This document shows positions 1-59,878 of a stretch of DNA of 59,878 nucleotides, one piece after another (position 1 is the stretch's first letter; each line of letters starts with the position of its first letter). The translations under genes and the position numbers were made by a program. The notes beneath the pieces are model-generated. The model had not been told where the DNA came from, did no database searches, and was given only the letters and a program-made list of their open reading frames with translations. The DNA lies in the NCBI GenBank assembly GCA_015487555.1, contig WFPK01000050.1, positions 1 through 59,878 on the forward strand. Direction: 5' to 3'. Source of the DNA: Phycisphaerales bacterium (GTDB lineage: Bacteria > Planctomycetota > Phycisphaerae > Phycisphaerales > UBA1924).

Positions 1-295
1 CCTCAGCCGAGCCTGCATTGGCAGCGTCGTCGCCGCCCATCGCGTTGATGCGGTCTTTGGGGTCGCCGATGTAGTTGACCTGGATGCCGAAGTTTTCGCC
101 GATTTTGACCGCGGACCCTTCGCCGATCTGCTTGTTGTTGATGCGGATCTCAAGGTCTTCTTCTGCCTCTTTGCCCAGCTCGATGATCGAGCCCGGAATC
201 CAGTTTTTGATCTCACTGAGGATCAGGGACTGCTCGCCGAGCACCACGACGAATGGGACCTCGAGGGACATGATTGATTTGATATCCTGGGCCAT
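1..295 (-). CDS. fliN: Flagellar motor switch protein FliN (C-terminus cut by window edge)
   Basis: The visible 98 residues begin MAQDIKSIMSLEVPFVVVLG and contain the SpoA-type beta domain of FliN: ILSEIKNWIPGSIIELGK, then LEIRINNKQIGEGSAVKIGE and FGIQVNYIGDPKDRI. FliN is a C-ring (switch complex) protein that, with FliM and FliG, receives CheY-P and sets rotation direction. The start is ATG at 295, with GGAG five bases upstream. Unlike longer FliN proteins, this one has almost no N-terminal extension before the SpoA domain. The sequence after residue about 85 is Ala/Gly/Asp-rich and leaves the window in frame, so the true stop is not visible. It lies downstream of fabF on the same strand, 137 bases apart. 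A T3SS HrcQ-like relative has the same fold, but the chemotaxis operon 13 kb away favours a flagellar role. Confidence 0.85.
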   Translation of the reverse strand, partial: MAQDIKSIMSLEVPFVVVLGEQSLILSEIKNWIPGSIIELGKEAEEDLEIRINNKQIGEGSAVKIGENFGIQVNYIGDPKDRINAMGGDDAANAGSAE

Positions 296-432
296 ACACA
301 CTCCATCGGCAGAATCTGCGCCTTTGTTGATGCGCAGGAACAAACTTCCGTCTCTGGATGAGTGTTACGCAATGGGTGTGCCAGTATGTGGAGAGGCGGA
401 TGGCTGCGAGGGCGGCGGCGGGTGGTGGCGGC

Positions 433-1719
433 TTAGCCTTCGTAGCGTGAGCAGATCAGGGTGACATTGTGCCCGCCGAATCCGAAGGTGTTGTTCATGG
501 CGTGTTTGACGGGCATCTCGCGGGCGGTGTTGGCGATGATGTCGATCTGCTCGAACCCTTCGTCGAGGTTCTCGACATTGATCGTCGGCGCGACGAGCCC
601 TTCGCGGATGGCACCGATGCAGGCGATGAGCTCGACCGCTCCTGATGCGCCCAGGCAGTGCCCGTGCATGGATTTGGTGGAGTTCATCACGAGTCCGTTG
701 CCCCGTTTGGCGTGGTCACCAAAGACGGATTGGACGGCAAAGACCTCGGCCTTGTCGCCCAGCGGGGTCGATGTGCCGTGGGCGTTGATGTAGTCGATTT
801 CTTCGGGGTTGAGCCCGGCGTCTTGGAGTGCCCATTTCATCGAGTTGCATGCGCCGCGCCCTTCGGGGTGTGGCGCGGTGATGTGCCCGGCGTCGCAGGA
901 GTTCCCGGTGCCGCTGAGCACGGCGTAGATGGTGGCGCCGCGCGCTTTGGCGTGCTCTTCGGATTCGAGGACATACATCGCAGCGCCTTCGGAGAGGACG
1001 AACCCGTCGCGATCGATATCGAAGGGGCGCGAGGCTGCGGTTGGGTCGTCGTTGCGCGTCGAGAGTGCTTTCATGGTCATGAAGGCACCGATGCACAGTG
1101 GGGTGACAGCTGCTTCGCATCCGCCTGCGATCATGACATCGGTTTTGCCGGTGCGGATGTAGTTCATCGCATCGCCGATGGCGTGCCCAGACGAGGCGCA
1201 CGCGGTGGCGTGGGCGGTTGCTGGGCCTTGGAGGTTGAAGGCGATGGCAACATTGCCAGTGGTGGCGTTGACCATGAGCTTGGGGACGGTGAAGGGGTTG
1301 ATGCGTGAGGGCCCTTTGTCTCGCATATTGAGGACTGCGGTTTCGATGGTGGAGATGCCTCCGACCCCTGAACCGACGATCACGCCATGGCGTGTGGGAT
1401 CGCCGACGGTGTGGTCCCATCCTGAATGGCGGACGGCTTCGATCGCGGCGCTGAGCCCCAACTGGGCGGAGCGATCGAGTCGGCGGGCTTCTTTCTTTTC
1501 GATGAGCGAAGCGGGGTCCCAGTCTTTGACCTGCCCGGCGATCTCGACGGTCCACCCTTCGAACTTTTCGAACTCGGGGTTTTCGATCTTGGAGATGCCT
1601 GAAGTTCCTGAGCGCATCGCGTTCCAGGTGTCTTGCGCATTGAATCCCAAGTTGGTGACGGCGCCGTATCCTGTGATGACCACGCGATGATTTGGGTTCT
1701 GGTTTGGGCTTTGGGACAT
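433..1719 (-). CDS. fabF: 3-oxoacyl-[acyl-carrier-protein] synthase II
   Basis: Condensing enzyme of type II fatty-acid synthesis: it joins malonyl-ACP to a growing acyl-ACP with release of CO2, in the cytoplasm. The 428-residue length is normal for FabF. Visible signatures are the N-terminal HRVVITGYGAVTNLG, the nucleophile cysteine in TACASSGHA (about C174), the first histidine in INAHGTSTPLGD (H314), the second in MHGHCLGASGA (H354), and the C-terminal glycine loop NNTFGFGGHN, where most relatives have GGTN. I chose ATG 1719 because the thiolase fold begins directly after it. In-frame TTG/GTG codons at 1764 and 1761 would add 15 residues with no ribosome site. The gene is 97 bases downstream of acpP, the usual acpP-fabF order. 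Confidence 0.96.
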   Translation of the reverse strand: MSQSPNQNPNHRVVITGYGAVTNLGFNAQDTWNAMRSGTSGISKIENPEFEKFEGWTVEIAGQVKDWDPASLIEKKEARRLDRSAQLGLSAAIEAVRHSGWDHTVGDPTRHGVIVGSGVGGISTIETAVLNMRDKGPSRINPFTVPKLMVNATTGNVAIAFNLQGPATAHATACASSGHAIGDAMNYIRTGKTDVMIAGGCEAAVTPLCIGAFMTMKALSTRNDDPTAASRPFDIDRDGFVLSEGAAMYVLESEEHAKARGATIYAVLSGTGNSCDAGHITAPHPEGRGACNSMKWALQDAGLNPEEIDYINAHGTSTPLGDKAEVFAVQSVFGDHAKRGNGLVMNSTKSMHGHCLGASGAVELIACIGAIREGLVAPTINVENLDEGFEQIDIIANTAREMPVKHAMNNTFGFGGHNVTLICSRYEG

Positions 1720-1816
1720 GGGTTTGTGCTCATTGACGGGTATATTGGACTGAGCGGACACCAAAATGCCCCACCAGTGTATCTGATGGGGTATTGGGGT
1801 TCTTCAGGGCGGGGGG

Positions 1817-2065
1817 TTAGTCGATGCCGTTGGCCTGCTTGATGAAGGCGACCGCTTGCCCGACGGTCTGGATTTTCTCCGCCTGATCGTCTGGGATGGA
1901 TGTTTCGAACTCATCTTCAAACTCCATTACGAGCTCGACGGTATCGAGGGAGTCTGCGTTGAGATCATCAACGAAGCTGGTGTCGCTGGTAATTTTGGCT
2001 TTATCAGCGCCCATTTGTTCAGCAACAATGTCGATTACCTTCGCTTCAATTTCCTGTTCGGTCAC
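1817..2065 (-). CDS. acpP: Acyl carrier protein
   Basis: Small acidic four-helix carrier (82 residues) that holds acyl chains on 4'-phosphopantetheine during fatty-acid and lipid synthesis. The attachment serine is in the DSL motif of [19 protein letters not shown]; the rest ([16 protein letters not shown] at the start, [14 protein letters not shown] at the end) is textbook ACP. The start is GTG at 2065: GGAG lies eight bases upstream and the product begins exactly where ACPs usually do. The in-frame ATG at 2119 would add 18 residues not typical of the family. A clear sigma-70 promoter lies about 90 bases upstream, and fabF follows, so the two are probably co-transcribed. Confidence 0.97.
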
Positions 2066-2153
2066 AGCGTCATCTCCGGATATAAGTGGGCATATCAGAC
2101 TGAGTTTGGACAATCCCAAACACCCAAGCAGTCTTATCCCGTTTCAGGTCCGG

Positions 2154-2182
2154 ATTCTAGCATCATCGAGACGGTTTGCCAA
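2154..2182 (-). promoter_or_regulatory. Sigma-70 promoter for acpP-fabF
   Basis: On the minus strand TTGGCA (2182-2177) is followed after 17 bases by TAGAAT (2159-2154), both close to consensus. Transcription would begin near 2147 and give a leader of about 80 bases before the GTG of acpP. The rest of the 2066-2411 intergenic region holds a 7-bp hairpin (gcccgca/tgcgggc, 2359-2375) just upstream of the divergent gene; I see no other gene in it. Confidence 0.75.
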
Positions 2183-2411
2183 ATCGGACCTTCTCTGGGG
2201 ACTCGAAACCTCGATTTTTCATCGAGAAACTGATTCGGACGGGTTATCGACCGCGCTAACCGGTATGTTCGGCTCAGTGGTGCGTGCGGGGGCATTGGGA
2301 ATCAGAGTCTTGGGATGCAAGTCCAGTGAGGGTGTCGGGTAGACGAAAGAGGGGGTAAGCCCGCATGGTGCGGGCCTATATCGCCCTTGACAGGGTCGTG
2401 GAGGACAGGCA

Positions 2412-3215
2412 ATGGGAGCAATGCCCAAGGAACCCGAAGCGTTTGCCGAGCAGGTCGCCAAGCTCATCGAACAGATGCAGCCTGGATTTGAGATTGATCG
2501 GGTCAACGCTCGCGAGCTGTTGGTCAATGGCCGACGCCTCGATCTCGAAAATCTCTTCCGGATGGTGGCCCATGAGCCCGATCGGGGGACCGACATCGTC
2601 GAACATTTTCTCGATCAGCTCTTCGCAGGCGAGCAGATGGAAGTGGCGGAGGAATCATTCGACCAGATCAAGGCGCGGGTGATGCCTCGCATTCAGCCGA
2701 TCTCGATCTTCGAGCACCTCTCTGAGGAGCTCGTCGCCCATGTACCCTTTGTGAATGATACGGTGATTGTGTTCGTGCTCGATATGCCTCATATGACGGT
2801 GAGCATCACGACCGAGCAGGTCATCAAGTGGGGCATCACGATCGAGGACCTCGAAGAGCTGGCGCGTGAGAATCTTGATATCTATGCCCCCGAGCTCGAG
2901 ATGCAGGTCATCGAATCGGCTGAGGGCGGCAAGGCGGTGATTGTCGCTGAGCAGGACGGGTATGACGCAGCGCGATTGCTTCTGGGCGATCTGCACATGA
3001 AACTCTCTGCCCAGCTTGGTCCGGATTTCTATGTTGCCACCCCGGCGCGTGATATGTTTATCGCGCTGAGTTGCGAGCCGACCGAGTTTGTCGATCGGCT
3101 TCGGGCGCGGGTCGCGGAGGATTTCTCTCGGCTGCCCTATCCGATCACCCAGGACCTGTTCCTGGTGACAATGGACGGCGTCGCGGGGACGAGCTGGATG
3201 CGCGACGCCGCGTAA
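2412..3215 (+). CDS. DUF1444 family protein
   Basis: 267-residue soluble protein resembling the DUF1444 family (Bacillus YtpQ type), whose function is not established. The N-terminal third has the family pattern in which arginine-containing strands precede an aromatic/acidic helix (REL..NGRRLDLENLFR). The middle carries VNDTVIVFVLDMPHMTVSI and WGITIEDLEELARENL. The C-terminal part has LLLGDLHMKLSAQLGPDFYV and the closing FLVTMDGV. No signal peptide or membrane segment is present, so it should be cytoplasmic. The start at ATG 2412 is supported by GGAGG seven bases upstream. It is transcribed divergently from acpP and ends in its own terminator, so it looks monocistronic. Family assignment is from pattern memory and only moderately certain. 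Confidence 0.7.
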   Translation: MGAMPKEPEAFAEQVAKLIEQMQPGFEIDRVNARELLVNGRRLDLENLFRMVAHEPDRGTDIVEHFLDQLFAGEQMEVAEESFDQIKARVMPRIQPISIFEHLSEELVAHVPFVNDTVIVFVLDMPHMTVSITTEQVIKWGITIEDLEELARENLDIYAPELEMQVIESAEGGKAVIVAEQDGYDAARLLLGDLHMKLSAQLGPDFYVATPARDMFIALSCEPTEFVDRLRARVAEDFSRLPYPITQDLFLVTMDGVAGTSWMRDAA

Positions 3216-3235
3216 TAGACAACGATCTTCTATTC

Positions 3236-3273
3236 AAACCATCGGCTGAGATGTTTTGGTCGGTGGTTTTTTT
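3236..3273 (+). terminator. Rho-independent terminator after the DUF1444 gene
   Basis: AAACCATCG (3236-3244) pairs with CGGTGGTTT (3261-3269, one G-T pair), followed by a run of seven T (3267-3273). It lies 21 bases after the stop codon and before the promoter box of trpG. Confidence 0.75.
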
Positions 3274-3309
3274 ATGCCCTCTGCGATGCGATCCATCTAT
3301 ACTTCGACC

Positions 3310-3969
3310 ATGATCCTGCTGATTGACAACTACGACTCGTTCACCTGGAACCTTGTGCAAAGGCTCGGCGAGCTCGATCCGAATCTTGAACCCGGGCGGG
3401 ATTTGCTGGTGGTTCGTCATGATGCGATTACACCCGAGCAGGCAGATGCGCTCGATGGGGGCAACGGGCCCACCCATGTGCTGATCTCGCCCGGGCCTTG
3501 CACGCCCAAAGAGGCGGGGGTGTCGAGCGCGATGATCGAGCACTTCGCCGGGCGGGTGCCGGTGCTTGGGGTGTGTCTGGGGCATCAGTGCATGGCCGAT
3601 CTCAGCGGGATGATCGTCGAACAGCACCCAATTCTGATGCACGGGAAGACTTCGCCGATTGTTCACGATGGCAAGGGGGTGTTCGCGGGGGTCGAATCGC
3701 CCAGCACGGTGGCGCGGTACCACTCGCTGGTGGTTCGGCGGGATTCGGTGCCGACCCTTGAGATGGACGCTGACGGGTGGGAGGTCTCGGCGTCGTGCTT
3801 CGATGAGATCGCAGGCGAGCCCGTCGAGGTGGTGATGGGATTGCGCCGGGTGTGGGCTGATGCGTCCAAAGCCCCGCTTGAGGGGGTGCAGTTTCATCCC
3901 GAGAGCTTCATGACCCCGGCGGGGACAAAGATGCTGGGGAATTTTCTGGCGATGGGGGATAGGCAATAG
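3310..3969 (+). CDS. trpG: Anthranilate / aminodeoxychorismate synthase glutamine amidotransferase subunit
   Basis: Class I glutamine amidotransferase that releases ammonia from glutamine for TrpE (anthranilate) or PabB (4-amino-4-deoxychorismate). Visible are the N-terminal MILLIDNYDSFTWNLVQ, the oxyanion segment ISPGPCTPKEAG, the nucleophile elbow GVCLGHQ (C89), and the His-Glu pair in VQFHPESF (H196, E198). At 219 residues it is slightly longer than most. I chose ATG 3310: upstream in-frame codons add unrelated residues, and a TATACT box at 3298-3303 ends only six bases before this ATG, suggesting a leaderless mRNA. No trpE or pabB is nearby, so trpG and pabA cannot be told apart. The last codons (MGDRQ-stop) lie inside an inverted repeat. 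Confidence 0.93.
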   Translation: MILLIDNYDSFTWNLVQRLGELDPNLEPGRDLLVVRHDAITPEQADALDGGNGPTHVLISPGPCTPKEAGVSSAMIEHFAGRVPVLGVCLGHQCMADLSGMIVEQHPILMHGKTSPIVHDGKGVFAGVESPSTVARYHSLVVRRDSVPTLEMDADGWEVSASCFDEIAGEPVEVVMGLRRVWADASKAPLEGVQFHPESFMTPAGTKMLGNFLAMGDRQ

Positions 3970-4043
3970 GCAGTGGGAAGGCATGAGGATTGTCGATCGA
4001 CAGCTCTTCTCTTCCCATTGCCTATTGCCCACTGCCTATTGCC
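3962..4043. repeat. Inverted repeat overlapping the trpG stop
   Basis: Left arm ggcaataggcagtggg (3962-3977) is exactly complementary to the right arm at 4028-4043. A second right-hand copy (4011-4027) also pairs with 3964-3980 at 16 of 17 positions. Two alternative hairpins are therefore possible. A degenerate relative (aggcaatgggcagcgggtga) lies upstream of purC near 37674. There is no T-run, so it is not a standard terminator. Confidence 0.7.
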
Positions 4044-4059
4044 TTCTTACCATCTTGGC

Positions 4060-4515
4060 ATGATCCACCCAGAACCAACGACCAAGATTGATCCGACACT
4101 TGCCCGCGGGACGCTCGTTGAGGTGCGCGATGCGACCGATGCAGCCCCGGCGATGGTTGTGCTGAGTTTTCCCAACACCAGCTACCAGATCGCACTTGAG
4201 GCCGGCGATGATCTTGCGTTGTTTCGATCGCATCTTGGCGAGCTGGTGATGGGTCGGATATTCGCTCGTGCTTTACGGGTTGATCGCCCTCATGCGGGCG
4301 GCCGACGGATTGAGCCTTGCATTGGATCGCCTCGGCGTGTGATGGGCACGGTGGTCGCGGTGGACCCGATCGCCGATGTGGTGGTGGTTGATGCGGGGGC
4401 GCCGATTGTGCTGAGGCTGACAGCGCCGGGACAAGAGGCGGGGCAGTTTGCCGATGCCGAGTTTATCGCCTGCGATGTGCAGCCGGGCGCTTGTTTCTCG
4501 ATTGCGCATCACTGA
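4060..4515 (+). CDS. Hypothetical protein, 151 residues
   Basis: I do not recognise the family. The protein is beta-rich and soluble, with no signal peptide or membrane helix. It has alternating hydrophobic strands (AMVVLSFPNTSYQIALE, GELVMGRIFARALRV, VMGTVVAVDPIADVVVVDAG, PIVLRLTAPGQ) that suggest a small barrel. A tandem of two similar halves is possible but weak. The start at ATG 4060 is chosen because a TACCAT box (4048-4053) ends six bases upstream, as at several other genes here. An earlier in-frame ATG at 3973 would run the reading frame through the inverted repeat. It lies 90 bases after trpG. Codon use matches the neighbours, so I think it is expressed. Confidence 0.6.
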   Translation: MIHPEPTTKIDPTLARGTLVEVRDATDAAPAMVVLSFPNTSYQIALEAGDDLALFRSHLGELVMGRIFARALRVDRPHAGGRRIEPCIGSPRRVMGTVVAVDPIADVVVVDAGAPIVLRLTAPGQEAGQFADAEFIACDVQPGACFSIAHH

Positions 4516-4773
4516 GTCAGATGTGCTGAATCAGATGCGGTAGACGATTTTTATACTCTTTTTATGCTTTGCAGGGTTGGTTGTCATCTCCCCTTTTCAC
4601 GGGGGGGATTCTGCCGGGTTTGTTCTTGGGATTGATTGAATCGACCAGAGACTCGGGCACGATCGGGCCATCGCCAAAGATGGGCGGTAGGATCGGGCAA
4701 TATCCGTGTGGCGATTGAGGTATTAGGGGTATCGCCCGTTCCAATCAGTTTGTTTTTTTTGGAGAATCTCAAT

Positions 4774-5304
4774 ATGCAACGCACGCTGGCGACGGGGCTC
4801 GTTTTGACGAGTGCCTTTGGGTTGGGTTTGGCTGACGAGGAAATCGACCCCATACTCAACGAAGAATCTTCAGGCTCGGGGGCGCAGGTCGATCCCGGGC
4901 ATGGGTTTGGAAGCGGAGACCTCGATGGGTATATCGAATCGTGGGTGTTTGTGTCGATTCCTGATGCAGGGACATACACCTTGCGCGAGGTGCTCGAAGA
5001 GGGGAGCGATGGATGGGCAGCATTGGCTGCCTATGGCGAGCCGATCGAGTCGTATGAGCCCGTCAATGTGTTTACGCCCAATGTGAGCATGAACAACCTC
5101 GGGCTTGTCGTGCTGATGCCTGCGATCGTATGCCTTGGAGATTTCAACAGCGATGGGGCGGTCGATGCGGAGGATCTGGTGATCTTTGCAGGCTTGTTTA
5201 TCGAAGGAAATATCCTGGCAGACCTCACCGGCGATGGGGTGCTTGATATGGCGGATCAATTTCTGTTCTTTGAGTTTGCGGTGGCGGGGTGCCAAGGGGC
5301 TTGA
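4774..5304 (+). CDS. Secreted protein with dockerin-like EF-hand repeats
   Basis: 176 residues. A signal peptide (MQRTLATGLVLTSAFGLGLA) is followed by a Gly/Ser/Asp-rich stretch and a central region of unknown fold. The C-terminus carries two Ca-binding-loop repeats: GDFNSDGAVDAEDLVIF and ADLTGDGVLDMADQFLF. These match type I dockerin-like loops (D-x-N/T-x-D-G-x-V/L-D-x-x-D) that planctomycetes append to many secreted proteins. A single cysteine pair (CLGDF...AGCQ) brackets the repeats. GGAG at 4761-4764 supports the ATG at 4774. The gene converges on oppB, with seven bases between stops. Function is unknown; extracellular or cell-surface location is inferred. Upstream, 4516-4773 holds no other gene that I can see. 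Confidence 0.75.
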   Translation: MQRTLATGLVLTSAFGLGLADEEIDPILNEESSGSGAQVDPGHGFGSGDLDGYIESWVFVSIPDAGTYTLREVLEEGSDGWAALAAYGEPIESYEPVNVFTPNVSMNNLGLVVLMPAIVCLGDFNSDGAVDAEDLVIFAGLFIEGNILADLTGDGVLDMADQFLFFEFAVAGCQGA

Positions 5305-5311
5305 TGAAGAG

Positions 5312-6316
5312 CTATTCGATTCGGGGGTCGATCCATTTGTAGAGGACATCGACGATCAGGTTGAAGACGATGAGCATCGTGGCGAAGACCAGAACCACGC
5401 CGATGATGAGGAAGAGGTCTTTGTTCTGGACGGCGTTGACGAAGTGCTCGCCCATGCCCGGGACGGTGAAGACGCGTTCGATGACGAATGAGCCGGTCAT
5501 GGCCATGGCGGTGGCGGGGCCGAGGAAGCTCAGGACTGGGAGGAATGCGTTTTTGAGGGCGTGCTTGAGCAGGACGGATCGTTCGGGTGCGCCCTTGGCG
5601 CGGGCGGTGCGGATGTAGTCTGCGCCCAAGGCGTCGATCATGCCCATGCGGGTCAGGCGGGCGATGTAGGCAGCGAAGGGAAGCGAGAGGGTCAAGGCGG
5701 GCAGGACGATGCTCTTGGGGGTGCCCCATTGGGCGATGGGGAACCACCCGAGCCAGAGCGAGAAGATCAGGAGCATGACGGTGCCGATGACAAAGCTCGG
5801 CAGGGAGATGCCGATCATCGAGATGGCGAGGGTCGAAAGGTCAGCCAAGGAGTTGGGTTTGACGGCTCCGATGATCCCGGCGCCGATGCCAACAAAGAGG
5901 GCGATGAGGATGGCCGAGGCGCCGAGGGTGATCGAGACGGGGAGGGTGTCGCGGATGATCTCGTTGACAGTCTGATCGTCGTATTTGAGTGATGGGCCCA
6001 GATCGAAGATGGGGCGCGCGGGCAGGGGGGTATCTTGGGCGCTGGCGGCGTCGCGTTCGCGCTGGAGTTGTCCTGAGAGGGTGTCGGAAGCGTATTTGAT
6101 CCCGGTGGCGCTGGTGAGGTAGGAGATGTAGAACCTTGGGAATGAATCGAGGTTGTATTGCTTGTTCATCTGCTCGATGACTTCGGGCTTGGGTCGTTTT
6201 TCGGGGTTTTCGAGGGGGTTGCCGGGGACGGCCCAGGCGAGGGTGAGGGTGATGGTGTAGATGATGATGAGGATGATGGGCAGGGCGAGGAGTCTGCGGA
6301 GGATGAGGGTCATCAT
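5312..6316 (-). CDS. oppB: Peptide ABC transporter permease, DppB/OppB type
   Basis: 334-residue inner-membrane permease of the oligopeptide/dipeptide importer family. It begins with the typical first helix LILRRLLALPIILIIIYTI, then a periplasmic insert that includes NLDSFPRFYISYL. Five more hydrophobic helices follow, with the EAA-like cytoplasmic loop YIRTARAKGAPERSVLLKHA that contacts the ATPase. The start codon overlaps the oppA stop by four bases (ATGA), so the two are translationally coupled. A second ATG directly follows the first. No partner permease (OppC) or ATPases (OppD/F) are downstream; the next gene is convergent. The remaining subunits must therefore be encoded elsewhere. Confidence 0.93.
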   Translation of the reverse strand: MMTLILRRLLALPIILIIIYTITLTLAWAVPGNPLENPEKRPKPEVIEQMNKQYNLDSFPRFYISYLTSATGIKYASDTLSGQLQRERDAASAQDTPLPARPIFDLGPSLKYDDQTVNEIIRDTLPVSITLGASAILIALFVGIGAGIIGAVKPNSLADLSTLAISMIGISLPSFVIGTVMLLIFSLWLGWFPIAQWGTPKSIVLPALTLSLPFAAYIARLTRMGMIDALGADYIRTARAKGAPERSVLLKHALKNAFLPVLSFLGPATAMAMTGSFVIERVFTVPGMGEHFVNAVQNKDLFLIIGVVLVFATMLIVFNLIVDVLYKWIDPRIE

Positions 6317-8241
6317 GGCGATGGGGCCTCCGCTGGAGCGTTGTGGCGCATGGGTTTGGGTTGATTCGGGCCTTTGTTGTCGGTGAGGATGTCGATGAGG
6401 TAGGCATTCTGCTTGGTGCGTGGGTGGGTCGAGAGCCCGGTGACTTTGTGTGCGTCGAACATGTAGATGGTGGCGTAGTGGAAGATGGGGATCAGTGGGA
6501 GGTCTTCTTCGACGATGATGCGCTCGGCTTCACTGAGGATGGCCATGCGTTTGGCGGGGTCGAGTTCGGTGGAGGCTTGTTCGAGGAGCTGGTCGTAGAT
6601 TGGGTTGTTGTAGGCGCGGTCGTTGTTGCCGTTGGATGATTGGTTGATGTTGAGGAAGGTGGTGGGGTCGCCGTAGTCTCCGAACCAACCTGCTCTTGCG
6701 GTCATGTATTGTTTGGTTTTGAGGTCTTCGCGGAAGATTTTGAGTTCGTTTTGTTGGAGTTTGGTTTTGACGCCGAGGTGTTTTTGCCAGCTTTTGGCGA
6801 TGGCCTGGGCGATGAGGTCGTGCCCGGAGTCTTTGTTGAATGCCATTTCGACGATGAAGTCATCGGGGAAGTTGGCATCTTTGAGTAGTTGTTGGGCCTG
6901 GGCGATGATGGCGTTGCGCTCGGCTTGGTCTTTGGCATCGCCGATGTTTGGGAGCCCGGCGGGGGAGGTGTAGCCTGCGATCGAGTGTGGGGGGATGAGT
7001 GTGGAGGCGGTGGGTTCGCCGAGTCTGCGGATTTCGTCAGCGACGGATCGTTTATCGACGCAGAGGGCGAAGGCGCGTCGGACGCGGGGATCGGCGAAGG
7101 GGTTTTTTTGTCCATCGGGGAGTGTGGGGTTGCAGTTGAAGTTGTAGAAGTAGGTGCCGAAGGATGAGACCGCATGGGTGTGGGCGCGGGGGTCGTTGGG
7201 GAGGAGCCGGTCGATGGTGAACTGGTCGAGCCCTTGTGCGCGGTACTGGGCGACTTGCTCGGCGTGTTCGTCGAGGAAGGCTTGTTTCTGGGCGACCATA
7301 TCGCCTCGGTAGGGTGCGGTGACATCGGCGATCCAGTCGATGGCTCCGGTCTGGTAGGCGAGGACTCCAGCGTTGGGATCGGTGATGGAGGGGATGTGGA
7401 TCGAGTCGATGGCGATATTGTCTTTGTCCCAGAAGTATTGGTTTTTTTCGAAGCGCATATCTCGTTTTATGCGCCATCGGGTGAGGATGAATGGGCCGTT
7501 GGATATGAGGACGCCGGGCTTGGTCCATCCGGGTTTGCGGAGCAGGCGGGCGGTGGTTGGGTCTGGGCGTTCGTAGGGGGCGACGAGCGGTTCATAGACC
7601 GGTGAGAAGACGGCGAAGGCGCAGAGTTCGAGGAAGTAGGGGACGGGGCGTTCGAGGGTGACGATCAGGGTGTGGTCATCGGGGGCCGAGAGCGCGACAA
7701 GATCGTCGAACTTGAGTTTGGTCTGCTCCCAGAGTTCGTAGGCAGCTCTTTGGCGATCGGCAGCCGAGTCAAAGGGGCGATCGGGGAAGTCTTCGAGCTG
7801 TTGTTGTCGCCAGTCGTAGAAGGCTTGGGCGCCTTTGATGTTGAGGAACATGTTGACATAATCGGAGACGAGATCGGGGAGCAGTGCGCGTCGCCAGGCG
7901 TAGCGGAAGTCGTGGGCGGTGACGGGCTGGGCGTTGGACCATTTGGCGTCTTTGCGGAGGTGGAAGGTGTAGGTTTTGGCGTCGGGTGAGATGGTCCAGG
8001 ACTCGGCGACAGCGGGGATGATGGCGAAGTCATCGTCGAGGACATCGTTGGCGACGAGCCCTTGGTAGAGGAGTCGAGCGGTGCGCAGATCGTGCATCCA
8101 GCTCATCCGCTGGGGATCGAGGGTGTTGACCTCGGATGCGTTGAGCATGACCAGATCGGCGCGTGGGAGCGGGCGGTCTGAGAGGAGAGAAGCCGCGACG
8201 AGTGCGAGGAGGAGTAGAACTGGGACGAGCATCCGGTACAT
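6313..8241 (-). CDS. oppA: Oligopeptide ABC transporter substrate-binding protein (SBP family 5)
   Basis: 642-residue extracytoplasmic solute-binding protein. The N-terminus MYRMLVPVLLLLALVAASLL is a signal peptide or anchor without a clear lipobox cysteine. Family-5 landmarks include NTLDPQRMSWMHDLRTARLL, AESWTISPDAKTYTFHLRKD (the S-D-G/A-xx-Y-T-F-x-L-R signature), FRYAWRRALLP and DPRVRRAFALCVDKRSV. Its role is to capture peptides and pass them to the permease. I kept ATG 8241 because a TATCGT box (8253-8248) ends six bases upstream and no Shine-Dalgarno sequence is present, suggesting a leaderless transcript. oppB follows with a four-base overlap. Confidence 0.93.
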   Translation of the reverse strand: MYRMLVPVLLLLALVAASLLSDRPLPRADLVMLNASEVNTLDPQRMSWMHDLRTARLLYQGLVANDVLDDDFAIIPAVAESWTISPDAKTYTFHLRKDAKWSNAQPVTAHDFRYAWRRALLPDLVSDYVNMFLNIKGAQAFYDWRQQQLEDFPDRPFDSAADRQRAAYELWEQTKLKFDDLVALSAPDDHTLIVTLERPVPYFLELCAFAVFSPVYEPLVAPYERPDPTTARLLRKPGWTKPGVLISNGPFILTRWRIKRDMRFEKNQYFWDKDNIAIDSIHIPSITDPNAGVLAYQTGAIDWIADVTAPYRGDMVAQKQAFLDEHAEQVAQYRAQGLDQFTIDRLLPNDPRAHTHAVSSFGTYFYNFNCNPTLPDGQKNPFADPRVRRAFALCVDKRSVADEIRRLGEPTASTLIPPHSIAGYTSPAGLPNIGDAKDQAERNAIIAQAQQLLKDANFPDDFIVEMAFNKDSGHDLIAQAIAKSWQKHLGVKTKLQQNELKIFREDLKTKQYMTARAGWFGDYGDPTTFLNINQSSNGNNDRAYNNPIYDQLLEQASTELDPAKRMAILSEAERIIVEEDLPLIPIFHYATIYMFDAHKVTGLSTHPRTKQNAYLIDILTDNKGPNQPKPMRHNAPAEAPSP

Positions 8242-8301
8242 AGGTACACGATACCGGCGCGGGTGTTGGTTGTGTGCGGTTCGCGGGGGAAAGTTTGTGG
8301 A

Positions 8302-9438
8302 TTAGCGGAGGAATCGGTTGTCGTTGAATCCGAAGGCCTTGACGATCGGCGAGCCCGGGCCCAGCAAGAGTGAAGCCTGATTCCGGAAGTCCTTGTCGTC
8401 GCCGGCAGTGAGCTGGTCGGCGAAGGTGGTCTGGCGAACGGGTTTGCCGAACTTGTTATCGAGGTCGGCGTCTTTTCGGAGGGCGAAGTAGAGCAGTGTT
8501 TCGCCTGCCTGGACAGACCGGACGGTCAGGTCACGATCGGAGACGGGGTTGATGGTGCCTCCAACGACACGGCGCAGGGCGATCGAGATGATGTCGCCTC
8601 CGAGTCCGATTGCTGCTTTGACCGCCTGAGGCGTGGTGTCGGAGCTGATGTCCGAAATCGAGGCGGTGATTGCGCTGGCAGCTTCGAGTCCCAGGCTTTG
8701 GGCGAAGGAAGGATCATCGGTGATGTTGGTCGCCCGCAGCCGAGCGCCAACAGCTTTGGCCAGTGCGACGATGGCGTGGGATCGGGTGTCGCCCATGTCC
8801 TTTGAAGAGAGGGTGGTGGCTTTGCTCAGTGTGCGAACACAGGCGCGGAGGAGCTCATCGTGGATACTCTGGTCTTCTGCCAGGGTGCCGATGGCGTTGA
8901 TGAGGGCTTGGGCGTCGCCTTGTGTCATCGCCGGGCCATGGGCCTTTGTTGCAGCGAAGAGATCGCCGGTGCGGGCGACTGCGAAGAGTTTGACGCCGAG
9001 GTCATCGTTGTCGTTGATCGCTGCCCGGATGCGCGTCGCTGCTGCCGGGGTCGCCAGAGCGCCAGCGATGCGGAGCGATGAGAGGGTCGCGCCGATGGTG
9101 CCTTTGGCGTCGAGCTCGTTGAGCAGGGGGGTGATTGCTTGCGAATAGGCCTGGCGGAACGCGACGGAGACGCCGCGCTGGGTCAGTGGTTTGGTGAGGG
9201 CTTCGAGTGCTTTTTTAGTATCGGGCGCATTGTCGCTCAGTGCCCGTCCGGTCCATGCCTGGACGAACTCGTCGATCTGGGCGCGCTGGGAGCTGCTGAT
9301 CGAGATGGACTCGGTGGTTGACATCGGCAGGTCGGCCCCGCTCTGGGCCAAGGCAGCGGGCGAGAAGGCCAAGAGCGATGCTGCGCAGACGAGGGCTTGG
9401 GCAATGGATTTGATCTTGGATGGATTGGATCGGGTCAC
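8302..9438 (-). CDS. Secreted protein of unknown function, 378 residues
   Basis: A clear Sec signal peptide (SIAQALVCAASLLAFSPAALA, cleavage after residue about 31) leads into an all-helical, Ala/Leu-rich protein. Phrases such as LRIAGALATPAAATRIRAAI and GDAQALINAIGTLAEDQSIH recur roughly every 40 residues, which suggests HEAT-like or similar helical repeats. Two conserved-looking segments near the end, LRRVVGGTINPVSDRDLTVR and LLLGPGSPIVKAFGFNDNRF, do not match a family I know. The start is GTG at 9438 with AGGGA about ten bases upstream. It sits 60 bases upstream of oppA, but oppA seems to have its own promoter box. Periplasmic location is inferred. Confidence 0.65.
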   Translation of the reverse strand: MTRSNPSKIKSIAQALVCAASLLAFSPAALAQSGADLPMSTTESISISSSQRAQIDEFVQAWTGRALSDNAPDTKKALEALTKPLTQRGVSVAFRQAYSQAITPLLNELDAKGTIGATLSSLRIAGALATPAAATRIRAAINDNDDLGVKLFAVARTGDLFAATKAHGPAMTQGDAQALINAIGTLAEDQSIHDELLRACVRTLSKATTLSSKDMGDTRSHAIVALAKAVGARLRATNITDDPSFAQSLGLEAASAITASISDISSDTTPQAVKAAIGLGGDIISIALRRVVGGTINPVSDRDLTVRSVQAGETLLYFALRKDADLDNKFGKPVRQTTFADQLTAGDDKDFRNQASLLLGPGSPIVKAFGFNDNRFLR

Positions 9439-9526
9439 GGTCGTTCCCTCTTTTGGGTATGGTCGAGCATATCTGGAATCGAGAATCGGGGGGAGTTTAT
9501 CGCCTTTGCAGCCGTTTGGCTCGGGT

Positions 9527-10501
9527 TCAATAGACTTCGAGGAAGACTCGCTTGGTCTTTTTGATCTTTTTGGGGATCATTTTTCGTTCCCAGTGGTCGA
9601 TGTCGTCTGCGATCTCGGGGGCGAGATCGAGGTATTGGGCGAGCTGGTCAGGTGGCAAGAGCCTGGCGAGGGTCTGGAAGATGCCCAGCTCCATGCCGGC
9701 GATGCCACAGATGTAGATCAGGGTGCGGTCTGAAGCGAGCATGGGCCCGAGGGTGTCGAAGTCCTCAGCGAGCCGATCCTGGACATAGAGCTTCTTGGGT
9801 TGTGTGGGTGTGAGGTGGCGCGAGATCGCGGTGTGGTAGGTGAAGTTTTTATGCTCGTTGGCCCAGTTGGTCAGGTCCTCGTGGTAGAGCAGGTCCGATG
9901 CGTAGGGGGTGCCCATGAGCAAGGCGACGCGCGAGGGCATGGCGAGTTTGATCAGATCGAGGATCATGGATCGGAACGGGGCGATCCCGGTGCCGGTGGC
10001 GATGAAGATGTAGTCGTGGTCGGCGGGGCTTTGAGGGAGGAGGAATCGTTTGCCCACGGGTCCGGTGAGGGTGACTTCGTCGCCGACCTGAAGATCGCAG
10101 AGGTAGTTCGAGCAGAGCCCTTGGAAGAGTTTGTGCGTGTCCCAGTGTTCATCGACGACGCGTTTGACCGCGGTGGTGATGATGGTGCCGTCGCCGGTTT
10201 CGCCTCCGGTTGGGGCAGCGATGGAGTAGAGGCGGAGTTTGTGTGCTTTGCCGTTAGGTAGGGTGCCCGGTGGGATGACGCCGAAGGATTGCCCGGCGTT
10301 CCAGGTGTTTGCCAGAGGGGTTCCTGAAACATCAAACTCGATATGTCGCACAAATCCGGCGGCTTTTTTCGATGCGGTGCAGATGCGTGTGGCGTGGACT
10401 TTGGCGGTGATGGGGTTGGTTGGTTTGACGATGTGTTGATCGACCGCGGGGATGACTGGCGTGCCGGGGCGTTCGATTTCGCTTGGTGGTTTTGCAGTCA
10501 T
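9527..10501 (-). CDS. Ferredoxin-NADP reductase-like flavoprotein (plant-type FNR family)
   Basis: 324 residues. An FAD-binding barrel carries KLRLYSIAAPTG (FAD-binding R-x-Y-S) and the plant-type GLCSNYLCDLQVGDEVTLTG. The NADP domain has FIATGTGIAPFRSMI, the C-G motif YICGIAGMELGI, and the carboxy-terminal VFLEVY, where the last tyrosine stacks on FAD in plant-type FNR. The enzyme should move electrons between ferredoxin/flavodoxin and NADP(H). An N-terminal Lys/Pro-rich extension precedes the barrel. The start could be ATG 10501 or an in-frame ATG at 10555; neither has a strong ribosome site, and the longer form adds only basic residues. It lies downstream of the DMN-tail lipoprotein, though a functional link is not evident. 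BoxA-type reductases share this architecture. Confidence 0.85.
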   Translation of the reverse strand: MTAKPPSEIERPGTPVIPAVDQHIVKPTNPITAKVHATRICTASKKAAGFVRHIEFDVSGTPLANTWNAGQSFGVIPPGTLPNGKAHKLRLYSIAAPTGGETGDGTIITTAVKRVVDEHWDTHKLFQGLCSNYLCDLQVGDEVTLTGPVGKRFLLPQSPADHDYIFIATGTGIAPFRSMILDLIKLAMPSRVALLMGTPYASDLLYHEDLTNWANEHKNFTYHTAISRHLTPTQPKKLYVQDRLAEDFDTLGPMLASDRTLIYICGIAGMELGIFQTLARLLPPDQLAQYLDLAPEIADDIDHWERKMIPKKIKKTKRVFLEVY

Positions 10502-10574
10502 GGGAATCTTCGATGCTTTTCGGAGGAGAACCTTGCGCGGAAAGCGCAGTGGCATTGCAGGGCGGGGCGTTGGA

Positions 10575-12026
10575 TTACCCGTCGTCTTCTTCGTTGGGTT
10601 CGTCGCTCATGTCCATGTCGTGGTCCATGTCACTCATGTTATTCATGTCATTCATGTCATTCATGTCATTCATGTCATTCATGTCATTCATGTCATTCAT
10701 GTCATCGTATTCGGGTTCGGGTTCGAGCCCGCCGAGGAGATCGAGCCGGGCAGCGGTGGCTTCGAGTTTTTCGCCTTCGTCACCTCGCACGCGGGCGCTG
10801 CGCAGTGCCGAAGCGGCGCCTTGGAACGCGTCATTGGCAGCTTCTTTGGCCCGGGCTTGTTCATCGCGGGCCTCTTGGGCCTTGGCGGTCCAGTTGCCGG
10901 GGATGCCTGCCTCTTCGAGGGCGTGGTAGAGGATCGCTGCTTCGGCATATCCCGCAGCCTGCCGTGCGTAGCACTCGGCAAGGGTTTGCTGGGCGGAGGC
11001 TTTGGTCAGCGATGCGACCTGCTTGATGGTCTTGTTGGCGTCGCGGAGGGCGCTGATCGAGGCGCGGGTCAGTGAGATGGCTTTTTCGTTGGCGTCGTTG
11101 ACTTGTGTGTCTCTGAACTGGGCATAGTCGGCGACGGCTTTTTCGAGTCGCTCGGTGGCTGCCGATGCGGCGTCGTTGGCGAGCTGGGCGTCTGCTTTAC
11201 TCGATGCTTCACGCTCGGCGAGCTCGTTGCGGGCATCTTCGAGCAGGGCGATCTGGGAGGTTGCCTTTTCGACATTGAGGCTGATCTCGCGGGCGCCGGG
11301 GCGGAGCTGGCCGACGACGCCTTCGATGCGGATCGCTTCGAGCTCGTAGTTGTCAGCCCGGAGGGTGTGCTCGCGGACACGAACGACAATCTGGGCCGCC
11401 TCGGCAGCACTCACCCGGGGCATCTGGAGCTCAAGGGCACCCGATTGGTTGCGCTCGGCGACAGATTTGGTGCGAAGCTCGGCGATCTGGGCGTCGAGCT
11501 CGGCGATCCGGGCTTCGACCTGTTTACGCTGGGCCTGGTATTGCTTGATGTCATCCTTGCGGATGGAGATGAGCTTGTTGATCTCGGCGAGCTCGGCGGA
11601 TGGATCAAACTGCCCGGCACCTTGGGCGATGGCGGTCATGGTGAGCCATTCGTTGATCATCCCGCGGATGATGCGTGCTTTGTGCAATGCTGCGATTTCG
11701 GCCTGGGATGCCTTGGAGGATGCCAGTGATGCCTGCCCGAGTTTGGCCAAAGAGAGTGTGACGGCTGCAGCTTCGGCGTAGCCGTCCTCGCTGCCTGCAT
11801 ATTCAGAGACGAGTTGTTCGGTCTGGGTGTATGCCTTTTGTGAGAATGTCTCCGAAGCGGTTGAATCGCCCGCTGCGACAGAGCTGAACGAACGCGAAGC
11901 TTCCTTGACCGCTGCCTGGGCATCATCGGATCGGGAGCACCCGGCGATCCCCGCCAGCGCAATCAAGGTGCACGCACAAGCGATCTCGATGGTCCGGGTG
12001 CGTGATGTGGGGGATTTGGTGGTCAT
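10575..12026 (-). CDS. Predicted lipoprotein with long coiled coil and Asp-Met-Asn repeat tail
   Basis: 483 residues. After MTTKSPTSRTRTIEIACACT comes a lipobox-like LALAGIAGC-type segment (LIALAGIAGCSRS), predicting lipid attachment at the cysteine. The body is a long heptad-rich coiled coil, for example DDIKQYQAQRKQVEARIAEL and IALLEDARNELAEREASSKA, flanked by TPR-like helices. It ends in seven Asp-Met-Asn triplets, then MSDMDHDMDMSD and an acidic finish. AAGGA six bases upstream supports ATG 12026; an in-frame ATG at 12149 would hide the signal peptide. Function is unknown. A Met/Asp/His-rich tail is compatible with metal binding, but that is a guess. It lies between the heme-motif protein and the FNR-like gene on the same strand. 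Confidence 0.7.
   Translation of the reverse strand: MTTKSPTSRTRTIEIACACTLIALAGIAGCSRSDDAQAAVKEASRSFSSVAAGDSTASETFSQKAYTQTEQLVSEYAGSEDGYAEAAAVTLSLAKLGQASLASSKASQAEIAALHKARIIRGMINEWLTMTAIAQGAGQFDPSAELAEINKLISIRKDDIKQYQAQRKQVEARIAELDAQIAELRTKSVAERNQSGALELQMPRVSAAEAAQIVVRVREHTLRADNYELEAIRIEGVVGQLRPGAREISLNVEKATSQIALLEDARNELAEREASSKADAQLANDAASAATERLEKAVADYAQFRDTQVNDANEKAISLTRASISALRDANKTIKQVASLTKASAQQTLAECYARQAAGYAEAAILYHALEEAGIPGNWTAKAQEARDEQARAKEAANDAFQGAASALRSARVRGDEGEKLEATAARLDLLGGLEPEPEYDDMNDMNDMNDMNDMNDMNDMNNMSDMDHDMDMSDEPNEEDDG
10641..10703. repeat. Seven perfect copies of a 9-bp tandem repeat
   Basis: The unit attcatgtc (plus strand) is repeated seven times without a mismatch and encodes Asp-Met-Asn in the minus-strand lipoprotein. 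Copy-number changes keep the reading frame, so they would alter tail length rather than switch the gene off. Confidence 0.95.
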
Positions 12027-12163
12027 TGCTGATCCTTTTTCTCTCTCAACTTCTTGCGTACTGAGCAGCAGCCGCTTTGGTGCAGCCTGAGGCTCGGTGA
12101 TTCGATTTGCGAAAACGGGAAACCCATCGTAGCGCGCCTGATGGGGCATATGTATCTGATGGA

Positions 12164-13525
12164 TCAGGGTTCGGGTTGGTTGGGTTTGGTTTCTGGCAGG
12201 GGCGTGTCAAAAAACTCGTACGAAGGGCGTGGCTGATACATGGATCGAATCCATTCGATCGCGTCGCGATACTTGCGATCACGGGTCGAGCGGAAGATCG
12301 GGCGGAACCCGGGGCCTGGGAAATCGGCGGGGATTTCGGGATGTGGGGTGAGCGCATTTTTGCTCACCATACCCATCTGAAGCAGCGGAGATCGTTCAGG
12401 AGCCTGATAGTCGATCAGGGGGGCCCCATTGGGGAGGGTGTATTGTTCGATGATGAGGAAGTTGGTGTAGGCGGTCGCGTTGGAGTTGGTTCGGGTATTG
12501 ATGAGTTGGAACGCTCCTGCGTCGGGGCCGCCGTGGCATCGGGTGGTGGCGCAGGTGTTGATGAACCAACCGCGTTGGGCGTGGACATCTTCTTTGAATT
12601 TTTTCATGGAGTGTGGGTCTTCGAGGACAACCACTTGGCTGTAGAGATCGCGGGCTTTGTGGGTGAAGAGGATTTTGAGTTTTTCGATCTCGGGGAGTTT
12701 GAAGATCGCATCGCGTTGATCTTTGTCGGGCGAGAAGGCGTCTGGTTTTCGGGTCATCAGGGTCTGGAGTGTTTCATCGGGGACTCTGATTTTGGGCGGA
12801 TCGCGCAGGTCGATCTCGTAGACGCGCATGAGGTTGATCTGCTCGGGGGTCAGCGGGGTGATCTGATTTCTGCGAAGCCGATTGGGGGTGTCGCGGGTGT
12901 CTTTGGGCTTTGCCGAGGTGGGGATCGAGTTTTTGGCGGTTTTTTTGGCGGGTGCGAGCTTGCGGTGTTCGGTGAGCCATGTGTGCAGGAGCTTTGCCTG
13001 CGGGTTTGATGGGCTGATAAGGAGGAGGGATTCGAGTTCTTTGATGGCCAGGTCGTAGGCTTTTCGGGCGCGGAGCCATTCGACGAGGACTAATCGCGAT
13101 TCGATATCGTTGTCGGGGATTGCTGCCCGCATTTCTTCGTATCGTTTTTTCACAGGTGGGAGGGTGAGGACTTTGGCGACAGCTTTTCGTTGGAAGGTGG
13201 TTTCGATGCCGTTGACGCCGATGACGACGATCAGGTCATTTTCGCGGATGAGCTCGCCGGTGATTTTTCGTCCTGAGACGAGCGTGACGACGCACTCGAC
13301 GATGCCTGGGCTTGGCTCTTTGGACATCCCATCGGACGCCTCATTGGATGAGGTTCCGGGCTCGGCGAGGCTGGCGACCTGATTGGTTCTGGGGAGTGGG
13401 TGCGTTTGGGGGAGCAGGGCGAGCCCGATGAATGCTCCAGCCGCGACGATGCCCGAAGCGGCTGCCAGGCGGGCCAGTGTGATGTGTACGGGCTCTGAGG
13501 ATGGTTGGGTTTGAAGCGGGGTCAT
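12164..13525 (-). CDS. Membrane-anchored protein with CX4CH heme-like motif
   Basis: 453 residues. One N-terminal helix (about residues 16-38, ASGIVAAGAFIGLALL) anchors a large extracytoplasmic part. A Ser/Glu-rich linker comes first, then a small beta domain (VECVVTLVSGRKITGELI, FQRKAVAKVLTLPPVKKRY). Next are two helical repeats like a TPR pair (RLVLVEWLRARKAYDLAIKE), and then a C-terminal domain with FINTCATTRCHGGPDAG. In that motif the cysteines are four residues apart and followed by His (C325, C330, H331), like the CX4CH variants of c-type heme sites. A candidate axial methionine is in LLQMGMVSK. Planctomycetes have many secreted proteins with cytochrome-c-like ends, so a periplasmic redox or binding role is plausible but unproven. 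It is the first gene of the minus-strand block that continues to oppB. Confidence 0.65.
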   Translation of the reverse strand: MTPLQTQPSSEPVHITLARLAAASGIVAAGAFIGLALLPQTHPLPRTNQVASLAEPGTSSNEASDGMSKEPSPGIVECVVTLVSGRKITGELIRENDLIVVIGVNGIETTFQRKAVAKVLTLPPVKKRYEEMRAAIPDNDIESRLVLVEWLRARKAYDLAIKELESLLLISPSNPQAKLLHTWLTEHRKLAPAKKTAKNSIPTSAKPKDTRDTPNRLRRNQITPLTPEQINLMRVYEIDLRDPPKIRVPDETLQTLMTRKPDAFSPDKDQRDAIFKLPEIEKLKILFTHKARDLYSQVVVLEDPHSMKKFKEDVHAQRGWFINTCATTRCHGGPDAGAFQLINTRTNSNATAYTNFLIIEQYTLPNGAPLIDYQAPERSPLLQMGMVSKNALTPHPEIPADFPGPGFRPIFRSTRDRKYRDAIEWIRSMYQPRPSYEFFDTPLPETKPNQPEP

Positions 13526-13639
13526 GGGGTATTGTGCGGGGTCTACCGGGCGGTGTCTACATGATTGATGAGGATATACGAATATACCGTGATCTGGGCG
13601 ATCCGGTTCCGTTGAAGGGCAGTGTGTTTGGGTGGTCGA

Positions 13640-15232
13640 TCAGGCGGCTTGGGTGAACTCGTCATTGGAGTCATCGGAAATGAACTCATCTTGCTTGGGT
13701 GGCACGATCGGCAAGACGCGATCGTCAGCGATGACCCTGGCGATGGTGTTCATTGGCTCGGAGTTGCCGTTGCGGGTGACGATGGGTTTGCCACTTTTGT
13801 TGAGATCGAGCGAGAGCTCGCCTTTGACATCGTTTTCGAAGGTGATTTTGAATCCGGGGAGCCAGATTATGGTTTTGGCGAAGATCATGGATTTGACATT
13901 GAGCTTGTGGGCGGCGTGTTCGCGGATGATCTGTCCGAGCCGGTCGATTGCCGAATCGAGATCAACGAGCTTGCTTTCGATGATTCCGATCTCGAACTTC
14001 ATGAACTCGATCTCTGTTTCTTGCTCCCGGCTTGGTTTTCCGAGGCTTTTTTTGAGTGTTTCAAACTCTTGTGTTTGTTTGGCGATGGCGGCTTCGATTT
14101 TTGGTCGGAGGTCTTGGGCGAGTCGGATTTTCTTTTCGATTTCTGGGATCCATCCGACGATGACATCGGTTTTGACGCCTTGGACGGATCCGATTGATCC
14201 GATGGTGCCTCCCTTTGAGATGCAGGTTTCTCCGCCTCGCAGCGCAGCGTTTGGGCTCTCGAGTGTGCCTGCGATCATGATTTTGCAGTTTGTGATTTCT
14301 TTCTGGACTTCGCACCGCCCGGCGATGGATGCCTCGACACCTTCGAGGTATCCTGCTTTGAGGTCTCTTCCTGTGCGGATGGTTCCTGTATCGCGTCCGG
14401 CCATGCCGTTGTGGAGGATGATGTCCTGTGAGGAGTCGAGTGCTGATGCTTCGACGAGCTTGCGGATTTCGATGTTTTCGCCTGCTTTGACACAGAACCG
14501 ATCGCGGACTCCTTCGTTGACGATGACTTCGCTGGGGAAGTCGATGTTCCCGGTCGAGAAATCGACATAGCTTCCAACTTCGAGTGTCGGGCTGATGCGG
14601 ATTCTCATTCCGGCGTGGGTAAGGTGCCCTGCGATGCGTGCATGGACATTGCCCTGGTCATCGAGTTTGAGGGAGCTGTCGATGAGATCGGGGAGGTCTT
14701 TGCCCGGTTTTGTGGGGATGGCCTGTCCGTGGACATTGATCCCGTCTTCGCCTGGTGATGCTTCGACGATGCTTCCGATGAGATCACCTTTGGACACAAT
14801 GAGAAACGGGCTTTCGTTGTAGAAGTCGATTGTTTTTTCGTTGTCTTCATTGTCGGCATCGGTTGGGAGAGTGTTTTCTTGCTCTGCTTTGCGATACGCT
14901 TCTTCTCGTTTGGCGATGTTCTCGATTCTGGCTTTGAGCTCATCGGAGAACTCGAACCCGGCGTTGATTCCCTCGACGGGCGGCTTGCCCTTGACAACGA
15001 TCATTTCATGGGCATGGTGTGGTTCTGCCATGGCAAGTTCGGCGAGTTGGTCTATCTCCTTATTGAGGATACACTGCGCATGGATATCGGATCCCTCGAG
15101 GTAGGCGCACAGGGCGTCTTGTGTGATGGGGATATTCGATGGGTTTGGTTCGATGCGCAGGACAGCATTGAGCTTTTGCTTGTCAATACTCAACTTGAGT
15201 AAGTCATCAATGTCACAGTTGGCATTACTCAC
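13640..15232 (-). CDS. FapA family protein (DUF342, flagellar assembly protein A)
   Basis: 530 residues. The N-terminal domain contains VKGKPPVEGINAGFEF, the KGxPPxxGxxG signature of the FapA N-terminal domain. It is followed by LIVSKGDLIGSIVEASPGEDG and GINVHGQAI(P). The middle is the right-handed beta-helix (polymer-forming) portion, with hydrophobic repeats such as VDFSTGNIDFPSEVIVNEGV, GTIRTGRDLKAGYLEGV and NCKIMIAGTLES. A coiled coil (about residues 370-430, IEKKIRLAQDLRPKIEAAIA) precedes the last strands. In other bacteria FapA affects flagellar assembly or polar placement. It is the last gene of the chemotaxis operon, 55 bases downstream of cheY, which supports a motility role. Confidence 0.85.
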   Translation of the reverse strand: MSNANCDIDDLLKLSIDKQKLNAVLRIEPNPSNIPITQDALCAYLEGSDIHAQCILNKEIDQLAELAMAEPHHAHEMIVVKGKPPVEGINAGFEFSDELKARIENIAKREEAYRKAEQENTLPTDADNEDNEKTIDFYNESPFLIVSKGDLIGSIVEASPGEDGINVHGQAIPTKPGKDLPDLIDSSLKLDDQGNVHARIAGHLTHAGMRIRISPTLEVGSYVDFSTGNIDFPSEVIVNEGVRDRFCVKAGENIEIRKLVEASALDSSQDIILHNGMAGRDTGTIRTGRDLKAGYLEGVEASIAGRCEVQKEITNCKIMIAGTLESPNAALRGGETCISKGGTIGSIGSVQGVKTDVIVGWIPEIEKKIRLAQDLRPKIEAAIAKQTQEFETLKKSLGKPSREQETEIEFMKFEIGIIESKLVDLDSAIDRLGQIIREHAAHKLNVKSMIFAKTIIWLPGFKITFENDVKGELSLDLNKSGKPIVTRNGNSEPMNTIARVIADDRVLPIVPPKQDEFISDDSNDEFTQAA

Positions 15233-15287
15233 TCGTTTGTCCTGTTTTTCGTCCAGAGCATGGCTTTGCCTTGGTCTGGTTGGGTGC

Positions 15288-15662
15288 TTAGGTATTTACG
15301 CCGCACTTGGCGAGTGTCTCGGCGATGCGTTCGCTGAGCAGATCGGGCGTGAAGGGTTTGACGACATAGTTGTTGACCCCTGCCTTGATCGCTTCGATCA
15401 CTCGACTTTTCTCGGCCTCTGTGGTGACCATGATGAGTGGGGTTGTTTTGTCTGTCTGGCGGAATGTTTTGACAAAGGTCAAGCCATCCATGGTGGGCAT
15501 GTTCCAGTCCACGAGGCAGAGCTCTGGTTTGAATGCACCGATTTTACTCAGGGCATCTTGGCCGTCGCATGCTTCTTCGAGGTCTGTGTAACCGAGCTGC
15601 TTGAGCACGGATTTTTGGATGTTTCGCATTGTCTTTGAGTCGTCGATCAAAAGGATTCGCAT
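15288..15662 (-). CDS. cheY: Chemotaxis response regulator CheY
   Basis: A stand-alone receiver domain of 124 residues that carries phosphate from CheA to the flagellar switch (FliM/FliN). The acidic pocket is D7/D8 (LLIDDSKTMR), the phosphorylated aspartate is D52 (CLVDWNMPTMDG), the switch threonine is in LIMVTTEAEK, and the lysine is in NYVVKPFTPD. It has the N-terminal SKTMR found in motility CheY proteins. The start ATG 15662 has GGAG six bases upstream. It lies 42 bases downstream of cheX, whose product is a CheY-P phosphatase, so signal carrier and terminator are encoded side by side. Confidence 0.95.
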   Translation of the reverse strand: MRILLIDDSKTMRNIQKSVLKQLGYTDLEEACDGQDALSKIGAFKPELCLVDWNMPTMDGLTFVKTFRQTDKTTPLIMVTTEAEKSRVIEAIKAGVNNYVVKPFTPDLLSERIAETLAKCGVNT

Positions 15663-15704
15663 TGGGTTGCTCCTTGCTTAGTGTTTTCTGGTGAGCGAGC
15701 TTGA

Positions 15705-16196
15705 TTAGGCCGCGGCGGATTTGGTGCTTGCAACTTCGTCGGATTCGCGAAGAGCGATCTCGAGGACGATCTCTCCACAATCGGTGGTACACGGAATCAT
15801 CACGCATGGTGTGCCCGAGTTTGATGCCACGCGATGCCCTGAACCGATGACGACTGAAGGGCATGAAATCGAGACAGATTTTCGTTGGAACTCTGCTTTA
15901 GCATTGCCTGAGATCATGTTGATGAGCTCGCCGACGGCGTCTGCGAAGTCATCGGTATCGACTGCCATTTGCTCGCCGGTGAAGAGCGCGACGATGGATT
16001 CGGCAGCTTCTCCTGGCATGGAGAGAACGATTGTTCCGACCATTTCTCCTGAGACCCCGATGATGCCCGAGACATCATGTGAGGTCGTTGAATCGGTTTT
16101 GAGTCGAGGCTCCCCGATTTCGACGGGGAGTTGGAACATGGTGCTGAAGACATTCTGGATTGATGTCATGAATGGTGTGATATAACTGGCGTCCAT
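15705..16196 (-). CDS. cheX: CheY-P phosphatase CheX
   Basis: 163-residue member of the CheC/CheX/FliY phosphatase group. The diagnostic segment is DAVGELINMISGNAKAEF, which contains the E-x2-N pair that positions water for CheY-P dephosphorylation. Only one such motif is present, as in CheX (CheC and FliY have two). Flanking parts (VSGIIGVSGEMVGTIVLSM, APCV-type hydrophobic strands, EIVLEIALRE) fit the dimeric CheX fold. The start ATG 16196 is set by AAGGAG eight bases upstream; an in-frame ATG at 16253 would overlap cheA. CheX replaces CheZ in this operon. Confidence 0.9.
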   Translation of the reverse strand: MDASYITPFMTSIQNVFSTMFQLPVEIGEPRLKTDSTTSHDVSGIIGVSGEMVGTIVLSMPGEAAESIVALFTGEQMAVDTDDFADAVGELINMISGNAKAEFQRKSVSISCPSVVIGSGHRVASNSGTPCVMIPCTTDCGEIVLEIALRESDEVASTKSAAA

Positions 16197-16239
16197 CTGG
16201 TTGCTCCTTGATGATGATGCGTCTGTGTATCCTTGGTGA

Positions 16240-18600
16240 TTAGTGTCCAGCACACACGGTGCTTCGTTGATTCCGAGAGATTCGCATCAGCTCGGCAATA
16301 TCCATGATGAGGCTGACCCCACCATCGTTTCGTACGGTGGCACCCGAGATCGGTCCTTCGCGCTGCACGCCGTTGAGTGGTTTGATCACGATTTCTTGCT
16401 GACCGATGACCCGGCTGACCCGCAGCCCGATGATTTTCTGGTTGAACCCGATCACCACGACAAAGTTTTCGTCTTGTCGCTGTTCTTCAGGGACGGCGAA
16501 GACCTCTTGGGAACTAATCAGCGGATGTACCGACCCACGCAGGTGGATAACGGGTTCGTCGCCAAGCTCGGAGATCATGTCGGGTGTTGGGTGCACGATC
16601 TCGGTGATGTTGGTCAGGGGGATCGCGAAGACCTCATCATTCACCGCGACCATCATCGCGGGCATAATCGCGATGGTGAGGGGGATCGAGATGTTGATCG
16701 TGGTGCCTTCGCCTTCGGTGGAGTCGATCGAGATGCTGCCTTTGAGCTTGCTCTCGATGTTTGTCCGGACAACATCCATGCCCACGCCTCGTCCTGAGAG
16801 ATCGGAGACCTGGTCTGCGGTCGAGAATCCTGGTTCGAGGATGAATCGGAAGACCTCTTCGTCGGAGAGTGATGGGAGTTGTTCCTTGGAGACGAGCCCG
16901 CGTTCGACAGCTTTGCTTCCGATGACCTCGCGCGAGAGTCCCTTGCCATCGTCGATGATCCGGACGCTGACATGGCTTCCTTCGTGCCCGGCGACGAGCT
17001 TGATGGTGCCCATCTCTGATTTTCCGGCATTGATCCGGTCTTGAGGCATCTCGATGCCGTGATCGGCGCTGTTGCGCAGGAGGTGGACCATTGGATCGCC
17101 GAGTTCTTCAATGACGGATTTGTCGACTTCGGTGTCGCCTCCGATGATTTCGAGCTGGATTTTCTTGTCGGTCTTTGTTGCCAGGTCGCGGATAAGCCTT
17201 GGGTATTTTCCGAAGAGTTTATCGAGAGGCTGCATCCGTGTTCGCATGACCGCGACTTGGATGTCGCCGGTGACTCGATCGAGGGTCGATGCGGTAATTT
17301 CCATCTGTTCGATGAGATCGGCATCGGTGACAGCGCGTCCGACATCTTCGGACATGGCGCCGATGCGGTTTTTCTGGAGCACGAGCTCGCCGACAAGATT
17401 CATGAGTGATTCAAGACGGGAGACTTCGACGCGGATGGTCTGTTCGATGGCTCCGACATTCGATTTGCGTGCCTGTGCTTGTGCTTGGGCCTGTTCCTGT
17501 TCTTGTGCCTGGGCACTAGGCGGGTTGGGCGGGTTGGATTTGGATTCGGTGATGCTCGCGTTGTCGGCTGTGGGGGTAGGTTCCGAGCTTGGATTTTCTT
17601 GTCTGGTTTCCTCTTGGTTCTGCGGGTTCCCAAAGGAGATGCCATCGGTTTTCAGTGCTTCGTATGGATCGCACTTGGGCGTGATTTTTCCATCATCGAG
17701 TTCGTTGCCCTCGGCCGATTTGGTGATCCGGTCGATGAGCGTCTCTGTGGGCCAAGAAACGAGCTGTTCGTTGATGAGCTCTTTGGTTTGTTCATTGATG
17801 AGCAGGCACAGGCCATGCAGGCGAGGAACCATCTGCTCGATATGTGTGTCTTCGAGCGACTCGATACCCTCGACGGACTGGACAAGCACATTGGAGAGCT
17901 GCGAGATTTCCTTGATATCGAAGAAGTCCACCGTGCGGGCGATGTCCTCGAACATTTCTGTGAGATTGCACCCAGCGGATGATCTGGCAGAAGCATCGTA
18001 GAGCTCTTCGAGCTTGGCGATTGCTTGGGCGATTGTTTCGTCGATGTCGGTTGCCATGTGCTCGATGAGATCGAGCACGGAGGATTCGAGTTTGATCGGC
18101 TGAACGGTTCGCCCATCTGTTGGGGTTGTTTCTGATGGCTCTGGGTCGGTGTTGTTGTCTGTTTTTGGTGTGGAAACGGGCTCGAAGTCATCGGCTTCGA
18201 GTGTGCCTCCATCGCCGAGGATGGTGAGTTTTCGGATGAGTTCGGGATCGGCTGCGGTCAGGTTGGTGTTTCCGTTGGCGATTTCGTCGAACTGGATTTT
18301 GAGGATGTCGACCGCGGCGAGCAGCAGGTCCATCTCGGTTTTTCCGATGGCAAGCTCGCCGTTGCGTGCGGTGTTGAGTGCGCTCTCTGAGCAGTGGGCG
18401 ATGTCGACGAGGTTGGTCAGTGCGAGGAAGGATGCGCTTCCTTTGATTGTGTGGAGGGCGCGGAAGATCTGGTTGAGGAGTTCGAGGTCCTGCGGTGTGG
18501 ATTCGAGGTCAACAAGATCGCCTTCGAGTTGTTCGAGGAGCTCGCCTGATTCGGTGAGGAAGTCTTGTAAGATTTCAGGATCGAAGTCGTTCATATCCAT
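16240..18600 (-). CDS. cheA: Chemotaxis histidine kinase CheA
   Basis: 786 residues with the full CheA domain order. P1 Hpt has the phospho-accepting H50 in IFRALHTIKGSASFL. A long P2/linker region follows and ends in a Gln-Ala/Gln-Glu repeat (AQAQEQEQAQAQAQ). The dimerisation helices are near 385-445 (VSRLESLMNLVGELVLQKNR). The P4 ATPase has its N box (MVHLLRNSADHGIE) and G boxes (IIDDGKGLS, LSGRGVGMDVV), and a C-terminal CheW-like P5 domain couples it to receptors. A second Hpt-like helical bundle (about 180-290) lacks the HTIKG histidine motif. It autophosphorylates and passes phosphate to CheY and CheB. The gene is three bases from the end of cheR, so coupling is likely. Confidence 0.96.
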   Translation of the reverse strand: MDMNDFDPEILQDFLTESGELLEQLEGDLVDLESTPQDLELLNQIFRALHTIKGSASFLALTNLVDIAHCSESALNTARNGELAIGKTEMDLLLAAVDILKIQFDEIANGNTNLTAADPELIRKLTILGDGGTLEADDFEPVSTPKTDNNTDPEPSETTPTDGRTVQPIKLESSVLDLIEHMATDIDETIAQAIAKLEELYDASARSSAGCNLTEMFEDIARTVDFFDIKEISQLSNVLVQSVEGIESLEDTHIEQMVPRLHGLCLLINEQTKELINEQLVSWPTETLIDRITKSAEGNELDDGKITPKCDPYEALKTDGISFGNPQNQEETRQENPSSEPTPTADNASITESKSNPPNPPSAQAQEQEQAQAQAQARKSNVGAIEQTIRVEVSRLESLMNLVGELVLQKNRIGAMSEDVGRAVTDADLIEQMEITASTLDRVTGDIQVAVMRTRMQPLDKLFGKYPRLIRDLATKTDKKIQLEIIGGDTEVDKSVIEELGDPMVHLLRNSADHGIEMPQDRINAGKSEMGTIKLVAGHEGSHVSVRIIDDGKGLSREVIGSKAVERGLVSKEQLPSLSDEEVFRFILEPGFSTADQVSDLSGRGVGMDVVRTNIESKLKGSISIDSTEGEGTTINISIPLTIAIMPAMMVAVNDEVFAIPLTNITEIVHPTPDMISELGDEPVIHLRGSVHPLISSQEVFAVPEEQRQDENFVVVIGFNQKIIGLRVSRVIGQQEIVIKPLNGVQREGPISGATVRNDGGVSLIMDIAELMRISRNQRSTVCAGH

Positions 18601-18602
18601 GA

Positions 18603-19478
18603 TTAGACTCCCTTTGAAGTGGCGACATGTTCGTTTTTCTGATAGCAGAATCCTTGTGGGATTTGAAGCTGCGTGAAATCGTCGGTGAGTGTTTTGATTC
18701 GTTCTGAGTGCCCGATGAAGAGGGTGCCGTCGGGTGCGAGCTGTTTTGCGAACATGGAGATGACATCTCGTTTCATGTCATCATCGAAGTAGATGAGCAC
18801 ATTTCGGCAGAAGATGATGTCCCAGATGCCGTGGCGTTTGGCAGCCATTCTGTCCTTGAGGTTGTGCTTCTCAAAGTTGACCATTGAGCGGATAGTGTCG
18901 TCGAGGATGAAGTTTCGTCCGTCTTCCTTGAAGTACCGGTCTTTCATCAGGGCAGGTGTCGTGCGGACGGCGTAGGAGGTGTAGATGCCTTCTTGCGCAA
19001 CCGAGAGTGCTTTTTCGGAGATGTCTGTGCCGAGGATTTCGATACGCCAATCGCTCAGTCGGACGCCGAGTGTTCGGTGCAAGAGCATTGCGAGTGTGAA
19101 TGGTTCTTCGCCGGTCGAGCATGCTGCCGACCAAATTCGGAGTCGTTTGGTCTTTGCGCGAGCTTCGAGCATTTCCGGGAGAATCCGGTCTTCGAAAACC
19201 GAGAGCTGGGCATCGTTGCGGAAGAAGCTCGTTTCGTTGATGGTGATGCGGTTGAACATCTCTTGGAACTCTTCCATCTGGTACGGGCCCATCGTGAGAT
19301 AGGCGATATACTGGTCGAAGTCTTCCATTTCGAGTTCGATGACCCGGTGCGAGAGCCGAGATTCGATGATGTATTTCTTGGTTTCCGGGAAGTGGATGCC
19401 CGAGCGGTCATAGATAATTTTGGACATCCGAGAGAACTGCTCTGCGGTCATGTTGACTTTGTTTGTTGCGGTGCTCAT
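18603..19478 (-). CDS. cheR: Chemoreceptor methyltransferase CheR
   Basis: 291 residues. The N-terminal helical domain (FSRMSKIIYDRSGIHFPETK, then FNRITINETSFFRN, the CheR signature) precedes the SAM-binding Rossmann domain. The latter has LRIWSAACSTGEEPFTLAML and ILGTDISEKAL, followed by WDIIFCRNVLIYFDDDMKR and GTLFIGHSER. It transfers methyl groups from SAM to glutamates of chemoreceptors and so sets adaptation together with CheB. The length is normal. It is preceded by cheW (39 bases) and followed closely by cheA. No chemoreceptor gene is in the window. Confidence 0.96.
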   Translation of the reverse strand: MSTATNKVNMTAEQFSRMSKIIYDRSGIHFPETKKYIIESRLSHRVIELEMEDFDQYIAYLTMGPYQMEEFQEMFNRITINETSFFRNDAQLSVFEDRILPEMLEARAKTKRLRIWSAACSTGEEPFTLAMLLHRTLGVRLSDWRIEILGTDISEKALSVAQEGIYTSYAVRTTPALMKDRYFKEDGRNFILDDTIRSMVNFEKHNLKDRMAAKRHGIWDIIFCRNVLIYFDDDMKRDVISMFAKQLAPDGTLFIGHSERIKTLTDDFTQLQIPQGFCYQKNEHVATSKGV

Positions 19479-19517
19479 ATCAGTAACTACTTTCGAATAA
19501 AATGACCAGAGAGTTGG

Positions 19518-20015
19518 TTAGGCGGCGACGCGTTGCATGTTCGAGAGCTTGCTCAGTGCTTCGGGTGAGAGCAGACGCTCGAGATCGAGCAAGATCAGCA
19601 AGTCTTCATCGAGCTTGGCGACGCCTGAGACATAACTCGCATCAATCGAGGTGCCCATCTGCGGGGTTGGCTCAATAACCGAGCGATTGATGCGGAGAAC
19701 TTCATGCACCGAATCGACAATAAATCCAATGGTGTTGCCCTGCACCTCGACGACGATGATCCGTGTATGCTCATCCTGGGATGATGCCGAGATTCCGAAC
19801 TGGACGCGAAGGTCAAGCACCGGAATGATCCGTCCTCGCAGGTTGATGACTCCCTCGATCCCCTCGGGGCTCTGAGGAACTTTCGTGAGCTCGAGCATCC
19901 GGTTGATTTCTTGGACGCTGAGAATATCGACCGCGAAGAGCTCTTCGCCGACGGTAAAACTGACAAGCTGGAGCTGTTCAAGTGATTGGTTGTTCCGTGT
20001 GGATTCTTGATGCAC
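19518..20015 (-). CDS. cheW: Chemotaxis coupling protein CheW
   Basis: 165-residue adaptor that joins chemoreceptors to CheA. It contains the double SH3-like CheW fold: LQLVSFTVGEELFAVDILSV, EINRMLELTKVPQSPEGIEG, VINLRGRIIPVLDLRVQFG, RIIVVEVQGNTIGFIVDSVH, and the closing GVAKLDEDLLILLDLERLLS. The start is GTG at 20015, with a strong GGAGG six bases before it and no ATG nearby. The reading frame stays open far upstream over cheB, but that part is antisense-like noise in another frame of cheB. cheB lies 88 bases upstream on the same strand. Confidence 0.94.
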   Translation of the reverse strand: MHQESTRNNQSLEQLQLVSFTVGEELFAVDILSVQEINRMLELTKVPQSPEGIEGVINLRGRIIPVLDLRVQFGISASSQDEHTRIIVVEVQGNTIGFIVDSVHEVLRINRSVIEPTPQMGTSIDASYVSGVAKLDEDLLILLDLERLLSPEALSKLSNMQRVAA

Positions 20016-20103
20016 AGTTGACCCCTCCGTGTGGATTCGAGCAAGACTTCTTCGACTATCGTGTAGATGAGAAGCCGAGTTAACCGTTTGTCGAAACTCT
20101 GGG

Positions 20104-21225
20104 TTAGGCGGATTGTCGAGTATCAAAATTCTGAGGCGTTTCGGGCGGTTTCGCCGAGAACTGCGAGGCGTTAAGTTTTGTGAGCAGGTCTCGAATACCC
20201 TTGGGCTCAAGGACCTGATCGGCCAGGTTTTGTTCGATAACCGCCCGAGGCATGCCATAGACCACACAACTTTGGGCCGACTGGGCGATGATCTGCCCAC
20301 CATTGTCTTTGATGATCTTGGCCCCCTTGGCGCCGTCTGCCCCCATCCCGGTGAGCTGGATCGCCAGGAGTCGATCGCCAAAGAGCTCGGAAGCGACCTC
20401 GAAGAGGAGGTCAACCGAAGGGCGATAAATCGCGCCCGGCGCGGACTCGGTGAGTCTGGTGACGAGTTTGCCTCCTGCGACGCGTGTGAGTTTGATGTGG
20501 CTTCCGCCTTGGGCGATGTAGATGCCCGGGGTGGAAACGATCGTGCCTTGGGTTGCCAGCGTGGCGCTGCAGTTGCTGTGCTGATCGAGTCGCTCGGCCA
20601 GGCTTTTGGTGAAGAGCTCGGGCATGTGCTGGGCGACGATGATCGGGACGCGGAGGTTGGCAGAGAGCTTGGAGAAGATTTCTTCGAGGACTGGTGGGCC
20701 TCCGGTGGATGAGCCGACGACGACGGCTTTGACTCGGGAGAAATCAATCTCCTTATCAGGATTGTGTGATACTGGTGCCGCGACGGATTTCTTTTCTGGC
20801 GAGGCGACCTGTTTGATTTGCTTGCGATGCCCGCCAATGGCGTGGAGTTTGGAGAGGAGCTCTTCTTTGAACCCGGCGTCCTTTTTGCCCACGGTATTGG
20901 GGTCTTTGCCGATGACATCGGCTGCGCCGATACGCATGGCTTTGAAGGCTTCGTGACTTCCCGCGACGGTCAGCGATGAGCACATCAAAACCGCCGGGTT
21001 GAACGCCCGGCATTTGACCTTGATCTCACGCAGCGCGCTGAGCCCATCCATCTTGGGCATCTCGATATCCATCGTGATCAGGTCGGGCTTGTATTCGAGG
21101 GCCTTGGCGACCCCGTCTTCACCATCGCGGGCAGCAGCGACGACCTCGAAATCGGGGTCCGAAGAAATCATCTCCGTAATAATTTTTCGCATGAAGGCGG
21201 AATCGTCAACAACAAGTACTCGCAC
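20104..21225 (-). CDS. cheB: Chemoreceptor methylesterase/deamidase CheB
   Basis: 373 residues. A receiver domain has D7/D8 and phospho-site D53 (LITMDIEMPKMDG). A linker leads to the catalytic domain with the triad Ser173 (VVGSSTGGPPVLE), His200 (IVAQHMPELFTK) and Asp297 (LTGMGADGAKG). CheB removes receptor methyl esters when phosphorylated by CheA. It is the first gene of the operon. The start is GTG 21225, with GAGG six bases upstream, and the first residues MRVLVVDDSAFMRKI fit the family. A terminator 130 bases upstream separates it from tRNA-Leu, so its promoter should lie within 21226-21358, but I could not pick out a convincing one. Confidence 0.96.
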   Translation of the reverse strand: MRVLVVDDSAFMRKIITEMISSDPDFEVVAAARDGEDGVAKALEYKPDLITMDIEMPKMDGLSALREIKVKCRAFNPAVLMCSSLTVAGSHEAFKAMRIGAADVIGKDPNTVGKKDAGFKEELLSKLHAIGGHRKQIKQVASPEKKSVAAPVSHNPDKEIDFSRVKAVVVGSSTGGPPVLEEIFSKLSANLRVPIIVAQHMPELFTKSLAERLDQHSNCSATLATQGTIVSTPGIYIAQGGSHIKLTRVAGGKLVTRLTESAPGAIYRPSVDLLFEVASELFGDRLLAIQLTGMGADGAKGAKIIKDNGGQIIAQSAQSCVVYGMPRAVIEQNLADQVLEPKGIRDLLTKLNASQFSAKPPETPQNFDTRQSA

Positions 21226-21358
21226 GCGATACCTCTTTTCAACAGATGGGAATCTGGGTCGGAATAGGGCTCAGATCGACTGTTTCGAGAGCGATCTTCA
21301 CCCGGGTTGGTGGGTCGCACAAAAGTAAGGTTGAAGCGTGCAGGATGGGAGGCTTTGC

Positions 21359-21403
21359 AAAAAGACACACAGCACCGGGGTTTCCGGTGCTGTGTGTCTT
21401 TTT
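21359..21403. terminator. Bidirectional terminator with perfect 20-bp stem
   Basis: Arm 21359-21378 (starting aaaaagacacac) pairs perfectly with 21384-21403 across a five-base loop. The A-run and T-run at the two ends make it work on either strand. It should end the tRNA-Leu transcript before cheB. Confidence 0.9.
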
Positions 21404-21413
21404 TCAGCGTCAA

Positions 21414-21497
21414 TGCCCAGGAGAGGACTCGAACCTCCACTCCCTTGCGAGAACCACCACCTCAAGGTGGCGCGTCTACCAATTCCGCCACCTGGGC
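21414..21497 (-). tRNA. tRNA-Leu (anticodon GAG)
   Basis: 84 bases on the minus strand. The acceptor arm GCCCAGG pairs with CCTGGGC plus discriminator A. The D arm is GCGG...CGC with GGTAGA, and the anticodon stem CCACC/GGTGG closes the loop TTGAGGT (anticodon GAG, reading CUC/CUU). A long variable arm typical of class II tRNA follows, then the T arm with GTTCGAGTCC-type loop (GGAGG TTCGAGT CCTCT). The CCA end is not encoded. A TATACT box at 21519-21514 is a likely -10 element, about 17 bases before the 5' end. Confidence 0.97.
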
Positions 21498-21513
21498 AAG
21501 CAATGCGGAGGGG

Positions 21514-21519
21514 AGTATA
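21514..21519 (-). promoter_or_regulatory. -10 box of the tRNA-Leu promoter
   Basis: TATACT on the minus strand lies 16 bases before the mature tRNA 5' end. A clear -35 box is not evident. Confidence 0.5.
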
Positions 21520-21686
21520 TGCCCACTTGGCTCGGAGTCGACCCAAACGACCGATTGAAACTCAAAACCAGAGCCTGATTCTCAGAAGTGGGCCCACTCC
21601 TTTGGGCTCGCCCCCCTAGGATTGCCACGAAAACAAATTTTTATGGGGCGGGGATGCGCACGCCATGCTTGCGCTGAGACGAGGCG

Positions 21687-22160
21687 ATGATGACAACGGG
21701 AAGCTTTGAGGCCAAACAAATGCTATACAAAACGGTTGAGCAAGGGGCAATCCAGGCAGGGGTCTTTGGCGAAGTCCGTATCGACGATCACGGGGTTTGG
21801 TGCCAGGCCAAGGATGCTGCCGAACCGGCCTGGTACTTTGTCAGTATTGATGACGGGGATGTCTGGATTGGGCTCGAAACCGAGGATCGTTGGCTTTCGG
21901 GCTCGATCGAGGCGGACCTGGTCAACGCTGGCGACAAGCTCGACGAGCTGATCGAAGAAGAGGTGATCGACCTTGGGCATGTTGATGCGAAGGTCAGCTT
22001 TGAGCATTTTCGATCGCCTGAGAAGAAGTATATTTTCCGATCGAAGCTCTCGACGCCGATGGGTGATCCCAAAGCGGCTGAGCATGCGTTGATCTGGTTA
22101 TTGGGATACGAGCTTGTGCTGCGCGAGCTTGGCGATATGGATCAGACGCAAGAGGATTGA
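21687..22160 (+). CDS. Hypothetical protein, 157 residues (possibly YbjN-like)
   Basis: Soluble acidic protein with no signal peptide. Predicted order: a short helix (SFEAKQMLYKTVEQGAIQ), then strands around WCQAKDAAEPAWYFVSIDDG and VWIGLETEDRWLSGSIEADL, and a helical end (AEHALIWLLGYELVLRELGD). The pattern of Trp-containing strands between two helices recalls the YbjN/type III secretion chaperone fold, but I cannot confirm it. AGGCG just before the double ATG gives weak ribosome-site support at 21687 or 21690. The gene ends 40 bases before the glycosyltransferase start and probably belongs to the same transcript. Confidence 0.6.
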   Translation: MMTTGSFEAKQMLYKTVEQGAIQAGVFGEVRIDDHGVWCQAKDAAEPAWYFVSIDDGDVWIGLETEDRWLSGSIEADLVNAGDKLDELIEEEVIDLGHVDAKVSFEHFRSPEKKYIFRSKLSTPMGDPKAAEHALIWLLGYELVLRELGDMDQTQED

Positions 22161-22200
22161 TCGAATACGGAATCGAACAGGGAAAGGTGGAATCTCAACG

Positions 22201-23730
22201 ATGCGAGTTCTGATGTTGGGGTGGGAGTTTCCCCCGTTCATGTCTGGGGGGCTTGGGACAGCGGTCGATGGGCTGACCAGATCGCTTGTGTCTCAGGGGC
22301 ACGAGGTGGTCTTTGTGCTGCCTCATCCGGTTCCTGAGGGTCATGTTTCGCATGTTGAGCTCGTTGGGCCTCGGATTCTCGCCCAGCGAGCAGCAGCATT
22401 ACGCGCCGGGCAGCGCACCTATCAGGCGATCGGTGCGGGGGCATCCGGGCGATCAATTGCTGGCGGCGGAAATAGTGGTGAACTGCCCTTGTCGCTCTCG
22501 GCTCAAGATTCAATCGCCTATCGCAAGGCCATGGCCCAGCTCGAAACCTTCCAGGCATCCATGCCCAGTTCGTACCCCGGGGTCGATGCGGGCGATGTGC
22601 TTGGGCGCGTGGTCGAGTCGATCCAAGAACAACGCCAAGGAGGGCAAGGCGATGGGCAGTTGGGGCATCTTGATTCGGATTCGATTGTGTCGGCGGGCGA
22701 TACCCTGCGCTTTGCATCATTGGCGGGGTCATCGGCTCACGAGCTGGCGACGGTGATCGAATCCGTCATCGAATCGCTCGGCGAGATGGGCACGGGCACC
22801 GGGGGATACAGCAGTGATCTCTTCGGCGATGCCCAAAAATACGCCCGGCTTGTCGCTGCGATGGGGATGACCGAGCGGTTCGATGTCATCCATGCCCACG
22901 ATTGGTTGACCTATCCCGCCGGGTTGATGCTCAAGGCGATCACCGGCAAGCCTTTGGTGTGTCATATTCATGCCACCGAGTTCGATCGCTCGGGCGAGCA
23001 CATCAACCAGGGCGTCTATGACATCGAGCGGGCCGGGATGAGCGGGGCCGACCGGGTGATCGCGGTGTCAAGATTGACCAAAGCGATTGTCAATGAACGC
23101 TACAGCGTGCCCAACGAGCAGATTGATGTCGTCTACAACGGCGTCGAGCAGCACGGGATCGAGCCTCACGCCGAGGCGGCGATCGAGAAACGAGACCGGA
23201 TCGTGTTGTTCCTCGGGCGGATCACGATGCAGAAGGGCCCGGAGTATTTCATCGAAGCGGCCAAGCGGGTGCTCGAAAAAGAAGATCATGTGAAGTTTGT
23301 GGTCGCGGGCTCAGGCGATATGGCGGTGCGGATGATCGAGCATGCTGCAGCGATCGGGATCGGGCATAAGGTGTTGTTTACCGGATTCTTGCGTGGGCGC
23401 GATGTAGATCGTGTCTATCGGATGGCCGATTGCTATGTGATGCCCAGTGTTTCTGAGCCCTTCGGGATCGCGCCCCTCGAAGCGATGCGCAACGATGTGC
23501 CTGTGATTGTGTCGAAGCAATCGGGGGTCTCCGAGGTGCTGACCCATGCGCTCAAGGTCGATTTCTGGGATATTGAAGAGATGGCCAACAAGATCATCGC
23601 GGTGCTTCGGTATCCGCCTTTGGGACAGACGCTGCGTGAGCAGGGTCGGTTCGAGCTTCGCGGGTTGAACTGGGATGGAGCTGCGGAGAAGTGCGTGAAG
23701 GTCTATGCGCGGGCGATGGCTGAGGTGTGA
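22201..23730 (+). CDS. Glycosyltransferase, glycogen-synthase-like (GT4/GT5 type)
   Basis: 509 residues, GT-B fold. The N-terminal domain starts MRVLMLGWEFPPFMSGGLGT, the K/S-x-G-G-L motif of ADP- or UDP-glucose-using synthases. It continues with HAHDWLTYPAGLM and HATEFDRSG, as in archaeal-type glycogen synthases. The C-terminal nucleotide-sugar domain has LFLGRITMQKGPEYFIEA, FVVAGSGDMA and the E-x7-E motif in SEPFGIAPLEAM. An insert of about 150 residues between the first two motifs (residues 75-200) is rich in Gly/Ser/Gln and is unusual. The likely product is an alpha-glucan or a cell-envelope glycan; the sugar donor cannot be told from sequence. ATG 22201 is chosen because the fold begins there, with AAAGGTGGA upstream. 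Confidence 0.85.
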   Translation: MRVLMLGWEFPPFMSGGLGTAVDGLTRSLVSQGHEVVFVLPHPVPEGHVSHVELVGPRILAQRAAALRAGQRTYQAIGAGASGRSIAGGGNSGELPLSLSAQDSIAYRKAMAQLETFQASMPSSYPGVDAGDVLGRVVESIQEQRQGGQGDGQLGHLDSDSIVSAGDTLRFASLAGSSAHELATVIESVIESLGEMGTGTGGYSSDLFGDAQKYARLVAAMGMTERFDVIHAHDWLTYPAGLMLKAITGKPLVCHIHATEFDRSGEHINQGVYDIERAGMSGADRVIAVSRLTKAIVNERYSVPNEQIDVVYNGVEQHGIEPHAEAAIEKRDRIVLFLGRITMQKGPEYFIEAAKRVLEKEDHVKFVVAGSGDMAVRMIEHAAAIGIGHKVLFTGFLRGRDVDRVYRMADCYVMPSVSEPFGIAPLEAMRNDVPVIVSKQSGVSEVLTHALKVDFWDIEEMANKIIAVLRYPPLGQTLREQGRFELRGLNWDGAAEKCVKVYARAMAEV

Positions 23731-23735
23731 GTGAG

Positions 23736-24374
23736 ATGGGCACACAATCGCGTGAAGAGTTGATCGCCCGGCGAGATGAGGTCATCGAGCAGTTGCAGGG
23801 GGAGTGGGCGATTGATAAGGATTGGAAATCTATCCGAGGCAAAGCGCTTCGGGCAGGTCTGATGCTCTTTGTCGGGGCGATGATTCTCCTTTGTGTTTTT
23901 TTCCCGATTATGTACCTGATCGAGAAGATCAAAGGCACGCTGAATATGCAAATTTCGATTATCGAGTTTGCTGGGATTATGGCAGCGACTATGTTCGTGA
24001 TCGCAGCGATTGGTTCCGGCTGTGCGATGATCCAGTCATGGTTTTACAGAAAGACCGGGCCGATCGTTGTAGAAGGCTCGGTTCTCACTTGGGATCGGGG
24101 CAAAGGGCGGGTGCCCGAGCGCCTTCATCTTGAATCGCTCAATCGAGTTGCTGCGATTGTTTCAAGCGGCGGGTACGGTGGTTCGGTGATTTTTAGAATG
24201 CTCGGGGCATCAGCAACGCTGTACTCCAAGCACATGCTGGTTTCCGAGCATGACAAGAACTCGCCTCAGATTGTGCCTGGTGTTTTGAGTGAAGGCTTAC
24301 TGCTCGTGAGCTTATTGAAAGAACTCGCTTCGTTGAATAATGCGATCAAGCTGGCCGATACGGATGAACACTGA
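23736..24374 (+). CDS. Membrane protein of unknown function, 212 residues
   Basis: Begins with a charged amphipathic helix (REELIARRDEVIEQLQGE), then two membrane helices: LMLFVGAMILLCVFFPIMYL (about 41-60) and FAGIMAATMFVIAAIGSGCA (about 73-94). A cytoplasmic or periplasmic beta-like domain follows (GPIVVEGSVLTWDRGKGRVP, VIFRMLGASATLYSKHM). I know no family for it. The start is either ATG 23736, ten bases after GAGG, or GTG 23727, which overlaps the stop of the preceding glycosyltransferase. The spacing indicates co-transcription. It converges on the ABC permease gene 25 bases away, and no terminator is visible between them. Confidence 0.65.
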   Translation: MGTQSREELIARRDEVIEQLQGEWAIDKDWKSIRGKALRAGLMLFVGAMILLCVFFPIMYLIEKIKGTLNMQISIIEFAGIMAATMFVIAAIGSGCAMIQSWFYRKTGPIVVEGSVLTWDRGKGRVPERLHLESLNRVAAIVSSGGYGGSVIFRMLGASATLYSKHMLVSEHDKNSPQIVPGVLSEGLLLVSLLKELASLNNAIKLADTDEH

Positions 24375-24399
24375 TTTCGAATGCGAACAAACCTGAGCT

Positions 24400-25929
24400 T
24401 TAGCCCACATCCCTGCCCTGGAAGAGGATCACCGCCAGCGAGAGGAAGACCACGATCTGGCAGAGCCCGTAGAAGAAGACCAGGACGACATGCGAGAATG
24501 GGATCGGCTGATTCTGGGTGACGGCATCGAGGAGCCAGAAGGCTTGCATGTTGGGGACGATCGACCAGATGACCAAGGGGGCCTTGTGGACGATGGTGGG
24601 CCCGAGGAAGATCGAATCGCCCGAGAGTGGAGGGCGATCGAGGGGGAGGGGTTCTTTGCCGACTTGCTGGATGACCAGGCGGTCGTCGTTGATGGCGGTG
24701 ATGACCAGGGCGGGTTCTTCGCGGACATCTTTTTCGGGGATGATTTCGGGATCGAGGGGGGTGAACTTTGGGGTGACGAGCTCGATGCCGCTGGGTGATG
24801 AGCCGTAGTAGAAGGAGTCGCCGAGTTTGAGATCAACGGTTGGTGGGCCCAGCATGGTGATAATCATGCGCGAGCCCGGCGAGCGGAGCATGACCTCGTT
24901 GAACACTTCGTCGTCGGCGAGTTTGGAATGATCGAGCGAGAGTAGCTCGCGGAGGGTGACATATCGGCGTGGGTCGAGCTGGGAATCGACGAACTCTTCA
25001 AGCTCCATCCCGTTGCGCAGGGCAGCGATGTTCCAGACTTCGTCGCGGTAGAGGTCATAGAGGTCGAACCCGGAGGGGGATTCGGTCATGGCGACTTGCC
25101 CGATGCGCTGGTTTTCGTAGATTCCTCGCCCGAACCAGTAGTTCGAGAGGAGCCCGATGACAAAGACGCCGGTGCAGATGGCGATGGTCATGACCTGCCC
25201 GAGCCGGGTCGAGATCGCGGTGGCCAATGCGGTCATGACAAAGAGCGCCATTGCCAGGCAGGTCGTTGCGAGCATGATCTGAGGCTTGAAGTTCTCGATC
25301 GGGTTCATCAGCGTCCAGTCCTCGTCGATGAACAGGAGCGCAATGTAGGCGATCCAGATCGTGACAAGCAGGGTCAGCGAGGCGGTCTGCCCGAAAGACC
25401 ATCCGTACATGTAGTTGCCCAGCGCGCCGATGGCGATGGAGCCGAAGATGGCAAGTGAAGTCAGGAGGATGACGGGCATATTGGGGTCTTGGGCGGCGGT
25501 GGTGAGGATGCCGTGGCGGATGCCCAGGAGGAGAAAGGCGATCATGATCCCGATGGCGACGAACATCGCCGAGGAGATGCCAAGGAACTTGCCCAGGATG
25601 ATGCTGGTTCGTCCGATGGGCTTTGAGACGACGGTGAGGACGGTTTTGTTCTCGATTTCGCGTGAGATCGCCGCGGTGGCGATGAAGGCAGCGAGGATGA
25701 TTCCTAAGAGGAAGATGGCGCCCATGGAGACATCGAGGAGGAGTTTGTTGTCACCTGTGACTTCGCCGGGGACATTTTTGGCGCCCATGGTGAATCCGAC
25801 GATCCAGGTGTTGAGCAGTTGAATAAAGGCGGCCAGGAGCAACATGACAAAGAACACCGGCTGACGGATGCTCTCTTTGAATGCGTTGCGCGCGATGGGG
25901 ATGACAGGTGTAATCATGTGAGGGGTCAT
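24400..25929 (-). CDS. ABC-2 type transporter permease (NosY-like) with large extracytoplasmic domain
   Basis: 509 residues. TM1 (VFFVMLLLAAFIQLLNTWIV) is followed by a short loop and TM2 (AIFLLGIILAAFIATAAI). The coupling helix ISREIENKTVLTVVSKPIGR-type segment comes next, then four more helices (residues about 110-270). A soluble domain (about 280-460) contains VDLKLGDSFYYGSSPSGIEL, and a last helix ends in LFQGRDVG. The REIE/KPI-x-R/LGK-x-LG pattern is typical of ABC-2 permeases. The ATPase partner is not adjacent on this strand. The divergent operon starting at 26509 encodes an ATPase and a second permease with the same coupling pattern. Starts ATG 25929 or 25917; neither has a Shine-Dalgarno sequence. 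Confidence 0.8.
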   Translation of the reverse strand: MTPHMITPVIPIARNAFKESIRQPVFFVMLLLAAFIQLLNTWIVGFTMGAKNVPGEVTGDNKLLLDVSMGAIFLLGIILAAFIATAAISREIENKTVLTVVSKPIGRTSIILGKFLGISSAMFVAIGIMIAFLLLGIRHGILTTAAQDPNMPVILLTSLAIFGSIAIGALGNYMYGWSFGQTASLTLLVTIWIAYIALLFIDEDWTLMNPIENFKPQIMLATTCLAMALFVMTALATAISTRLGQVMTIAICTGVFVIGLLSNYWFGRGIYENQRIGQVAMTESPSGFDLYDLYRDEVWNIAALRNGMELEEFVDSQLDPRRYVTLRELLSLDHSKLADDEVFNEVMLRSPGSRMIITMLGPPTVDLKLGDSFYYGSSPSGIELVTPKFTPLDPEIIPEKDVREEPALVITAINDDRLVIQQVGKEPLPLDRPPLSGDSIFLGPTIVHKAPLVIWSIVPNMQAFWLLDAVTQNQPIPFSHVVLVFFYGLCQIVVFLSLAVILFQGRDVG

Positions 25930-26508
25930 GCTAGGTGCAGTGAATGGGGATGTGGCAGCGCATCAAGTGCGCTTTGGGCGGGATTTCGTTGAGCTTTGGG
26001 GTCGATGGTGTTTCTGATACGCCCGGGGTGTAGATCAGTTCGGTATTTGTGCGCACAAAGTTGAGCATTCCGTGTATGAAGATGAACCCGGTGGGCACCA
26101 GCGGCGTACGGTGTTGCACGCATCGAGTGCTCGTGGCGAGATGCACACACTGGCTCGGGTTCGGGGTGCAGAAACAGGTGCAGAAACAGGTAGAGGAACG
26201 GGTAGATATCTGTCTTGTGCCGGGTGTGAACTTGGGTAGACCAGGCGTGGGTATGCGACGCGGGGGCGAGATGATGAATTTTGGGGTGGAAACTGGGCAA
26301 GAGCCTGCCCACAATACCCCTCGAAGCTCGTGGCCGATTCGCCTTGGTGATCTCGGGTTGGTCGGGCGACCGATGCCGGAACGCATGTGCGATCCTTATT
26401 CCGTACCCGATACCCGGGCCTGTGAAGCCCCGGGCCTGTGAAGACGGTTGAAGGGCTCATGACCCCCATGAATGATCCACTGACACTGACTAGGGAAAGA
26501 TACACCCC
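25930..26508. other. 579-base divergent intergenic region, no confident gene
   Basis: Lies between the divergent ABC permease and the SPFH operon. It holds a 12-bp direct repeat (ggtgcagaaaca, 26166-26189) and a 13-bp direct repeat (cgggcctgtgaag, 26415-26427 and 26431-26443). A minus-strand frame stays open from 26386 to a TAG directly before the permease start. Its last 45 codons (from ATG 26068, ending MRCHIPIHCT) have coding-like third positions, but there is no ribosome site and the upstream part looks random. A TTGAAG...AATGAT pair near 26448-26476 could be the SPFH promoter, weakly. Confidence 0.4.
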
Positions 26509-28650
26509 ATGAACAAGGGCGACTATTTGGCGTATCGCAAGGCGTCTTCGATCAGTCTGGTCGGATTGGTGCTTCAGCTTTTGCTGACAACGATCGTATT
26601 TTTCTATAGCCGAGTCGCGGGTGATTGGGCTGCGGGCACAGCTTCGACATTCCTTGCGACGGGATTGATCGCGTGGGGGTTGTTGCTTTTGATCTTTGAT
26701 CAGCATCGGCGTGAGCGGATGGAAGCGATGGAGGCGGACCAGCTGGCCGTTTCTGGTGCCTCGGCTGCGAGTGCATTTGATTCCGTGGGCGACGAGCTTC
26801 GGGTCGCTGCGAGGCGATTGGCTTTTATTTATAAGTGGGTTGTTCCCGGTGGCGCGGTTCTGATCGGCGTGATGAACTTCTGGGTTGGTGCCAGCAGGCT
26901 CAACTCGTGGAGCGAGATGGCCTTGAAGAATGAGTCGTTTGTTTATTCGCCGCGTCTGACGGGGTGGATGCTTGCGATCGGGCTCTCGCTGGCGGTTGTC
27001 GGTTTTGTCTTTGCTCGATTTGTTTCGGGGATGGGCAAGGTCGATGCGTGGTCGAATCTTCGTGCCGGTTCGGCGATTTCGGTTGCCGGGGCGCTTATTG
27101 GCGTGGTGATGGCGGTGGGGGCGTTTTTGGAGCTCTCGCTGGGGATCAACACGGTTATTGTGTGGAGTCCGGTCATTGTTTCGATTGGGATGATGGTTTT
27201 CAGTTTGGAGATTGGTCTCAATCTACTTTTGGATGTGTATCGCCCGCGCAAGCCCGGCGAGACGCCTCGCCCGGCCTTTGATTCGAGGCTTTTGGGACTT
27301 TTGGCCGCTCCAGATCGCATCGCGGAGAATGTCGGCGAAGCGGTCAACTATCAGTTCGGGATTGATGTCACCTCGTCGTGGTTCTATCAGCTTTTGAGCA
27401 AATGGATCGTGATGTTCGTCGGGATTGGTGTTGGGATCGGGTGGTTGATGACGATGCTGGTGGTGGTTGAACCTCACGAGCGTGGGTTGATTGTGACCAA
27501 CGGTCGGATTTCGGAGCCTTTGATCAGCTTTGGCGATCGGGGTGATGGCGATATTGGTCCTGGGTTGCATGTGAAGTTGCCTTGGCCGTTCTCGCGATAT
27601 GAGACGCCTGTGGTGATGAGCAAGCGTGGAGAGTCAGAAGTCCGGACGACGACGGGCGTGCGTGTGCTTCATCTGGCATCGAACCCTCCTTCGCCTGCGA
27701 CGACACCGATTCTGTGGACGGAGAGTCATACGGGTGTCGAGCGGCTCAATATTGTTCAGCCCGACCGCATTGTGGAGGCCCAGGGCGAGGAGGAGACGCC
27801 GACGCACGAGAGCTCATCGGTTGCGGAGCTCTCGCTCTTGGCGGTCGAGGTTCCTGTGCACTTTGTGATCCGCAATGTGAAGCTTTTCGATCAGTTCGCG
27901 GTGCCGGGTCAGCGTGAGGAGTTGCTCAAGCAGATCGGGCGTCGAGTGGTGACGCAGTATCTCGGCGAGCTTTCGATTCACGAGGTGCTTGCGACTCATC
28001 GGACGCAGATGCCTTTGGAGCTCAAAGAGCGAATCGAGGATGCCTTTGGCGAGCTCAACTCTGGGCAGGGTGCGGGGATTGAGATTCTCTTTGTGGGGGT
28101 CAACGGGGTGCATCCACCGACGAAGGTGGCGCCGTCGTTTGAGCGTGTGATTATTGCCCGGCAGAACCGCGAGTCGCTTGTTGAAGAGGCGAGGAAGCTG
28201 CAGATTACGGTGCTGACCGAAACGGCGGGGAGTGTTGAGCTTGCTGAGGAGATCAATGATCGGCTGATCGGGCTCAACGAGATGCGCCGCGAGCTCGGGC
28301 GTGAGTCGGTTGAATATATCGAGGCCGAGCTCGAGGTGCAGAGGCTGCTCGAGCGGGCCGGTGGCGAGGCGGGCGAGTTGATTCTTGCTGCGGGTGCGAA
28401 GCGATGGGATCGGCATATGTCCGAGCGTGGGCGGGCGAGTTTGCTTCAAGGTCAGCAAGAGGCGTACCTTGCTTCGCCTGCACTTTATCGCAGCAATATG
28501 TATTTCGAGGCGTTACTCGAGGCGATGAAAGAGTCGCGGGTGTATCTGACGCCGGCGGATCTGGGATCGCTTAAGGTTCGACTCGAGTTGCAGGATAAGC
28601 AGACGGGTACGGATGTGTTCGACCCCGAGGCGGGCGAAGCGATGCAGTAA
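26509..28650 (+). CDS. SPFH/band-7 protein with seven N-terminal membrane helices
   Basis: 713 residues, more than twice the usual SPFH protein. Six hydrophobic helices (about 15-34, 45-63, 105-126, 151-173, 188-208, 217-240) precede a seventh at 298-319 (VMFVGIGVGIGWLMTML). That helix leads straight into an HflK-like band-7 domain: VVEPHERGLIVTNGRISEPL, GPGLHVKLPWPFSRYETPVV, VEVPVHFVIRNVKLFDQF. The SPFH2 part and a charged helical arm follow (RQNRESLVEEARKLQITVL, YIEAELEVQRLLERAGGEAG). SPFH proteins form large membrane rings or cages. It is first in a five-gap operon whose genes are 0-100 bases apart. No strong ribosome site: AGGGA is 12 bases before ATG. Confidence 0.85.
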   Translation: MNKGDYLAYRKASSISLVGLVLQLLLTTIVFFYSRVAGDWAAGTASTFLATGLIAWGLLLLIFDQHRRERMEAMEADQLAVSGASAASAFDSVGDELRVAARRLAFIYKWVVPGGAVLIGVMNFWVGASRLNSWSEMALKNESFVYSPRLTGWMLAIGLSLAVVGFVFARFVSGMGKVDAWSNLRAGSAISVAGALIGVVMAVGAFLELSLGINTVIVWSPVIVSIGMMVFSLEIGLNLLLDVYRPRKPGETPRPAFDSRLLGLLAAPDRIAENVGEAVNYQFGIDVTSSWFYQLLSKWIVMFVGIGVGIGWLMTMLVVVEPHERGLIVTNGRISEPLISFGDRGDGDIGPGLHVKLPWPFSRYETPVVMSKRGESEVRTTTGVRVLHLASNPPSPATTPILWTESHTGVERLNIVQPDRIVEAQGEEETPTHESSSVAELSLLAVEVPVHFVIRNVKLFDQFAVPGQREELLKQIGRRVVTQYLGELSIHEVLATHRTQMPLELKERIEDAFGELNSGQGAGIEILFVGVNGVHPPTKVAPSFERVIIARQNRESLVEEARKLQITVLTETAGSVELAEEINDRLIGLNEMRRELGRESVEYIEAELEVQRLLERAGGEAGELILAAGAKRWDRHMSERGRASLLQGQQEAYLASPALYRSNMYFEALLEAMKESRVYLTPADLGSLKVRLELQDKQTGTDVFDPEAGEAMQ

Positions 28651-28751
28651 GGAAAGTGCTCGTCGGCGACGATGGTGATCGCTGGTGAGTTTGGATAGTG
28701 CCCGTTTTTTCGGGTGATGAGCGCCCAAGATGGCGTATTGGAGAACGAGTC

Positions 28752-29744
28752 GTGCTCAAGCTGAAAAAGCTGACGATTCCGGTATTTGGAGTCCTCTTCG
28801 TTGGGGTGATCGTGCTCTTTAGCGCGAGTTTCACGGTGCGGTTTACTGAGACGGCGGTGAAAACGAGGTTTGGTTCTGCCAGCGAGAACTCGATCATCAC
28901 CGAGCCGGGTTTCAAGTGGAAGCTTCCCTATCCCTTCGAGAGTGTCACCAAATATGACAAGCGGATCCGGATCGTGCAGACCCGCTCGGAGACGGTGCAG
29001 ACCGCGGATGATTTTCAGATCATTGTTGAAGCGTATTTGACCTATCGGGTTGATGATCCGCTTTTGTTCTTCCGGAGTTTTTCGAACGCGGGTGATCGGG
29101 CGATTGATCATTTCAAGAAGGCCGAGGAGGATGTGCTTCGGGATTTGCTCCGCAGTGCGCTCGGGCGGACGAGTGAGTACAAGATGAGCGAGCTCTTTAC
29201 TTCGCAGAGCGGCGCTTCGGTGATCCCACAGATCGAGCAGCAGGTGTATGACCTGCTTGTCCACGGGGTCAATGGGAGCAAGCCTCTGGCGGATTATGGG
29301 ATATTGATTACTTCCGTCGGGATTGACCGGATTGTGCTCCCCGAGGAGACAACTTCGGCGGTGATCAACCGGATGGGCGCTAACCGGGATCGGCTTGCTG
29401 AGCGGTACGAATCGGAAGGACGATCACAAGCCCGGGCGATCCGGGCTGAAGCATCGAGCAATGCGGATCGGATCCGCGCCTTTGCTCAGCGCCGAGCCGA
29501 CGAGATCATGGCCAAGGGCGAGACCGAAGCTGCGCCGTACCTGGCGCAGCAGAACATCAACCCGGAGCTGGCGGTGTTTATCCAGAACATCAAACTCATG
29601 CGTGAGTCGATGGCCAAGAAGTTTACGCTGATCTTCTCGACCTCTGATTATGGGATGCAGCTCTTTGATCCTGACATGCTCAAGCAATCCGATGGCGGGC
29701 TTCCGACCCCGAGAGACCAAACCCAAGACGGGGCGGAGGGCTAG
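28752..29744 (+). CDS. HflC-like SPFH protein
   Basis: 330 residues with one N-terminal helix (TIPVFGVLFVGVIVLFSASF) and a classical band-7 domain. Landmarks are VRFTETAVKTRFG, the GFKWKLPYPFESVTKYDKRI pattern seen in HflC, and VQTADDFQIIVEAYLTYRVD. A long coiled arm has the HflC-type run RYESEGRSQARAIRAEASSN. GGAG at 28740-28743 sits eight bases before GTG 28752, so I prefer that start; an in-frame GTG at 28698 would add 18 residues. In E. coli HflK and HflC build a 24-subunit cage round FtsH. Here it is the middle of three SPFH genes and is followed after three bases by the next one. Confidence 0.88.
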   Translation: MLKLKKLTIPVFGVLFVGVIVLFSASFTVRFTETAVKTRFGSASENSIITEPGFKWKLPYPFESVTKYDKRIRIVQTRSETVQTADDFQIIVEAYLTYRVDDPLLFFRSFSNAGDRAIDHFKKAEEDVLRDLLRSALGRTSEYKMSELFTSQSGASVIPQIEQQVYDLLVHGVNGSKPLADYGILITSVGIDRIVLPEETTSAVINRMGANRDRLAERYESEGRSQARAIRAEASSNADRIRAFAQRRADEIMAKGETEAAPYLAQQNINPELAVFIQNIKLMRESMAKKFTLIFSTSDYGMQLFDPDMLKQSDGGLPTPRDQTQDGAEG

Positions 29745-29747
29745 GCC

Positions 29748-31256
29748 ATGGCGGATGTACCTAATGATGTACCTAATGATGAAACCAGAGATGCGGAGCA
29801 TAACGCGCAAGACCAGCATCACGATCTGGGCGATAAGCTCGGCGTTGATTTCGGGGCAGACGAAGAAGTCCAAAGTGCCGGTTTGATTACAGGCCGATCT
29901 GCATCGGTTCGCTTTGCGCGCGGGCAGGATTCGGGCGTGGTGACGAACCAGTCGCGGATGGATGCTGCGAATCAGTCGCTGGCTGATGCGTTGCGGATTA
30001 CCTACGGGTTCTTGCAGCTGGGCATGGTTGTGCTTCTGGTTTTGTTTGTGTTCAGCGGATTTCAGAAGATCAACGAAGGCGAACGCGGGATTGCGGTCTT
30101 CCTCGGAAAACCAACCCGGGCGAATCTCGAGCCCGGTGCACACCTGACTTGGCCTTATCCGATTGGAGAGTTGATCCGCATCGGAGGCGGGGCGGTCGAG
30201 GTTCCGATTTCGCGGATTTTTATGCCCAATCGCCCCGGGACAACCTCTGACGATGCGCTGCTTGAAGTCCCGCTCGATCAGTTTGGTAACATGGGTCGGC
30301 TCAATCCATCGCGCGATGGGTCGCTGATTACCTCCGATCTGAATATTGCTCATACCCAGTGGACTGCGAACTATCATCGCTCGAATCACATGCGGTATAT
30401 CGAGAATATTCTTCCCGAGCAGGAGCCTGCGATCATTGTGGCAGCGGTTCGGCGGGGGGTTGTGCAGGTGATCGCGGAGACTTCGATTGATGATCTGCTC
30501 AAGAAATCTGCCGAGTCGATCGCAGCGCGTGTGCGTGTGATTGCCCAACAAACGCTCGATGAGCTTGAATCCGGAATAACGATCGACCGTATTGTGCTGG
30601 TGCGCAAGACCCCGCCTTTGTTCTTGCTCAACCAGTTTGCGTCGGTGCAGTCGGCAGCGCAGAACGCGGGCAAAGCAAGAGAAGATGCGCTCCTTGAGCG
30701 GGACCAGATGCTCAACGAGGTCGCTGGGCGGGCGGCGTCGGTGCTCATTTCGATGATCGAGGCATACGAGCGGCATATCGAGCTTGGCGAGGACGAACAG
30801 GCTTCGGCGCTGCTTGCTCAGATTGATCTTGTGCTTGCCGGTCAAGAGACCAACTATCAGGGACAGAGCACCTTGGCGCTGGTTTCGGGCGAGGTTTCTG
30901 AGATTCTCAATACGGCCAAGTCCTACGCGACCACGCGAGTCTCCGAGTCCATCGCCGACCTTGAGCAGTTCAATGCGAAGCAGGCGCAGTTTGAAGCCAA
31001 TCCGATGTTGATGGTGGCGCGGGACTGGTCTTTGGCGATGGGTGAGTTCTTGGACAAGGACTTTGTCTCGACGATCTATCTCCCTGAGAGTGTCCAGGCC
31101 GAGCTGCTGATTAGCTCTGATCCTGATGTTGAAGCTGAACGGCTCCGCCAGAAACGGCGGAAAGAGGCGGTCGATGCGATGCTTCAAAGGCGAGAAGACT
31201 TTACAAGAAATGTGTACAAATCAGATCGTGGCATCCATGTGGAGGACGCAGAATGA
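29748..31256 (+). CDS. HflK-like SPFH protein
   Basis: 502 residues. An acidic N-terminal cytoplasmic part of about 80 residues (with DVPNDVPND repeat) precedes a single helix (FLQLGMVVLLVLFVFSGF). The band-7 domain follows: INEGERGIAVFLGKPTRANL, EPGAHLTWPYPIGELIRIGG, and SLITSDLNIAHTQWTANYH, which corresponds to the T-x-D-x-N-I-x-x-V/A strand of HflK. The C-terminal arm is long, helical and charged (YERHIELGEDEQASALLAQI). The gene starts three bases after the HflC-like stop, and its own stop overlaps the next start by four bases (ATGA), so it is tightly coupled to the ABC ATPase gene. Confidence 0.88.
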   Translation: MADVPNDVPNDETRDAEHNAQDQHHDLGDKLGVDFGADEEVQSAGLITGRSASVRFARGQDSGVVTNQSRMDAANQSLADALRITYGFLQLGMVVLLVLFVFSGFQKINEGERGIAVFLGKPTRANLEPGAHLTWPYPIGELIRIGGGAVEVPISRIFMPNRPGTTSDDALLEVPLDQFGNMGRLNPSRDGSLITSDLNIAHTQWTANYHRSNHMRYIENILPEQEPAIIVAAVRRGVVQVIAETSIDDLLKKSAESIAARVRVIAQQTLDELESGITIDRIVLVRKTPPLFLLNQFASVQSAAQNAGKAREDALLERDQMLNEVAGRAASVLISMIEAYERHIELGEDEQASALLAQIDLVLAGQETNYQGQSTLALVSGEVSEILNTAKSYATTRVSESIADLEQFNAKQAQFEANPMLMVARDWSLAMGEFLDKDFVSTIYLPESVQAELLISSDPDVEAERLRQKRRKEAVDAMLQRREDFTRNVYKSDRGIHVEDAE

Positions 31257-32635
31257 TGCAAGAATCCACAGCAACATCCGGACAAGCCCCGCTTTCGTCT
31301 GATCGGCACGCAGCACAGCAGGAACATCGCCGACCGGTTGTGGGGTGTCAACAGCTTTCCAAGGTCTTTCAGGATTTCTGGGTGCGAGATCGTGCCCGCG
31401 CGGTCGATAAGCTTGACCTGGTGATCTACGAGCACGAGGTTTTCGGGCTTTTGGGGCCCAATGGTTCGGGCAAGAGCACGATTATCAAGTTGATTTTGGG
31501 GTTGCTCAAACCCACGCATGGTCGGGTGGTGGTGTTTGGCAAGCCGCCGACGGATGTGGCGACGAAGAAGCGGATCGGGTATCTGCCCGAGGAGAGCTAC
31601 CTCTATCCGTTCCTCAATGCCCGCGAGACACTCGAGTACTACGGCAAGCTCTTCGGGCTCGATCACCGAACCCGCAAAGGGCGCATCGACGAGCTTCTCG
31701 AGATGGTCGGACTCGAGCACGCCCAGTTCCGCCCAGTGCGCGAGTATTCCAAGGGGATGCAACGGCGGATCGGGATCGCGCAGGCGCTGATTAATGATCC
31801 GGATTTGTTGATTCTCGATGAGCCGACCACTGGGCTCGATCCGATCGGGACCAGGCAGGTCAAGGATTTGATCCTCGAACTTGGGCGACGCGGCAAGACG
31901 ATTATTCTTTCGAGCCATCTGCTGACCGATGTCGAGGATGTGGTCGATCGGATGGCGATCCTCTATGGCGGGAAGATTCGCGATGAGGGGACTTGTGAAG
32001 ATTTGCTCTCGAGCAAGGGGCGGACGCAGATCGAGACCGACGAGCTCGATGACCAGACGATCGCCGAGATTGATGAAGTGATCCGCAGACGATCCGGAGG
32101 CGAGAAATCCATCCGCAGCGTCTCGGCACCACGACAGAAACTCGAAGAGCTCTTCCTGGGAATCGTCGAGAAAGCACAGACCGAAAAAGCCTCGACCTCC
32201 GGGGCGATGCACGGCGGATCGACCGCGGCATTCCTGCGGGCAGAGGAAGAATCCGCCGAGCATGGCGAGGCGTTGATTGACTCGCTGATGAGTGACTCAG
32301 AAGCGCCTGGTGTTTCCGGATCGGTCCCGGATGCGCCGGAAGGGGCGCAGGGCCCTGTGGCCGACCTTGGTGCCGATCTTGGTTCTGTTTCGGGTTCTGT
32401 TTCTGGTTCTGATCGGGAAGCGGACCATGAGCCTTCAGTCATTGGATCGTTGATGGATCATGGCGACGGCGAGGATGATGCGTCGGCGGGGCAGGAGGAG
32501 GAGCCTGCGGGTGATCTGCCCAAGGGTGAGGAGGTCGATCTCGGGGTTATCGGGTCGCTGCTCGATGCTGACGCGGATGGTGCAGATTCAGCAGATTCAG
32601 ATGAAGAGGGTGATGACAAGGAGTCCAAAGGGTGA
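31253..32635 (+). CDS. ABC exporter ATPase with long acidic repeat-bearing tail
   Basis: 460 residues; the ATPase core occupies about 28-305 (CcmA/NatA class that pairs with ABC-2 permeases). Walker A is GPNGSGKST (68-76), the Q-loop region is YLPEESYLYP, and the signature is YSKGMQRR (165-172, in place of LSGGQ). Walker B is LLILDEPTTGLD (185-196) and the H-loop histidine is H222 (ILSSHLLTD). The remaining 155 residues are low-complexity, Asp/Glu/Ser/Gly-rich, and contain three copies of a short motif: LIDSLMS (341), VIGSLMD (396), VIGSLLD (432). The tail is absent from ordinary members. The gene overlaps the SPFH gene upstream by four bases and the permease downstream by four bases (GTGA). 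Confidence 0.92.
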   Translation: MMQESTATSGQAPLSSDRHAAQQEHRRPVVGCQQLSKVFQDFWVRDRARAVDKLDLVIYEHEVFGLLGPNGSGKSTIIKLILGLLKPTHGRVVVFGKPPTDVATKKRIGYLPEESYLYPFLNARETLEYYGKLFGLDHRTRKGRIDELLEMVGLEHAQFRPVREYSKGMQRRIGIAQALINDPDLLILDEPTTGLDPIGTRQVKDLILELGRRGKTIILSSHLLTDVEDVVDRMAILYGGKIRDEGTCEDLLSSKGRTQIETDELDDQTIAEIDEVIRRRSGGEKSIRSVSAPRQKLEELFLGIVEKAQTEKASTSGAMHGGSTAAFLRAEEESAEHGEALIDSLMSDSEAPGVSGSVPDAPEGAQGPVADLGADLGSVSGSVSGSDREADHEPSVIGSLMDHGDGEDDASAGQEEEPAGDLPKGEEVDLGVIGSLLDADADGADSADSDEEGDDKESKG

Positions 32636-34581
32636 CTATCCGCGAACGCATCGCCAAGCTCGATCACCTTCAGAAAGGGAATTTGTTCAAGATCATCGTG
32701 AGTGCGGTGATCGCACTGGTTGCGGTTTTGCTCATCGGGTATGCGTTGCTCAACAACAGCGTCGAGAACCAGGAGATGTCCAAGCTGCTCAATGAGCTGC
32801 CCGCGACGGTGACCAACTATGCCGGCGACGAGATTGCGAATCCTCAGCTTGCGCAGATTCAGCAGATTCAGAGGCTGCTCAATAATGCCAAGCCCGGAAC
32901 CCTTCTGGCAGTGGGGACTGCGGTAGTTTCGTTGATGCTGATTCTGGTGGTGTGGATGGGGCTTGGGATTGTGTATCCGTTGCTTGCCGGGTTAGCAGCG
33001 GGGGCTTATTTCCTGCTTCGGGATTCGTCGTTTGAGATTGTTGGTTCGATCGCGGTGGGGATGATTATCCTGACGCTGAGTTTCATGGTGCTTTTGCGTG
33101 CTGCGGGCATGGCGTTGAGCTCGTCGCATCCGGTGCCTGCCATTGCGCGCAATGTGCTGGCTGAAGCGGTGCGGATGAAGATTTCGCTGGTGTTTATTGT
33201 GATGCTGTTCTTTGTGCTCGCGGCGATGCCGATGCTGCTCAATGATGACCAGTCTTTGCGGTATCGTGTGCAGACCTTCTTGCAGTATTCTTCGGGTTTT
33301 ACCTTCTTGTTTATTGCATTGCTGGTGGTGTTCTTTGGCGCGGCGACGGTAACTTATGAGCAGCGTGAGAAGGTGATCTGGCAGACGATGACCAAGCCTG
33401 TAGCTGCGTGGCAGTATCTGCTGGGTAAGTGGCTTGGTGTGGTGACAATCGCAGCGATTTTGCTGGCAGTTTCTGCTACTGGTGTGTTTTTATTCACCGA
33501 GTATTTGCGCAACCAGACTGCCATCGGTGAGGTTCAGCCTTACATGGCCGGTGACAGCACGGGGATCACGGAGGATCGTTTGATCCTCGAGACCCAGGTG
33601 CTTACCTCGCGTGTGTCGGTTCGTCCTTCGTTACCTTTTTCGATGAATGATCCGGTGTTTGAGCAGGCCCTTGAAGCGCAGATTCAGCGTGAGCGTCGGA
33701 CCCAGCCTGGATACAACCCTGATCCCGCCGAGCGGGCAGCGCTTAAGAACAAGATATTTCAAGACGAGGTGTCGGCGTATTTGTCGATCGACCCGGTGAC
33801 CGAGAAATATGAGGAGTTCGTATTCCACGGGCTCGGGCAGGCAAAGCGGCTCAATCTTCCGCTCACACTTCGGTACAAGATCAATGCGGAGGGGAATCGT
33901 CCGGATATCTTCTATATTCTGACCTTTGGATTTGACGAGGGGACGGTTCTGCCTCCGAGGCGGACGGGGCTTGGGTTCTCGCACACGATGACACTCTCGC
34001 CTGGGTTCATCAATGAGAACGGGCAGATTCGGCTTCAGATTTTCAACGGCCAGCTCATGGCTGCTGCCGACGGTAACTTTGATATCCAGACCAATGTCAA
34101 CACTTTCACCATCCCGCCCGACGGGCTCGAGATTTCGTATTCGGTGGGGGGATATCGCGCGAACTTTGTGCGGGTGTTTATCGTCTTATGGGTGAAGCTG
34201 GCGATGCTGGCGATGCTCGCGGTGTGGGCGTCAACCTTTGCGAGCTTCCCGGTGGCGTGCTTGATCGCCGGTGGGTTGTTCTTCATCGGGCAGAGCGCCG
34301 GGTTTGTGCAAGACGCACTGCCCGGGTGGGGCAAGGTAGACAAAAGCGGCGACCCATCAGCGTTCCGAATCGTGATCTACTACTTTGCGGATTGGATCAG
34401 CACGGTGTTCAAAGTGTATAACGACCTTCGTCCCACAGCTCGTTTGGCCGATGGGAAGATGCTCTCATGGGGCTCGGTGAGCCGGGGTGTGATGGCACTG
34501 GGAGCGATCTCGGTGGTGTTCTTTTTCGCAGGTACGCTTATTTTCCGTCGCCGACAGCTGGCGATTTACTCGGGTCAATGA
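32632..34581 (+). CDS. ABC-2 type permease with large extracytoplasmic domain
   Basis: 649 residues. TM1 (IIVSAVIALVAVLLIGYALL), then an extracytoplasmic helix region containing LAQIQQIQRLLNN, TM2-TM4 (about 88-165), TM5 (FIVMLFFVLAAMPMLL), TM6 (FTFLFIALLVVFFGAATV) and the coupling segment EQREKVIWQTMTKPVAAWQY. One more helix precedes a soluble beta-rich domain of about 230 residues (LPLTLRYKINAEGNRPDIFY, LEISYSVGGYRANFVRVFI). The last helices end in GTLIFRRRQLAIYSG, the usual ABC-2 end. It pairs with the ATPase gene by a four-base GTGA overlap. Substrate unknown. It shares the coupling-helix pattern with the divergent permease at 24400-25929. Confidence 0.88.
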   Translation: MTIRERIAKLDHLQKGNLFKIIVSAVIALVAVLLIGYALLNNSVENQEMSKLLNELPATVTNYAGDEIANPQLAQIQQIQRLLNNAKPGTLLAVGTAVVSLMLILVVWMGLGIVYPLLAGLAAGAYFLLRDSSFEIVGSIAVGMIILTLSFMVLLRAAGMALSSSHPVPAIARNVLAEAVRMKISLVFIVMLFFVLAAMPMLLNDDQSLRYRVQTFLQYSSGFTFLFIALLVVFFGAATVTYEQREKVIWQTMTKPVAAWQYLLGKWLGVVTIAAILLAVSATGVFLFTEYLRNQTAIGEVQPYMAGDSTGITEDRLILETQVLTSRVSVRPSLPFSMNDPVFEQALEAQIQRERRTQPGYNPDPAERAALKNKIFQDEVSAYLSIDPVTEKYEEFVFHGLGQAKRLNLPLTLRYKINAEGNRPDIFYILTFGFDEGTVLPPRRTGLGFSHTMTLSPGFINENGQIRLQIFNGQLMAAADGNFDIQTNVNTFTIPPDGLEISYSVGGYRANFVRVFIVLWVKLAMLAMLAVWASTFASFPVACLIAGGLFFIGQSAGFVQDALPGWGKVDKSGDPSAFRIVIYYFADWISTVFKVYNDLRPTARLADGKMLSWGSVSRGVMALGAISVVFFFAGTLIFRRRQLAIYSGQ

Positions 34582-34601
34582 TCGAATAGGAGGACGGATC
34601 T

Positions 34602-36566
34602 ATGTCGCATACACAGCGCGTTCGATTGATCGCGGCCTTCTTTTTGCTCGCGGGTCTTGTTGGCTCGGGTGTGTTTGGAACGGCGATCACCAACTCGGCG
34701 GGACGCAATGAGCTCTCGTACACCGACCGGGCAGAGGACGGCGATCCGCCGATGGTTGCCCTTGGTGTTGCGATGGGGGCGATGCGCGGGATATTTGTCA
34801 ACTACCTGTGGATTCGTGCGACCAACGCCAAAGAGAACGGTCAGTATTACGAGGCGGTGGAGCTGGCCGAGTGGATCACGCGTCTTCAGCCCAGGCTGCC
34901 TCAGGTCTGGACTTTCCATGCGTGGAATATGGCGTACAACATCTCGGTGACGACGCAGACGCCTGAAGAGCGGTGGGGATGGGTCAACGCGGGGATTCGG
35001 TTGTTGCGCAACGAGGGGATTCGTGCCAATCCCAACGACATGCACATGCACAAAGAGTTGGCGTGGATTTTTTTGCACAAGATTGCAGGGTATACCGACG
35101 ACGCGAATCAGTATTACAAGCGTCAGTTTGCTTATGAGTGGCAGAATATTCTTGGTCGGCCGCCGATGATTGATCCCGAGCATCGTGACCGTGCGAGTGT
35201 GATCGAGCAGTATGCCAATTGGATTCAGCCGATTGTCGATGCGCCAGCGACCCGTCAAGGGTTGGCTCAGCAAAATCCGCAAGCCGAGGAGATCGCCAAG
35301 GCGTATGAGTCGGCGCTGGGCGAGGTGCTCGGGCAGAGGCTTCTCGAGCGCTACATTCTTCACGATGAGGTGGTGCGTGCCGGTCGGCTCATGGGTGTGA
35401 AGAAAACGGCAGGACCCAAGACCAAGGCTTTTATCGCGCTGCGTGAGCGTTTTACCGACGAGCAGGCGTGGGCGGATCTGATTCATCATGTGCGCCAGCG
35501 GGTGTTGATGGATGATTATTTCATGGAGCCGGTGCGGATGGTTCAGCAGATCCGCAAGTTTGGGCCGATCGACTACCGCCTGCCTGCTGCCCATGCGCTC
35601 TACTGGAGCGCTCGGGGGACTGATGTCGGGCGCATGGAGGTCAACGAGCACAATGCCGATTCGCTTGATTTTGTCAATGCGTTCCGTCTGGTGATGCAGT
35701 CTGTCCAGGACCTCTGGCGTCATGGCGATGTGTATTTCAACTATCTCGATGTGCACGAGAACCGGGTGGCGTATTACCAGGGCGTGCCCAATCCATATTT
35801 CATCCCGACCTATGGGTCGATGCTCAATGAGGTCATGGAGAACTCAGGGATATTTGAGTCCAAGACCAAGGCGTACCGGCAGTTCTCTGCGGGGTATGAG
35901 AACTTCTTGCGTGATGCGGTGCGGTTTTTGTATCGGCGGGGCGATATCAAGCAGGCGGAGTATTGGTATGACATTGGGCGCAACTGGAAGGGTCAGAATA
36001 TCAATGACACGACCCGGATTGATGAGTGGTCCCAGTCGCTCAAGTATTTTGCGGAGATTCAGATCTTTGATTCGATGGGGTCGCCTCAGGTTGCGGTTTC
36101 TGAGGTGACGGGTGCTTTGCAGGCAGCGTTCTATTCTGGGTTGATGGTCGGGGACATGGATGTCTTCCGGGGTCAGTGGGAGTATGCCCGCAAGGCCCAT
36201 GCGTATTTCTTCCGCGAGCAGTTCAATATTGTTGTAGCATCTTCCGGCGGTGCCCGGATGGAGTTTATGGATCGGGACTTTGCGTTCTTTGCGGGCAATA
36301 TCTTTGTGAACAACCTCGCGAGGCTGGGCCCGCAGGAGGCCGAGTTGCTCTATGGCAATGCCCCCGAGGATCTGCGCCGGTATGCCTATGACGCATTGGT
36401 GATCCGGTTCAAGCCTTATATTGATGAGCTTGAGAAGAAGGGCCAATCGGAGCCGTTTGATCTGATTTTCCCCATGCCATCGGGGATGGAAGAGTTCCGG
36501 GTCATGTACGAGCGTAAGCTCAAAGCCCGCGAGCAGCAAGGCGATGAGGGTGCGATCAAGAACTAA
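34602..36566 (+). CDS. Membrane-anchored TPR-like protein of the SPFH-ABC operon
   Basis: 654 residues. One N-terminal helix (RLIAAFFLLAGLVGSGVFGT, about 8-27) leads to a helical, aromatic-rich extracytoplasmic part. TPR-like units are visible at NAKENGQYYEAVELAEWITR and in FLYRRGDIKQAEYWYDIGRN. A long central region (YKRQFAYEWQNILGRPPMID to MEVNEHNADSLDFVNAFRLV) is of unknown fold. AGGAGG lies seven bases before ATG 34602. It begins 20 bases after the permease stop, so it is the last gene of the operon; purC converges from the other side. A scaffold or substrate-presenting role for the exporter is an inference from position only. Confidence 0.75.
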   Translation: MSHTQRVRLIAAFFLLAGLVGSGVFGTAITNSAGRNELSYTDRAEDGDPPMVALGVAMGAMRGIFVNYLWIRATNAKENGQYYEAVELAEWITRLQPRLPQVWTFHAWNMAYNISVTTQTPEERWGWVNAGIRLLRNEGIRANPNDMHMHKELAWIFLHKIAGYTDDANQYYKRQFAYEWQNILGRPPMIDPEHRDRASVIEQYANWIQPIVDAPATRQGLAQQNPQAEEIAKAYESALGEVLGQRLLERYILHDEVVRAGRLMGVKKTAGPKTKAFIALRERFTDEQAWADLIHHVRQRVLMDDYFMEPVRMVQQIRKFGPIDYRLPAAHALYWSARGTDVGRMEVNEHNADSLDFVNAFRLVMQSVQDLWRHGDVYFNYLDVHENRVAYYQGVPNPYFIPTYGSMLNEVMENSGIFESKTKAYRQFSAGYENFLRDAVRFLYRRGDIKQAEYWYDIGRNWKGQNINDTTRIDEWSQSLKYFAEIQIFDSMGSPQVAVSEVTGALQAAFYSGLMVGDMDVFRGQWEYARKAHAYFFREQFNIVVASSGGARMEFMDRDFAFFAGNIFVNNLARLGPQEAELLYGNAPEDLRRYAYDALVIRFKPYIDELEKKGQSEPFDLIFPMPSGMEEFRVMYERKLKAREQQGDEGAIKN

Positions 36567-36620
36567 GTTCAAGAACGAAATCGGGTCTGCGCCGTCGGGG
36601 TGTGACTGAGCTGCTGGGGA

Positions 36621-37658
36621 TCAGTGCCCAGGCCCCACGAGCAGGTTTCGGGCCTGGGTGTATCGTTCGAGGGTGCCTGCGATGATGTCGTTGGGGAGCT
36701 CTGGGCCCGGTGGGGTTTTGTTCCATTGTCCTGATGCGACGAGTGATTCGAGGTACTCGCGGACGAACTGCTTGTCGAAGCTGGGTTGTGCTTGTCCGGG
36801 TTGGTAGTCGGCTTCACTCCAGAAGCGCGAGGAATCGGGGGTGAGTGCTTCATCGATCAGGATGGGATCGTGGGAGGTGATGTGACCTTGGTCATCGACG
36901 GGGAATCCGAACTCGAACTTGGTATCGGCGAGGATGATGCCGTGGTCTTTGGCATAGGCGCTGGCAGCGACATAGATGCTCAGTGAACGCTCGCGGAGGG
37001 TTTCCATCAGTGATCGCCCGCCCAGCTCGGCGACATGCTCACAGGCCTGGTCGAACCCGATGTTCTGGTCGTGCCCGTCGTCGACTTTGGTCGCGGGGGT
37101 GAAGATCGGTTCGGGGAGCCGATCTGCCTGGGTGAGCCCCTCGGGGAGCGGGATTTGGCAGACGGTGCCGGTGGCGCGGTATTCTTTGAGCCCTGATCCT
37201 TCGAGGTAGCCTCGGACGACGCATTCGATGGGGATGACCTTGCAGACTTTGCAGATGGTGGTTCGTCCTTCGAGCATCTGGCGGGTGGTCGAGCCTGCGA
37301 AGGCCTCGTCGGGGATGGGGTCGAGCTCGTTGGTGATGAGGTGGGTCGGGGAGAGGTGCTGATCTTCGATCCACCGGAGCCAGAAGGTGGCAATCTGGGT
37401 GAGGAGCTTGCCCTTTTCGGGAATCGGGGTAGGAAGGATGACATCGAAGGCTGAGAGCCGATCGGTGGCGATCATGAGCATCCGTGAGGGGGTTGGGTTG
37501 CCGATGAGATCGGTGCCTGGAGGCAGGGTGTAGGTATCGCGGACTTTCCCTGCTCGTTTATTGGGCAAGGAGAGGTCAGTGTCGAAAACCGCTGCGTGGG
37601 AATCCGACAAAGGGTTTGGTATCGAAGAGGAGGCAGAGGAAGGCGGATCCGTGTGCAT
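36621..37658 (-). CDS. purC: Phosphoribosylaminoimidazole-succinocarboxamide (SAICAR) synthase
   Basis: 345 residues. Catalyses ATP-dependent joining of CAIR and aspartate in purine synthesis. Family signatures are LPNKRAGKVRDTYTLP, LPTPIPEKGKLLTQIATFWL, IPIECVVRGYLEGSGLKEY, ILADTKFEFGFPV and ILIDEALTPDSSRFW. It is of the longer (about 300-residue core) type. ATG 37658 is chosen over an in-frame ATG at 37760: a TATCCT box (37670-37665) ends six bases before it, and the extra residues of the longer form look random. That also removes overlap with the divergent neighbour's upstream region. A degenerate copy of the trpG-end repeat lies directly upstream (about 37674-37693). Confidence 0.95.
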   Translation of the reverse strand: MHTDPPSSASSSIPNPLSDSHAAVFDTDLSLPNKRAGKVRDTYTLPPGTDLIGNPTPSRMLMIATDRLSAFDVILPTPIPEKGKLLTQIATFWLRWIEDQHLSPTHLITNELDPIPDEAFAGSTTRQMLEGRTTICKVCKVIPIECVVRGYLEGSGLKEYRATGTVCQIPLPEGLTQADRLPEPIFTPATKVDDGHDQNIGFDQACEHVAELGGRSLMETLRERSLSIYVAASAYAKDHGIILADTKFEFGFPVDDQGHITSHDPILIDEALTPDSSRFWSEADYQPGQAQPSFDKQFVREYLESLVASGQWNKTPPGPELPNDIIAGTLERYTQARNLLVGPGH

Positions 37659-37880
37659 GATCTGAGGATAGCCAGGCAATGGGCAGCGGGTGAAGGGATC
37701 GTTGCGAGAAAAGCAGCAAGAGAAAGGCAAGAGGGGGAGGGGATGGATGAAAACTGTCACGAATCCGTCGAATCGGGTCGCTCATTGGTGCCCGATCCCA
37801 TATCCTTACTGGTAACGACCGATCGGGTTCTGGGCGTGCATGGTGCCAACCAGGGTCGAATGAGGAGTGTACGATCCCCT

Positions 37881-39617
37881 ATGCTGCGCTTTGTTTCCCC
37901 AGATAAATCTGCTGCGTTGTCATTGGCGGTGCTCCCCGGTGCTTATCTGCTGGGCCCAGATTCGGTGCCGATCGCGGGTGATGTGGTGGTCGAGGGAGGG
38001 GTGGTCCGGTGCGTCAAGGGGACCGGCGAGGCTGCCGCGTTGGCTTTGCAGGTCGATCTTGATGCCCAGAGGCTCGCGAGCCTTGACCAGAGTGTGGCGG
38101 GGTATCCGATTATTGACGATATCCGTCTTCGCCCGTTGGGTGTGTGGGCGTTGCAGACCTGCCTGCTTCCGGATCGTGATCGTCCCTATATCCTTGCACT
38201 CGAGTTGGCCCGGCATCGGATCATGCTGTTTTTGACCAAGCTCGAAGATTGGCAGGCGTTTGATATCCCCCCGGACTCGACGGTGATGAGGCTTTTCGAA
38301 GTTGCGCGGGAGATATTCACGCGGGCGTTGGTTGAGTCGAGCACGCATACGGGGAGTGTCGAGGAGGCGTCGCGCCTTGGGTATTTGGCGCTTTGGATTG
38401 CGCTCGAAGCTTCGGAGCGGCTGGCGATTTTGATCACCGAACGGGACTTTGGCGCTCGGATGACCGGCGAGTTGTATTTGTCCGTTTCTGAAGACCCTGG
38501 GATCACCAAGCGGGCGATGCCGGTGCTTCATCCGGCGCGTGGGGGGGTTGTGCTTCCCACCAAGCCCGCGATGGGTTCGCTTGTTTCGCCTGGGATGCTC
38601 ACCGAGCAGACCAAGTCGGCGGTGATCGAATCGTGTGATTTTATCACGCTTCCGATGCGCTGGGTCGAGATGGAGCCGATGGAAGGGGAGTATGCCTATA
38701 CCCCGACGGATCAATGGATCGAATGGGCGATCCGCTCGGCTAAGAAGCCTGTGGTCGCTGGGCCTGTGATTGATTTTCGCCCGTCGAGCGTGCCCGATTG
38801 GTTGTATATCTGGGAGAATGATTACGAGACGCTCCGCGAGTTGGTCTATGAGCATCTCAAGTCGATCGTGACGCGGTATCGTCGGACGGTGAGCCGATGG
38901 ACGGTGTGCTCTGGGCTCCATTGCGGCGAGCATTTCAAGCTCGATTTTCAACAGATGATTGATCTGACACGAATCTGCGTGCTGGTGGTGCGCAAGTTGC
39001 ATCCACGGGCCAAGGTGCAGGTGGAGATTGTCGAGCCTTGGGGCGAATATCACACGAGCGATCGAAGGTCCTTGCCTCCGGTGTTGTATGCCGAGATGCT
39101 GACACAATCGGGGATTCCGATTGACACCTTCTCGCTTCGGGTGCAGATGGGGTCGTATGCGCCGGGGTTGTGCACGCGAGATTTGATGGCGTTTAGTGCG
39201 ATGCTCGATCAGTACGCGATGCTCGATCGCCCGATCGCGCTCTCGGCCTTCGGTGCGCCTTCTGGGCCTTTATCGCCGGGTAAGGAATCGGAGTCATGCC
39301 CCGATGCCGGTTTCTGGCGTCGGCGGTGGACGGAGCAATCGCAGGCGGATTGGCTTTCTGCCTTTGGCGCGGTGGCGCTGTCCAAGCCATTTATTGAGTC
39401 GGTTTGCTGGCATGAGCTTGCCGATCCCAATGGGGTGACGGAGATGCGGACGGGCGGGCTTTTGGATCGTCGGCTTGAGAAGCGTGAAGCGTACCGCCGA
39501 TTTGTCGAGCTCCGCAAGGCGGTGGAGCTTGGGATTGTTCCTGAGCGTGTGTTGTCGCCTCACCTCTTTGATTTTCAGCGGGGCGAGCCTCAGGCTGATG
39601 GGATCATCGGGTCGTGA
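37881..39617 (+). CDS. GH10-like (beta/alpha)8-barrel protein, apparently without catalytic glutamates
   Basis: 578 residues. The N-terminal 200 residues form a beta-rich then helical domain (LAVLPGAYLLGPDSVPIAGD, ILALELARHRIMLFLTKLED). From about residue 255 there is a barrel with the GH10-like start CDFITLPMRWVEMEPMEGEY followed by WIEWAIRSAKKPVVAGPVI and VPDWLYIWENDYETLRE. Where GH10 xylanases have the acid/base in a W-x-V-V-N-E strand, this has RWTVCSGLHCGEH. At the nucleophile strand (T/S-E-L/F-D) it has IALSAFGAPSG. So both catalytic Glu seem to be missing. No signal peptide is seen. ATG 37881 has TACGAT (37870-37875) five bases upstream; ATG 37860 is an alternative. The comEA-like gene overlaps its stop by four bases. 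Confidence 0.7.
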   Translation: MLRFVSPDKSAALSLAVLPGAYLLGPDSVPIAGDVVVEGGVVRCVKGTGEAAALALQVDLDAQRLASLDQSVAGYPIIDDIRLRPLGVWALQTCLLPDRDRPYILALELARHRIMLFLTKLEDWQAFDIPPDSTVMRLFEVAREIFTRALVESSTHTGSVEEASRLGYLALWIALEASERLAILITERDFGARMTGELYLSVSEDPGITKRAMPVLHPARGGVVLPTKPAMGSLVSPGMLTEQTKSAVIESCDFITLPMRWVEMEPMEGEYAYTPTDQWIEWAIRSAKKPVVAGPVIDFRPSSVPDWLYIWENDYETLRELVYEHLKSIVTRYRRTVSRWTVCSGLHCGEHFKLDFQQMIDLTRICVLVVRKLHPRAKVQVEIVEPWGEYHTSDRRSLPPVLYAEMLTQSGIPIDTFSLRVQMGSYAPGLCTRDLMAFSAMLDQYAMLDRPIALSAFGAPSGPLSPGKESESCPDAGFWRRRWTEQSQADWLSAFGAVALSKPFIESVCWHELADPNGVTEMRTGGLLDRRLEKREAYRRFVELRKAVELGIVPERVLSPHLFDFQRGEPQADGIIGS

Positions 39618-40111
39618 GTTTGTCGAAGAAGAAATCGGAAGCTCTCAAGAAGCGGGATGCGGACTGGACGCGTACGCCGGCAGCGATCTTTGCTAGCGTG
39701 GTGCTCGGGGTTGCAGCGCTGGGTGGATTGGGGTGGTCGTGGAATCGCACGATCGAGCGAGATGCCCGGGAGCGGATCGCCTCGCAGCCGACTTCTGTTT
39801 CGCCGACGAGGATGGGGATGATTCAGTCAATGCTGCCCGATTCTGCATCTATGAGCGCGATCAAGCGGATTGATCTCAATACGGCTTCGCTGGGCGAGCT
39901 GGATTTGTTGCCTCGGATTGGCCCGGCGCTGGCAGCACGGATCATCGCCGATCGGGAAGAAAATGGTGCGTACGAGACGATCGACGAGCTCGAGCGGGTC
40001 CGCGGGATTGGGCCCAAGACCATCGAGAAGCTTCGCTCGCGGGTGATTCTGGGCGAAGCTGACGATGATTCGAGTCGGCGGGCCAGCGCATCGGACGACC
40101 AGGGCGGGTAA
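39614..40111 (+). CDS. ComEA-like helix-hairpin-helix membrane protein
   Basis: 165 residues. A basic N-terminus (SLSKKKSEALKKRDADW) precedes one membrane helix (PAAIFASVVLGVAALGGLGW). After a linker come two helix-hairpin-helix motifs of the ComEA type: IDLNTASLGELDLLPRIGPA and IDELERVRGIGPKTIEKLRS. ComEA binds double-stranded DNA outside the membrane during uptake for transformation. The short linker and lack of other com genes beside it leave the role open. The start GTG overlaps the GH10-like stop (GTGA), so the two are coupled. Mfd follows after about 96 bases. Confidence 0.82.
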   Translation: MSLSKKKSEALKKRDADWTRTPAAIFASVVLGVAALGGLGWSWNRTIERDARERIASQPTSVSPTRMGMIQSMLPDSASMSAIKRIDLNTASLGELDLLPRIGPALAARIIADREENGAYETIDELERVRGIGPKTIEKLRSRVILGEADDDSSRRASASDDQGG

Positions 40112-40207
40112 ACTCTGCGATATTGGAAGTGTGTGCGTGGGATGATCGGCTGGGCTGATGATTCCGGGCACGGGTATGCGCTGCGCGAAAGAAAGGACTG
40201 GTTCATC

Positions 40208-43200
40208 GTGGATTTGCTGACCCCGATCATCGCGGATCGCGCGTTCCAAGCCTTCGCCAAGGGATTGGACACCGGGCATCGCATGATCGCGACGGGGTCG
40301 GTGGGGGCGTCGATTTCGCTGGTGGCGTTGGCGCTGAGCCGGCAGATCAAACGCCCCGTGGTGATTGTGTGTGCCCATCTCGATGAGGCGGAGGATATCC
40401 ACGCGGAGATCCAAGCGGTGGAGGCGGGGCGGAGTGTGGTGTTCCCAGCGTTGGAGCTCTCGCCCGGTGAATCGAGTGTGAGCGCCGAGTTGTTTGCTCA
40501 GCGGGCGTCGATGATCGCGGGTTTTCGCAGCGGCGAGGTGCCCGATGTATTGATCGCGCCGATGGCGGCGCTCATGCAGCCGGTGCCGAGTGAAGCGCGG
40601 ATCGGGGCGTTGGTGCGGGAGATTGGCGATCGTGATGAGCTCTCGCCGGGGGATTTGATCGAGTGGATGAGTCGCGCCGGGTATGAGCGGGTGGACACGA
40701 TCGAGTATCCGGGGCAGTTTGCTTCAAGGGGCGGGATTCTCGATATCTTCCCGCCCACTGGGTCAGGTGCCAGCTGCGATCCGATCCCTGTTCGGATTGA
40801 TTTCTTTGGCGATGAGATTGATTCGATCTGTGAGATCGACATCGACACGATGGGTTCGGATCGCAAGATCGGCTCGGTGTTGCTCGGCGCGGTGGGTGAG
40901 TCGCAGCTGGCGGGGAGTCGGGACGATCAATCGGTGTTGGAGTATTTGCCGAGGGAATCGGTTGTGTTGCTCGCCGAGACTTTCGAGGTCGTCGAGCAGG
41001 GGCGGGGGTATTTCGAGCGGATCAGCGATGGGCGCGCGATCTTTGGGCCCCCTGCGGTGTTGAAGATTTTGGAAACACGGTTTCATGCGCTCGCCGAGGT
41101 GAATCAGTTCTCAGCGGGCAAGTCGGGCGCGGATTCGTTGGTCGGGTTGCCGGTGGGGACGCTGCCGCCGTTTGATCGGGAGGTGGCGGGGGCGATTCGT
41201 GAGCTCGGCGAGCTCAAGGCGCAGGTTGATACCGTGATCCTGGCGTGTGGCTCAGATGGCGAGTTTGCTCGGCTTGGGGAGTTGTTGACGCTCCACGCGC
41301 CCGGGGTGGATGTTCGGAGGGAGATCCTCGACATCCGGCGCGGGTTTATCTGGGAGGCGTCGGACAGCGGCGCGGGGATCGGGCGATTTGCGATTGTGCC
41401 TGCGGGCGAGCTGCTGCATCGTTCGAGTGTTCGTCGGCGGATGCAGAAGATTCGGGCCGGGCGGACGATGGATACTTTTTTGGATATCCAGGTCGATGAT
41501 TTCGTGGTGCACAGCGAGCACGGGATCGCCAAGTTCGTCGGCATGAGCGTGATGGATGCGTCGGGGACCGCCAAGCAGCGTCGGCAGTTCAATCCCAAAG
41601 CGAAGAAACGCAAAGAGGATCAGGAGGAATACCTGACGCTCGAGTTCGCGGGGCGGAGCCGATTGCATGTGCCGTGTTCGCAGATTTGTTTGGTGCAGAA
41701 GTATGTCGGTGGGTTCAAGGGCAAGCCGCCGTTGAGTTCGATTGGGGGGAAGAAGTGGAAGGCGCAGAAGGAGCGGGTGAGCGAGTCGGTCAAGGACTTG
41801 GCTTCGGAGATGCTTCGGGTGCGGGCAGCGCGCGAGCATGTGCCCGGGTTTTCGTATCCGAGTGATACGACAATGTTCAAAGAGTTCGAAGCTGAGTTTC
41901 CCTATGACGAGACGGAGGATCAGCTCAGCTCGATGATCGAGATCAAGAAGGACATGCAATCGTCGCGCCCGATGGATCGGTTGATCTGTGGCGATGTTGG
42001 ATTCGGCAAGACCGAGCTGGCGATCCGGGCAGCGTTCAAGGCGGTCGAGGCGGGTCGGCAGGTGGCGATCTTGGTGCCTACGACCGTGCTCGCCGAGCAG
42101 CACGAGCGGACCTTTCGTCAGCGGTTTGCGGATTATCCGTTTCGGGTGGAGTCGCTGTCGCGGTTCAAATCGGGCAAGGAGATCAAGCGGACGATCGAGG
42201 ATTTGAAGCTCGGGCGGGTGGATGTGGTGGTGGGGACGCATCGGATTTTATCGAAGGACATCCGGTTTGCTGAACTTGGGATGGTGGTGATCGACGAAGA
42301 GCAGCGGTTTGGGGTTGAGCACAAAGAGAAGTTGTTGCGATTGCGTCTGACGGTTGATGTGCTGACGCTCAGCGCGACGCCGATCCCGCGTACGCTTCAT
42401 ATGTCGATGCTGGGGCTGCGTGATATTTCGAGTTTGACGACGCCTCCGGTCGATCGCAGGTCGATCGTGACGGAGGTGATCCCGTACAACACACACCGGA
42501 TCGCGCGGGCGATTCAACGAGAGCTTGCCCGCGAGGGGCAGGTGTATTTCGTGCATAACCGCGTGCACAATATCGAATCGGTGGCCGATACTGTGCGCCA
42601 GTTGGTGCCAGGCGCGAAGGTGATTATTGGGCACGGGCAGATGGCGGGGCATGAGCTCGAAGAGGTGATGCACAAGTTCATGACCCGGCAGGCCGATGTG
42701 TTGGTCTCGACGACAATCATCGAATCGGGGATTGATATCCCGACCGCGAACACGATGATTATCAATGATGCGGATCGGTTTGGATTGTCGGAGTTGCACC
42801 AGCTGCGTGGGCGGGTTGGAAGATCGCATCAACGGGCGTATTGCTATTTGTTGTTGCCCGAGGATCGGACGGTCAAGGAGGTGGCGCAGAAGCGGCTCAA
42901 AGCGATCGAGGAATACTCGATGCTCGGGGCAGGATTCAAGATTGCCATGCGCGATCTGGAGATTCGCGGCGCGGGGAACTTGCTCGGGGCCGAGCAGTCG
43001 GGGCATATCGCGGCGGTTGGCTACGAGATGTATTGTCAGCTCTTGGATCAGACGGTGCATCAGTTGACCGAGGTCGGCGCGCCCGAGCAGGTGATGCATA
43101 CGAGTGTGGATATTGGTATTTTCGGATACATCCCCAAGGCGTATATCCCCAGCGATGTGCGACGGATCGAGGGGTATCGTCGGCTGGGCACCGCCAAGAC

Positions 43201-43555
43201 GCAAGAGGAGATCGACCAGGTGGTGGCGGATCTGACGAGCGCGTATGGTGATCCGCCCGAGCTGGTGAGGCGATTGGTGCTCCGGGCGCGGGTGCGGGCC
43301 TTGTATCAGGCGTTGTTTGTACGAGGTGTGAGTCAGCGGGGCGAGGATGTGGTGTTTCTGACGGCGATGCCCGATCGGGTAGCCGACGCGTTGCGCGGTG
43401 CGCCCGTGGAGGTGCGGGTGCTCGAAGGCGATCTCGCCCAGACCAATGCGCATACGAGCGCGGGCGAGCAGTTGGCCGAGGTGTATGCCCGCCCGAAGAA
43501 TCAAGCCCAATCGGCGATGCAGCGGGCCAAGGCGATGCTTTCGTGGGTTGGGTAG
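40208..43555 (+). CDS. mfd: Transcription-repair coupling factor Mfd
   Basis: 1115 residues, full length. Order: UvrB-homology domains (FASRGGILDIFPPTGSGA), then the RNA-polymerase interacting domain (VDDFVVHSEHGIAKFVGM). Next comes the translocase with Walker A (RLICGDVGFGKTELAIRA), DEEQRFG (VVIDEEQRFGVEHKEKL), SATPIPRTLHM and the C-terminal helicase motifs (STTIIESGIDIPTANT, QLRGRVGRSHQRAYCYLLL). A C-terminal TRCF domain ends the protein. It displaces stalled RNA polymerase and recruits UvrA. I chose GTG 40208 (AAAGGA ten bases upstream) because the product then begins VDLLTPIIADRAFQAF, as Mfd proteins do. In-frame GTG 40133 or ATG 40142 would add 22-25 residues. Confidence 0.96.
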   Translation: MDLLTPIIADRAFQAFAKGLDTGHRMIATGSVGASISLVALALSRQIKRPVVIVCAHLDEAEDIHAEIQAVEAGRSVVFPALELSPGESSVSAELFAQRASMIAGFRSGEVPDVLIAPMAALMQPVPSEARIGALVREIGDRDELSPGDLIEWMSRAGYERVDTIEYPGQFASRGGILDIFPPTGSGASCDPIPVRIDFFGDEIDSICEIDIDTMGSDRKIGSVLLGAVGESQLAGSRDDQSVLEYLPRESVVLLAETFEVVEQGRGYFERISDGRAIFGPPAVLKILETRFHALAEVNQFSAGKSGADSLVGLPVGTLPPFDREVAGAIRELGELKAQVDTVILACGSDGEFARLGELLTLHAPGVDVRREILDIRRGFIWEASDSGAGIGRFAIVPAGELLHRSSVRRRMQKIRAGRTMDTFLDIQVDDFVVHSEHGIAKFVGMSVMDASGTAKQRRQFNPKAKKRKEDQEEYLTLEFAGRSRLHVPCSQICLVQKYVGGFKGKPPLSSIGGKKWKAQKERVSESVKDLASEMLRVRAAREHVPGFSYPSDTTMFKEFEAEFPYDETEDQLSSMIEIKKDMQSSRPMDRLICGDVGFGKTELAIRAAFKAVEAGRQVAILVPTTVLAEQHERTFRQRFADYPFRVESLSRFKSGKEIKRTIEDLKLGRVDVVVGTHRILSKDIRFAELGMVVIDEEQRFGVEHKEKLLRLRLTVDVLTLSATPIPRTLHMSMLGLRDISSLTTPPVDRRSIVTEVIPYNTHRIARAIQRELAREGQVYFVHNRVHNIESVADTVRQLVPGAKVIIGHGQMAGHELEEVMHKFMTRQADVLVSTTIIESGIDIPTANTMIINDADRFGLSELHQLRGRVGRSHQRAYCYLLLPEDRTVKEVAQKRLKAIEEYSMLGAGFKIAMRDLEIRGAGNLLGAEQSGHIAAVGYEMYCQLLDQTVHQLTEVGAPEQVMHTSVDIGIFGYIPKAYIPSDVRRIEGYRRLGTAKTQEEIDQVVADLTSAYGDPPELVRRLVLRARVRALYQALFVRGVSQRGEDVVFLTAMPDRVADALRGAPVEVRVLEGDLAQTNAHTSAGEQLAEVYARPKNQAQSAMQRAKAMLSWVG

Positions 43556-43582
43556 GCGATGATTCACACGAACTTCATACTC

Positions 43583-43610
43583 TTGAGCGTGCAATGTGGT
43601 AGACTATAAC
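43583..43610 (+). promoter_or_regulatory. Sigma-70 promoter for phoU
   Basis: TTGAGC (43583-43588) is separated by 16 bases from TATAAC (43605-43610). Transcription would start near 43617, leaving a leader of about 28 bases with AAGGA before ATG 43645. Confidence 0.65.
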
Positions 43611-43644
43611 GCTGAGGAATACTGCTTTGAGCCAAGGATGCACC

Positions 43645-44403
43645 ATGCCTGATACGAACGGAACACCGACCGAGCCAGTCACCGAATCTTCAACCGACAC
43701 GCCTCCGATGCAGCGGGTGGCGGGTGTCACCCAACTCGATCAACAGCTCGCAGCCCTTCGGCGACGACTGATCCGCGAAGCATCGCAGGCGGTTGATTTG
43801 CTCAAGCAATCGCTCGAGGTGCTCTGGGCATCGGATCGTGAAGGAGCCAAGGAGGTTCGCCGAATCGAGAAGCAGATCGACCAAGAGGAGGTGCGGATCG
43901 AGCAGGAGTGTTTTCGGATTTTGGCATTGCAGCAGCCCTTTGGCGCGGATTTTCGGCTGATTACTTTTAGCCTCAAGGCGAACTCGGATATCGAACGGCT
44001 GGCCGACCATGCGAGCTCGATCGCCAAGATCAGCAAGAAGATCGAGAGCGAAACACCTGATTGGCCCGCGTCATTGCGTGAGATGGGGGAGCGGCTGCCT
44101 GTGATGTGTCAGGAGCTTTTGCGCGCGGTGATCAACGCTGATGCTCAGGGGGCCAAGGAAGTGGTCAAACGAGATAAGGTCATCGACCGGCTTGACAAAC
44201 AGACATTCAAAGATCTGAGTGCGAAGATTGAGCTCAACCCGACGAACGCATCGGAATATATGCTGATGTATCGCATCTCGCGCGAGCTTGAGCGCGTGGG
44301 TGATTTGCTTGGCAATATCGCCGAGGATGTGGTGTATCTGGTGACGGGTGATATTGTGCGTCATGCGCCCAAGCCGAAGAAGAAGGATCAGCGAGAAACA
44401 TAG
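43645..44403 (+). CDS. phoU: Phosphate signalling protein PhoU
   Basis: 252 residues, two repeats of a three-helix bundle. Each has the PhoU metal-binding signature: EVRRIEKQIDQEEVRIEQEC and later VVKRDKVIDRLDKQTFKDLS. The intervening ITFSLKANSDIERLADHASS and MYRISRELERVGDLLGNIAE correspond to the paired E/D-R-x-x-D helices. PhoU links the Pst phosphate transporter to the PhoR sensor and represses the Pho regulon. No pst or phoBR genes are in the window. The extra 30 residues at the N-terminus are Thr/Pro-rich. AAGGA six bases before ATG 43645 sets the start. Confidence 0.93.
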   Translation: MPDTNGTPTEPVTESSTDTPPMQRVAGVTQLDQQLAALRRRLIREASQAVDLLKQSLEVLWASDREGAKEVRRIEKQIDQEEVRIEQECFRILALQQPFGADFRLITFSLKANSDIERLADHASSIAKISKKIESETPDWPASLREMGERLPVMCQELLRAVINADAQGAKEVVKRDKVIDRLDKQTFKDLSAKIELNPTNASEYMLMYRISRELERVGDLLGNIAEDVVYLVTGDIVRHAPKPKKKDQRET

Positions 44404-44447
44404 TTTGGCGATTCGTTTGGCGATTGTCGTTTGGGCTATCATCTGCC

Positions 44448-46106
44448 ATGATGATCTTGATGTTTGCTGGGCCTGTGTTTTTGTTTGGTATTGTGTTGTT
44501 TATCCGTGCGATTCGTGGGCGGGTGGTTTCGGTGCATCCGCATTGCCGGGGGTGCAAGTTTGATTTGCATGGGTTGACGCTCTCGCGTGATTCGGTGTGT
44601 CCCGAGTGCGGGCGGGCGGTGATTCCGGGCACGCCTACGGTGATGGACGGTCGGCGTGTTTTTGGTCGTCGGCTTGCAGTGGTCGCGGTGTTGTTGATGT
44701 TGGTTGGCGGCGGCGGATTGGCGTGGCCGAGCGTTTCGAGGATGCCTGCGATTCAGAATATCGATTGGTATGCCAAGTTTCCCGAAGGGTTGTTGCTGCG
44801 GCTCGAAGAAGGCGGGGATAAGAAGGCGTTGCAGGAGCTGCACGATCGGCTGATCCCGGGGACGCTGAGCGACGAGGGGCTGCAGACTTTGATCGATCGT
44901 GCATTTGCGGCACAGGCCGATGAAGCGGTGGTTTGGGATGAGCGGTGGGGGGATGTTTTGTTGTTTTCGTTTTTGCTTGACCGTATGCCTCAGGAGAAAA
45001 TATTCGGTTATCTTGAAGGGGCGATTCTTTTTGATCTGAAGGTGCATGAAGAGGTTGGCTTTGAAACGGAATCGATAAAATATACATTGATCAGACTCGA
45101 ACCCAAGCGTGGAACCTGGTCCTATTCATTCCTCAACGAACTGCGGCAACTCCTCCCATCAAAGCAGTATTCAGGCTTGATAACAGGGTTTCATGACCGT
45201 ATCGAGGCATTTAGACCATATGAAAATATACAGGATCGCCGGGCAGGTGGTTTTCGTAGTGGAAGTGCATTGAGCATGGACGATTATGAAGGCTTTTGGG
45301 TGCCTTACCAACGGGGTGGGAGCAGGTCAGGCACCCGACTCGATCTCGATCTCGACCGAAGCGAGTTTCTTTTTACCTTCCCAGTTCAGATCACGATTTA
45401 CAAAGAGAAAGCCGTCTATCACGAGTGGTTGATTGAGAAAAAGGTACAGATTACACGCGCCGAAAACCCGCAGTATCTCAAGCCGTTCACGGATGAACGA
45501 GTCATCGCCCAAGTAGCCAAGGCACTTGAAATGAGCAAGGTCGATGTGCCTGTTGATGCAGAACAAGCCAAGACTGAGAAGGATATCACGAGCGGAGTGT
45601 CATCGATTTTGCACATCTCTTGCTCTGTCGATCAGAAACTTGGTTTGCTCGGCAAGCTGGTGCTGGACAACGGCGTCGAGCAGATTGATTTTGCAAGGCT
45701 ATCTATTCCTGAACTTCAGCAGACGCGCTACGCCTACATGACGCCCGACCCCTACCAGTTTGGGCGCAACTGGCTCGACTATTTCATCGATCATGAATCG
45801 TTCTGGGAAGTTGCACGCGAAAAAGGGACGATTGATGTGATCTATATGCCAGATTTGTCGGCGGGGCTTGATGATGCTCAGTTCGAACAGGTGATCAACC
45901 GCAAGATTATCTGGCGAGATGTTCCCATCGATCATCAGGAACTTTACCCGACGAATTATATCGAGAGGGACGGCACGAAAAGAGAGGGAGTGAGCCTCAG
46001 GTCTGCCTCTCAACCTCGGGTAGGCGAATCACTAACTTCCGTAGAATATGAGGCACGCCGCCAGCGTCTCGAACCGATTGCAGGCGAGCTCCTCGATGAC
46101 GACTAA
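44448..46106 (+). CDS. Zinc-ribbon two-helix membrane protein, paralogue 1
   Basis: 552 residues. TM1 (ILMFAGPVFLFGIVLFIRAI), then a zinc ribbon CRGCKFDLHGL with a 12-residue spacer to CPECGR. TM2 (LAVVAVLLMLVGGGGLAW) and an extracytoplasmic domain of about 470 residues follow. The positive flanks put the ribbon in the cytoplasm. The outer domain starts with a helical segment (DEAVVWDERWGDVL) shared with the two downstream genes and ends with a strand-rich part (EVAREKGTIDVIYMPD, IIWRDVPIDH) that also aligns with them. The function is unknown. ATG 44448 (or 44451) follows TATCAT (44437-44442) by five bases and has no Shine-Dalgarno sequence. From about 45040 the base composition is richer in A/T than the start. 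Confidence 0.75.
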   Translation: MMILMFAGPVFLFGIVLFIRAIRGRVVSVHPHCRGCKFDLHGLTLSRDSVCPECGRAVIPGTPTVMDGRRVFGRRLAVVAVLLMLVGGGGLAWPSVSRMPAIQNIDWYAKFPEGLLLRLEEGGDKKALQELHDRLIPGTLSDEGLQTLIDRAFAAQADEAVVWDERWGDVLLFSFLLDRMPQEKIFGYLEGAILFDLKVHEEVGFETESIKYTLIRLEPKRGTWSYSFLNELRQLLPSKQYSGLITGFHDRIEAFRPYENIQDRRAGGFRSGSALSMDDYEGFWVPYQRGGSRSGTRLDLDLDRSEFLFTFPVQITIYKEKAVYHEWLIEKKVQITRAENPQYLKPFTDERVIAQVAKALEMSKVDVPVDAEQAKTEKDITSGVSSILHISCSVDQKLGLLGKLVLDNGVEQIDFARLSIPELQQTRYAYMTPDPYQFGRNWLDYFIDHESFWEVAREKGTIDVIYMPDLSAGLDDAQFEQVINRKIIWRDVPIDHQELYPTNYIERDGTKREGVSLRSASQPRVGESLTSVEYEARRQRLEPIAGELLDDD

Positions 46107-46124
46107 TCCTGTATACTCTCTTCC

Positions 46125-47663
46125 ATGATCCCCGCATCCATGATATTGGTTTTTCTCGCTTCGATGCTCTTCGTCCTCGCCTGGCGTGGGCGGGTGGTGG
46201 CTCGTGGTCAGTTCTGCCGGAAGTGCCGATTTGATCTCGCGGGTTTAGCGTGGGAAGAGCCCGGGGCGCAATGTCCTGAGTGTGGGTATGTGGTTTGTCA
46301 GCCCTCGGCCCGCCGAGCGTTGCTCCGCAGGCGATCACGAGGGGGACTCGTCGCCGCCTTGATCTTGATGCTCAGCGGGATCGGAATGCTGGGGTTCTGG
46401 GCATCTGGAAATGCAAGCGTGATCCTCAAGCCCATGCCGGACTGGGCGGTGGTGGGGTTGACAGAGATGGGGATGGATGCAGCCCTTGATGAACTGGTCA
46501 CGCGGGTTTCAATGGTGCCCAATTCGATGTCGGATTCGCAGATGAGCAAGGCGATCGAAGCCGGGTTGGCGCACCAGGCGGATCTGGTCGCAGCCTTCGA
46601 TCCGCGATGGGGCGAGGTGCTCTATATCGCTTGCGTCGAAAGATATATGAGCGAGGAGCAACTCAAGCAATACATGCTCCTCGGCGTATCGAGCGAGGTG
46701 CTCGTTCGCGACCGGGTGCATCGGGGAGCGAAGAAAGTCGATGGGCTGATGAAGATTGCTCCCGCGAGAATCAACGCACTCACCGGGGGGTACACCGGAT
46801 ACTCCGTGTCGAGAAAATGGGTCGCTGATGGTGTTGTTGACCAACAATCCTTTGGTCCCTTGGCGTTGGTCAGTGTGCCCAAACCAGGAGGATGGTGGAC
46901 GAACTCGGCTTCGACGCCAATCGTCCCCGCCAGCGGCGAGCTCAATCGCAAGGTTGGCTCGAAACTCGTGGTTTATGCCGAGTACGATTTGATCCTCTCG
47001 GCAGCGTCTGATCAGTATCCCGCATCGCTCAATATTCCGGCTCAGGAACTCGAAAACGAGCTGGTGCTTGGGCGTTTTCGTGTTGAGCATGAGGTGGAGA
47101 TTATTGATCCCGGTGAGCCCATCGTGCCTATGGCTGATGATCCAGAGCTCGCCAGGCGTACCTGCGAGGCGATGGGAATCTCGGCGATTCGTCTGCTCAG
47201 GGTTCTTCCTGAGCCCGAGCCGGGGCTTCGGACAAGGGTGCTTTCGATGAGTACATACAGCAGGAACCTGCCGACGAATATCGCGCTTCGGGCGTATGCT
47301 CAGCTCGATGATGGGCAAGAGATTCGGATTGGGCAATGGATGACCAAGGGGATGGGGGGCGATTTTTTCTCGGGAATCTCATGGTCGGTGGACAATACCA
47401 ATGCCCAAAGCCACGCACAGACACAGGCGATTCTTGACAAGATGATCGAGCAAGGGCAGGTTGATGTGATTTTCAGGACGGACGCCACGCTTGCCGAGTC
47501 CACGCCTGAGATTCAAGAGGTGATTGATCTGACGATGATCTTTGAGGCTGTCCCGGTCGAGATCACGGCGAGTGTGTCTGGGTTTTCATCCTCGTCAGCC
47601 GATGATTGGATCAAAGGCAAGATAATCGAGCAGGATGAGGGCGAAGATTCAGAGCAACCCTGA
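46125..47663 (+). CDS. Zinc-ribbon two-helix membrane protein, paralogue 2
   Basis: 512 residues with the same plan as the gene before it. TM1 (SMILVFLASMLFVLAW), GRVVARGQFCRKCRFDLAGL, CPECGY, an Arg-rich stop, TM2 (LVAALILMLSGIGMLGFW), then the outer domain. Shared landmarks are MDAALDELVTRVS, AHQADLVAAFDPRWGEVLYI and, near the end, MIEQGQVDVIFRTD and IFEAVPVEI. The tail is acidic. A TATACT box (46112-46117) lies seven bases before ATG 46125 and there is no ribosome site, so each paralogue may have its own leaderless transcript even though only 18 bases separate the genes. Role unknown. Confidence 0.75.
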   Translation: MIPASMILVFLASMLFVLAWRGRVVARGQFCRKCRFDLAGLAWEEPGAQCPECGYVVCQPSARRALLRRRSRGGLVAALILMLSGIGMLGFWASGNASVILKPMPDWAVVGLTEMGMDAALDELVTRVSMVPNSMSDSQMSKAIEAGLAHQADLVAAFDPRWGEVLYIACVERYMSEEQLKQYMLLGVSSEVLVRDRVHRGAKKVDGLMKIAPARINALTGGYTGYSVSRKWVADGVVDQQSFGPLALVSVPKPGGWWTNSASTPIVPASGELNRKVGSKLVVYAEYDLILSAASDQYPASLNIPAQELENELVLGRFRVEHEVEIIDPGEPIVPMADDPELARRTCEAMGISAIRLLRVLPEPEPGLRTRVLSMSTYSRNLPTNIALRAYAQLDDGQEIRIGQWMTKGMGGDFFSGISWSVDNTNAQSHAQTQAILDKMIEQGQVDVIFRTDATLAESTPEIQEVIDLTMIFEAVPVEITASVSGFSSSSADDWIKGKIIEQDEGEDSEQP

Positions 47664-47688
47664 GCGGTGAGTTTGGTATGCTTCTTGT

Positions 47689-49290
47689 ATGATTATCATC
47701 GGCATCGTCCTGCTGGGTGTTGGGTTGCTCGTTTCCATTCTTGCTTTTCGTGGGCGGGTGGTTGCGAGGGGGCGGTTCTGTAAGAAGTGCAGGTTTGATC
47801 TGGCCGGGTTGGATTTGGATGCTGCCGATGCCAGATGCCCGGAGTGTGGGCGGGGGATTCATCAGGAATCGAGCCGACGGACTTTGCTCCGCAGGCGATC
47901 ACGGCTCGGGCTGATCGCGGCCACGCTTCTGCTGGTCTCGGGTTTCGGGGCGATAGGAGTCGGAGCTGCTGGCAAGACCAACGCCATCATCACCGCCATG
48001 CCCGATTCGGTTGTGCTGTGGCTGACGGATTTGGGGGTTGACGAAGCGCTTGATGAACTGGTGGTGCGGGTATCGAAGGTGCCGGGCACAATGTCGGCCA
48101 AGAGCTGGGACGATGCGATCGAGCAGGGGCTGGCGTTTCAGGCGGATAAAACGCTGGTGTGGGATGTGCGGTGGGGGGAGGTGTTGGTTATTGCGATGCT
48201 TGAAAAACGCCTTGTAGGCGATGCCTTATACAAGTTTGTAGAGTCCTCGCTCATTGCTGAGTTTGAAACGAGGCAAATTATTCAAGATGAGGATCAGATG
48301 GTTTACTACCGTCTTATTGTGAAGGGCAATCATCGAGGGGTATCTGTAGCGACCCCATTCTTGAGGACACCCAAGTCAAGAGTTCTTGACAAATGGAGGA
48401 AATCTCATGGGACTGAATCACCGTTTCAGATCAACATTGAGTTTGAGCGTGACTGGATTGATAAGCCATTCCCTATTCAAATCGGCGGTGGACAGGTGCG
48501 GCTTAGAGAATGGGCTCCTGTCGTGGGAAACTATGTTGATTTTCGGAGATCGATTACAATCCCAACGGATTCTCCTGATCAGATCACACTGCATTCCCGG
48601 GCAGATTTTACATTATTAGTAGATGGCCAAGAGGTTCATGCCTGGTCTTTGCAACTCGAGAAAACAATCCAAAGATCAGCCGAAGTGATTGAGTATGCGA
48701 AACCGGTATCGGATGAGAATGTCGTCAATCAATTGATTCAAGGGTTGTCAGTTGGCTACATTGAGTATCCGTCGAAGCGATCGCTGGGCCGTGAACACTT
48801 CGGGACGAGGGATTGCTACACTGCCAATGTCATTCGTATCCATCATCGTTCAGAAGGATGGGTTGATTTAGATATTGCGATACTCTTTGACGCATCGGTT
48901 GCAATCGATGGCGATGAGATCAAGCTTGCTCGTGTTCATGTGGGGGAACTGAGAGGCGGGCTTGAACTTCGAATCCGTAAGCGATTGGAGCGCAATGTGC
49001 TTGATGTATTTGATCGTCAAAGCGAGTTTTGGGAGAAGGCGCACAAGCGTGGTTTTGTTGATCTCATTCTTAGGCCCAGCCCCGAGTACGCCCAGTTTGA
49101 TCCCAGATTTAAGTTCTATCTAGATGCGGAGATTATTTTTCGCGATGTACCCTTAATGATTCGTGTGCCCAAGGACACTGGAGATATCTGGGAAGAGACA
49201 GGCGAGCCCGAGTGGCGATGGGTTCAAGAGAGACAGAAGAGTTATCCATCTACCTTTGCTGAGATTCTTGTCGAGGATGATGAAGAATAG
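47689..49290 (+). CDS. Zinc-ribbon two-helix membrane protein, paralogue 3
   Basis: 533 residues. TM1 (IIIGIVLLGVGLLVSILAF), GRVVARGRFCKKCRFDLAGL and CPECGR ribbon, TM2 (LIAATLLLVSGFGAIGVG), outer domain with DEALDELVVRVSKVPGTMS and AFQADKTLVWDVRWGEVLVI. The C-terminal half aligns with paralogue 1 (FWEKAHKRGFVDLILRPS, IIFRDVPLMI). The N-terminal 170 codons are GC-rich and closest to paralogue 2, while the remainder (from about 48190) is clearly more A/T-rich, hinting at a separate history or relaxed constraint. TATGCT (47677-47682) ends six bases before the ATG. A bidirectional terminator follows 48 bases after the stop. Confidence 0.75.
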   Translation: MIIIGIVLLGVGLLVSILAFRGRVVARGRFCKKCRFDLAGLDLDAADARCPECGRGIHQESSRRTLLRRRSRLGLIAATLLLVSGFGAIGVGAAGKTNAIITAMPDSVVLWLTDLGVDEALDELVVRVSKVPGTMSAKSWDDAIEQGLAFQADKTLVWDVRWGEVLVIAMLEKRLVGDALYKFVESSLIAEFETRQIIQDEDQMVYYRLIVKGNHRGVSVATPFLRTPKSRVLDKWRKSHGTESPFQINIEFERDWIDKPFPIQIGGGQVRLREWAPVVGNYVDFRRSITIPTDSPDQITLHSRADFTLLVDGQEVHAWSLQLEKTIQRSAEVIEYAKPVSDENVVNQLIQGLSVGYIEYPSKRSLGREHFGTRDCYTANVIRIHHRSEGWVDLDIAILFDASVAIDGDEIKLARVHVGELRGGLELRIRKRLERNVLDVFDRQSEFWEKAHKRGFVDLILRPSPEYAQFDPRFKFYLDAEIIFRDVPLMIRVPKDTGDIWEETGEPEWRWVQERQKSYPSTFAEILVEDDEE

Positions 49291-49338
49291 TGGATAGATC
49301 ACTTGCGAAGGCGAAGTGGGGGATTATGTGTGCGCACG

Positions 49339-49368
49339 AAAAAGCCTGCTCGTGAGAACAGGCTTTTT
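49339..49368. terminator. Bidirectional terminator between paralogue 3 and 16S rRNA
   Basis: AAAAAGCCTG (49339-49348) pairs perfectly with CAGGCTTTTT (49359-49368) round a ten-base loop. A- and T-runs on both sides let it serve the plus-strand protein gene and the minus-strand rRNA transcript. Between it and the rRNA end (49369-49582) I see no gene; a small palindrome taaggaaatccctta lies at 49569-49583. Confidence 0.88.
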
Positions 49369-49578
49369 GCGACGGTCTTTGACCGGCAAACAGTTGGGTC
49401 CATACTTCGCTACGCATTACTGCGTAGTTATCCGTCCATTGAACCTCGCGAGAGATCAATGTGATGACGGACGAGAGTGTGCTCATAGATCTTGATTCGG
49501 TTCGCACCGAGATGACGACCATTTTGATTCCCGTTGAGGGTTTCATGGGGTCGTCATGCGATCAAGTCTAAGGAAATC

Positions 49579-51066
<1,488 letters not shown>

Positions 51067-51496
51067 AATATTGTTGCACAGCCAACGATTTGCATCGAAG
51101 ACCGATTCGCATCAAAAGAAGCCGATCCGACTAACCTATCCGTGCTTCCGAAGAAGGCGTGATAGGCCGGTCTACACAACCGATTCGTGAAGATTGCTCT
51201 TCATCAAATCAGCTATGTCCGAGGTGGCAAAACCTCGAATAGCTTTACACTCTTTCGTGTCATTTCCAAATATAAATTTGGGGCTTCCACTTGCACAAGA
51301 ATGTAAAGACAAACAAGTGTGATCTTGCTTGCCGACTTATTTGACGACCAATGCCTTGTCAAAGGCCCGATATGCTTCGGTTTATGGCGCCTCACATTCT
51401 CGTGGTGGACCCAACTGTTTACTTGTCAAAGAGGCCGACTCTCGAAGACATCAAGCCTTCGCCCGTCGTCGCCAACCGGTTGTGGTGGCGGGGAGA

Positions 51497-51524
51497 AGCA
51501 TAGACCGCATCAAGCGATTGTCAA
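51497..51524 (-). promoter_or_regulatory. 16S rRNA promoter and 530-base leader region
   Basis: TTGACA (51524-51519) and TATGCT (51502-51497) are 16 bases apart on the minus strand, giving a start near 51490 and a leader of about 420 bases. A second TTGACA at 51362-51357 with ATAAGT 16 bases on may be a P2. TGTCTTTACA near 51311-51302 resembles a boxA antitermination site. No gene is seen in 51067-51598; the leader's role would be processing and antitermination. Confidence 0.7.
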
Positions 51525-51598
51525 ACGGTGAGGGCAAACATCTTCACCAATTTCTCAAGTTTCCTCTCCGTGTCCCCCTGCACTGCTCTTCTGCCCCC

Positions 51599-52498
51599 TC
51601 AACTCTGCGCCTCGGCAATCGCCTGACGAGATTCGCCGGCCACCCCAATACAGGCAACCCATATCTCTGGACTTCCACAATCACCCGAATTGGTGCCTTT
51701 TTCGGCTTTCAAAGCCGATTTGAGCGCCTTCGCAGCGGCGACAAAGGTCGCCCCCGTCGTGCGCACATCGTCGATCAAGACATACACCCGCCGATCGGCA
51801 TTTCGAGCAGCAGCAAGTTGGCGATGCCCTCGGCGGGTGAGAAAAAAGGCCCCTTTGATATTCTGTGCCCGCGCAGTCATCGAGAGCCCGACCTGTTCTG
51901 GGCGAAGCCGGGCCCTGAGGAGCTCGGCGATGGGACAGCGACTGGATTTGGAAGCTGCCCGGGCCAAGACCAGGGTGTGGTCGATGCCCCGCGAGACCCG
52001 CCGAAACCGGTGCATCGGAATGGGCACCAGAACCGCCTGATCCGGGGTGATCTGGGCGAGATCGAGCTGATCCTTGATCGCTTTGCCCAGGTGCATACCC
52101 AAGCCGTGCCCTGTGGGACGCCAGCATTTGAACTTGAGGGCGAGTACTTCGGTGCGGAGGGTGCCTGCGTATCGTCCCAATCGAATCGCTCGATCCCAAG
52201 GCAGGGGTTTGGCCCGGCAGGTTGCGCATCCTTCGCCATGGGTCTCGTGCTCGCCGACACTTCCGCCACAACGCCAGCAGTAGTCCTCAGCAGCGTCCCT
52301 CGTCCATCCGGTCTGCTGGGCCCAGCGATCAAAGGCCAGCCCTGTCCGCCCAAGCAAATGCGTCTCGATGGATTCGATCATCCGGTTGGGCAGGCGGATC
52401 GGGATTGGGACGGAGGCTTTGGCAGCCTGTGAATCTGGCACTTTGGGAGGCCAGGTGAACGCTTTTTCAGGTTGATCCTTCGCAGGCAAGGACATCAC
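51599..52498 (-). CDS. comF: ComF family protein (phosphoribosyltransferase-like)
   Basis: 299 residues. An N-terminal zinc motif (CWRCGGSVGEHETHGEGCATC) is followed by the double helical segment AIRLGRYAGTLRTEVLALKF. The type I phosphoribosyltransferase domain has VLVPIPMHRFRRVSRGIDH and the PRPP loop VYVLIDDVRTTGATF. ComF is needed for DNA uptake in naturally competent bacteria, but many organisms carry it without proven competence. The N-terminal 60 residues before the zinc motif are longer than usual. The start overlaps the mcsB stop (GTGA; an ATG follows immediately), so it is the third gene of mcsA-mcsB-comF. It is 530 bases from the 16S gene, with which it shares the strand. Confidence 0.88.
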   Translation of the reverse strand: MMSLPAKDQPEKAFTWPPKVPDSQAAKASVPIPIRLPNRMIESIETHLLGRTGLAFDRWAQQTGWTRDAAEDYCWRCGGSVGEHETHGEGCATCRAKPLPWDRAIRLGRYAGTLRTEVLALKFKCWRPTGHGLGMHLGKAIKDQLDLAQITPDQAVLVPIPMHRFRRVSRGIDHTLVLARAASKSSRCPIAELLRARLRPEQVGLSMTARAQNIKGAFFLTRRGHRQLAAARNADRRVYVLIDDVRTTGATFVAAAKALKSALKAEKGTNSGDCGSPEIWVACIGVAGESRQAIAEAQS

Positions 52499-53673
52499 GA
52501 CGGCGAACCAGGTGAACCAGGTGAACCAGATGGCGAACCGGCACCCAGTTGTGTGCGGATGAGCTGGGCGCGGGCGACTCGGCGTTCTTGCTGGGTCAGC
52601 ACCGCACCGAGCGTTCTTTGGAGGTGTGTTGGTTGGATATTGAGCAGCAAGCTGTGGATCTGCTCGACGCCAATGCCTTCGAGAATCCCGGTGAGCACAC
52701 CCAGACGGACAAAGCTCAGCAGCTCCATCGCCTCTTCGACCTTCATCAGGCGGGCGTGGCGGAGGGTGCCCAGCGCGCGCCAGCTCTGGTCTTCGAGCAT
52801 CTGCCTACGGTTGGCCAAGAGGTTTCTGCGCGCATGGCGTTCATACCCGACGACCTTGGGGATGATTTCTTGTTCCATCTCGCGCAGGAGCATGTCGTCG
52901 GATTTGCCCAGGGTGGTTTGGTTGGAGAGCTGATAGAACTCGCCTGGGGATTCGGACCCTTCGCCATAGAACCCGCGTACCGCCAGCCCCATGTCTTGGG
53001 CAGCCCGGCGGACTTTTTCGAGCTCGCCGGTGAGCTTGAGGGCGGGCAGATGGAGCATCACCGAGAGCCGAAGCCCGGTGCCGACATTGGTCGGGCAGGC
53101 GGTGAGGTACCCGAATCGAGGGTGATAGGCGTAGTCCATCCCCGCTTCGATCAGATCATCAAATTCGTTGGCCTCTTTGAGACACGCCCCTAGGGCCAAC
53201 CCCGACCGGATGGTCTGAAGCCGAAGGTGATCTTCCTCGTTAATCATAATGCTCACACGCTCGTCGGGGATCAAAACCGCGACGCTGCGAGGCTCATCGA
53301 GCCCACCCTTGCCGGTGCTGAGCTTGCCTCGGGCGTGCTGGCGCGACATGAGCTGGCGCTCGACAAGCAGGTTGCGATCCTCGCGCCCGATCTGATGCAG
53401 GTCGATCCACATGAACTGCGAAGAGGTCCCCGCAGCGTTGGCTGTTGACATCGTGAGGATGCGCCGCTTGCATGCTTCGAGGATCTGCGTGCGATCAATC
53501 CGCGAAGCCCGAGGCGTGAATGGAAACCCCGAGATATTGCGCGCCAGACGAACCCGCGAAGACATCACCACATCGCTTGACTCACCAAGCCCACGGAGCC
53601 ACTCGGCGCTGTGCATAAACGCCGGCTCGTGGATCGGGCTGGGGTCGTTGTGTGCATCATCAGATGCCTGCAT
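52495..53673 (-). CDS. mcsB: Protein arginine kinase McsB
   Basis: 392 residues, guanido-kinase fold. It phosphorylates arginine side chains, marking proteins for ClpC-ClpP degradation in Firmicutes. Visible are VVMSSRVRLARNISGFPF (nucleotide-binding arginines), the catalytic-glutamate segment SIMINEEDHLRLQTIRSGL, YLTACPTNVGTGLRLSVML (the conserved cysteine loop) and GFYGEGSESPGEFYQLSNQT. The C-terminal domain has the ERRAR-type end of McsB (VLTQQERRVARAQLIRTQL). It finishes in a Ser-Gly-Pro repeat tail encoded by a 9-bp repeat (52503-52530). ATG 53673 is preceded by GGGAG at seven bases. The activator gene mcsA is directly upstream. Confidence 0.94.
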   Translation of the reverse strand: MQASDDAHNDPSPIHEPAFMHSAEWLRGLGESSDVVMSSRVRLARNISGFPFTPRASRIDRTQILEACKRRILTMSTANAAGTSSQFMWIDLHQIGREDRNLLVERQLMSRQHARGKLSTGKGGLDEPRSVAVLIPDERVSIMINEEDHLRLQTIRSGLALGACLKEANEFDDLIEAGMDYAYHPRFGYLTACPTNVGTGLRLSVMLHLPALKLTGELEKVRRAAQDMGLAVRGFYGEGSESPGEFYQLSNQTTLGKSDDMLLREMEQEIIPKVVGYERHARRNLLANRRQMLEDQSWRALGTLRHARLMKVEEAMELLSFVRLGVLTGILEGIGVEQIHSLLLNIQPTHLQRTLGAVLTQQERRVARAQLIRTQLGAGSPSGSPGSPGSPS

Positions 53674-53736
53674 CGGAGTCTCCCGGCTGTGCGGTGAATC
53701 TTGATTGAAATGATTTGATCCGTTGAGCCTCTGATC

Positions 53737-54459
53737 TTAGGAGGGGAAGGGCGAGGGGTTTGATGGAGATGATGGAGATGGTGGAGATGGCGGAGATGAG
53801 GCAGATGGAGAAGTCGGTGTGGGCTCAATTTGTGAAGAGGCCAAAGAGGTCAGCCGGGTGAGCTCGTCGCGGAGCATCGCCGCCTGTTCGTACTCTTCGT
53901 CATGGATGGATTTGCTCAGGCGCTGACGCAGGGCATCGAGGCGTTCTTCGCGCTGACGGATATCGCCGAGCAACGCGTCGATGCGGGAGGCGTCGTTGGC
54001 GTCTTGGCATTCGCACAGTGCTCGCTTGGGCACCTTGCCGACATGATTGCACCCGCCTTCATGGGCCCGTTCGATCATCGGCCCGATCCGATCTTCGAAG
54101 ACCTGATAACACCCCGGGCATCCCAATAATCCGTTCTCTTTGAAATCGGAGAAGGACTGCCCGCATCCAGTGCAGGCCAAAGGGGAGGTCCGGGTCTTCA
54201 TCGTTGGGCGAGGCTTGATCTGACCCTTCATCGAGTCGGCATTATCGTCGGCGCACGAGGGGGGGTCGGTGTCGGTGATTGCCTGTCCCATGATGTAGCT
54301 GGCGGCGGAGATCAGTTGGCTGATGGGGATATACGGATCGGCACTGACCCCTCGTTCGCGGGCGCATTGCTCGCAGAGGTGCCGTTCGACCTTCTTTTTG
54401 TCGTTGGTGATGATCACTTCGTGGATCGTTGCTTCGTGTAGACCACATTCGCAGAGCAT
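53737..54459 (-). CDS. mcsA: McsA-like zinc-finger activator of McsB
   Basis: 240 residues. It starts MLCECGLHEATIHEVIITND, the first C-x-C/C-x2-C zinc site completed by HLCEQCARERG. A second finger follows (CTGCGQSFSDFKENGLLGCP and GCYQVFEDRIGPMIERAHEG), then CNHVGKVP and a C-terminal UVR helix pair (EERLDALRQRLSKSIHDEEY, EQAAMLRDELTRL). This is the McsA layout; McsA binds and activates McsB. The end is a Pro/Ser tail encoded by five 9-bp units (53762-53806). GGAGG seven bases before ATG 54459 fixes the start. A TATACT box at 54509-54504 is a probable -10 for the mcsA-mcsB-comF transcript. No ctsR or clpC is adjacent. Confidence 0.85.
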   Translation of the reverse strand: MLCECGLHEATIHEVIITNDKKKVERHLCEQCARERGVSADPYIPISQLISAASYIMGQAITDTDPPSCADDNADSMKGQIKPRPTMKTRTSPLACTGCGQSFSDFKENGLLGCPGCYQVFEDRIGPMIERAHEGGCNHVGKVPKRALCECQDANDASRIDALLGDIRQREERLDALRQRLSKSIHDEEYEQAAMLRDELTRLTSLASSQIEPTPTSPSASSPPSPPSPSSPSNPSPFPS

Positions 54460-54521
54460 CCGGTGCCCTCCAGTTTCAGATTCCATTCGTATTGAACCTG
54501 ATGAGTATACAGGATTTGCAG

Positions 54522-54556
54522 CAAAAACAAAAGAGCCTACATGCAAGGATGTAGGC
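54522..54556 (-). terminator. Terminator of rpmB
   Basis: On the minus strand GCCTACAT and ATGTAGGC form an 8-bp stem with a six-base loop, followed by TCTTTTGTTTTTGC. It lies 75 bases after the L28 stop and just before the mcsA promoter box. Confidence 0.85.
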
Positions 54557-54631
54557 CTGAAAGGACAATTTGATCGGAAATACGGGTCATAAACACCCTG
54601 AATCGGGGGCTTTGGAGTATTTCAGGCCTTT

Positions 54632-54928
54632 TTAGCTTCCCGCAGCAGCGAGTTTCTGTTGGCGGGTGTATCCGTATTTTCTTTTGAGAGGCTTGACGAC
54701 CAATCCCGAACGGATCGCATGGGCCGAGGCGTAGACCTTGACGACGCTCTTCGAGCCATCGGCGTTGGTGATCTCCGCGTTGACCTTCTGGAGGTTTGGT
54801 TTGAACTTGCGTCGGTTCTTGCCGGTGGTCTTGAGCCCGAACCCGCCGGATGAGAGTTTGGCACCACCGTAGGCTTTTTTGTTGCCGAAGGTTGTCTTTT
54901 TTCCGGAGTAGTGGCATTCAAATGGCAT
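54632..54928 (-). CDS. rpmB: 50S ribosomal protein L28
   Basis: 98 residues, basic. The N-terminal MPFECHYSGKKTTFGNKKAY corresponds to the usual C-x-x-T/S-G-K-x-x-x-x-G-N pattern. KNRRKFKPNLQKVNAEI and VYASAHAIRSGLVVKP are standard L28 segments. It binds 23S rRNA near the E site. Only one cysteine is seen, so this is the C-minus (non-zinc) form. GAGGTGA lies a few bases before ATG 54928. It is apparently monocistronic, with its own terminator. Confidence 0.95.
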   Translation of the reverse strand: MPFECHYSGKKTTFGNKKAYGGAKLSSGGFGLKTTGKNRRKFKPNLQKVNAEITNADGSKSVVKVYASAHAIRSGLVVKPLKRKYGYTRQQKLAAAGS

Positions 54929-55107
54929 GGTTTCACCTCGGTCTGTGCCCTAAAGGGCGTTCAATACCCACCTTGGGCGTTGGGTCGTGATGATAGGCGT
55001 GGAATGGGGGAAATCAATAGAGCAGCAGATCAGCAAAGCAGCAAATGAAGATGGGAGCGAGAATGGCGGGGTTTGTTTGGGCTGAGCAGCTTGTTATGAT
55101 GATCGAA

Positions 55108-55140
55108 GCCCCGACTGCGCCGAAGACGGCGAGTCGGGGC
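55108..55140. other. Strong hairpin upstream of a small secreted-protein gene
   Basis: gccccgact pairs with agtcggggc, and inside it cgccg pairs with cggcg round aaga. There is no T-run, so it is not a classic terminator. It ends eight bases before the TACAGT box of the 55161 gene. The rest of 54929-55160 shows nothing else. Confidence 0.6.
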
Positions 55141-55160
55141 ACCCAGCATACAGTTGGTGC

Positions 55161-55634
55161 ATGAAATGGGTTTCCATTGTACTCATCGTTTTGATATTAG
55201 GGTCTGGCATTGGTGTGCTTATTCTGAGTCTTCAGGCACCATCGGTCAGTCCGTATTCTCTCTTTGAGCATTATGCCGACCCCTCTCTCCCGAGCCCGAG
55301 CCCTCTTGATATCTCTGATGCGATATCGGGCATGTATATGGCAGGTGAAGAGACTTCTCCCGAGGATGCAGAGGCGATTTTTCATTTCACGATCGGATAC
55401 TTCCGCAATGCAGATTTGATTGGACAGAGGGCAACCTATGCAGCGCGAGAAGCACCGTGCGCATCGACCTCAGGGATAGTGCTTTATCTCCAACGAGAGC
55501 ACTTTGATGTCGGTGAAGCCGATATCGCCTTTGCAGCGATGGCGATCGTCGAGTATTTGGAAAGCTCTGAGGTTTATTTGGATCCATGTGCTCGAAACAA
55601 TATCGAAAAAATCAGAGCTTTGTTGAGTCCTTGA
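55161..55634 (+). CDS. Small secreted or anchored protein of unknown function
   Basis: 157 residues. An uncleaved anchor or signal (WVSIVLIVLILGSGIGVLIL, residues 3-22) leads to a Pro/Ser-rich linker and a helical domain: DAEAIFHFTIGYFRNADLIG, then DIAFAAMAIVEYLESSEVYL. Two cysteines (about 98 and 144) could form a disulphide. I know no family. A TACAGT box (55149-55154) ends six bases before the ATG and no Shine-Dalgarno sequence is visible, which points to leaderless transcription. The gene is followed by palindromic repeats. Base composition is somewhat lower in GC than the neighbours. Confidence 0.6.
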   Translation: MKWVSIVLIVLILGSGIGVLILSLQAPSVSPYSLFEHYADPSLPSPSPLDISDAISGMYMAGEETSPEDAEAIFHFTIGYFRNADLIGQRATYAAREAPCASTSGIVLYLQREHFDVGEADIAFAAMAIVEYLESSEVYLDPCARNNIEKIRALLSP

Positions 55635-55664
55635 CCCAAACCTGCTCAAGCTGCGCGTGAGCGA

Positions 55665-55754
55665 GTGCCCTCCTTTAGCCCGGAGGGTGAAGGAGGGCTT
55701 TGGGAGTTTAGGTGGTCAAGAACCTCCTTTGCCCTTCGGGTCAAAGGAGGGCAC
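55665..55754. repeat. REPIN-like pair of inverted palindromes
   Basis: Two similar palindromes, 55665-55697 and 55723-55754, are arranged in opposite orientation. Each folds on itself (cctcctt...aaggagg). The outermost 12 bases (gtgccctccttt and aaaggagggcac) also pair perfectly with each other. The layout is that of a REP doublet. There is no transposase in the window. Confidence 0.6.
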
Positions 55755-55801
55755 CAACTTCTATTCCCATTTCCCATTACCATCTTCATCCCAAAACGGC
55801 A

Positions 55802-55835
55802 GCTGCCCGAGGAGCCGGATGACTCTTCGGGCAGC
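55802..55835 (-). terminator. Probable terminator of the coiled-coil gene
   Basis: On the minus strand GCTGCCCGAAGAG and CTCCTCGGGCAGC pair with one mismatch and are followed by TGCCGTTTT, a weak T-run. It lies 43 bases after the stop of the 55879-56814 gene. Confidence 0.5.
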
Positions 55836-55878
55836 ATGATCCTTACATTGGATTGCCTGTGTGGGTTTGGATCAGGGA

Positions 55879-56814
55879 TCAGTTGTTTGAAGCCACCGAA
55901 CCTTCGACAGCGGTATCTTCAGGGGTAATCTCGATGATCGTTGGCTCGATGTTGAACTCCTGAGGCTCATGATCGAAATCCTGGACTCGCCCTTCCTGGT
56001 CGATGAGGTACTGGGCTTCATCGACATAGTTTCGGGAGTTATCTCGTCCGGCGATGGCTTCGAGACGGGCACGCTGTTCGGTGCGGATGTTGCTCAGTCG
56101 GCCATTGAGTTGATCCAATGAGTTGGCCTGGAATCGGGAGTGGGCGTCGATGGTGTCCTGACGGTCTTCCATCATCTCGATGAGCCGATCATTGCGAGCG
56201 ATGGTGTCGATCTGGGCATCGAGCTGGAAGAGCTTGGCCTGGAACTCGGATTGCTCAGCAACGAGGCGATCGAGCAAATCGGCGAGCTGGGCCTCTTGGT
56301 CGTTGAGGTAGCCCAAGTCGATACTCAGGTCTTGTGCCCGGGTGGCGTAGAGGCTTTGGGTTTGCTCGATTTGCTGACGCTTGGCGTAGGCATCGTCGAG
56401 ATCGACGGGCTTGTTATTGAAGCTGATGCGAACGATCGCACCCGGGTTTGCACTCTGGGTGACGCGGGCCTGGGCGATTTGGGAATCGACGACGCTCAGA
56501 TCATTGCTTGCCAGTGCGACGACCTTGGTGGCGATCTGCATTTCGCGTTCGAGTTGGGCGATTTGTGTCTGGACTTCGCTCAGATCGGCGCGGACCTCAG
56601 CGATTTTTCCGGGGTACTGTGCTTCGAGTTTTTTGACCTGTGCACGAAGGAGGACGGGGTCGTCGATGTTGTTGTCGATGACGCCGATGATTCCGCCTCG
56701 TGTTTGATTGAACATGGCGTGTGCCCGTTGTGGGCCTGCGACTGCAACAAGGACACCACCGGCCAGGGCGGTGATCACGACGCCGCGTACGACTGTTTTA
56801 CCAATGCATCCCAT
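55879..56814 (-). CDS. Secreted coiled-coil protein
   Basis: 311 residues. A basic start (GCIGKTVVRG) and a hydrophobic stretch (VVITALAGGVLVAVAGPQRAHA) form a signal peptide with likely cleavage after AHA. A short Gly-rich segment (FNQTRGGIIGVIDNNIDD) follows. Then a long coiled coil covers about residues 45-260 in two arms (VRADLSEVQTQIAQLEREMQ and LNDQEAQLADLLDRLVAEQS), interrupted by a loop at about 110-135 (GAIVRISFNNKPVDLDDAYA). The C-terminal tail is acidic. GGAGA seven bases before ATG 56814 defines the start; an in-frame ATG at 57048 would bury the signal. It is divergent from the sigma factor gene. A periplasmic structural or cell-envelope role is plausible, but no family is recognised. 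Confidence 0.7.
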   Translation of the reverse strand: MGCIGKTVVRGVVITALAGGVLVAVAGPQRAHAMFNQTRGGIIGVIDNNIDDPVLLRAQVKKLEAQYPGKIAEVRADLSEVQTQIAQLEREMQIATKVVALASNDLSVVDSQIAQARVTQSANPGAIVRISFNNKPVDLDDAYAKRQQIEQTQSLYATRAQDLSIDLGYLNDQEAQLADLLDRLVAEQSEFQAKLFQLDAQIDTIARNDRLIEMMEDRQDTIDAHSRFQANSLDQLNGRLSNIRTEQRARLEAIAGRDNSRNYVDEAQYLIDQEGRVQDFDHEPQEFNIEPTIIEITPEDTAVEGSVASNN

Positions 56815-57174
56815 GATATTTCTCCGTAGCTTGTTGTCGATCTTCCTGTGGATCGACGGGGTCTTGTGTTCCCGATCGAGGTGGATCGGGGTTGGTTTTG
56901 TGTTTGTCGAGCTCGATGTTCGACAGGGTATGAGTGGGGAAGTGGGGCAGCGAATTTCATGTTGGGGTCCAAAAAATATGAAGAAAAGCATCTCCACAGG
57001 GCTTCGATGGGGTTCTCGGACAGGCCCAATCGTGTTTTTTGCACCCATAGGGCTTGTTTTCGGGTATCCTCAAGAGAGCGGAAAATGAAAACCTACTCGG
57101 CAGTTTCCAAAGAATGCCGATCCACCGGATGTCGATCTGGTGTCGGGTCTCACGCGTGAGAGGAAAGATTGTCC
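56815..57174. other. Divergent 360-base promoter region, no gene seen
   Basis: Separates the coiled-coil gene (minus) from the sigma factor gene (plus). Both flanking starts have ribosome sites, so both transcripts are led. I found no convincing -35/-10 pair or RNA fold; a promoter served by the neighbouring sigma factor itself would not be recognisable by sight. Confidence 0.4.
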
Positions 57175-57960
57175 ATGCTGACCAATATGACGACGAGTTT
57201 CATCGCCCGATTGCGTGCCAATGACGAAGCGGCATGGTTTGAGTTGTGGGAGACCTTTGGGCCTGTGATCCGGATTCAGCTCTCGCGTTGGGGGCGTGGG
57301 CGCATCGGGGTCGAGACGGTGCGGGATTTGTCGCAAGAGACCCTCGCAGCGCTGTCCAACTCTATAGATCGGTATGACCCCGCACGCGGGGCGCGGTTCT
57401 CGACCTGGTTATTGGCGATCGCCAAGCATGTGCTCGGCGACGAGATCGACCGCAGAATGGCCCTCAAACGAGGCGGCGGCAAGGCCAATGCCCAGTTCGA
57501 TGAGACCTGGATGAAAGCCGATGCAACCCAAGGCGTGGATGAGATTTACGAGGCGTCGATCTTCTGCGCCAAGGTCGAAGCGGCGATCAAGATGGTCGAG
57601 CGGGAGACCGATTTTACGGATTTCTCGATTTATCGGATGCGGGTGCTCGATGGGCAGTCGGGCAAGGATGTGGCCTTGGCGATCGGGGTGTCGGAGCCAA
57701 CGATCAGCCGAAAGCTGGCCAAGGTCCGATCGGTGCTTCGGGTTCGTCTGGGCGAGGTGATTGCGACTTATTCGTTCACCAAGGAGGAGCTCGCCGAGGC
57801 CGAGCGAAATGGGTTGTCGCTGAATCCCAACAGTGATGGCAGCGGGGAGGTCGGCCCTGCGGATAAAGCCGCCGATGTCATGTTTGATGACGCGATCGCG
57901 GATATCTATCACCGGCAGATGCAGCTGCGAGCCCAGGACGAGCAGGCCTTGATGGGCTGA
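57175..57960 (+). CDS. ECF-type RNA polymerase sigma factor
   Basis: 261 residues. Region 2 is visible from FIARLRANDEAAWFELWETF through VRDLSQETLAALSNSIDRYD to GARFSTWLLAIAKHVLGDEI. A charged linker follows, then region 4 with a helix-turn-helix (GKDVALAIGVSEPTISRKLA). About 75 residues after region 4 (FTKEELAEAERNGLSLNPNS onward) are an extension not found in minimal ECF factors and could be a regulatory or kinase-contact segment. GAGGAAAG lies seven bases before ATG 57175. The next gene, 38 bases on, encodes a membrane-anchored Ser/Thr kinase. Planctomycetes are known for ECF factors linked to such kinases, so phosphorylation control is likely. Confidence 0.85.
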   Translation: MLTNMTTSFIARLRANDEAAWFELWETFGPVIRIQLSRWGRGRIGVETVRDLSQETLAALSNSIDRYDPARGARFSTWLLAIAKHVLGDEIDRRMALKRGGGKANAQFDETWMKADATQGVDEIYEASIFCAKVEAAIKMVERETDFTDFSIYRMRVLDGQSGKDVALAIGVSEPTISRKLAKVRSVLRVRLGEVIATYSFTKEELAEAERNGLSLNPNSDGSGEVGPADKAADVMFDDAIADIYHRQMQLRAQDEQALMG

Positions 57961-57998
57961 ATCGGGCAAAGGCACGCAGGAGACAGGGGCAGCGGATC

Positions 57999-59878
57999 AT
58001 GAATCCCATCACCAGCATACTTTCGGTCATCGCGGTTGTGATTGTGGGTGCGATTGCACTGGCAGCGGTGATCTTTCTGTTTATCAAGCTCTTTGGGATC
58101 ACCTTTCTCGTTCTTCGCAATATCTTCCGATTCATTGGCGAGGAGGTGACGGACACACTCCGATTCATCGGGGCGATCCTTGCCTCGATCCTCTTTGCGC
58201 CCTTGGTGGTCTTGAGCATTGTCATCGGGAGATGGTCGGCTTCGAAGCACTACTCCGGGGCGCTGATGGGTGAGCTTCACTCGGCGGGGCGGTGTGTGTA
58301 TCGGATATTCGTGGGCAACATCGCCCGGCTCTTTGGGGTCTCCAAGGCGCTCGAAGGCGTCGAGCAGCGGGTGCCCGAGATGATGGCGGCTGCGCCGACA
58401 CGCGATACGCCATCGAAGAAACGAGTCGGTATCTTCGAAGGCTACACCATCGTCGGGTCGCTCAAAGGCGGGGGCTCAGGCGGCAAGCTCTACATCGCCG
58501 AGCCCGATGAGATCAAGCAAGCCGTGTTTGCCAAGCGCAAGCTCGGCAAGGTAGACCAGGTGGTGATCAAGGTGTTTTCGCTCAAGGACGGCTCGAGCCT
58601 GCCTCAGATCGTGCGTGAGAGCCGGGCGCTCGATGCTGCCCGTTCGCTTGGGCTCGTGCTCGAGCACGAGATGGCCCCCGAGCGGTTCTTCTATGTCATG
58701 CGCTATGTGCCGGGTGAATCGCTCTCGGTGGTGACGCAGCGGATGCACACGCTCAGCAGCATCGAAGGGCTTGGCGATGATGCCATGCGATCGGTGATGG
58801 GCTATGGCGAGGACCTGCTCGTCGCGCTCGATACCTACCACAACGCCGAGCTCTGGCACAAGGATGTCAAGCCCGACAATATCATCATCGACGGGCATGG
58901 GCGCGACGCCAAGGCGCATCTGGTGGACTTTGGACTCGTCACACCGATGCGTTCGGCGATGACGCTGACAACCCATGGCACCGAATACTTCCGCGATCCT
59001 GAACTTGTCCGCCAGGCGTTGCGGGGCGTGAAGGTGCATCAGATTGATGGGTCGAAGTTTGATGTGTATGGAGCTGGTGCGGTGATGTTCTCGATGATCG
59101 AGAACTCGTTCCCTGCTCATGGCGGATTATCGCAGTTGACCAAGCGGTGTCCAGAAGCGTTGCGTTGGATCGTGCGTCGGTCGATGGCCGAGTATGACCG
59201 TCGATATCCCAGTGCGGCGGCGATGCTGGCGGATCTGCGTGTGGTGATGGCTGCGGAAGATCCGTTCAAGGTCAAGCCGATTGATCTGCCGAGTGTTTCG
59301 CAGGGCGATGTGGCGGCGGCGAATCAGATCGAGAGCCAACGGTATGAGTCGTTTGATGAGCCTGTGAGCGTTGGTGGCTCGGCTGGTTCGCCGGTGCCGC
59401 CGAGGGTTGGTGCGCCGATGAATCCGGACAACGACGCTGCCCGTGTGGGTCGTCCTCGGGCTCGGCTGACGAGCTGGTGGTCGGGCAGGTATGCGGTCGG
59501 TGGGGCGATGCCTCAAGATGCTGGGCGGCCTGTTCCACGGGGCATGGGCAGCTTGCACAAGGCGAAGGCAAATGTGCAGAAGCATGTTGATCGTGTTGGG
59601 CGTGTGCAGCGCCCGCTGCGCGATGTTGACGATCGCAAGCCCGCTGCTCAGCAGGTGCGCGATGCCCGCAAGCGGGCGCACCAGATGCGAAGTCGCGCAG
59701 GCAAGCGGATCAACTCAACGCGAAGAGGCAAGGGGCACTACGGCAACACACCCGGCGCAGCGGTGGTCTTTGCCGGGTTGTTGGGGTTGGCGGTACTGTT
59801 TGCTGGCGGCGTGCTGGCATTTGCGATGTTTACCCCGGTGTTTCATCAGCCTCGGACTCCGGTGACACCGACTCCGCC
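57999..59878 (+). CDS. Membrane-anchored serine/threonine protein kinase (C-terminus beyond window)
   Basis: At least 626 residues, open to the window edge. Two N-terminal helices (SVIAVVIVGAIALAAVIFLF about 9-28; ILASILFAPLVVLSIVIG about 60-77) precede the kinase domain (about 144-455). The glycine loop GSLKGGGSGGKLYIAE is unusually glycine-dense. The ATP lysine is K191 (VVIKVF), and the catalytic loop is WHKDVKPDNIIID (H287, D289, N294, with Lys in place of the Arg of HRD). The metal-binding motif is DFG at 310 (LVDFGLV), and FRDPE stands for the APE motif. A Pro/Arg-rich linker and a further helix (about 594-617, VVFAGLLGLAVLFAGGVLAF) lead to an extracytoplasmic Pro/Thr part that runs off the edge. 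It is adjacent to the ECF sigma gene. Confidence 0.88.
   Translation, partial: MNPITSILSVIAVVIVGAIALAAVIFLFIKLFGITFLVLRNIFRFIGEEVTDTLRFIGAILASILFAPLVVLSIVIGRWSASKHYSGALMGELHSAGRCVYRIFVGNIARLFGVSKALEGVEQRVPEMMAAAPTRDTPSKKRVGIFEGYTIVGSLKGGGSGGKLYIAEPDEIKQAVFAKRKLGKVDQVVIKVFSLKDGSSLPQIVRESRALDAARSLGLVLEHEMAPERFFYVMRYVPGESLSVVTQRMHTLSSIEGLGDDAMRSVMGYGEDLLVALDTYHNAELWHKDVKPDNIIIDGHGRDAKAHLVDFGLVTPMRSAMTLTTHGTEYFRDPELVRQALRGVKVHQIDGSKFDVYGAGAVMFSMIENSFPAHGGLSQLTKRCPEALRWIVRRSMAEYDRRYPSAAAMLADLRVVMAAEDPFKVKPIDLPSVSQGDVAAANQIESQRYESFDEPVSVGGSAGSPVPPRVGAPMNPDNDAARVGRPRARLTSWWSGRYAVGGAMPQDAGRPVPRGMGSLHKAKANVQKHVDRVGRVQRPLRDVDDRKPAAQQVRDARKRAHQMRSRAGKRINSTRRGKGHYGNTPGAAVVFAGLLGLAVLFAGGVLAFAMFTPVFHQPRTPVTPTP

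Follow-up and report, generated by a model that had tools for sequence, protein, structure and literature searches.

Organization of the array

The stretch of DNA analyzed here (the window, 59,878 bases from a Phycisphaerales bacterium) carries an array of three tandem ORFs, lying head to tail on the + strand and encoding proteins of 552, 512 and 533 residues (copies 1, 2 and 3, respectively; Table 1). The most likely start of copy 1 is the ATG at 44448, which gives the length of 552 residues. The three genes are paralogous, as indicated by sequence searches with copy 3 (E 2.7e-54 against copy 2, E 1.8e-41 against copy 1). In each copy, a hydrophobic helix is followed by a C-x2-C...CPECG ribbon, a second hydrophobic helix and approximately 420-460 more residues. 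Hydropathy analysis of copies 2 and 3 placed the membrane helices at about residues 1-25 and 71-95. A RWGEVL/RWGDVL segment and a C-terminal G-x-[VI]-D-[VL]-I ... VP segment can be aligned in all three copies. When 34 array proteins were aligned, both Cys pairs of the ribbon were found in all 34, and the invariant columns were the four ribbon cysteines with CPxCG, G22, L38 and R127 (copy 2 numbering). In 60-codon windows, the nucleotide identity of copies 2 and 3 was 0.57-0.64 as far as codon 180; for windows starting at codon 181 or later, it was 0.31-0.46. The original prediction had described three tandem paralogues in which two transmembrane (TM) helices enclose a ribbon and precede an outer domain, with RWGEVL and a C-terminal stretch common to all copies and an N-terminal cassette far more conserved than the rest. 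The layout is borne out by the ORFs, E-values, hydropathy and alignment, the shared stretches by the alignment, and the conserved cassette by the windowed identity of copies 2 and 3.

Table 1. Features of the array and its immediate surroundings (positions in the window).
Feature	Position	Strand	Basis and remarks
phoU-like gene, fixed upstream neighbor	43627..44403	+	Pfam PhoU, E 6.9e-33
-10-like hexamer TATCAT	44437..44442	+	5 bases before ATG 44448
Copy 1	44448..46106	+	ORF; subfamily I front and outer domain by trees
C4 ribbon of copy 1, CRGCKFDLHGLTLSRDSVCPECG	44544..44612	+	ORF translation, alignment
-10-like hexamer TATACT	46112..46117	+	7 bases before ATG 46125
Copy 2	46125..47663	+	ORF; subfamily II front and outer domain by trees; model mean pLDDT 87.5
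C4 ribbon of copy 2	46215..46286	+	ORF translation, alignment
-10-like hexamer TATGCT	47677..47682	+	6 bases before ATG 47689
Copy 3	47689..49290	+	ORF; hybrid: subfamily II front, subfamily I outer domain; model mean pLDDT 80.7
C4 ribbon of copy 3	47779..47850	+	ORF translation, alignment
Approximate junction of two histories in copy 3, codons 150-190	48136..48256	+	identity drop to copy 2; the split between N- and C-terminal trees lies inside
Lone 16S rRNA gene, fixed downstream neighbor, convergent	49585..51066	-	Rfam RF00177

The surroundings of the array are constant. A phoU gene was present in 20 of 21 genomes of the genus, and in each of the 15 other array loci examined in the genus the array was preceded by PhoU. 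At loci L044 and L060, PhoU and the array are separated by 1.7-2 kb, with a broken copy in the L044 gap. The 16S rRNA gene occupied the same place in 9/9 further loci scanned, of which six have an array and three lack an intact copy. Upstream genes in the window encode an HHH protein, Mfd and PhoU (Pfam). Beyond the 16S rRNA gene, and after a presumably ComF-like protein (named from its motif, without a Pfam hit), come an ATP:guanido phosphotransferase-domain protein and a UVR-motif protein, which we take to be McsB-like and McsA-like.

None of the three array proteins matched a Pfam or NCBIfam model at its curated cut-off, and the anti-phage defence models of PADLOC returned no family at E 0.1 for any of them. 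At E 0.1, the 34 members together matched 20 Pfam families, the best E-value of any being 0.0015; DZR was the most frequent (19 members, best E 0.0021). A Dodecin match of copy 3 (E 0.0086, under the cut-off) was discarded as a chance hit. A sequence search of the PDB yielded nothing beyond zinc fingers and weak matches that did not convince, and copy 2, the sole query used against plasmids and phages, had no relative there at E 0.001. A literature search found no publication on this family. The three-ORF observation is thus confirmed; the family is real and has no name.

Ribbon, topology and predicted structure

The ribbon contains two CxxC knuckles of CPxCG type in a short beta-hairpin, as in DZR-like C4 zinc ribbons, and scores below the curated Pfam cut-off. 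Zinc binding by the array proteins is putative: according to one report, some C(P)XCG proteins bind no zinc and may carry no metal (PMC11241148).

Over the 34 members, the mean number of K+R was 10.1 in the loop at residues 22-71 versus 1.0 in the 15 positions after the second membrane helix. By the positive-inside rule, this strongly positive ribbon loop is probably cytoplasmic and the large C-terminal part outside (N-out, C-out). The membrane topology originally proposed is supported by this contrast.

The AlphaFold2 models of copies 2 and 3 (pTM 0.73 and 0.65; pLDDT in Table 1) agree on the order of elements: TM1 (2-21), a strand (23-31), the ribbon, a strand (63-69) and TM2 (72-94). In both, helices at 97-187 are followed by beta-rich domains at about 188-330 and 350-480. 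The outer part is predicted to consist of a neck of helices followed by two beta-sandwiches of Ig-like type. The PDB structure look-ups bear on the first sandwich, the second one and the neck being barely covered. The best match of copy 3 residues 185-333 was protein 4.2 (Z 8.7, rmsd 2.9, 97 residues), and copy 2 residues 187-328 reached Z 7.0 (rmsd 3.3, 105 aligned). The biofilm scaffold RbmA matched residues 185-333 with Z 8.3 (rmsd 2.9-3.1, 99 residues; Foldseek E 1.2e-6). Structural neighbors of this domain (Foldseek, VIA-align) were protein 4.2, factor XIII, complement C3, RbmA and PapD-type chaperones. Z-values of 6-9 are middling and Ig-like folds are common, so these matches may mean only a common arrangement and not a function.

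No enzyme active domain appeared among the best rows of the whole-model structural look-ups; the transglutaminase and peptidase entries presumably match via their beta-sandwich parts, judging from their domain layout. A structure or profile search that assigned the outer domain to a known enzyme family had been named as what would refute the original prediction. Neither the Pfam and NCBIfam scans nor the PDB structure look-ups indicated an enzyme family.

The ribbon on other membrane proteins

A profile of the N-terminal cassette, searched at E 0.01, matched this genome in 28 places. Fifteen further regions were read: 14 contained a ribbon-bearing ORF (L108 had none), and all 14 ORFs had at least one hydrophobic segment. 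The genome thus encodes at least 14 other ribbon membrane proteins, of 132-422 residues, with the ribbon at either the N- or the C-terminus. In a scan of the phylum with a profile built from this order (26 candidates scored per genome), a match at E 1e-5 was found in 17 of the 20 same-order genomes, taken from a kinship-sorted table, versus 2 of 175 other phylum genomes. To judge from these sequence matches, the ribbon is a lineage-typical attachment to membrane proteins.

It was originally suggested that the array proteins signal across the membrane. As transmembrane sensors, they would bind an envelope signal through the outer sandwiches, and the cytoplasmic ribbon would relay it to a regulator. 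The topology and the ribbon suit such a role, as do the many paralogues with differing outer domains. However, no regulator gene adjoins the array among the scanned neighbors; the nearest sigma-factor gene found (57169-57960) is 7.9 kb away, past the 16S rRNA gene and several other genes. Moreover, the 34-member alignment lacks a His-containing anti-sigma motif, and the same ribbon is carried by the other membrane proteins described above. Being on many unrelated proteins, the ribbon is not special to a sensor. The suggestion of signalling is not supported by these results, and we regard a sensor role as unlikely. Somewhat more speculatively still, the ribbon could be a cytoplasmic "address tag" for one partner shared by dozens of unrelated Phycisphaerales membrane proteins; selection for this shared fit, together with gene conversion, would keep the fronts of the array copies alike while the outer domains diverge.

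A promoter-like hexamer before most copies

In all three copies of the window, a TA-N3-T hexamer lies 11-13 bases before the ATG. The stretch from -16 to -10 was searched in 42 array genes: 27 had a -10-like hexamer, all at -11 to -14, and 15 had none, with base shuffles giving a mean of 4.3 and a maximum of 11. Two features that were not used in picking the hexamer accompanied it, a T five bases upstream (23/27) and a G directly before it (19/27). At other long ORFs, the hexamer was found in 2 of 26 in the window and 3 of 45 in other loci, with any ATG within the first 40 codons permitted. A loose form of the motif occurs four times in the whole window, three of these being the three gene starts. 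This element, which is new in this analysis, suggests that most array copies have a promoter of their own and may give leaderless transcripts. A consensus sigma-70 scan of promoter-like sites found no more than in shuffles (4 vs 4.0).

Genome-wide, a stricter form, GTATRCT-N5-7-ATG, occurred 29 times versus 6 for the reversed control. It also precedes unrelated genes, as well as the genes of two more ribbon proteins, on contigs C41 and C75. A regulon dedicated to the family was therefore rejected. Since it also fronts unrelated genes, the hexamer is better described as a general leaderless-type promoter element than as a family switch.

Exchange of front ends between copies

The front and the rest of the proteins were placed in separate trees of 38 rows each. 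In the rest tree, copy 3 and its G015 orthologue joined L047_7745, of subfamily I (support 100/99). In the front tree, the same two joined subfamily II copies (99/93). With the front data, AU tests rejected a grouping of copy 3 with subfamily I (p 0.0018) or with just L047_7745 (p 2e-48); with the rest data, they rejected its placement in subfamily II (p 0.007) or beside its front-end neighbors (p 9e-68), these p-values being weakened because the groups were named after the trees were seen. Copy 3 is a hybrid of two subfamilies, a single history being rejected by the AU tests. The hybrid nature of this copy is a point absent from the original prediction. Some gene pairs resemble each other closely in front and scarcely in the rest, such as G001_9816 and G006_739, with a base identity of 0.84 before codon 170 and 0.40 after it.

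Copies of the same genome were also compared with copies of other genomes, using 40 genes of the genus. In codons 1-60, nucleotide identity was 0.580 within versus 0.523 between genomes, and pS was 0.599 versus 0.706; neither difference was reached in 2000 label shuffles (0/2000 each). Codons 101-170 showed no excess (identity 0.493 within, 0.491 between). From codon 331 to the end, the effect was smaller (pS 0.693 vs 0.740, 0/2000 shuffles), and part of this lower within-genome pS in later codons may come from shared codon usage. In a second set of 19 genes from four genomes of other genera, codons 1-60 again had lower pS within genomes (0.580 vs 0.653, 0/2000; nucleotides, 2/2000), and an amino-acid excess was found in codons 101-170 (0/2000) but not in codons 1-60 (188/2000). 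The main signal is that codons 1-60 are homogenised within genomes, synonymous sites included, which we read as probable gene conversion of the 5' end.

Gene gain and loss, rates and base composition

At least one copy lay beside phoU in 16 of the 21 genomes of the genus, and three (G003, G011 and G016) had no intact copy; G004, cut by a contig end, and G009, which gave no PhoU, were placed in neither class. Copy counts are minimum values because the array runs into a contig end in several cases, with truncated copies in G005 and G012: three in the window, five open and one broken in G015, five in G014, four in G010 and in G001, three in G018, and one or two in the others. A 5' remnant was left in G011 (E 3.7e-9) and in G016 (E 1e-5, with a near-identical promoter stretch), and the site in G003 had no significant trace of a copy. 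G016 has no intact copy, yet its PhoU shares 90% identity with the PhoU of the window. Elsewhere in the order, arrays of the same architecture comprise eight (L053) and seven (L052) ribbon-bearing ORFs; Mfd, PhoU and ComF had no hits in the stretches examined around them. The family evolves by birth and death together with exchange of the 5' end.

In the five closest pairs, dN/dS was 0.17-0.26, most paralogue comparisons being useless for this ratio because synonymous sites are saturated. These values lead us to reject positive selection as an average explanation; change comes instead through gene loss and recombination. The family had been suggested to be fast-changing. This is true of copy number, which ranges from no intact copy to five intact plus a broken one, but it does not extend to positive selection.

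Between copy 3 and its G015 orthologue, pS was 0.14-0.38 in eight windows within codons 91-360 and up to 0.88 elsewhere. All eight windows fall below the minimum of 0.43 found in 36 windows of Mfd from the same genomes. This patchy divergence suggests recombination between lineages too, or another cause. Because G014_3/G018_2 shows the opposite pattern, we rejected synonymous constraint as the general explanation for the low pS in the middle of copy 3.

From the first to the later part of the genes, GC falls from 0.58 to 0.50 in copy 1, 0.61 to 0.56 in copy 2 and 0.60 to 0.47 in copy 3. The A/T-richer C-terminal part reported for copies 1 and 3 is therefore present, but it is not special to them: the later part is lower in GC in 32 of 34 array genes.

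Proposed role of the array proteins

Our preferred, still tentative reading, to which we give somewhat less than an even chance, is that the array proteins, members of a multigene family of the Phycisphaerales, serve in binding or adhesion in the periplasm and are anchored in the inner membrane, with front-end exchange and leaderless promoters. Each protein would cross the membrane twice, keeping the short ribbon loop in the cytoplasm and exporting its C-terminal part, of which the helical neck and the two Ig-like sandwiches would bind a putative ligand. The array beside phoU would change by gene birth and loss, and recombination would transfer the front end between copies, covering the start and the first 60 codons and in some cases reaching about codon 180, so that the standard anchor is paired with another outer domain. 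Most copies would have their own promoter just before the ATG and leaderless mRNAs; thus, a copied front end could arrive ready for expression. Dispensability and family size also fit roles other than binding or adhesion.

One such role, which we hold to be less probable, is in the structure or assembly of the envelope: the sandwiches would scaffold periplasmic proteins or hold them in the manner of a chaperone, and the ribbon would be only a stabilised loop between the membrane helices. PapD-type chaperones and scaffolds are indeed among the structural neighbors, and copies may be redundant, since the array can be lost; but no chaperone-usher, pilus or secretion gene was found among the scanned neighbors. 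At the other extreme, the array could be a duplication-prone site next to the 16S rRNA gene, without function and in decay. The three genomes without an intact copy (two with remnants) and the broken copy in G015 could be taken in this sense. The low dN/dS, the ribbon cysteines kept in every aligned copy and the conserved hexamers argue against it, and this already disfavoured explanation is very improbable.

The array proteins may be compared with several known systems. TcaA/YvbJ type proteins of Firmicutes have an N-terminal C4 ribbon, a TM helix and outer domains. They share with the array proteins a cytoplasmic C4 ribbon next to a membrane helix and an exported multi-domain part. The array proteins differ in having two TM helices rather than one and in an outer part predicted as Ig-like sandwiches. 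In LetA (YebS)/PqiA membrane proteins, ribbons lie beside TM segments; here too the ribbon is attached to membrane helices, and YebS is a weak neighbor of the cassette profile (E 0.012), but the array proteins have a large outer domain. Neither TcaA nor PqiA is among the 20 Pfam families matched by any of the 34 members at E 0.1. Zinc-binding anti-sigma factors (ZAS) have the motif Hx3Cx2C, unlike the C4 motif of the array, which has no conserved His and no adjacent sigma-factor gene. RbmA is secreted as a matrix protein and is not known to have a membrane anchor or a ribbon; the likeness to it and to other bacterial FnIII/Ig-like adhesins or scaffolds lies in the predicted beta-sandwich arrangement of residues 185-333, with 9-12% identity. 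Staphylococcal lpl lipoproteins are a tandem family with a constant front and a variable rear. Tandem copies, birth and death and a conserved N-terminus are common to both families, but array proteins are anchored by two TM helices and a ribbon, and a leaderless-type promoter element precedes most copies. Among haloarchaeal C(P)XCG small proteins, PDB entry 6ydh (a DUF1610 protein) matches the cassette profile (E 0.0014), and the model of HVO_2753 matches copy 3 with E 0.064. These proteins have less than 70 residues (PMC11241148). They have no large outer part, unlike the array proteins.

Altogether, the array evolves in a mode that resembles known tandem surface-protein families, and what is unusual is its combination with a cytoplasmic C4 ribbon and a promoter element of most copies. 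The family, which has no name and is frequent in a single order of Planctomycetota, offers a test case for envelope protein diversification in planctomycetes: its promoter element, membrane anchor and Cys ribbon make up a front unit that can be exchanged and that is attached to outer domains of divergent sequence. Should the leaderless promoters prove real, recombination between copies could yield novel envelope proteins ready for immediate expression.

Putative promoter element and surroundings of the array

Leaderless-type, -10-like elements lie immediately 5' of the ATG in the array of tandem ribbon membrane protein genes. Genome-wide, GTATRCT-N5-7-ATG gave 29 matches, against 6 with the reversed control. 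A solitary 16S rRNA gene separates the array from ComF-, McsB- and McsA-like genes, and this location is conserved; no 23S rRNA match was found nearby within the stretch searched. The 16S rRNA gene of G018, a genome of the same genus, measures about 1641 bases, compared with about 1482 for the remaining complete 16S genes, possibly owing to an inserted stretch. In G015, another congener, a surplus array copy is disrupted into two ORFs and has lost the final ribbon cysteine (CPERG). Elsewhere in the window, an ORF with a short repeat of CHSC type probably represents the antisense strand of repetitive sequence.

Coordinates of the features
Feature	Sequence	Position
-10-like elements	window	44437-44442, 46112-46117, 47677-47682
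Lone 16S rRNA gene	window	49585-51066
Repeat-type ORF	window	10343-11026
G018 16S rRNA gene	L047	9609-11249
G015 broken copy	L044	4708-6355
Further tandem pair	L009 (own genome, contig C57)	1962-4711

Ribbons elsewhere in the genome

The further tandem pair encodes two more ribbon proteins, 453 and 464 aa long, whose outer part is shorter and which have additional TM segments. One of the two genes also carries the leaderless-type -10 element. A C-x2-C-x-[YF]-[DNS]-L-x-G-L ... CPECG type ribbon was present in 14 (L100-L107, L109-L114) of 15 further own-genome regions read, at the N- or C-terminus of otherwise unrelated membrane proteins. Attachment of this ribbon is apparently concentrated in Phycisphaerales.
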